Source: a virus
IMG/VR virus record: IMGVR_UViG_3300047462_000760
Coordinates: 1-26,126 of that record
Reading direction: 5' to 3' (one strand)
DNA: 26,126 nt
Positions 1-26,126 of the stretch are shown piece after piece (the stretch's first letter is position 1; every line of letters begins with the position of its first letter). The notes beneath the pieces are model-generated. The model had not been told where the DNA came from and did no database searches. It worked only from the letters and a program-made list of their open reading frames with translations. The translations under genes and the position numbers were made by a program.

Positions 1-663
1 TTAATCCCCGCTATCTGATGAGCATTGAACCGCAGTCAAAGCGTTGATTAAAACAATGGGTAAGTTGGTAGCTGAATCTATTCCCCACACCACTCCGACT
101 GCTTGTATCGATGATTGGATCATCGGTGGTGTATCAGTCAAACCAGCTTCATTGCCATTCTTGATAATACAAGCGGGACCACTACTTTTGCCATCACCAT
201 TAAAGTTGGTTGCCATGCCTGTTTGAAAATGTCCTGAGTATTGTCCACCTGCCCCCGTAGATGAACCGACAACTACTGCAACAGCAGACGGACAACTAAA
301 AAGAAACAATGGCGTGTTGTCACTGTCATAGCCAGCAAACTGCAACTGAACATAAAGTCCAGTAAGGCCAGATATCTGATTCGCTTCCTCTGCTGAATAG
401 TTGCTACTGTCGGATATCGCGGGACTGCTGCTTTGAAAAGTGCCATTCTTAATGTCTTGCTTTATCCAGTTATAGTTGCCTGGCTCTGTTGAATCTTCGC
501 CGCCTAACTGCACCCAAAACAGCGATTTAATAGGATTACCATTAGTAGCTAGTGGTAACGTTAAACCCTCGGTGCGCTCATAATCCCTAACGACATTAGC
601 GATCCGTTGTGCGGATGTAGGATCAAAGTTTACACCTGATGTGGAGGTATTAATTTGACTCAT
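1..663 (-). CDS. Hypothetical protein, probable tail-end structural protein
   Basis: Complete 220-residue frame ending in TAA at base 1. The ATG at 663 sits behind a strong ribosome site (CGGAGG about 5 nt upstream). I recognise no family. The protein is rich in Ser, Gly, Asn and Thr, has no obvious signal peptide or membrane helix, and has a beta-rich look, with alternating hydrophobic stretches near residues 100-135 and 180-215. It lies 11 bases downstream of another unknown gene that follows the tape measure. In siphophages that slot holds distal tail or baseplate components, so a tail-tip role is inferred from position only. Further tail genes may continue beyond the window. Confidence 0.75.
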   Translation of the reverse strand: MSQINTSTSGVNFDPTSAQRIANVVRDYERTEGLTLPLATNGNPIKSLFWVQLGGEDSTEPGNYNWIKQDIKNGTFQSSSPAISDSSNYSAEEANQISGLTGLYVQLQFAGYDSDNTPLFLFSCPSAVAVVVGSSTGAGGQYSGHFQTGMATNFNGDGKSSGPACIIKNGNEAGLTDTPPMIQSSIQAVGVVWGIDSATNLPIVLINALTAVQCSSDSGD

Positions 664-674
664 ACAAACCTCCG

Positions 675-1574
675 TTATGAAAAGCTAAAGACACTGAATG
701 ACATTTTCGGATATGGCTGAAACGTCAACGATGCTGGTGTTGCAGATGGACTACTTTTCGCATTGCCCGAACCATCCAAAGGCCAGGGAGTGGATAACTG
801 CTGAGGGGTTAGATTGCTCATTACAATCGGTTGCAATCCAGTGCCACTACTCACCTTTGCATTAAATCCTCGATCATCCACCTTATCCTGCCAAGAGTAT
901 TTGAACGCTAGCGAATAAGTGACCGTTCGGTATTGTACATAAACTCCAAGTACATTCTGTTTTTGCAGTCCCGATATAGTTGCTCCTTTAATCAGAGCCT
1001 GATTGTCACTAATAGATAGCCCATCGAAAGTAAACCCACCTTGATTCGCTGCTGGAACAGGGTTCGTATAATTGACCAGTGTCTGCGCCATCGATGCTGC
1101 TGCCGAGGGTGTCAGATTGATTGCATAGGTAGCAGTGATTGTTCCATTGGCTCGCGTGAGATAATCGCTAAACAATTCTCCAGCAGAATTGACAACTGGT
1201 TGCGGAGTTGAAGAACAATCAAGAAAATAAGGTTGCTGACCATCATCAGAGAAATTCCAATTGATGACAGCGGGTTGAGTCAATGGATCTACGATAGGAT
1301 CGTCGGTATACATCGCCCTACATTGAAATATCTGGCGAGTGTTCTGTTGCATTGGCGTATATTCGGTGCTGTTGCAATATAAAAATGATTGCACAGGATG
1401 AAGAGAACCATAGAGTGGAGCGGTTGTACCGCCAGCAGATGCTCCTTGAATGCTCGTTGAATTAGTATCAGCATTACACTGAATAACAAAGTATTCTTCT
1501 GCAAAGGCAGTACCATCATTCTGGTTTCCGCTTCTGCTTAAATGTGTTTGCCAATTGACTGATGTTACGCTCAT
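675..1574 (-). CDS. Hypothetical protein, probable distal tail component
   Basis: Complete 299-residue frame. The ATG has a strong Shine-Dalgarno (AAGGGG, then TTAAGGG just before the start). The sequence is polar, rich in Ser, Thr, Asn and Gln, and mostly beta-like, with no membrane segment. An Ala/Asn/Pro-rich segment lies near residues 155-180. I recognise no named domain. It is the first gene after the tape measure, 19 bases downstream, the place where distal tail proteins are normally encoded. Role is inferred from gene order; a structural virion protein is the best guess. Confidence 0.75.
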   Translation of the reverse strand: MSVTSVNWQTHLSRSGNQNDGTAFAEEYFVIQCNADTNSTSIQGASAGGTTAPLYGSLHPVQSFLYCNSTEYTPMQQNTRQIFQCRAMYTDDPIVDPLTQPAVINWNFSDDGQQPYFLDCSSTPQPVVNSAGELFSDYLTRANGTITATYAINLTPSAAASMAQTLVNYTNPVPAANQGGFTFDGLSISDNQALIKGATISGLQKQNVLGVYVQYRTVTYSLAFKYSWQDKVDDRGFNAKVSSGTGLQPIVMSNLTPQQLSTPWPLDGSGNAKSSPSATPASLTFQPYPKMSFSVFSFS

Positions 1575-1593
1575 CCCTTAACCCCTTTAACCG

Positions 1594-3972
1594 TTAAATG
1601 CTTACCGTTTGTGTTTGATTCTGCTGAATAGGTCGAGTGTTATATTCGATTCTATAGAGCCATTCGTTAGCCTGTCGCCAATCCTCTTTATTGTCTTCCG
1701 TCTTTTGTGCATTAGATGTCAATGTTTCAGCAGCTACATGAGGATGAGATACAGCAGGTACAGTTACCTTTGGCGCAGGTGTTTTACTAACATTGGGTTT
1801 GGACATGGCAGCATCTGCGGTTGCTTTAATGGCAGCATCCAGACGCGCAGCAGATGGATGAGGAAGATATCCACCAGCTTCACCACCCTCATGGCTCTTA
1901 TTCCATTTATCTATTGAACTATCTGGCTTCCTCCACAACGATGATAAGTCTCGTTTCTGAATAGAATCAGGTTGGACACCCCCATGATTGGCTACCCAAC
2001 GATCATGCACCCCCATACTATTACGCTCTAATGCTTCTTTTAAAGTGCTCTTGTAGTGATCGCTGCTACGGTCGTTCATGTCAACGCCATAATTGGTGTA
2101 ATCGCGTTGACCAAAGCCAGCAGAGCGGAAAGTATCATATTGTTCTGGCGTCAACTTGGCTGACATATGACCGCCAAGATTAGAGTGCATTTCATACAAA
2201 CCATTTTTTAACGTAGCATCTTCCAATTGAGTGCGTACTCCCTGATACCCTCCCAGTTCCTTGTAATGCTTATCAACAACAGCATGCTTAGCCTCATAAG
2301 GTTTAATAGGTTTATCTTGTTTCACTTGCTTTGCTGGAATCTTCGGAATAGCAATATCTGGCTTTTGATATTGTTCAGCCAGTGATGGTGCTGATTGTGA
2401 CCGCGAACCTGCTGGCAACTTTGTATTCGGCAATACTTGTTGAGCTTCTGGTGCTAAAGATTGATGAGCTGCTGCAACATTAGTACCCATATTCAGCATC
2501 AGGAGCTTAGGCTGTTGATATTGTAACGCTTGGGATTCAGCAGAACCCGAACGAATAATCTTAGCATGTTTAATTTCGGGCGTAATAGTTAGTGTTTGAC
2601 TTGATGGATCAAGAAATGTTTTTACTTTTGCTGGATCTGGATCTGGCACTTCTGGCTTATCAATCTTTGGCGGTTCAACCTTTGATAATTCAACTCCCTC
2701 AAGTTTCAATAGACTATCAAGCACATAATTGATCGCTACTCCCAGCTTATGTATCGCTGCCTCTGCCTTAGCTAGAAGTGGTGCTATATTGAATGCCTTG
2801 TAGAAATATTCGCCCAAACCGATTACTGCTTTCGCGAGTTTCTCAATAATGTTTAAGCCATATTCCATCACCTTAAAGGCAGTGGTGCCAGCCAACTCAT
2901 ACATCTTTTCGTCTATTTGCGCAAGTCCAATTATAAACCCTTGCAATGCAGATCCATCGAAAGCCTTATACAGTGTCTTAGCGAGAGAAACTAAAGTGCT
3001 TCCCTCAAGGTTGATAATCTTCATGTCGATCTGCCCCATGTAGATGATGAATTTCTGTAGTTCACTCCCATTGAATGCTCTATAAATTACATCAGCTACA
3101 TGCCCAGCAATATCAATCAGATGGATGACTTTATCAGTGATTTTGTCAACAATCGAAGTCGATCCGCTAAAAGCTTTGTCGATATGGAAAGCCTTTATAA
3201 CTGCTTCAGCGATCTTGGCACCATCATCTTCTATAGTGGCTGTAATGGTATGCCATACGCCACCGATAGTATTTGCTTGTGCTTCGAGGATGCCGTTAAA
3301 TCGACCACCTGCACCTGTCATTGATGCAAATGCTTCTTCAAGCTGAGTAAATCCGATCTGACCGTTTTCTGCCAGTTGTTTGACGCCCTCGGCAGATGTT
3401 CCAAATTGCCTTGCTAATGTTTGCAGAAGTGGAATACCTTCGCGTCCAAACTCTTTAAGTTCCCGAGTACCTAGTGATCCTTCGCTTGCTACTCTAACAA
3501 ACGCATCGGATATATCACCGATAGAAGCACCAACACCAGCAGCAACATCGCCAGACTGTTTTAATATAGTTGGAATGGCTTGAGCAGATACGCCTACAGC
3601 TAGAAGCCTCTTTTCAGCCGTCAATAAATCAGGAAAAGAGAACGGTGTATGTTCCGACATTTTGCGAAGATTATCGAGGGACGATGCAGCAACATCGCTG
3701 CTGCCAGTGAGGGCTTTTAATTGAACTGATGCCGTCTCAAATTGAGCAGCATTTTTAAACGCATCACCAAAAGCTTCTACTGCTTTACTGGCAATTTCAA
3801 AAGCTGCACCAACTGCTGCACCAACGCCTGATAGTTCAAGCAAAGATGCACCAGCGGATTCCGTCTTACTTACGAATTCTGTTACTGATCTTGAGGAAGA
3901 CTTTAGACCGTTCTGAAATGGTGCTACGTTGCTATTGAGAGAGACGGATAATGAGGAGATCGTTTTAGCCAT
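1594..3972 (-). CDS. Tail tape measure protein
   Basis: This 792-residue protein would set tail length and be threaded inside the tail tube, possibly aiding DNA delivery. The N-terminus has a polar coil, then a hydrophobic Gly/Ala-rich helix around residues 41-70. Residues about 75-265 match the conserved tape-measure domain (segment with SEHTPFSFPDLL near 106-117, then GTRELKEFGREGIPLL near 168-183). Residues 297-334 and 335-372 are a tandem 38-residue repeat (YRAFNGSELQ / YKAFDGSALQ), and a partial third copy starts near 391. The C-terminal third is Pro/Lys-rich, then polar, and unrecognised. The start overlaps the end of the chaperone gene by 8 bases and has AAAGGA just upstream. At about 0.15 nm per residue, a tail near 120 nm is expected. 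Confidence 0.93.
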   Translation of the reverse strand: MAKTISSLSVSLNSNVAPFQNGLKSSSRSVTEFVSKTESAGASLLELSGVGAAVGAAFEIASKAVEAFGDAFKNAAQFETASVQLKALTGSSDVAASSLDNLRKMSEHTPFSFPDLLTAEKRLLAVGVSAQAIPTILKQSGDVAAGVGASIGDISDAFVRVASEGSLGTRELKEFGREGIPLLQTLARQFGTSAEGVKQLAENGQIGFTQLEEAFASMTGAGGRFNGILEAQANTIGGVWHTITATIEDDGAKIAEAVIKAFHIDKAFSGSTSIVDKITDKVIHLIDIAGHVADVIYRAFNGSELQKFIIYMGQIDMKIINLEGSTLVSLAKTLYKAFDGSALQGFIIGLAQIDEKMYELAGTTAFKVMEYGLNIIEKLAKAVIGLGEYFYKAFNIAPLLAKAEAAIHKLGVAINYVLDSLLKLEGVELSKVEPPKIDKPEVPDPDPAKVKTFLDPSSQTLTITPEIKHAKIIRSGSAESQALQYQQPKLLMLNMGTNVAAAHQSLAPEAQQVLPNTKLPAGSRSQSAPSLAEQYQKPDIAIPKIPAKQVKQDKPIKPYEAKHAVVDKHYKELGGYQGVRTQLEDATLKNGLYEMHSNLGGHMSAKLTPEQYDTFRSAGFGQRDYTNYGVDMNDRSSDHYKSTLKEALERNSMGVHDRWVANHGGVQPDSIQKRDLSSLWRKPDSSIDKWNKSHEGGEAGGYLPHPSAARLDAAIKATADAAMSKPNVSKTPAPKVTVPAVSHPHVAAETLTSNAQKTEDNKEDWRQANEWLYRIEYNTRPIQQNQTQTVSI

Positions 3973-4258
3973 TTTCCTTTAGCCCCCGACTTGCGCGACC
4001 ATATACAGCCTTTGCTTTTAGTTTGTAGGTTTCTGGATCAACTGGATCCTGTCCTCCCCACATAGGAATGAAGTGCGATATCTTCGCTTTACGATTTCGC
4101 GCTGCTGCCCATGCCACAAGAGCAGCATGGTAATCACTTACGGGTGTTCCACTGGGTTCTATCTGCTCAAAAGCAATGCGATCCTCTAGCTGCCGTTGCG
4201 TCATTACATCCAATAGATGATCTGGGTGAACAACGCCTATTACATTGCATATCCTCAT
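3965..4258 (-). CDS. Tail assembly chaperone, T-like frame (probably made as a G-T frameshift product)
   Basis: Residues 21-52 (TQRQLEDRIAFEQIEP followed by DYHAALVAWAAAR) fit the lambda gpT-type tail assembly family, in which a short helical domain binds the tape measure. The ATG at 4258 has no Shine-Dalgarno. The same frame is open upstream without a stop through position 4315, across a run of nine A on the minus strand inside the preceding G-like gene. This frame is -1 relative to that gene. The natural reading is therefore a G-T fusion of about 218 residues (105 from G, 16 linker, 97 from this frame), as in lambda and many siphophages. Independent initiation is less likely. It ends 8 bases inside the tape measure start. 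Confidence 0.85.
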   Translation of the reverse strand: MRICNVIGVVHPDHLLDVMTQRQLEDRIAFEQIEPSGTPVSDYHAALVAWAAARNRKAKISHFIPMWGGQDPVDPETYKLKAKAVYGRASRGLKENG

Positions 4259-4284
4259 CAGAATGCGAAACTCATGATCGTGCT

Positions 4285-4620
4285 TTATTTCGTTGCGTCT
4301 GCTTGTTTTTTTTTGGTATCATCAGTCAGACCAGTTAAAGCTAAAATCCCATCCACAAGTGTATCGCTTATCTGATAAGGAAGTTTCGCCACTTCATCTA
4401 CATCTTTAGCTGTAAACAAAGCATCACCTTTTTCATCTACTGTGGCGTTTACAATCAACTTGAAAATTGCACCAGCAGGATCGGTTTCGCGTTGCCTACT
4501 AAAGTCGATCACTTCGGATGCCCTTAACTCGCGGACGATGACAGTACCACGACCATCAGGCAAATTGATTTCCTTTGTCTTTGGCTTGAAACCAACTAAC
4601 GCATCTCTTGATAAAGCCAT
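4285..4620 (-). CDS. Tail assembly chaperone, G-like
   Basis: A 111-residue protein between the tail tube and tape measure genes, the conserved position of lambda gpG-type chaperones. It begins with a beta-rich segment (KEINLPDGRGTVIVREL, about residues 17-33), then a helical region with SEVIDFSRQR, and ends in an Asp/Lys tail encoded by the slippery A run. Such chaperones coat the tape measure before tail tube polymerisation and are absent from the virion. The ATG is preceded by AGGAAG. Family membership is judged from size, order and the frameshift arrangement. Confidence 0.85.
   Translation of the reverse strand: MALSRDALVGFKPKTKEINLPDGRGTVIVRELRASEVIDFSRQRETDPAGAIFKLIVNATVDEKGDALFTAKDVDEVAKLPYQISDTLVDGILALTGLTDDTKKKQADATK
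4306..4314 (-). other. Probable -1 programmed frameshift slippery run (A9)
   Basis: On the minus strand the G-like gene reads ACC AAA AAA AAA CAA and then stops 18 bases after the run. The last two AAA codons preceded by A form the heptamer A AAA AAA, a known efficient bacterial slippery sequence. A -1 slip places ribosomes at ACA (4306-4304) in the T-like frame, which stays open to 3965. The placement, seven codons before the G stop, matches the usual G/G-T arrangement. Confidence 0.8.
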
Positions 4621-4648
4621 AATTTCTTCCTATTACATTACATTACAA

Positions 4649-5089
4649 TTAAGACCAAACAGGCTTGGAGGTCAGTTTGATAGACATCTTACCTTTGAGT
4701 GCATCGTCTTCGGTCTTACCCTCGACCCCGAGAGTCTTCCAATAGCCCGAAAAAGTGCAAACTGAACCATCTGAAAAAGTCTCTTGAAAACTGTAGATCG
4801 AGTTATTTCCTAAGAACGCATAAATAGTTTCAAAGGTTGATTTCACATAGACAACCTCCCACTCCAAAGTACCTGGCTCAATCAAGCCCGGTGCATATTC
4901 GTGAGTGTTGTTTGGACTGTCGTTGTTGGTAATTTTGATGTCACCAACTTCAGGCATAGGACTATTTAGATCGATTGTCTGTGCGATCTTTGTATAGCTG
5001 CCTGTCGATGAAGATGAAGTGCCTAGACCTACTGTCTCAGTAGCATAACTAATATAACTTCCAAAACCTACTGTGTATTGACTTGCCAT
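4649..5089 (-). CDS. Major tail (tube) protein
   Basis: A 146-residue beta-rich protein with segments typical of lambda V-like tube proteins: a Ser/Thr-rich N-terminal loop (residues 22-33), a central PEVGDIKITNNDSPN segment, PGLIEPGTLEWEVVY near 67-81, and a C-terminal LKGKMSIKLTSKPVW strand. Hexamers of such proteins stack to form the tail tube. The start has AGGGGA upstream. The order tube, G, G-T, tape measure supports the call strongly. Confidence 0.88.
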   Translation of the reverse strand: MASQYTVGFGSYISYATETVGLGTSSSSTGSYTKIAQTIDLNSPMPEVGDIKITNNDSPNNTHEYAPGLIEPGTLEWEVVYVKSTFETIYAFLGNNSIYSFQETFSDGSVCTFSGYWKTLGVEGKTEDDALKGKMSIKLTSKPVWS

Positions 5090-5101
5090 TGAATCCCCTT
5101 T

Positions 5102-5539
5102 TTAATCTGTATAAATAACTTTAACTAATAACATCACTCTTTGTATGGGTTTTTCCGTACCCGGATAAAGTGCTGCATCTATCTCTCTCTCCTGTACTAC
5201 TTGCATGGAATTGATAATTATTCCTTCAAGAATTCCAGAGTAACCATTTAGCAGTTCCCTTAACGCTGCTGCTGTCTGTTTCGCGGTTAATAATGAATTA
5301 GACCACACATCAAATTGAATAGTGGCTAACGCCATAGTAGTAGGACCATCATTTGTGTATGCACCAATGTACGATGATCGCTGCGTATTTATTCTTTGAT
5401 AAGTGATTTTGGGTAATGCTATGTATTGTGGATCGGTCGTCGGATGAAGCCTGCCCGCGATGAACGAAACCACACCGCCCGATGCTGTATTAGCCAATAT
5501 GTAAGATGTTAATGCCCCTTCAAGTGTTGTCGCGCTCAT
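5102..5539 (-). CDS. Tail terminator/completion protein, DUF3168-like
   Basis: A 145-residue protein of the DUF3168 type: an N-terminal helix, then RLHPTTDPQYIALPKITYQRINTQR (about residues 29-53), a central strand ALATIQFDVWS near 70-80, and a helix with TAAALRELLNGYSG near 88-101. Members of this family cap the tail tube or join it to the head. It lies between the gp10-like protein and the tube protein, as in HK97-like phages. The start has AAGGGA at good spacing. Confidence 0.85.
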   Translation of the reverse strand: MSATTLEGALTSYILANTASGGVVSFIAGRLHPTTDPQYIALPKITYQRINTQRSSYIGAYTNDGPTTMALATIQFDVWSNSLLTAKQTAAALRELLNGYSGILEGIIINSMQVVQEREIDAALYPGTEKPIQRVMLLVKVIYTD

Positions 5540-5548
5540 TACATCCCT

Positions 5549-5971
5549 TTACTTAGTTGCCTGATCTATACCTTCCTGCAATGCTTTCTCGTGTATTTCT
5601 CTCGCTTGTTCTATTGAAGAATCCCATGCTGTGCGCATGTAGGGATTAGCGGGTACATGTTTACCGTCTTGAGCAATATGACCATATTCGATTATGTGAT
5701 CGTAATGTGCTGGTCTGCTGCCATCTTCACTTACATAATCAGCATCAGCACCGACTATTCCGTTAGCCTGTCCACCCTTACTTGTTATCTTTTTCGTCTG
5801 GGCTTTTTTCAGATCGCCTTTATCAACAGGTACATTCTGCTTAACAGCCTGCAATATTGGAGTAGTGGCGAGGTTGACTGCCCTACGGTTTACTTGCTTA
5901 GCCACTTTACTATTTAGTTCCTGTAAGATTTTAAGTAAGTGTTTATCACCTTTTACTTCAATAGACTTCAT
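5549..5971 (-). CDS. HK97 gp10-like tail-joining protein
   Basis: A 140-residue protein with the family pattern: an N-terminal strand, a helix LLKILQELNSKVAKQVNRRAV (about 12-32), then PVDKGDLKKAQ (near 48-58), and near the C-terminus ANPYMRTAWDSS followed by a long helix. HK97 gp10-type proteins act at the head-tail or tail-completion junction. Its ATG overlaps the stop of the previous gene in an ATGA arrangement, implying translational coupling. AAGGAG lies upstream. Confidence 0.88.
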   Translation of the reverse strand: MKSIEVKGDKHLLKILQELNSKVAKQVNRRAVNLATTPILQAVKQNVPVDKGDLKKAQTKKITSKGGQANGIVGADADYVSEDGSRPAHYDHIIEYGHIAQDGKHVPANPYMRTAWDSSIEQAREIHEKALQEGIDQATK

Positions 5972-6315
5972 GCGCGTTGCTCCTTAACAAGAAACAACAA
6001 CTCGATATGCTGTTCCATAATGTCTATGATGGATGCGATATCGAACTGTCTGCCATGGTATTGAAAACTATCTTGCGATGTGATACCGCTAAAATAACGG
6101 GTTCTTATCTCATGAGTGACGTTCAATTCGATTTGAGCATTCTCATACAGTTTAGTGGATTGGAGAGGTTTTAATTTACCCCAGACTTTTCTGGTAGCCG
6201 TTTCTACTGGAACGCTTTCGCCAAGCTCATTAGTGGTAAATGAGCGGTCCAGTATGGTAAATAGTTTTGTAAACTCCCCTACTGGGGTAGGTGTGATATA
6301 CGTCAGAACCCCCAC
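5968..6315 (-). CDS. Head closure / head-tail adaptor protein (SPP1 gp16-like)
   Basis: A 115-residue all-beta protein of the phage head-tail joining family. It has an N-terminal ILDRSFTTNELGESVPVETATRKVWGKL-type segment (given in part), a turn before LYENAQIELNVTHEIRTRYF, and a final IDIMEQHIELLFLVKE. Such proteins form the ring below the connector that closes the packaged head. It starts with GTG inside the end of the connector gene (overlap 13 bases) and ends in an ATGA overlap with the gp10-like gene, so the three genes are coupled. Confidence 0.88.
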   Translation of the reverse strand: MGVLTYITPTPVGEFTKLFTILDRSFTTNELGESVPVETATRKVWGKLKPLQSTKLYENAQIELNVTHEIRTRYFSGITSQDSFQYHGRQFDIASIIDIMEQHIELLFLVKEQRA

Positions 6316-6923
6316 ACTTTATTGATACGCAATAACGAATCGAATGTATGCGGCACTATTGCTGGTGTTTGCCCCATGACAACTGCTTCCCTCGCGTTAT
6401 AGTTTAACGCAACCATCTGCTTAATCATCAACTTGAATGATTCAGGGACATCGGATGGATCATCACCATATCCAGCAGTAAATTGCACCTGCACTGCGTT
6501 AGGATATTGCACTTTCGCGATAGGAAAGAAATACCCTAATGGTGGCACAATAACTGGACGTGTTCCTTTAGTATCTACCTCGTATTTGCTTGGATCCAGT
6601 GTCTCTACTATACCGCCTTGATCCGTCCATTGGATAAATGATACCGATTGGAAAGGAACAACGGGGATAAGGATAGACGACGGGAAGAAATCCAACCATA
6701 AATTAAATGTCTGAGTGATAAGGGTTTGTCTCGTGACTTGTTCAATGTATTGTCTAGCGACTATTCCGAGTGAAGTGACTAATGCAATATCATCGAGTTG
6801 AGGCAAGCGTAGGAAATCGACCAGTTCATTTACTGATACTGGTTCGATTGCTGGCTGAGTTACCAATTCCAGTTTCAGTGGAGCAGATAACTTAGAGTGC
6901 ATGTCTAAAGTCGTTGGATACAT
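6303..6923 (-). CDS. Head-tail connector protein (gp6/phiE125 gp8-like)
   Basis: A 206-residue protein starting after a strong AAGGGG site. It contains the family pattern PVSVNELVDFLRLPQLDD (about 28-45), then IARQYIEQVTRQTLITQTF, and near the C-terminus VQVQFTAGYGDDPSDVPESF and a helix LMIKQMVALNYNARE. These proteins form the ring docked under the portal. It lies directly after the major capsid gene, as in HK97-like genomes. A 14-bp perfect hairpin separates it from the capsid gene. Confidence 0.9.
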   Translation of the reverse strand: MYPTTLDMHSKLSAPLKLELVTQPAIEPVSVNELVDFLRLPQLDDIALVTSLGIVARQYIEQVTRQTLITQTFNLWLDFFPSSILIPVVPFQSVSFIQWTDQGGIVETLDPSKYEVDTKGTRPVIVPPLGYFFPIAKVQYPNAVQVQFTAGYGDDPSDVPESFKLMIKQMVALNYNAREAVVMGQTPAIVPHTFDSLLRINKVWGF

Positions 6924-6938
6924 TTTCCCCTTAAACAG

Positions 6939-6974
6939 ATAAGGAGTCTGGGTGATTAGACCCAGACTCCTTAT
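6939..6974 (-). terminator. 14-bp perfect hairpin after the capsid gene
   Basis: Arms at 6939-6952 and 6961-6974 pair perfectly, with an 8-nt loop. They lie 8 bases downstream of the capsid stop and 15 bases before the connector start. On the minus strand the stem is followed by CTGTTTAAGG, a poor T tract. It may be a leaky terminator or an mRNA-stabilising structure that raises capsid mRNA relative to downstream genes. Confidence 0.6.
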
Positions 6975-6982
6975 TGTAGTTA

Positions 6983-8302
6983 TTAAACAGAAGCCAAATC
7001 AGAGCAGTACGCGAATGAAGCGGCGTGACGCAACTCAATATCCAAGTCCTGCAATGCGACGATGCGAACCGTGCCCGAGCTAGACCCAGTGTATGGATCT
7101 ACGATAATGTCTAGTCCACCCCATTGAGCAATAACTAGATCATTAAAGTTTCCAAATACTGAAGTGCTCAGGTTTGTCCCAGTTCCTTTGGTGCCGTTAT
7201 TTGGAAGAATGTTACTTGCAAATGCTGGATAGCCGTTGATCGTGTTATCATCCTGCCATACGAAACCAACGCCTACAGCAGAGCTTGAACGCGCTAACGT
7301 TTTCAGATATCCCCGTTGAGCAGGTGTGGTGACGTAAGACATTTGACCCAAATCTGCATTAACGTTAGCCACAGTGGTTTCCAATGAAACATACGTTTGG
7401 TAAGTTGGATCACCGCCGTTAGTTCCGATTGCGATATTGCCAACACCAGACGTGTTCACAATTCCTGTAGGCTGATTGTTTGCTCCCGTTCCGACGAAAG
7501 CTGCCGTATCAATGGCAACAGCCAAAGTGCGGATCAAATCGTCGCGAGTAAATTCCTCAGCATCCAAAGATGTTTGTTCAACGAACTGACGAGTGATATC
7601 GGTATATGCACCGAGAGTCTTAGGAGAAAACAATACTTGACCAAGCGTTGAGTTAGAGCCTGTTGGTGATCCTCCATCAGCTAGCCAATAGGCAGTGGAG
7701 GTTGCTGTCTTTTGAGGGATAGCAATCTTGCCCTGAAGCCCTGTGAGGATCGTAGCTCCCAGTTTGTCAGTCACCAGTTTTGCACGAAGGAAGTCGATAA
7801 AAGTCGCTTCCGTTGTGGTCATGATAGAACCAACACCAGTAGATGTAGCGTTCAGTGTACGTTTGGCCATTGGAATGTCAGTAGGCATATAAAAGCCCTG
7901 TGCTTTTTTGCCAATACGCTTTTCCATTTCATCATTTACTTCAGCTTCCAGCCCGTCTAGATGCCCGTGACCTTTTAGCTGCGCGAGGCTTTGACGAATA
8001 GCTTTGTGAATTGAATACTTTCGCAAATCCCTAGCTGGGATACCGAGCTTGTTATCTTCGCGTCCGACGTTGGAAACGTTGGATTTATGATCTGCAATAA
8101 AAGTATCCATTGCAGCAGCGCGTTCCTCACGATCAATGCGAGCCTTGTACGACTCTACATCTGAAAGCAGTTTCTCGTGCTTTGTGTTTTCGTCCGCAGT
8201 GAGGTCGCGGTTTTCTTTATTAGCAATCTCGCGGATTGCAGCAGCATCGGCAAAAGCCTTTGCGCGTGATTCTTTCAAACCTTTAATCTGTTCCCAATTC
8301 AT
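6983..8302 (-). CDS. Major capsid protein, HK97 fold
   Basis: A 439-residue protein. Residues 1-105 are a charged, helical delta/scaffold region (two heptad-like stretches, about 8-30 and 40-72) that the neighbouring protease would remove. The mature part has the usual landmarks: ATFIDFLRAKLVTDKLGAT near 166-184, KTLGAYTDITRQFVEQTSLD, DTAAFVGTGANNQPTGIVNT near 264-283, and the C-terminal QDLDIELRHAASFAYCSDL. The shell of the head is built from this subunit. The start follows GGGG at 8 nt. It lies downstream of protease and portal genes in standard order. Confidence 0.95.
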   Translation of the reverse strand: MNWEQIKGLKESRAKAFADAAAIREIANKENRDLTADENTKHEKLLSDVESYKARIDREERAAAMDTFIADHKSNVSNVGREDNKLGIPARDLRKYSIHKAIRQSLAQLKGHGHLDGLEAEVNDEMEKRIGKKAQGFYMPTDIPMAKRTLNATSTGVGSIMTTTEATFIDFLRAKLVTDKLGATILTGLQGKIAIPQKTATSTAYWLADGGSPTGSNSTLGQVLFSPKTLGAYTDITRQFVEQTSLDAEEFTRDDLIRTLAVAIDTAAFVGTGANNQPTGIVNTSGVGNIAIGTNGGDPTYQTYVSLETTVANVNADLGQMSYVTTPAQRGYLKTLARSSSAVGVGFVWQDDNTINGYPAFASNILPNNGTKGTGTNLSTSVFGNFNDLVIAQWGGLDIIVDPYTGSSSGTVRIVALQDLDIELRHAASFAYCSDLASV

Positions 8303-8420
8303 GTGAGTTTCCCCATTTTCTTATAGTTAAGTTTCCTTTACAGCTTTGCTGCCGTTAAGATTGCCCCTACAGACTTGGCTGTTTCATTATCTGATACTTG
8401 GATAAGATAATGAGGCTCAC

Positions 8421-9110
8421 TTAAATCAGTATCTTTGCTGCCTTATCGCAAGCCGCTTGAAGTGCTGGCTTAGGATATTTTGACAATGCGAACAAGCTCC
8501 GAGCCTGTTGCATCAAATCTCTTTCCTTATCAGATAGCTGGAATCCTTTTTTAATTGATATAAAAACACCAGCTAACTGATCTACATCGATCCCATAGGT
8601 ATCGACATAATCAATCTGTTCATCATTTAATGATCTCAACGCAATAGATGTGGCTTGATATGCTGGCTGCACTCCAAGCAATGGCGACACCTCACCTAAT
8701 TCTGCTTTTCTTACTTCCGCGATATTGATACCGTTTTCTTTGACCCAATTAACATCTATAGGAGAAAAACCAAAACTCATGCCAGTGCCGTCGCCACGTT
8801 TCATTAAAGAGCGAAGATCATTAGCATAAGATGTATCTGGTAAATCTATCTCAACCTGCAAGCCCTCGGAATCTTCCAATAGTCGAAGTGTTCCATTGGT
8901 CTGTGTGGCTAGTGGCTTGGATGTGTCGTGGTTAAATAGAGCAGCGATTTGACCACCGCGAACAGAATCAGTTACCGAGCCAGGGAGAAATCTCTCTTTA
9001 AATCCTCCCAAATCTTGAGACAGTGAATTCCAAACGATTGCCCTGCCGACAAGCTTATTGTTCTCGCTGGTGATAGTTGCACCGATTTGCGAGCGTAATT
9101 GTAATTTCAT
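8421..9110 (-). CDS. Prohead protease (HK97 family)
   Basis: A 229-residue serine protease that processes the capsid delta domain during head maturation. Visible landmarks are an N-terminal VGRAIVWNS segment, FKERFLPGSV near 37-46, the catalytic His region LFNHD (His61), GTGMSFGFSP with catalytic Ser112, and an acidic residue in AELGEVSPLL (Glu137 or Glu140) that could complete the triad. The ATG overlaps the portal stop (ATGA), implying coupling. The C-terminal 70 residues are helical, beyond the usual core. A short stop-free stretch in the -1 frame follows the end. Confidence 0.92.
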   Translation of the reverse strand: MKLQLRSQIGATITSENNKLVGRAIVWNSLSQDLGGFKERFLPGSVTDSVRGGQIAALFNHDTSKPLATQTNGTLRLLEDSEGLQVEIDLPDTSYANDLRSLMKRGDGTGMSFGFSPIDVNWVKENGINIAEVRKAELGEVSPLLGVQPAYQATSIALRSLNDEQIDYVDTYGIDVDQLAGVFISIKKGFQLSDKERDLMQQARSLFALSKYPKPALQAACDKAAKILI

Positions 9111-10843
9111 ACCTCTCCCTTCAATGATTTGTCTGGCAGTTCCTCTAAAAGTTTCATCAGATCAGCGAGGGCTGTATCTGTTTGGGCTTCTGGAGCAGTT
9201 ATTACCGCTTCCATGCCTTGAGATAGGGTTGCAAGATGTCTGCTGCTATAGGATGCGTCCCAGACCGATCCAGACGCCTCTAACGCCCTGATGACTGGCT
9301 GCAATACTTCATCGATATGCTTGGATTCATCTTCAGCAAATTTGATGAACCAGGTGCGGAGTTGTTCGCGGTTAAACTTGCTCGCGGCGGCGCTGATCGC
9401 TTTTGATTCCCGCCGAACGATTCGACCAATAGCGTCATGTATTACGGGAGCAAGTATAGAACGACCCAAATCATCATCCACTAATTTATCAGGCACAGCA
9501 GGACCGATTACATCTTTCTCGCCCGCTGATGGATTGCCAGGCACACTATCATCGCCCTCATCGGCATCGGTATTGATGCCAATGTTTTGATCTGTTGCTG
9601 GAGTTGCTGGGTTTGGCAATCCCAAAGGTTGCGATGGCATCAATGCCTTTTGCATAGAAATCGACAACGGCAAATAAGCCTGATTGATATACAGATCGTT
9701 GCCGCCATCGATAGGATTGCGACCATCTTTAGCTCGTATTTCATTCGGAGTGATAGCAAGCGTATTAAATCGGATCTGATCGGTTTGAGCCTGAGTGAGC
9801 GCGTCGCCCTTCATTAGCGGAGTTAAATCGATGCGAGTTTCATAATCATCTTTTTCACTTTCATACAGCAATTTATTATTGGCTTCATCGCATAACTTGC
9901 CAGCCCACGGAGCAAAGGAATAAGTCACGACCTCGATGCCCTGATGTTCTATATTATTATTAGTGCTTCTTGATAAATCGTATAATAGATGGCATGGCAG
10001 ACCTAACACTCTTGCTATTTCAGAGAGTTGGAACTGCCTGCCCTCGATAAATTGCGCTTTGTCTGGATCGGTACCTAGCTGGTGATATTTGACACCATCT
10101 TCTAAAAAGATGTGCTTAAAAGCATTACCCAAACCACCGTATTCTCTACGCATACTATCTTTTAGATTTTGTTGCGCTTGAACCGTAAGGGAACCAGGCA
10201 TTTCAAAGAACCCACCCATGTTGGCACCATTGCCGTAGAACTTGCATGCGAATTCTTCCTGTGCCTTAGTGAGCCCGAGAGTGTCTTTCATGATCTGTAC
10301 AAGCGGAACACCTGATGTTCCATTCATCGAGAAACCACGAATATGGAACACCTCATCAGGCTCCAATGTAATCTGCTTGCCATTAACAATAGTGAGATAA
10401 TTAAACTTGCCTTGATCGAGTTGAGGTCTAGTTCTGTCGGGCAAGAGCGGAAGCAATGCAGTAGGACGGTAGTTTCCATTTCGTTCGATATACGCGAAAC
10501 CTCCACCATAAACCAAAGCATGACCAATGATAGTTTCACGGAATTCTGCTGATGATTGAAACTCGTTAGGACGGTTATGCAGCAGAGCATGGACAGGATG
10601 TTTTCTAGCTATCTCTATAGAGTTGTTATCTAGGTGATGAATAAGATCCCACTTCTGATTGCCGAGGGTCTGACCGTATAATCTAATACCGTGAAAAAAG
10701 GCAGGGATGCTCAATACTGTGATTTCATTGATATCTACGCCAGCACCAGTGCGAGTGGAGACAGGGACGATTCTTCCAGTGCCTGGCTGATATGCTGTCG
10801 CTGCACCAAACCATCGCTTTAACGGATTCAACCAATTCAACAT
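9107..10843 (-). CDS. Portal protein (HK97 family)
   Basis: A 578-residue portal subunit; a dodecamer forms the DNA channel. Recognisable parts are VSTRTGAGVDINEITVLSIP near 28-47, ALLPLLPDRTRP with LEPDEVFHIRGFS, a stem/crown region with FACKFYGNGANMGGFFEMPG, and LSEIARVLGLPCHLLYDLSRS. After about residue 400 comes a Pro/Gly/Asp-rich linker and an extra helical domain to the C-terminus. That makes it longer than the roughly 420-residue HK97 portal. The ATG has GGGGGAG upstream. The gene lies between the large terminase and the protease. Confidence 0.93.
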   Translation of the reverse strand: MLNWLNPLKRWFGAATAYQPGTGRIVPVSTRTGAGVDINEITVLSIPAFFHGIRLYGQTLGNQKWDLIHHLDNNSIEIARKHPVHALLHNRPNEFQSSAEFRETIIGHALVYGGGFAYIERNGNYRPTALLPLLPDRTRPQLDQGKFNYLTIVNGKQITLEPDEVFHIRGFSMNGTSGVPLVQIMKDTLGLTKAQEEFACKFYGNGANMGGFFEMPGSLTVQAQQNLKDSMRREYGGLGNAFKHIFLEDGVKYHQLGTDPDKAQFIEGRQFQLSEIARVLGLPCHLLYDLSRSTNNNIEHQGIEVVTYSFAPWAGKLCDEANNKLLYESEKDDYETRIDLTPLMKGDALTQAQTDQIRFNTLAITPNEIRAKDGRNPIDGGNDLYINQAYLPLSISMQKALMPSQPLGLPNPATPATDQNIGINTDADEGDDSVPGNPSAGEKDVIGPAVPDKLVDDDLGRSILAPVIHDAIGRIVRRESKAISAAASKFNREQLRTWFIKFAEDESKHIDEVLQPVIRALEASGSVWDASYSSRHLATLSQGMEAVITAPEAQTDTALADLMKLLEELPDKSLKGEV

Positions 10844-10862
10844 TAACTCCCCCGATTATTCT

Positions 10863-12515
10863 TTAGAGACTAAACACACCGCGCGTTTCGTAAATACTTG
10901 GCTTCTTTATTGGTTCGCGGCTTTCAATACCCACCCGCGTAAGTGCTGTCACGAGAGCTGTGATGCCGTCAATCTTTTGGGATCGTCTACCACGATAAGT
11001 GCATTTCCTTGCTTCCTTAATTAGATGGACGTTTCCTTTATTATCTGTTCGAGCTTCTACATTACTCGCGTTCCAACGTAGTACAGGAGATGCGGATAAA
11101 ACGATGCTCTTATCTTTCAATCTCCTAGTAAGCTCTTCGCATGCTGGAGATAGTTCCCAGTTTTGAGCTACAGGAATACATGGAATGCCAGATGCGTCCA
11201 CTAACGCAATAACATTGCTTGCCCTGTTCCTGTCATAGCAGAGTGCTTTTAGATTATTCGTATCTTTGAGGGATATGATGTAGTTTGCTATGTCTTGTTG
11301 AGTTTGCGGATCAATCGTATCGGCATCGAGCAGGTCGATATGACTGCGTGACCATTCCGCGAACTTGATACCATCGCGTTGCTCGTATTCTTGTGCGGTT
11401 TTATGTGGTAAATAAAATCTGCACTTCGCATAGAGATTATTACTACCAATGTAGATAAATGCCAATGCAGTCAGATCGTCATTCAAACTCATATCTAATC
11501 CCAGCACGAGTGGTAAGCCAGCGACATCATCAGCAGAAAAGCCTTTCGAGCAGGCATCCCACTGACCCATATCAATATACTTGCTCGTGCCTTGGACCCA
11601 TTGACCGCAATGAAGACGCCTAAACTCCGCCTCTAGTGCTGGTACCTCGCGTGCCTTTTTTGCTTCGCTGCGTAATGTTTCAATCGTTATTATCTGATCT
11701 AATGCAGGGTTTACTCTCTTCCATAGCTCCTCATCATAAGGATCTTCAGCTTCATCGCTGCCATAAATAACAGGATAAAGCTCATCATCCTTGCTGACCC
11801 CTTCCACTACTCGCGTAGCTCTTTCGTGTAATTCCCAGCAGATTGATTCTTTACTAGTGCCTGAGTTAGTGGCAATAAGAATAAGTGGCTGACTACGTTT
11901 CTTAGCATTTCTGGAAACACTGTCGTATAGCTTGCGGTTAGGAGCTTCCCAGATTTCATCATAGATAAAGCAAGTGGGATTATCTCCCGCTTTCCCTTCA
12001 CCATCACCTGATATGATTCGCCAGGTTGAATTCTTTGGACCTTTGATCACAAACTGCTGAGGATCGAGAGTTTCTTTATCTTTCATATCTTTAAACTTCA
12101 CAGACTCTTCGATCATCATCTTTGCTAAACCGAAAGTGACATTAGCCTGTTGGAAATTTGTAGCACCAGATACAATCGTCGCCCCAGCTTCACCATCCGC
12201 TAGAAATAAAAACATACCTATGGAGGTTAGCAAACCAGATTTGCCCTGTCCCTTTGGAAGCTCCAGATATAGCTCCCGAAATCTGCGGAGATTATCCGAG
12301 CGTCGTTTCCAACCTATCAGATCTTGTACAATCACTTTTTGCCAATCCATCAACAAGAATGGCATCCCAGCCCACCTATCTCTAACATGGCAGCAATAGG
12401 TTTCAATGAATTTAACAGCACGATTCGCTGCCTTTGCATCATAGTAGTAAAGATCATTGTCGATAAGACTATTTCGACGCCAGTTGTCGTAGGGAAGATT
12501 TATTATACTATTCAC
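10863..12515 (-). CDS. Terminase large subunit
   Basis: A 550-residue packaging motor with an N-terminal ATPase and C-terminal nuclease. Walker A is PKGQGKS at 87-93. Walker B ends in CFIYDE with Asp186 and the catalytic Glu187. The coupling motif is IATNSG at 214-219. RNase H-like nuclease acids are Asp341 (LGLDMS), Asp428 (CYDRNR) and Asp516 (KIDGI). It starts with GTG inside the last codons of the HNH gene, behind GGTGGGG, so the two are coupled. Pattern and length fit the Terminase_1 type used by HK97-like phages. Confidence 0.95.
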   Translation of the reverse strand: MNSIINLPYDNWRRNSLIDNDLYYYDAKAANRAVKFIETYCCHVRDRWAGMPFLLMDWQKVIVQDLIGWKRRSDNLRRFRELYLELPKGQGKSGLLTSIGMFLFLADGEAGATIVSGATNFQQANVTFGLAKMMIEESVKFKDMKDKETLDPQQFVIKGPKNSTWRIISGDGEGKAGDNPTCFIYDEIWEAPNRKLYDSVSRNAKKRSQPLILIATNSGTSKESICWELHERATRVVEGVSKDDELYPVIYGSDEAEDPYDEELWKRVNPALDQIITIETLRSEAKKAREVPALEAEFRRLHCGQWVQGTSKYIDMGQWDACSKGFSADDVAGLPLVLGLDMSLNDDLTALAFIYIGSNNLYAKCRFYLPHKTAQEYEQRDGIKFAEWSRSHIDLLDADTIDPQTQQDIANYIISLKDTNNLKALCYDRNRASNVIALVDASGIPCIPVAQNWELSPACEELTRRLKDKSIVLSASPVLRWNASNVEARTDNKGNVHLIKEARKCTYRGRRSQKIDGITALVTALTRVGIESREPIKKPSIYETRGVFSL

Positions 12516-12870
12516 TGTGACCCCACCGTTTTTCTATACGACTATGGCAACTCGCGCAGAGTGACAACAGATTACTAGCATCATGAAGTAGATGAGGTTC
12601 GGTAATTCTGATTTGTTTCACTGGCCTTATATGGTGAACCTGAGCGGCTAATTCTCTCTTGCAGTGCTCGCAAATAGGATTGTTATTTAGTTTCGTATTG
12701 CGCGTATTCTTCCATTGAGTGGATCGGTAGAATGCTACCGATTCTGGATCGCGAGAATACTGGCTGTAATGTTTCTGTACAGGCGGTGCAAGATGCTGAT
12801 GTTTATCGCAATATCCGCGAGTCTTCAATAAAGCACTACATGTTCCGACGCGACATGGATATACTGGCAT
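12508..12870 (-). CDS. HNH endonuclease, packaging-associated
   Basis: A 120-residue protein with an N-terminal Cys/His cluster (Cys6, Cys11, Cys21, His24), then a classical zinc-stabilised HNH: CEHC at 67-70, catalytic QVHHIRPV with His79/His80, DASNLLSLC with Asn100, and CASCH at 105-109. HNH proteins between small and large terminase are widespread in HK97-like phages and assist terminase cleavage, so this is probably a packaging factor rather than a selfish homing enzyme. The end overlaps the large terminase start by 8 bases. Confidence 0.92.
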   Translation of the reverse strand: MPVYPCRVGTCSALLKTRGYCDKHQHLAPPVQKHYSQYSRDPESVAFYRSTQWKNTRNTKLNNNPICEHCKRELAAQVHHIRPVKQIRITEPHLLHDASNLLSLCASCHSRIEKRWGHSE

Positions 12871-12889
12871 GGTCCCCCGAGTGCGTATT

Positions 12890-13297
12890 TTAATCTTCCA
12901 ACTCTGCGAAATCTTCTACAGGCTCTGTGCTGTCGATCTCCTTAGCGAGTTTAATCTTTGCTCTTGCTGATGGAGTTAGACCTAACTCTTTCGCATACTT
13001 TAGCAGTTGTTCACAACTTCTCTGAGATACCGTGAACCATGGATTATGCTGTGGAGTCTTTTCTTTGGGAGATAAACAGATAGCACCTTGTTCGCTTATC
13101 TTATCTTCAGCTTCCAGCCATCGCGCCCATGCTATGCAGTACATAGCAATTATGTTTTTATCAGCAGTTGATAACGTTCCCATCATATCCAGCTCATCGC
13201 ACACTCGATTCCATTCTTTGCGTGCTTCACGGATTAAATGTTTGGGCATTTCTGGGCGTCCCTTATTAGGGGTTAGCTGTTGAGTTGTTGTTTTCAT
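12890..13297 (-). CDS. Terminase small subunit (P27 family)
   Basis: A 135-residue DNA-recognition subunit of the packaging complex. It shows the P27 pattern: NKGRPEMPKHLIREARKEWNRV (given in part), LSTADKNIIAMYCIAWARWLEAE, an NPWFTVSQRSCEQLLKYAKELGLTPSARAKI core, and an acidic end. The frame is open from a TTG at 13354, but the ATG at 13297 has AGGA 8 nt upstream, and the upstream extension overlaps a terminator hairpin, so the ATG is chosen. It is followed by HNH and large terminase in the usual order. Confidence 0.9.
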   Translation of the reverse strand: MKTTTQQLTPNKGRPEMPKHLIREARKEWNRVCDELDMMGTLSTADKNIIAMYCIAWARWLEAEDKISEQGAICLSPKEKTPQHNPWFTVSQRSCEQLLKYAKELGLTPSARAKIKLAKEIDSTEPVEDFAELED

Positions 13298-13352
13298 AGT
13301 TAATCCTACAAAATAGGCTCTATAGACTCTGGCTGGGTTGTAAAAATAGGGC

Positions 13353-13395
13353 AAAAAACGTGAAAAACACGGCGTTTGGTCTTCGCTTCCAAACG
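13353..13395 (-). terminator. Double hairpin plus T run, terminates the fibre-like operon
   Basis: On the minus strand, CGTTTGG / CCAAACG (13389-13395 with 13373-13379) is followed by CGTG-TTTTT-CACG (13368-13371 with 13359-13362) and then TTTTTT (13353-13358). This is a good intrinsic terminator between the upstream small gene and the small terminase. It implies that packaging genes need readthrough or their own promoter. Confidence 0.7.
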
Positions 13396-13445
13396 TTGTG
13401 AGGATTTGTGATACCCTACCAACCTACCTAACTACGTAACTAACT

Positions 13446-13751
13446 TCACTTGAAAACCTTTGGTGTAACATCAGTTGTCTTATCACTTGTCTTATCAGTT
13501 GTGTCCACTACATTAGCACTAACGTGTCTTAACTTTGCAAACTTATCTTTAGCATTATTAATAATCACCTTTGCTACCGCCTCAGCATCTAGATTATTAT
13601 GCCAATAAGACGTTACAGCAATATCAACCGTCTGTGGTTTACCATCAATCTTTTTAGTGAGTGAATACTGTACGTCGCCACTAGATAAGATCGAAGTTGA
13701 CACCTTAACATCGATAGCCTTTACGATTTCATTCTTGATAGCGATATTCAT
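13446..13751 (-). CDS. Small hypothetical protein
   Basis: A 101-residue protein starting MNIAIKNEIVKAIDVKV. The frame is open to an ATG at 13817 (123 residues), which also has an AAAGGA 11 nt upstream. The internal ATG at 13751 has AAAGGA at 6 nt and is preferred. The predicted product has alternating strands and a central helix (DAEAVAKVIINNAKDKFAKL), then a Thr/Asp/Lys-rich tail. No family is recognised. It is the last gene before a terminator and lies after the fibre-like genes, so a virion or accessory role is possible. Confidence 0.65.
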   Translation of the reverse strand: MNIAIKNEIVKAIDVKVSTSILSSGDVQYSLTKKIDGKPQTVDIAVTSYWHNNLDAEAVAKVIINNAKDKFAKLRHVSANVVDTTDKTSDKTTDVTPKVFK

Positions 13752-13839
13752 TTCTGTTCCTTTAGTGCGTTGTTCTGTTCCTATGGACATCATTGCCTTG
13801 TGTGTTGTTCTCATCATATTCGTTGCTTTCCTTTATATT

Positions 13840-14556
13840 TCATTCAGTTAACTGCACTTGAACCCAGTTAGGCATCGCATACGGGCTAGTTGCAGTCGTT
13901 GGTATCGTAATCACTTGAGATTGATTGATTGCATTCCAAAACTGATATGTAGCACCGAGAACAATCGGTATCTCGATCAAACCGCTGCTGTTTGATGTTA
14001 CTGTTTGAGTGGAACCATCGTAAATGAATCCGTTATTGCTCGGCGCGGAGATTAAGCTATAGCTGACCGTAATGTTTGCCTCAGCATTACCACCAGAATC
14101 TACAGTATAAAAATAACCCATGAAAGAATTACTTGCTGGCGGATTTGGAGTATTGGCAGTGTTACCACTTGACTCAACAAGATAACCATTAACAGAAACG
14201 ATGCCTGTTTCTGTAGCCGCGCTGCTATTTGTTGTTATAGTCGCGGTAATGATTGTACCTGCTGGTGCTGCTTGCGTAGATGGTATCAGTTGCAAACCTA
14301 TCAGTGAGTCCTGATTGTGTGTCTGTTCATAAGCAGTAGAGTTAGTGCTATTACCAAAGGTAATCGTTAGAGTATCGTTTGAACCGGTGGAGCCTGATGA
14401 ACTGCTGCTGGTTGACGTGCTGCTAATAACTGCAATATTGAAGCTATCGATAATGAGAATATATCCCGTCGGGACGGTATAGATGTCAATGGTTCTGGGG
14501 GTTGAACCATTGACAAAATCAACGATACTAGAAACGTAGGAGTTGATTTGAGGCAT
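13840..14556 (-). CDS. Hypothetical Ser/Thr-rich protein, probable virion surface protein
   Basis: A 238-residue protein with almost no charged residues and mostly beta structure predicted. The first half resembles a beta sandwich (IYTVPTGYILIIDSFNIAV, a Ser-rich loop, then APAGTIITATITTN and a Gly-Tyr-Leu strand). The second half has a similar strand pattern from about residue 145. No family is recognised. Its ATG shares a base with the preceding stop (TAATG), so it is translationally coupled to the gene before it. Its company with the fibre-like gene suggests a receptor-facing or decoration protein. Confidence 0.7.
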   Translation of the reverse strand: MPQINSYVSSIVDFVNGSTPRTIDIYTVPTGYILIIDSFNIAVISSTSTSSSSSGSTGSNDTLTITFGNSTNSTAYEQTHNQDSLIGLQLIPSTQAAPAGTIITATITTNSSAATETGIVSVNGYLVESSGNTANTPNPPASNSFMGYFYTVDSGGNAEANITVSYSLISAPSNNGFIYDGSTQTVTSNSSGLIEIPIVLGATYQFWNAINQSQVITIPTTATSPYAMPNWVQVQLTE

Positions 14557-14909
14557 TATGATCCCGATGAAGATGAAGATGATTGCGAAACTGTTGCTGA
14601 TCCATCACTGTTAAAAGTCAGCGTATAACCATTTGGTATGGATGGCAGAACAGGTGCAACAACGCCTGCAATGTTTGCGGCGCTCATGAGTGTTGATTGA
14701 TTTAATGCTTGAAGCTCGAATACCATTTTAGCATTAGTCCCCAGCGCACTAATTACTTGCTGAGGCGTCAAGCCATAAGGATTATTCCAAATAATGGTAT
14801 ATCCGCTTTTCCCTGCCTGTTGAAGTTGGGTAAATTGCTGACTTGCTAGACCGACCACTTGATTCGCTGCCTGAGCTGCTGGATTGATGGGTGAAATTAA
14901 AGTTGCCAT
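14556..14909 (-). CDS. Small hypothetical protein of the fibre-like cluster
   Basis: A 117-residue protein behind AAGGGG. The N-terminal half is Gln/Ala-rich and helical (AAQAANQVVGLASQQFTQLQQAG). A middle segment around residues 36-80 has LTPQQVISALGTNAKMVFELQAL. Then comes YTLTFNSDGSATVSQ and a pure Ser/Gly tail. It lies 7 bases after the fibre-like gene and is coupled by TAATG to the next. No domain is named with confidence. Position suggests a small structural partner of the fibre. Confidence 0.7.
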   Translation of the reverse strand: MATLISPINPAAQAANQVVGLASQQFTQLQQAGKSGYTIIWNNPYGLTPQQVISALGTNAKMVFELQALNQSTLMSAANIAGVVAPVLPSIPNGYTLTFNSDGSATVSQSSSSSSGS

Positions 14910-14916
14910 GATCCCC

Positions 14917-16026
14917 TTAAGCTAAAATTCCTATCGTTCTTAGTGCCTTAACTACCTGTTGAATTGTGTAACCATCGTAAGTAGTAGACTGATTTACTGT
15001 AGTGCCCGAATTTGCAACAATAGTAGAAGACGATCCCGATGTAGTCTGTTGCGTTACTGGCGTTGCGTTCCAAAAGCCTAACTTTTGATTACTTGCTGTA
15101 CCAATTTTCGAGCCAGTGGCGGTATCAGTTACAAGATTATGAGTGGATATCGTCTGATCACCAGTAAAGGTATTAGCACCTGTTACTGCCAATGTTCCCG
15201 ATGTCGGTAGAGTCACCGATGTCGTAGCTGATACCGTCAAAGTTAAATTGTACGCTCCAGAAGTGGTCAAATTGCCACCAAGCGTAATAGTTTTACTGCC
15301 GTTATTTACACCAGTTCCGCCATACGTTCCACCGAGCGTGCCTAATGTAATATTATTAGCATTTATGCCCGTGATTCCTGTGCCGTTACCTGATAGCTGA
15401 CCTGATAAGCTAGTTGCGGACAAGTTGCCATAACCATCGTCTAATACAGTATTACCACCACTGCCGTTGATGATTACTATACCTCCTCTTTCGTTATTGC
15501 TGCTGCCATTGATATTGATATTGATTCCGTAGCCACTGCCATCAGTGATGTTTAATCCGCTGTTTCCGTCATCTTGGATTGATTGACTACCTGCATAAGT
15601 GACAGCTCCTGTATTTCCTGCCTGGATTTGCAAATTTCCATTAATGGAGACATTGTTATTGAATGAAGCGACACCTCCACCCTCTCCATTATCAAGTATA
15701 TTTCCACCAGTCGTAATGATGGAATTACTGCTGCTAATTGAAAGAACGCTTGGATTTGAATTACTTCCGAGGTTCAGACCTTGATTGCCATCGCTAGAAA
15801 TCGCGGCGCCGCCGAAGACCGCGTAGGTATCATTCCCAAAATAGAGATTGCCTGTGAGTGTTCCGCCAGTAAGTGGCAGATAAGCATCGTCGGAACTTAT
15901 TGCGGTAATAGCATCAGATAGAGCTTTATCGTTAGCGAGTAAGAATGTAATGCCAGTGGCTGTCGGCGAGGGCGAGAGTAGATAGATTCCATTTGCGCCG
16001 TATGGCACCTTTGTTGGGTTTGGCAT
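14917..16026 (-). CDS. Tail fibre-like repeat protein
   Basis: A 369-residue Gly/Asn/Ser/Thr-rich protein with phage fibre hallmarks. YLPLTGGTLTGNL near residues 49-61 is the repeat seen in many fibres. GGTYGGTGVNN with LGGNLTTSGAYNLTLTV and SVTLPTSGTLAV is the shaft-like part near 233-282. The end has KLGFWNATPVTQQTTSGSS and a final helix IQQVVKALRTIGIL that may trimerise. The role would be host adsorption. Its location upstream of the terminase genes, not after the tape measure, is unusual. No clear Shine-Dalgarno precedes the ATG. Confidence 0.8.
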   Translation of the reverse strand: MPNPTKVPYGANGIYLLSPSPTATGITFLLANDKALSDAITAISSDDAYLPLTGGTLTGNLYFGNDTYAVFGGAAISSDGNQGLNLGSNSNPSVLSISSSNSIITTGGNILDNGEGGGVASFNNNVSINGNLQIQAGNTGAVTYAGSQSIQDDGNSGLNITDGSGYGINININGSSNNERGGIVIINGSGGNTVLDDGYGNLSATSLSGQLSGNGTGITGINANNITLGTLGGTYGGTGVNNGSKTITLGGNLTTSGAYNLTLTVSATTSVTLPTSGTLAVTGANTFTGDQTISTHNLVTDTATGSKIGTASNQKLGFWNATPVTQQTTSGSSSTIVANSGTTVNQSTTYDGYTIQQVVKALRTIGILA

Positions 16027-16076
16027 AATTCAGTATTCGATATTGAGGTGGAAATACCTTTATTTTTGAAGCAAAC

Positions 16077-16101
16077 AACAAAACAGGCAAACAAAACAGG
16101 C
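16077..16101 (-). repeat. Tandem 12-nt repeat in the leader of the fibre-like gene
   Basis: AACAAAACAGGC occurs at 16077-16088 and 16090-16101, a 13-nt period, about 50-75 bases upstream of the fibre-like start. It could be a paired protein-binding site at the promoter. A 6-bp inverted repeat (TAGGAC/GTCCTA type) lies further upstream near 16131-16149. Confidence 0.5.
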
Positions 16102-16202
16102 TGCGGTTTATTGTTAATATTCACCGCCGTCCTACCCACTTTAGGACTCCTCCCTTCCTGCTTAAAATGTTATCGCCATTTTTATTTAGTTGCGTGCACT
16201 GG

Positions 16203-16580
16203 TTATTTTTCGCAAGCATAGAACGTCTGTGGCGCGGTTTCTACAATATCTAGCCCGTCGAGCGCCAAAGTCACTTTTGAATAGGAACAGGATTCAAACT
16301 CGCTAGTGTGAATGAGTTGGTACGTGTTTTCATTATACTGAAAATAGTAGCGGTACTGGGTGGTGCCATAGTGACCTGTCGATGTCATCTCTCCTAAAAT
16401 TAAATCGCAATCAAACATCTCCTTTACCATCGCGGTGGAGATATTTCCAATGCAATCGCTAAAGATACGTTTAATGGAATCTTTCCAAGTCGAATGCCGG
16501 CATTCGCTTGCTAAGATGTGTCCGACTTTGGTAGGTATTACTTGATATTGATAAGCTTCGCAAAATGTGCTTTTATTCAT
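16203..16580 (-). CDS. Hypothetical protein
   Basis: A 125-residue protein starting with ATG behind AGGTGA. It is Cys-rich (Cys at about 8, 28, 43, 58, 97 and 123) and Tyr-rich, with a segment TQYRYYFQYNENTYQLIH near 74-91 that looks like a beta hairpin. No signal peptide, membrane helix or named family is visible. It is preceded by a 186-base structured leader that carries a terminator-like hairpin only about 11 bases before its start, so its expression may be attenuated. Function unknown. Confidence 0.7.
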   Translation of the reverse strand: MNKSTFCEAYQYQVIPTKVGHILASECRHSTWKDSIKRIFSDCIGNISTAMVKEMFDCDLILGEMTSTGHYGTTQYRYYFQYNENTYQLIHTSEFESCSYSKVTLALDGLDIVETAPQTFYACEK

Positions 16581-16766
16581 TTCTCACCTATATAAAATGA
16601 GCCACCGCACTGATAACTTGGTGGCTCGGACCCTGATACGGGTGAGTAAATAGATAGTCTGTTTGAACCGTTTGAACCGTATCAGTAGATGGACGTTATC
16701 AGCGTCATATATGGTGTCGTCCGGATTACCCTTTAGTCCTCAGTCATGCACATCCATCAGTGACAA
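16581..16766 (-). promoter_or_regulatory. Structured leader with mutually exclusive stems (possible attenuator)
   Basis: On the minus strand, in order: CTGATAAC (16702-16695), CTGATACGG (16685-16677), CCGTATCAG (16641-16633), then a hairpin GAGCCACC/GGTGGCTC (16627-16620 with 16606-16599) whose loop holds GTTATCAG (16617-16610). The loop sequence is complementary to the first element, which itself sits in the loop of a GACG/CGTC hairpin. The last hairpin is followed by ATTTTATAT. A tandem GTTTGAACC also occurs near 16660-16680. This is read directly from sequence; the regulatory role is inferred. Confidence 0.5.
16590..16627 (-). terminator. Terminator-like hairpin before the 16203-16580 gene
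   Basis: An 8-bp stem GAGCCACC/GGTGGCTC (arms 16620-16627 and 16599-16606) with a 13-nt loop. On the minus strand it is followed by ATTTTATATA. It lies between two same-strand genes and very near the second start, so it is either a terminator for the upstream gene or an attenuator. Confidence 0.55.
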
Positions 16767-17210
16767 TTAGATACCTTTAAGCCAATGTGAAATAGTTGAT
16801 ATGATAGCAGCGATGCAAGCTACGATGGTTGTTCTCATTAACCATTTTCTACTAACGGTTGCCTGTTCTAATCGATCAAGTCGAACAATGATACCTTTTT
16901 CGGGAGTGCCATTCCCGGTAAGCAGTTTATTGAGATGGTCAATCTTTTCGTCTGTTTCGTTATGCTTAAGTTTTACTTCACCGATTGCCTGGCTTAGTTT
17001 GGAAATTTCAAGAAACAGATTATCGCGGTCGATTTGATTCACTCTTTGTAGTTCGCGGGCATAATCTGGTAATCCTCTATTTGTCGCGTCCAAGCTGCTT
17101 GGACAGATTGACGGCGCAGGCAGTTGCTGTGACCTCACCAGATGCGTTCCTGTCGATTCTGGCGAGTCCAAACCCAGAATAGGTACTACGACAGGGGTTG
17201 TATCGTTCAA
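16767..17210 (-). CDS. Coiled-coil protein with C-terminal membrane anchor (XhlA-like?)
   Basis: A 147-residue protein. A Pro-rich N-terminal region (1-45) is followed by a long heptad-like coil (about 50-118, with GTPEKGIIVRLDRLEQ) and one hydrophobic helix at 124-142 (LMRTTIVACIAAIISTISHWL), then a basic end. Proteins with a coil plus a C-terminal anchor of this size occur in phage lysis cassettes (XhlA type), but no endolysin lies nearby, so the role is unproven. The start is TTG with a poor ribosome site. The frame is the same as the upstream gene and stays open back to that gene's TAA, so the real start may differ. Confidence 0.65.
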   Translation of the reverse strand: MNDTTPVVVPILGLDSPESTGTHLVRSQQLPAPSICPSSLDATNRGLPDYARELQRVNQIDRDNLFLEISKLSQAIGEVKLKHNETDEKIDHLNKLLTGNGTPEKGIIVRLDRLEQATVSRKWLMRTTIVACIAAIISTISHWLKGI

Positions 17211-17258
17211 AGCGAGCTGGTCGATCCTGGCGGTTATGGCGGAGCTGGCGAGGTCGGC

Positions 17259-17678
17259 TTATCTGCCGTGGATAATGTCATCGACCAATTCAGCAATTAA
17301 TTCTTCGACCTCCGCGATTGGATTGTCTGGCGGTAAATCATCGAGAATCTTGTAAACCGTATTGCGGGTGAGCGTGACTATTAATTCTGGCTCAAATCCA
17401 CAATCCAATAGCTGAAAGGCTAATCCGTCATCGTCGCTATTATTAACAGGGTCGAATTCATTCTTAGCTGGCGGATACCAGATATCTGTCAATAAACATC
17501 CTGCTGAACGACTACTTAACAATCTGCATAGTTCATCTGTTATCCCTTCTCTTTTCAGTAGAGGATATTGCTTATCAGTGATTGGCTTTCTCATGCTATT
17601 AACATATCGTTGGTATTTGATTATCATAAGATAAGTGATTAGTTCATTATTTTGTCGCGTAACACCTCCCACCGTCAC
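17259..17678 (-). CDS. Hypothetical acidic protein
   Basis: A 139-residue frame opened by GTG at 17678. Internal ATGs at residues 18 and 29 (17594) are alternative starts, and none has a strong Shine-Dalgarno. From residue 29 on the protein is well ordered: KPITDKQYPLLKREGITDELCRLL, an Asp/Asn-rich loop (NNSDDD near 79-84), LAFQLLDCGFEPELI, and a strongly acidic amphipathic end (PIAEVEELIAELVDDII). No family is recognised. The last codons before TAA are followed in-frame by the next gene's frame. Function unknown. Confidence 0.65.
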   Translation of the reverse strand: MTVGGVTRQNNELITYLMIIKYQRYVNSMRKPITDKQYPLLKREGITDELCRLLSSRSAGCLLTDIWYPPAKNEFDPVNNSDDDGLAFQLLDCGFEPELIVTLTRNTVYKILDDLPPDNPIAEVEELIAELVDDIIHGR

Positions 17679-17782
17679 CTACCAATAAAGCACAGTACGA
17701 AGTTCCTTATCTCTTAATAAGAAAGAGAAAGAAAAGAACAACAACTAAACAATAGAGATGAAGAGTAACTATCAATTACCGA

Positions 17783-17805
17783 CAGTAACATCGGCAGTAA
17801 CATCG
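17783..17805. repeat. Tandem 11-nt direct repeat
   Basis: CAGTAACATCG occurs at 17783-17793 and 17795-17805, a 12-nt period. It could be an iteron or activator site near a late promoter. Only two perfect copies are visible. Confidence 0.5.
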
Positions 17806-17989
17806 ACAATATAGAAAGCATTAAGGAGGATATAGCTACACCTACCAGATAGCTACCGTTATACTGGCTCTTTATTAATTGTGACTTGGTGGACCAGGAC
17901 GCGGTGTTTGGTGATAGATCGACTACTATCTCGTTGCCTGGAAGAAAACCATTAATAATATGGAAAAGAACCATTTCAGTTATCCATTC

Positions 17990-18051
17990 CAACTAACGAC
18001 CTTTTGTTAGTTGCTATGACTCCCGCTTTTTATAACAACTACAAGTTGTTA
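17990..18051. repeat. Two adjacent inverted repeats
   Basis: CAACTAAC/GTTAGTTG pair at 17990-17997 and 18006-18013 (8-nt gap). TAACAACT/AGTTGTTA pair at 18033-18040 and 18044-18051 (3-nt gap). Both are perfect 8-bp repeats with similar AAC-rich arms, so they may be related operator sites. Confidence 0.5.
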
Positions 18052-18163
18052 ATGGACAAGTGCGAGTAAGGAACCTATTGTCTTATTGGTCAATTGCTTT
18101 TTCGTTATACATCAAGCGATGGGAGTACCTTTTAATCGGTAGTCGGAAGGGTTGATATTAACG

Positions 18164-18196
18164 AAAAAAGCACCCAATGCTAAGGGGTGCTTTTTT
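18164..18196. terminator. Strong bidirectional intrinsic terminator
   Basis: The stem GCACCC/GGGTGC (18170-18175 with 18185-18190) is flanked by A6 (18164-18169) and T6 (18191-18196), extending it to 12 pairs with a 9-nt loop. It works in both directions by sequence. On the minus strand it would stop early-operon transcription before the late genes, the site where an antiterminator or a separate late promoter would act. Confidence 0.85.
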
Positions 18197-18267
18197 CTGG
18201 TAGGTGAACCGCAAATCGGTTCCGGTAATTGTATTTTAGAAATCTACCAGAATAAGCCCCGCTTAGC
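18164..18267 (-). ncRNA. Candidate small structured RNA ending in the terminator
   Basis: On the minus strand, right to left: a TAAGC-GGG-GCTTA hairpin (18255-18267), then a two-level stem with outer CTGGTAG/CTACCAG (18244-18250 with 18197-18203) enclosing GAACCG/CGGTTC (18217-18222 with 18206-18211 approximately), then the terminator. Outer stem and terminator abut exactly. No coding frame explains it. No promoter was firmly identified upstream, so it could be a 3' untranslated structure instead. Confidence 0.4.
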
Positions 18268-18334
18268 TCGGTACTATCTTATCGTCTTTTTATGCAATTA
18301 GTCCTTTAAGATTCACAGGAATTATTAAATTATT

Positions 18335-18351
18335 TTCACAAATTATGTGAA
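18335..18351. promoter_or_regulatory. Operator-like palindrome
   Basis: TTCACA-AATTA-TGTGAA is a perfect 6-bp inverted repeat. Its left part TTCACAAAT recurs at 21347-21355 in the lysogeny-control region, so both could bind the same regulator. Confidence 0.4.
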
Positions 18352-18487
18352 TACCAAATGGACCTCGCTATTGATTAGGATTAGTATCTTTAACAAATCT
18401 TTCAACATTTTGTGTTTTCTTGAAGGAGACGCTATTGGTTATACGAAAATAAGACGATACATATGTATGTAAACAACGGAGTATAGA

Positions 18488-18640
18488 TCAAATACAAAGT
18501 GTGCAGCAATTATGAAATCCTGGCTTTGCAAAACTCCAATCCTGCCATTCAGCCGCGAACTGCATATACGGTTCGTCTGTCCAACTAACAGCATCTCCGT
18601 GAGATTTTAGGTATTGGATAATGTCATTCACTATCTTCAT
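18488..18640 (-). CDS. Small hypothetical protein
   Basis: A 50-residue product starting MKIVNDIIQYLKSHG. The ATG at 18640 has AGGA 9 nt upstream, better than the in-frame ATG at 18673. The N-terminal helix is followed by an aromatic, acidic segment (SWTDEPYMQFAAEWQDW) and a Cys-containing end (NCCTLC). No family is recognised. It lies alone in the boundary region. The amino-acid composition looks protein-like, but the small size leaves doubt. Confidence 0.45.
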   Translation of the reverse strand: MKIVNDIIQYLKSHGDAVSWTDEPYMQFAAEWQDWSFAKPGFHNCCTLCI

Positions 18641-18685
18641 ATGAAGTAATCCTATTGAAATAAAAACAGCCATTCCCAGAAGGCA

Positions 18686-18764
18686 ATTGAACTACCATCT
18701 GGAAACGGCTTGTTGAAAATCTGGTTAGTACAGTAACCAGAACTTAGATGGTGGTCGGTTCAAT
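18686..18764. other. Long interrupted inverted repeat (structured element)
   Basis: Three nested perfect 7-bp stems: ATTGAAC 686-692 with GTTCAAT 758-764, ACCATCT 694-700 with AGATGGT 746-752, and CTGGTTA 721-727 with TAACCAG 734-740 (last three digits of 18 kb positions). A small ACTAA-CGA-TTAGT hairpin follows at 18767-18779. It lies between the small 18488-18640 gene and the methylase and would form in RNA of either strand. Confidence 0.5.
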
Positions 18765-18840
18765 CGACTAACGATTAGTTACGGACATAGTAGCTTTTAT
18801 AAACGCACTAACTACTAGGTTATTCCTACTAATTATTTAT

Positions 18841-18867
18841 TTGCGATTACTTTTTAACCGCGATAAA
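18841..18867. repeat. 27-nt repeat, copy 1 (downstream of methylase)
   Basis: Matches 21301-21327 in the same orientation at 24 of 27 positions, including a 15-nt identical core (CTTTTTAACCGCGAT). It lies 3 bases beyond the methylase stop. With copy 2 it brackets the three early genes. Plus-strand reading resembles a promoter (TTGCGA, 17 nt, TAAACA). Confidence 0.6.
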
Positions 18868-18869
18868 CA

Positions 18870-19748
18870 TTACAAACCATATTCTGCCTCTCTCAGGGCT
18901 ATTTCGGCAGCGTTATTTACCCAGAGTATTTCGGTTGCTTTTCTGGTTTTACCATCCCCCAAAATATTGGAACACCCGATACTTTGCACCTTCGCATATC
19001 GCTTCCAACTAATCAGGTAATCTTCGTAAACATCGCTATCGTATCCTGATACTATTGCCATTGCGGGCGTGGTGGTGATAGCCTTTAGAAAACGGATATG
19101 ATCGGTCAAGCTCATCTCGCATCGATAGATACTGCACCGCTTACACATTTTGTCGGGCGTGCATTTGCAATTTGTATTTACTTTCATACCGCGAACATCA
19201 GCAAGGTAGGGCGGATCGCAATAAAGTAGATTGCGTTTGTTTCCACTATACCGAGGAATAATCTTTTCAAAGCTATCATTCTCAAATGCAACATTTCGGA
19301 GCCGGTCAGCAATAGTTAAGAGTGCATCCGAATGGTTTCTGAATGACTGAGCACAATCAGAATACTGATTGAATGCCCATCCACTACTATACTTGCCAGC
19401 AAACCCCTGGCGATACATCGTATAAACACGCCTTGCTCGTTCAAGATCGTTCAACGATGGATCTTGGAACGTTTGAAAGCAATAGCGTTGCTCTTCACGA
19501 CTATAGGGAGTGAGTTGGCATAACCGTTGAAGCTCATAAGGATGCTCGCGTAGCACTCTGAAGAATGCAACCAAATAGCCATCAAAATCATTGTAGACCT
19601 CGAACTTGCTGACTTCTGGTGATTTCTGAATCAGTAGAGCGCCGCTACCACCGAAGACTTCAATGTATCCATCATGGGGAGGAATGATGGAAAGAATAAG
19701 AGAGCTAAGACGGTTTTTGCTTCCGATATATCGAATGGGGGTTAGCAT
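18870..19748 (-). CDS. DNA adenine methylase (Dam/D12 class)
   Basis: A 292-residue N6-adenine methyltransferase. The N-terminal PIRYIGSKNRL matches the D12-class opening. The SAM-binding motif is VFGGSGALL at 31-39, with VYNDFDG at 51-57. The catalytic motif is CDPPY at 177-181. Between the catalytic motif and the next helix is a Cys-rich insert (Cys194, 196, 202, 205, 210), unusual for the class and possibly zinc-binding. Phage Dam proteins protect DNA from restriction or control gene timing. It starts one base after the ATPase stop, so it is co-translated. It ends the early operon. Confidence 0.93.
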   Translation of the reverse strand: MLTPIRYIGSKNRLSSLILSIIPPHDGYIEVFGGSGALLIQKSPEVSKFEVYNDFDGYLVAFFRVLREHPYELQRLCQLTPYSREEQRYCFQTFQDPSLNDLERARRVYTMYRQGFAGKYSSGWAFNQYSDCAQSFRNHSDALLTIADRLRNVAFENDSFEKIIPRYSGNKRNLLYCDPPYLADVRGMKVNTNCKCTPDKMCKRCSIYRCEMSLTDHIRFLKAITTTPAMAIVSGYDSDVYEDYLISWKRYAKVQSIGCSNILGDGKTRKATEILWVNNAAEIALREAEYGL

Positions 19749-19749
19749 T

Positions 19750-20616
19750 TTAATGTGACTCCAATTTCAAGATGCCATGATGTTCCAAATACGAACGCAC
19801 CTGGCTGATTCTTTTCTCGCGCTCAATATAGCCATTCACTCCCCCAGTTCCAACGTACTTTGCATATGCTTCCGCTCGTTCGCGCAATGTCTTCAATGCA
19901 GTATTGTTCATTACTTTTATGATAATAGTAAAGTCGCGGTCTGTTTCGAGCCAGTTATTTATTAACATTCCTTTCCAATCTCCGCAGTGAAATTTGAGTT
20001 TCTGGGCAATAGAGTATTGACGAATATCAGGCTGCTTTATTATGGGAATGAATGCTCCTATGAAATCATAAATCTCCGAATCGTCAAAGTATTCGGCAGC
20101 GTATCTATGAACTTCCTCAGCAGATGGAACAAAGTGAATAGCATAGGCTCGCGATAGAATCGCGGTTAAATGTTTGTTCGTCTTCGCATCTAACTGATTA
20201 ATAATGATGCAGAAGTTGCTGGTGGTATAAAAGGCTGTAGGGATTGTATTGCCCCAGTCGTCTACTAATTGCTTAGATGCTGAACCCCATCGAGCAATCT
20301 TCCTATCTTCCGCTTCCATAACATTCTTCAAAAGCGTTTTCTTTTTTGAATCAGTAAGCGCGTCATCGACATCATCCAATACAATAGGGAGGTTTCTATA
20401 CTTCCATAAAGTGCGATACAACTCGAATGCAGTACAGTTCCCGCTAATGTATCCGAAGTCATCTCCCTCTTTCCCTAATGATCGCTTGAATGCTTGTGTC
20501 TTACCTAAACCTGGTGATCCAATAATTATCAACTCAACCGGGCAATGGGTAGACATAAACATACTTCGTGCTTCAATCAGTTTTTGATACGTTGTCACTA
20601 ATAGTGGTTTTGACAT
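19750..20616 (-). CDS. AAA+ family ATPase, putative replication or DNA-transaction protein
   Basis: A 288-residue protein. Walker A GSPGLGKT is at 33-40, Walker B LPIVLDDVDD is at 76-85, a sensor-1-like TTSNF is at 131-135, and SRAYAIHFVP at 155-164 could carry the arginine finger. The C-terminal part (about 170-288) is helical, with RQYSIAQKLKFH and a basic coil, and may bind DNA or a partner. Helicase-loader or initiator-type roles are plausible because it sits in the early operon and no other replication protein is visible. This is inferred from fold and context. A good GGAG site precedes ATG. A 17-bp hairpin lies upstream. Confidence 0.8.
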   Translation of the reverse strand: MSKPLLVTTYQKLIEARSMFMSTHCPVELIIIGSPGLGKTQAFKRSLGKEGDDFGYISGNCTAFELYRTLWKYRNLPIVLDDVDDALTDSKKKTLLKNVMEAEDRKIARWGSASKQLVDDWGNTIPTAFYTTSNFCIIINQLDAKTNKHLTAILSRAYAIHFVPSAEEVHRYAAEYFDDSEIYDFIGAFIPIIKQPDIRQYSIAQKLKFHCGDWKGMLINNWLETDRDFTIIIKVMNNTALKTLRERAEAYAKYVGTGGVNGYIEREKRISQVRSYLEHHGILKLESH

Positions 20617-20643
20617 TGTAGCTCCAAAGTGAAACTAAATAGA

Positions 20644-20686
20644 AAGGCTAATAGGTAGTCGTTTATGGAGACTACCTATTAGCCTT
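20644..20686 (-). terminator. 17-bp perfect hairpin in the early operon
   Basis: Arms 20644-20660 and 20670-20686 are perfectly complementary with a 9-nt loop. On the minus strand the stem is followed by TCTATTTAG, a weak T tract. It begins 10 bases after the coiled-coil gene stop and ends 28 bases before the ATPase start. It may be a partial terminator, an RNase III site or an mRNA stabiliser. Confidence 0.65.
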
Positions 20687-20695
20687 ATTGAACTA

Positions 20696-21244
20696 TTACA
20701 TCTGTCCGATCCATTCCATAGTAGCTAGGCGTCCATGACCATCTCGCTTAATGAAATGCTCAAACGGTCTGCATAGCCCTTTACCCTTCATACGGTCAAC
20801 TCCGAAATGTTTATTAAAATCAGCAACGATAACGGTCTGACCGTTTAACTTTGCCTCGATAAGAAATCTTTTCATCTTCTCTCGTATTGCCACTCGTTCG
20901 CTATTGGTCATACTGCCGATATGATCGTTAATGCTGCTTTCCGATGTAAAACCGTCTATAGTAGAATCAGCTAGGAGAATGCCATACTCTGCATACCGTT
21001 CCAATATAGCGTTGCGTTTCATTTCGTATGAATCGCTGATATCATCGATGAGCTTGATGTATTCGGCCTTATCGGATGCTTCTGCTGCTCTGAATGATTC
21101 CAATTCCATGAGGGCTTTGGCGCGGAGCTTCTCTTTCAATTGCTCTTTTTCCTCCTTCGCGGCATCAGCCTTTTTATTGGCTTCCACAAGCATCTGAATC
21201 AGATCTACCTCGCCGCTCACGGTTACTTCGTTCATCTCGTTCAT
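20696..21244 (-). CDS. Hypothetical coiled-coil protein, first gene of the early operon
   Basis: A 182-residue protein. The frame is open from a GTG at 21295, but the ATG at 21244 has AGAGGT 6 nt upstream and is preferred. Residues about 15-55 are a highly charged coil (EANKKADAAKEEKEQLKEKL), followed by another helical stretch to about 95. The C-terminal half (about 120-182) is basic and globular, with TNSERVAIREKMKRFLIEAKLNG and GVDRMKGKGLCRPFEHFIKRDG. No family is recognised. It heads the operon with ATPase and methylase and is divergent from the helix-turn-helix gene, a usual slot for early regulators or replication accessories. Confidence 0.75.
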   Translation of the reverse strand: MNEMNEVTVSGEVDLIQMLVEANKKADAAKEEKEQLKEKLRAKALMELESFRAAEASDKAEYIKLIDDISDSYEMKRNAILERYAEYGILLADSTIDGFTSESSINDHIGSMTNSERVAIREKMKRFLIEAKLNGQTVIVADFNKHFGVDRMKGKGLCRPFEHFIKRDGHGRLATMEWIGQM

Positions 21245-21300
21245 CGCTGTACCTCTTTTGGGTTTCTTGTTCTGCCTGGCACTCGCCTGGCTCACCCAGC

Positions 21301-21327
21301 TTGCGAGTGCTTTTTAACCGCGATGAA
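21301..21327. repeat. 27-nt repeat, copy 2 (upstream of the early operon)
   Basis: Near-identical to 18841-18867 and in the same orientation. It overlaps the 3' arm of an inverted repeat (GCACTCGC 21279-21286 with GCGAGTGC 21303-21310, followed by TTTTT on the plus strand). Read on the plus strand it also resembles a promoter (TTGCGA, 17 nt, TGAAAT) pointing at the helix-turn-helix gene. Confidence 0.6.
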
Positions 21328-21343
21328 ATATTTGCCCGCTTTC

Positions 21344-21406
21344 TGATTCACAAATGCCTGTTTGTGCAATCAGTTGCAGTACAGCAATGCACCCCATTGC
21401 AGCAAC
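21344..21406. promoter_or_regulatory. Lysogeny-control region with two compound palindromes
   Basis: Palindrome 1: TGATT-CACAAA (21344-21354) pairs with TTTGTG-c-AATCA (21361-21372), one bulged base. Palindrome 2: GTTGC (21373-21377) with GCAAC (21402-21406), enclosing GCAATG (21384-21389) with CATTGC (21395-21400). They lie between the divergent helix-turn-helix gene and the early operon, where phage operators are expected. A weak minus promoter (TTGTGA, 17 nt, TATTTC) overlaps palindrome 1. Confidence 0.55.
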
Positions 21407-21431
21407 GATCTAATTTGTTAAAGTGGGCAAT

Positions 21432-21716
21432 ATGGATTTACGGCAGATTATCGAGACGCGAAGGCAGCAATTGCGATGGTCAAGATACCGACTGTTGAGC
21501 AAGGCAAACATTCCGACCACCCAACACCGAACCGCGTATTATTTTCTGAGTGGCAAGTCGGATGGTAACGCTACGCTGATCGGTCAATTGCTGGACGCGA
21601 TGCATCTCAACATTGCTCCGCGAGCCATTACAACCGAGGTATGGGTTGACAAGCGTTTGTATGATATCGACTGGGAAAAGGAAGCGACTGCATTGCCCCA
21701 GCCCAAAAAAACCTAA
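21432..21716 (+). CDS. Small helix-turn-helix regulator (putative repressor)
   Basis: A 94-residue product from the ATG at 21432; a GTG three codons upstream at 21423 is an alternative, and neither has a strong Shine-Dalgarno. Residues 3-60 look like an XRE-type DNA-binding fold: an opening helix RQIIETRRQQL, a helix SRYRLLSKA, a recognition-like helix TTQHRTAYYFLSG, then NATLIGQLLDAMHLNI. A basic/acidic tail follows. It is divergent from the early operon across a palindromic region, the normal position of a phage repressor. It stops immediately beside the convergent 21717 gene. Family call is by pattern only. Confidence 0.7.
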   Translation: MDLRQIIETRRQQLRWSRYRLLSKANIPTTQHRTAYYFLSGKSDGNATLIGQLLDAMHLNIAPRAITTEVWVDKRLYDIDWEKEATALPQPKKT

Positions 21717-22169
21717 TCAAGCTGTTTTCAGAACCCCATTACTTTTCATATCGGCAATAATGCCAACTAACTCATCTCTCAAGTAAGTCCGCGACCTCGT
21801 TACTAATTTCCCCTGGGGCTTCAATACTCTAATTATTTGCTGCAATTCACTCCGCGAGAAACGTAAGCTCTTAGTGGTTAGCTCTCCTGCCGATTCACTC
21901 GGTAGATTATCTAGCTGCCCCTGACTTGTTATCTCGATTGAATCGGTATCGTCGATCGCGATGGACATAAATTCTAATTCGTCCAAATCTAGATCGCTAT
22001 TACTGTATATTGGCAGACCATCCTCATCTACTCCTAACTGAACAGAGTCCGGATCCACCGCAATATCGGTGGTAGGTAATTTCATTTCACAGCCTGGAAA
22101 TAGTCTGGTCGGCGCATTTGGTTTACGCGGTTTCCGTGGTTTACTTGGCTTACGTTGGTTTGATTGCAT
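21717..22169 (-). CDS. Hypothetical protein with basic N-terminus and acidic centre
   Basis: A 150-residue protein. The first 24 residues are a Lys/Arg/Pro tract (KPSKPRKPRKPNAP), residues 35-85 are strongly acidic (DLDLDELEFMSIAIDDTDSIE), and the end (about 105-150) is a basic helical domain SRSELQQIIRVLKPQGKLVTRSRTYLRDELVGII that could bind nucleic acid. No family is recognised. It is convergent with the helix-turn-helix gene with no spacing between stops and divergent from the HNH gene. Only a weak ribosome site (TGAG) precedes the ATG. Confidence 0.55.
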   Translation of the reverse strand: MQSNQRKPSKPRKPRKPNAPTRLFPGCEMKLPTTDIAVDPDSVQLGVDEDGLPIYSNSDLDLDELEFMSIAIDDTDSIEITSQGQLDNLPSESAGELTTKSLRFSRSELQQIIRVLKPQGKLVTRSRTYLRDELVGIIADMKSNGVLKTA

Positions 22170-22247
22170 AGCTCATTATCGACTTACCAAGTGAATAACG
22201 CGCACTTTTTTGAAGGAACACAATTAATGTCAAATGAATTAGTATAG

Positions 22248-22980
22248 ATGAACCGAAAAACAAAACCTAAAAAGTGGCATCGATATACCACTTTCCACTT
22301 GAATCATATTAGCATTGAAGTATTTCGCGGAAGCGCATATAAGGGAACAATACTATTAGACCATTATGACTATCATACTCTGCCCACTAAAAGCTGGCGG
22401 ATTAACGGCGCTGGTTATGCTGTTGACCATCGAATGGAATGGCAAAAGACAACCTTATGAACTTCACCGAATACTTTATCCTGCCGGCGAGAATCTTGTC
22501 GTTGATCACATTAACCGTAATAAGCTCGATAACCGCCGTAGCAATCTGCGCCATGTAAGCCAGTCTGTAAATGTCGCGAATTCTGATTACCGCGAAAAGC
22601 TGAAAGAAATTAGAGACAATAGACCTCCAAAAGTTTACACAACTCGCCTCAAGGGAACTGGCTGTATTCACCACTATAAAGCTCGCGATAAATACGGCGT
22701 TTCACTCGGTAGGGAATATCTTGGCACGTTTGCAACTTATGAATTAGCCGAACAATTTCTAACTGATTATATTATGGCAGCAACCAGCGAAAAAGATGCA
22801 ATGATTAAGCGTGTTAGGAAGCAGCGCGATAAGGGTAGTGGCTCGGTTTACTTTGCAAAATTAATTGGTAAATGGGTTGCGAGCTACCCAGTAAATGGCA
22901 AGCGAAAGCATCTCGGGTGCTTTTTAAGCAAGGAACTAGCAGAAGCATTTCTAGCCAGCTATGTTAAAGCGAGCAAGTAA
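22248..22980 (+). pseudogene. HNH endonuclease with AP2-type repeats, frameshifted
   Basis: Two overlapping frames carry one protein. The first (22248-22460) gives the N-terminal part, with LLDHYDYHTLPTKSWRINGAGYAV. The second, +1 relative to it, gives GKRQPYELHRILYPAGEN, the catalytic VDHINRNKLDNRRSNLRH, and two AP2-like modules (GTGCIHHYKARDKYG..EYLGTFATYELAEQFL and GSGSVYFAKLIGKWVAS..HLGCFLSKELAEAFL). The lesion maps near 22431-22445, at a tandem AATGG-AATGG (22433-22442). A third AATGG copy would restore one frame. An upstream in-frame ATG at 22227 with AAGGA before it runs into TAG just before 22248, possibly a second lesion. This family is a homing endonuclease type. Confidence 0.75.
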
Positions 22981-22983
22981 CGA

Positions 22984-23020
22984 AAAACCGCCGATATGCG
23001 ACTAGGCATTCGGCGGTTTT
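22984..23020 (+). terminator. Intrinsic terminator after the HNH gene
   Basis: AAAACCGCCGA (22984-22994) pairs perfectly with TCGGCGGTTTT (23010-23020), with an inner ATGC/GCAT pair. It begins 4 bases after the HNH stop. It is bidirectional in form. Confidence 0.8.
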
Positions 23021-23027
23021 CGTATGT

Positions 23028-23046
23028 CCTACAGATCCCTACAGAT
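23028..23046. repeat. Tandem 9-nt repeat
   Basis: CCTACAGAT occurs at 23028-23036 and 23038-23046, immediately beyond the terminator. Two copies only; meaning unknown. Confidence 0.45.
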
Positions 23047-23130
23047 TTATACAAAATCTTTATCGACAATTATGCGAGCGAAACAACAGCCGGTAATGGT
23101 ATACTTTGAATATCACCAATTACTCGTTCC

Positions 23131-23388
23131 TTATAGAATGCTACCGTTCCCTGGTTTTCGGTTAAGTACGTTTCTCGGCGTATCCGACCACTCTTCTTTG
23201 CCATTATCATCAAGACCGCAGTAGCGTTCTTCTTCACCATCAGCATTAATTCGATGAATTTTTAACTGAGGTAGATTTTTGAAATCATTCAACTCTTGTC
23301 GATGTCTTTTCGCTCCCGCAAGTGATTTGAACGTTCTATTGTCTATCCGCTCACCGTTGATAAGCGTTACAAAGTGTTTAAGGCTCAT
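23131..23388 (-). CDS. Small hypothetical protein
   Basis: An 85-residue, mostly charged protein with a good AGGAG site 7 nt before ATG. The N-terminal strand LKHFVTLINGERI is followed by a basic helix SLAGAKRHRQELNDF, a strand QLKIHRINADGEEERYCGL, and an acidic then polar end. No family is recognised. It is the last of a minus-strand set of small genes, separated from the next by a terminator. Confidence 0.65.
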   Translation of the reverse strand: MSLKHFVTLINGERIDNRTFKSLAGAKRHRQELNDFKNLPQLKIHRINADGEEERYCGLDDNGKEEWSDTPRNVLNRKPGNGSIL

Positions 23389-23460
23389 GTAATTACTCCT
23401 AATCGGATGCTTAATGCTCGCATTGACCTAACATTTTAAACGATACCAGTACCCAACAGC

Positions 23461-23499
23461 CAAACAAAAACCGATTGCAACCGTTAAGCTGCAATCGGT
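23461..23499 (-). terminator. Intrinsic terminator
   Basis: ACCGATTGCA (23470-23479) pairs with TGCAATCGGT (23490-23499), a 10-bp stem with a 10-nt loop. On the minus strand TTTTTGTTTG follows. It ends the transcript of the 23505-23699 gene. Confidence 0.8.
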
Positions 23500-23504
23500 G
23501 GTAT

Positions 23505-23699
23505 TCAGTTACAATCGGTAGCAGCAGGGTGAACTACCAATTTTTCATCGCCGACAATCAGCAGTATATTTCCGCCGACAACGTGCCTGTCATACTTCCC
23601 CACCGTACCTTTCTTGATGGTTTTGTATTCTGGCGTAGCTGATGAATCAAAGTACGTTGCCGATGTCATTGCTTGCGTATCTTGGATCACTGTTATCAT
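23505..23699 (-). CDS. Small hypothetical protein
   Basis: A 64-residue product from the ATG at 23699, which has AAGGAG 6 nt upstream. An in-frame ATG at 23726 falls inside the predicted -10 box and is rejected. The protein is beta-like (MITVIQDTQAM, then KKGTVGKYDRHVVGGNILLIVGDEKLVVHP), suggesting a small barrel, but no family is recognised. It has its own promoter candidate and terminator, so it is a single-gene unit. Confidence 0.65.
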   Translation of the reverse strand: MITVIQDTQAMTSATYFDSSATPEYKTIKKGTVGKYDRHVVGGNILLIVGDEKLVVHPAATDCN

Positions 23700-23721
23700 T
23701 GCTTGCTCCTTGGTGGTTGCT

Positions 23722-23749
23722 GTCATACAAATCTTTTTCGTCGCGTCAA
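23722..23749 (-). promoter_or_regulatory. Candidate sigma-70-like promoter
   Basis: On the minus strand, TTGACG (23749-23744), a 16-nt spacer, then TATGAC (23727-23722). Start of transcription would be near 23715, leaving a short leader that contains AAGGAG for the 23699 start. Confidence 0.5.
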
Positions 23750-23767
23750 GTCCCTACTCTAATAGAG

Positions 23768-23980
23768 CTACAGCGATTTCAGAACTTCACCAACGCAATC
23801 CATCGCATTAGCGGCGCGGTCAAATGTCGTGTCAATTTTGACTGCATAGGGCTTATTTGCTTCACAGCTTTGGATCGCATCAAATCCCATTCCCTTTAGA
23901 AGTTCAACAGCCTTTTCGACTGTCTTGTAATTTGTCGAAGCATAAACAACAAACGATGTTTTCAGTTGAGCGGTTTTCAT
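23768..23980 (-). CDS. Small hypothetical protein
   Basis: A 70-residue protein with GGAG 7 nt before ATG. The pattern strand-helix-strand-helix (TSFVVYAS, VEKAVELLKGMGF, KPYAVKIDTTF, ANAMDCVGEVLKSL) suggests a small alpha/beta fold. No catalytic motif is visible. It follows the 24023-24427 gene by 42 bases, so it is probably cotranscribed. Function unknown. Confidence 0.65.
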   Translation of the reverse strand: MKTAQLKTSFVVYASTNYKTVEKAVELLKGMGFDAIQSCEANKPYAVKIDTTFDRAANAMDCVGEVLKSL

Positions 23981-24022
23981 GGTCGTATCTCCAATGGTTA
24001 AAAGAAAATCCCCCCTTGGGAT

Positions 24023-24427
24023 TTACTTCGCTGCTTGTTTCATCTTCGATTTCTTGGCAGTTGGCTTGCCATCGAACTTGAACAGCCCGGCGGTCTTTTC
24101 GCGACCATTCCAAACCACTTGATATCCGATTTCTCTCAATGGTGCCCCGTAATCTTTTCTGCTGACCACCATAACATTCGTGAGAATCCGCTTTTCAACA
24201 TCAAAGGCATTTTCCGATTCTGATTTCTTAGCCTTGAACGATTTGAAATTTGCTCCCATTGCAGCTTTAACTGCTGGGACGATTGAATCGAATGAGTGCA
24301 GCTTATTCTTTCCTAAGCTCATAAGAGCTTCAACAGACGCCCAGTAACCGCCACCAACTCGATAAGGGTTATAGCTCGATTGAGCTACTTCCTTAACTAC
24401 TACAGTGCTTTTCTTTGCCTTTGCCAT
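24023..24427 (-). CDS. Hypothetical basic protein
   Basis: A 134-residue Lys-rich protein with basic ends (MAKAKKS and a final KSKMKQAAK) and a globular centre (NPYRVGGGYWASVEALMSLGKNKLHSFDSIVPAVKAAMG, shown in parts only). Strong AAGGA site 6 nt before ATG. Composition suggests nucleic-acid binding, but no family is recognised. It is first in its transcript, preceded by a 35-bp palindrome at 24461-24495 that may control it. Confidence 0.7.
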   Translation of the reverse strand: MAKAKKSTVVVKEVAQSSYNPYRVGGGYWASVEALMSLGKNKLHSFDSIVPAVKAAMGANFKSFKAKKSESENAFDVEKRILTNVMVVSRKDYGAPLREIGYQVVWNGREKTAGLFKFDGKPTAKKSKMKQAAK

Positions 24428-24460
24428 GATTCATCCTTGCCCGTTTGGGCTATTGATTTC

Positions 24461-24495
24461 TGTCTTATCTGAATAACCGTTATTCATTTAAGACA
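24461..24495. promoter_or_regulatory. 35-bp near-perfect palindrome
   Basis: TGTCTTA..TGAATAA and TTATTCA..TAAGACA are inverted copies around a 3-nt centre (CCG), with two mismatched pairs. It lies 34 bases before the 24427 start. Such symmetry fits a dimer-binding operator or an arm-type site for the nearby integrase or its accessory factor. Confidence 0.5.
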
Positions 24496-24597
24496 TACAT
24501 GGTGTAGCGCGGAAAGAATCTGGGCGCAAGTGGAAAATCTTAAAAATCTTCGCAATGATAAACGAGGTGTCGTGTAAAGCCTTACCGGCACATACTT

Positions 24598-24849
24598 ATG
24601 ATATTAAAGATTTTTAGTATTGTTCAAGCGAGTGAGTTTTTACTTAATAGATTAGCTGAAATGAATCGCGAACAAATGATTAAAGCCATAATGTGCGGAT
24701 GCGACAAAAACCGTTTAGACGAATATGAGTTGAACCCTGAGAATGTTCTTGAACGATTGCCAGTGGGTGGACTCCAAAAGGTTTGGGACTTGCTTGTATC
24801 CGTAGATAATAAAGCTGCAAACATTCAAGCTTTCTTTACTGGAAAATAA
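24598..24849 (+). CDS. Small hypothetical protein convergent with integrase
   Basis: An 83-residue helical protein (ASEFLLNRLAEMNREQMIKAI, then a Cys-containing CGCDKNRLDEYELNPENVLERL, and GGLQKVWDLLVSVDNKAANIQAFF). The amino-acid make-up is protein-like, although the ribosome site is weak; an in-frame ATG at 24661 is an alternative. Its last 25 bases overlap the 3' end of the integrase gene on the other strand. No family is recognised. Convergence could limit integrase mRNA. Confidence 0.55.
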   Translation: MILKIFSIVQASEFLLNRLAEMNREQMIKAIMCGCDKNRLDEYELNPENVLERLPVGGLQKVWDLLVSVDNKAANIQAFFTGK

Positions 24850-26126
24850 TGCTTATGAATAGCATCGCAAGCGGGTTTGACGATCAATGGGTTTGCCAAA
24901 ATATAACTATCCGCCATTCCGCTAGAATGCCCCACCAGCAGATTTACAATCGGTAATGAGACGTTTGCAGCTACAGCTTGAGTAAATGCACCATCTCGCA
25001 AATGGGAAGCTGTAACAGCAATCTGGCAGTTGCTTTCTTTCTCTGCTTTCTTGACCAAACTTCGGAAGCGATTGAAAGCTCCATCTTTTTCCAATGGATT
25101 CCCTTTAGCTGCTCCACCACTCGCGGTGAAAATATATTGTCCCTTCCGCGGAATTTCATTCAATGCTGAAATGGTTTCTTCCCACAAAACAGCAACCCGT
25201 ACAAACTCGCCCGTTTTCTTTCTTCTGCTTATCATTGTGCCATTTGGTTTAATATCATCCCACTTGATATTAATAACCTCGCCAGCGTAAAGAGCAGCAT
25301 TAAGCATTAACAACATCATTGCCTTATCTTCGCCAGTTGCGACTTTCAATAAATCGTTCCAGTCAGCAAGGGTAATGGGTTTGGGATCGATATTCTTTGT
25401 GGATTCATTTGGTTGCATTATGCGAAGATATTCAAGAGCTTTTGAGGATGCCGAAACAGCTAATGCGCGTTGTACTGCAAAGCTCAACATGCGACGGATG
25501 CCACTAAAAATATGCTGCTGCTGCTTGCCGGATAATTCGCGGTCGAAAACATTATCTTGAAAATCGACGCATACTTTCGCGGTTATCTGTCCAATGTGCT
25601 GAATATTCGTAACGCTTATGAAATCTTCCCATGCTCTACTGACTTTCTTTTTCTGCCCCTTGCTGCATTTGGCGTGAGCTTCCCATAGCTTAAGCAGTTC
25701 ATCGGCAGTAGGTAGAGCTTCCGGCGGTTTGAGGTCGGTAAGGTATCCGAGCTTTTCAAACCCTGTTTTTTCAGCAAGCCATGCCGGGCGCGTGAGCAAG
25801 TCGCTAATCAATCTGTCAATGTACTCTTGCTCGTTCTGCTCTTTCTTCTGCTGCCCCAGTTCAACCATCATGCCCCACGGTGTTTTTTCTTGAATGAAGT
25901 TTTCACCGTCGAATACTGTTTTAACTGTCGGATCACCCTTGCCAATTTTATTATAGAATGTTGCTATCGCTTTTTCTTCATTTGGCTCGGTGAACATTTC
26001 GCCAGTTGAGATGATTACCCAGCGCCCATCGTTCTTTCGCCTGCGGAGTCCATTGATTCTTTTTCCGTTGGCAAGTTCGTATGGTTTTTCTTTGCGTCCG
26101 CGACGTGGTTTGTTGTTGTTTTCCAT
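24825..26126 (-). CDS. Tyrosine integrase/recombinase (atypical active site)
   Basis: A 433-residue phage-integrase-family protein. The N-terminal region (1-80) is basic and includes a KRINGLRRRKNDGRWVI strand pair. A helical core-binding domain (about 140-235) follows, then the catalytic domain. In the first catalytic box, LNAALYAGEVINIKW (276-289), Tyr280 stands where most members have Arg. Lys303/304 could be the beta-hairpin Lys. The second box is SHLRDGAF with His375 and Arg377. The third is VGH at 398-400 and the nucleophile is probably Tyr408 (ADSYIL). It would integrate or excise the phage. The ATG is the last base group of the window, so a start further upstream is possible. Confidence 0.88.
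   Translation of the reverse strand: MENNNKPRRGRKEKPYELANGKRINGLRRRKNDGRWVIISTGEMFTEPNEEKAIATFYNKIGKGDPTVKTVFDGENFIQEKTPWGMMVELGQQKKEQNEQEYIDRLISDLLTRPAWLAEKTGFEKLGYLTDLKPPEALPTADELLKLWEAHAKCSKGQKKKVSRAWEDFISVTNIQHIGQITAKVCVDFQDNVFDRELSGKQQQHIFSGIRRMLSFAVQRALAVSASSKALEYLRIMQPNESTKNIDPKPITLADWNDLLKVATGEDKAMMLLMLNAALYAGEVINIKWDDIKPNGTMISRRKKTGEFVRVAVLWEETISALNEIPRKGQYIFTASGGAAKGNPLEKDGAFNRFRSLVKKAEKESNCQIAVTASHLRDGAFTQAVAANVSLPIVNLLVGHSSGMADSYILANPLIVKPACDAIHKHYFPVKKA

Follow-up and report, generated by a model that had tools for sequence, protein, structure and literature searches.

A candidate translational control element with competing RNA stems in the leader of an orphan phage gene

The leader and its genomic context

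Does the 186-nt leader of an orphan phage gene, in which four related sequence elements can pair with one another, control that gene, and would such control act on transcription or on translation? The window in which this question arises, i.e., the whole stretch of DNA analysed here, comprises the 26,126 bases of a virus record from a temperate phage with integrase, terminase, portal and capsid genes. The integrase is found at one end of the record and minus-strand head and tail genes extend to the other, while the terminase and capsid match known phages at low identity only. Position 1 of the record falls exactly on a stop codon and position 26,126 exactly on the integrase start codon, which looks like a provirus that was cut back to its gene boundaries; attachment sites and genes further out may therefore be absent.

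The leader (16581-16766, minus strand) separates two minus-strand genes. Upstream lies a gene with weak similarity to the hemolysin/holin-associated XhlA (16767-17210; phrog_1193, E 2.7e-4), and downstream a gene for a 125-aa protein with six cysteines (16203-16580), which starts with ATG at 16580-16578 behind the Shine-Dalgarno sequence AGGTGAG (16583-16589, minus strand). Codon usage marks the 125-aa ORF as coding, as this frame scores best and is typical of the phage. Searches of Pfam, PHROG and the PDB gave no match for the protein, and its single-sequence structure model (pLDDT 41) is too poor for use. We also looked for a leader peptide, and no minus-strand ORF of at least 20 aa lies within the leader.

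Regulation by this leader is a prediction from a single sequence. The reading that we put forward, with a probability of roughly 0.4, is cis-acting control of translation by the leader, in which the start would be locked in a 75-nt hairpin and a stem named P2 would provide the open alternative.

Four related elements can form nested pairs

The sequence-only reading had described four related elements on the minus strand, and all four are present at the positions it gave. Element e1 (CTGATAAC, 16702-16695) sits in a 7-nt loop closed by the 4-bp stem GACG/CGTC (hairpin 16706-16692), and e2 (CTGATACGG, 16685-16677) is the 5' arm of P2. The 3' arm of P2 is e3 (CCGTATCAG, 16641-16633), which doubles as a segment of the 5' arm in the occlusion hairpin described below, and e4 (GTTATCAG, 16617-16610) lies in the 13-nt loop of a tip hairpin. 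As had been claimed, e1 and e4 are complementary (8 bp) and e4 is in a hairpin loop. The other complementary pair is e2 with e3 (9 bp). Because the order of the elements nests one pairing within the other, e1/e4 and e2/e3 do not compete with each other as had been proposed; the e1-e4 pairing clashes only topologically with the tip hairpin.

Of 3000 dinucleotide shuffles of the leader, 5 contained at least three perfect inverted repeats with a length of 8 bp or more, 3 contained two such repeats that form a crossing pair, and none combined three repeats of this kind with a crossing pair. Along the minus strand, a crossing pair occurs in 3 of 837 windows, all three of which overlap the leader. 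This repeat statistic was picked after the sequence had been seen. The hexamer CTGATA has 30 copies across the phage, and it is one of five hexamers in the window with four copies inside about 100 nt.

CTGATA is common to all four elements, as would be expected if they were half-sites (CTGATA-AAC/CGG) of a DNA operator, arranged as two inverted pairs for a phage regulator, with RNA pairing being incidental. Inverted sites yield identical inverted repeats by themselves, and the leader region also contains a 13-nt direct repeat in three copies; a tandem CGGTTCAAA CGGTTCAAA (16661-16678, minus strand), which starts at the end of e2, could provide extra, putative binding sites. Such an operator cluster is a serious rival, albeit an unlikely one. 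The spacings of the elements (23, 47 and 17 nt) are out of helical phase, no flank is conserved past the hexamer, and the extensions agree pairwise (AAC/AAC and CGG/CGG), as pairing would need. Nor is a sigma-70-like promoter listed in the leader, although this consensus may not suit the host. On the pairwise extensions and the absent helical phasing, we lean towards RNA pairing over an operator.

A predicted hairpin would occlude the start of the 125-aa gene

The tip hairpin (GAGCCACC-13 nt-GGTGGCTC; 16599-16627, minus strand) has two perfectly paired 8-bp arms (16627-16620 and 16606-16599). In the predicted fold it is the end of a longer structure that the sequence-only reading had overlooked, an imperfect 75-nt hairpin (16578-16652, minus strand; -27.4 kcal/mol) that holds both the Shine-Dalgarno sequence and the AUG. 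This occlusion hairpin consists of the helices UAUUU/AAAUG, CUCACC/GGUGAG, GUAU/AUAU and AGGGU/AUUUU plus the tip hairpin. CUCACC (16646-16641), whose last base is common to e3, pairs with GGUGAG of the Shine-Dalgarno sequence, UAUUU pairs with AAAUG at the start codon, and GUAU and AGGGU pair with the AU-rich tail. None of 1000 shuffles of the 75-nt stretch was equally stable (z -4.6). In predicted folding, the Shine-Dalgarno sequence is paired with a probability of 0.75-0.99 after transcription of the start codon. Among 31 gene starts folded with 100 nt of upstream sequence, this one shows the lowest mean probability of being unpaired (0.12). It is probable that the leader RNA can adopt a long hairpin in which the start signals are hidden, in competition with another stem; hiding a start in this way is a well-known means of postponing protein synthesis.

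That other stem is P2. As e2/e3 shares nucleotides with the 5' arm of the occlusion hairpin, the two stems are mutually exclusive. Equilibrium folding of growing transcripts gave P2 a probability of 0.94-0.99 just before synthesis of the Shine-Dalgarno sequence for three of four 5' ends; for the 5' end at 16706, P2 was weak at this point (0.24), after formation of the tip hairpin. Once the AUG had been transcribed, the probability of P2 dropped to 0.05-0.13 for all four 5' ends. When the leader was shuffled with the Shine-Dalgarno sequence and the gene kept, 9 of 1000 sequences were as occluded and 38 of 1000 had as many switching pairs, while none of the 1000 combined the two. The earlier proposal of a leader with competing structures is in this respect partly supported by folding, with a different opponent, since it is the long Shine-Dalgarno/AUG hairpin that e2/e3 opposes.

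Several results speak against a special role of this fold. Opening the start region costs an ordinary 7.4 kcal/mol, which ranks sixth among 31 starts and is low when a shorter context is used. One of the 29 other gene starts, at 4258, is as occluded and has more switching pairs (15 versus 9); as it matches in a like-for-like native control, the combination has a frequency of about 1 in 30 in this phage. Moreover, folding z-scores as extreme or more so are found in about 56 of 4342 windows. All measures of occlusion and switching were chosen after the sequence had been seen. The folding evidence is suggestive, without being decisive.

These controls also bear on whether the leader simply combines chance repeats with an ordinary intergenic hairpin and has no regulatory role. 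We consider this rather unlikely. Folded as a whole, the leader is not unusually stable (z -0.77), start occlusion of a similar order is found elsewhere in the phage and other loci have stronger folding z-scores, all of which would fit chance, but the repeat configuration of the elements did not arise in 3000 shuffles and is unique on the minus strand.

Control of translation is a better reading than control of termination

The sequence-only reading had likened the tip hairpin to a terminator. Its tail is ATTTTATAT, directly followed by the Shine-Dalgarno sequence, so what follows the stem is a poor U-tract and then the gene's own Shine-Dalgarno sequence and AUG; the tail ATTTTATATAGG is not the U-tract of an intrinsic terminator. 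The hairpin is also unlisted in the terminator scan, in which its 13-nt loop exceeds the loop limit of 8. We regard it as improbable that the leader is a transcription attenuator, in which the 8-bp hairpin would terminate transcription and e1/e4 pairing would prevent this. ATTTTATAT does come right after the tip hairpin, and just after transcription of e4 the e1/e4 pairing is favoured with two of the four e1-containing 5' ends (0.82 and 0.99). Nevertheless, the completed tip hairpin wins in all models (0.91-1.00, with nested e1/e4 at 0.06 or less), and the weak U-tract, the 13-nt loop and a Shine-Dalgarno sequence less than 10 nt from the stem all argue against termination. As the rival of e2/e3 is a hairpin that hides the Shine-Dalgarno sequence and AUG, and as the poor U-tract runs into the Shine-Dalgarno sequence, translational control is the better reading.

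From these predicted structures we infer an effect on translation, as well as any trigger and any e1-e4 loop contact. Once the transcript is complete, the 75-nt hairpin (16652-16578) would lock up the region where translation of the 125-aa gene is initiated. P2 would form earlier in transcription and later be displaced by the occlusion hairpin; where P2 held, possibly with the aid of a contact between the e1 and e4 loops, the start would be less occluded. Long read-through transcripts would then be translated at a low level. Translation would be higher if P2 were stabilised by a protein, a ligand or a coupled ribosome, or if transcripts started inside the leader.

A contact between e1 and e4 is geometrically conceivable, as each lies in a hairpin loop. 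The pseudoknot that had been suggested for this pair is in keeping with the complementarity between the 7-nt loop of e1 and the loop that holds e4, yet the isolated duplex is weak (about -5 to -8 kcal/mol). A riboregulator in which the loop-loop contact holds the transient e2/e3 stem and so decides whether the start codon of the orphan gene opens is a long shot. Pairing of e1/e4 and e2/e3 at the same time would give a two-stem aptamer with a 9 x 15 internal loop, as in an orphan riboswitch with the Shine-Dalgarno hairpin as its expression platform. This nested fold can form and excludes the tip hairpin, but the free fold is more stable by about 5 kcal/mol, no Rfam class matches and the orphan gene offers no metabolic hint, which makes a riboswitch the least likely of the readings considered.

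Comparison with known RNA elements

No Rfam covariance model matched the leader above its gathering threshold, which agrees with the earlier statement that no known class is recognised. Two sub-threshold matches in a permissive Rfam search, to RAGATH-25 (14.7 of 49 bits) and, on the plus strand, to a TPP-like model (12.7 of 54.3 bits, E 3.6), were taken as chance.

Transcription attenuators are built from terminator and antiterminator stems that exclude each other. The leader resembles them in its mutually exclusive stems and differs in its poor U-tract and in that the competing helix holds the Shine-Dalgarno sequence and AUG. In mechanism, the nearest known cases are the phage T4 genes e (lysozyme), soc, 49 and I-TevI, in whose long early transcripts an RNA helix sequesters the Shine-Dalgarno sequence and/or AUG (PMC3014915). 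The likeness is one of mechanism only: here too, a phage gene has its Shine-Dalgarno sequence and start codon in a stable leader helix of a read-through transcript, in this case by prediction. Unlike in the T4 genes, there is an extra competing stem, a possible loop contact and a gene without assigned function. The gene e-type switch is defined by a late promoter within the 5' arm, which yields transcripts that lack this arm (PMC3014915). No promoter of the sigma-70-like type, to which the scan was confined, is listed inside the 5' arm of the occlusion hairpin. The T4 gene 32 leader contains a pseudoknot and mediates translational autocontrol (PMC3014915); our leader likewise has a possible pseudoknot ahead of a phage start codon, but differs in having just the complementarity of two loops and no known autoregulator. 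If real, the leader would add to the cases in which phages time a gene by keeping its start codon hidden in RNA; the competing stem and possible kissing loops would be unusual features, and the gene, which adjoins the likely lysis region, would be worth testing.

Search for relatives

Neither the 125-aa protein nor the leader had a relative in scans of IMG/VR, GenBank phages and about 85,000 species genomes of bacteria and archaea; these scans rely on short exact peptide or DNA matches or on recognisable protein similarity, and distant relatives may escape them. The protein queries were the 125-aa gene, the XhlA-like gene, the DNA methylase, the terminase, the capsid and a tail gene. Together, the protein and DNA-pattern searches retrieved distant capsid and tail relatives only, plus one 6-kb contig with an identical terminase that ends before it reaches the leader. 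The contig with the nearest capsid relative (56%) is short and, starting within the capsid gene, also falls short of the leader region. DNA-pattern scans revealed no second copy of the leader architecture, and none of the 42 matches to the half-pattern CTGATAAC..CTGATACGG had the corresponding right arms in the DNA examined. Weak Hymenobacter matches to the 125-aa protein were dismissed as chance; the one that was checked is the housekeeping enzyme PdxA.

Other structures in the record

A more convincing attenuator-like structure is found 1.5 kb upstream of the leader (18325-18163, minus strand), in an 880-nt stretch nearly without ORFs. It contains a canonical intrinsic terminator (GAAAAAAGCACCC / GGGTGCTTTTTTC) and an upstream CTGGTAG/CTACCAG stem, and has a z-score of -5.2 when 166 nt are folded. 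A more stable upstream fold is predicted to capture the 5' arm of the terminator fully, which would be an antiterminator-like alternative. A weak promoter-like site lies close by (18357-18329), and no Rfam family matched this structure above threshold. It may be an attenuator, the leader terminator of a late operon or a small RNA.

The most extreme folding window of the record is an intergenic perfect 17-bp inverted repeat with a 9-nt loop (20644-20686), probably a terminator or a protein site. Another perfect inverted repeat, of 15 bp with a 6-nt loop (6939-6974), lies immediately downstream of the capsid gene and is probably a terminator or a processing hairpin. Finally, a 27-nt element (TTGCGATTACTTTTTAACCGCGATAAA), possibly a regulatory site, occurs at 18841-18867, 21301-21327 and 23249-23275, with the recurrences at 89% and 70% identity.
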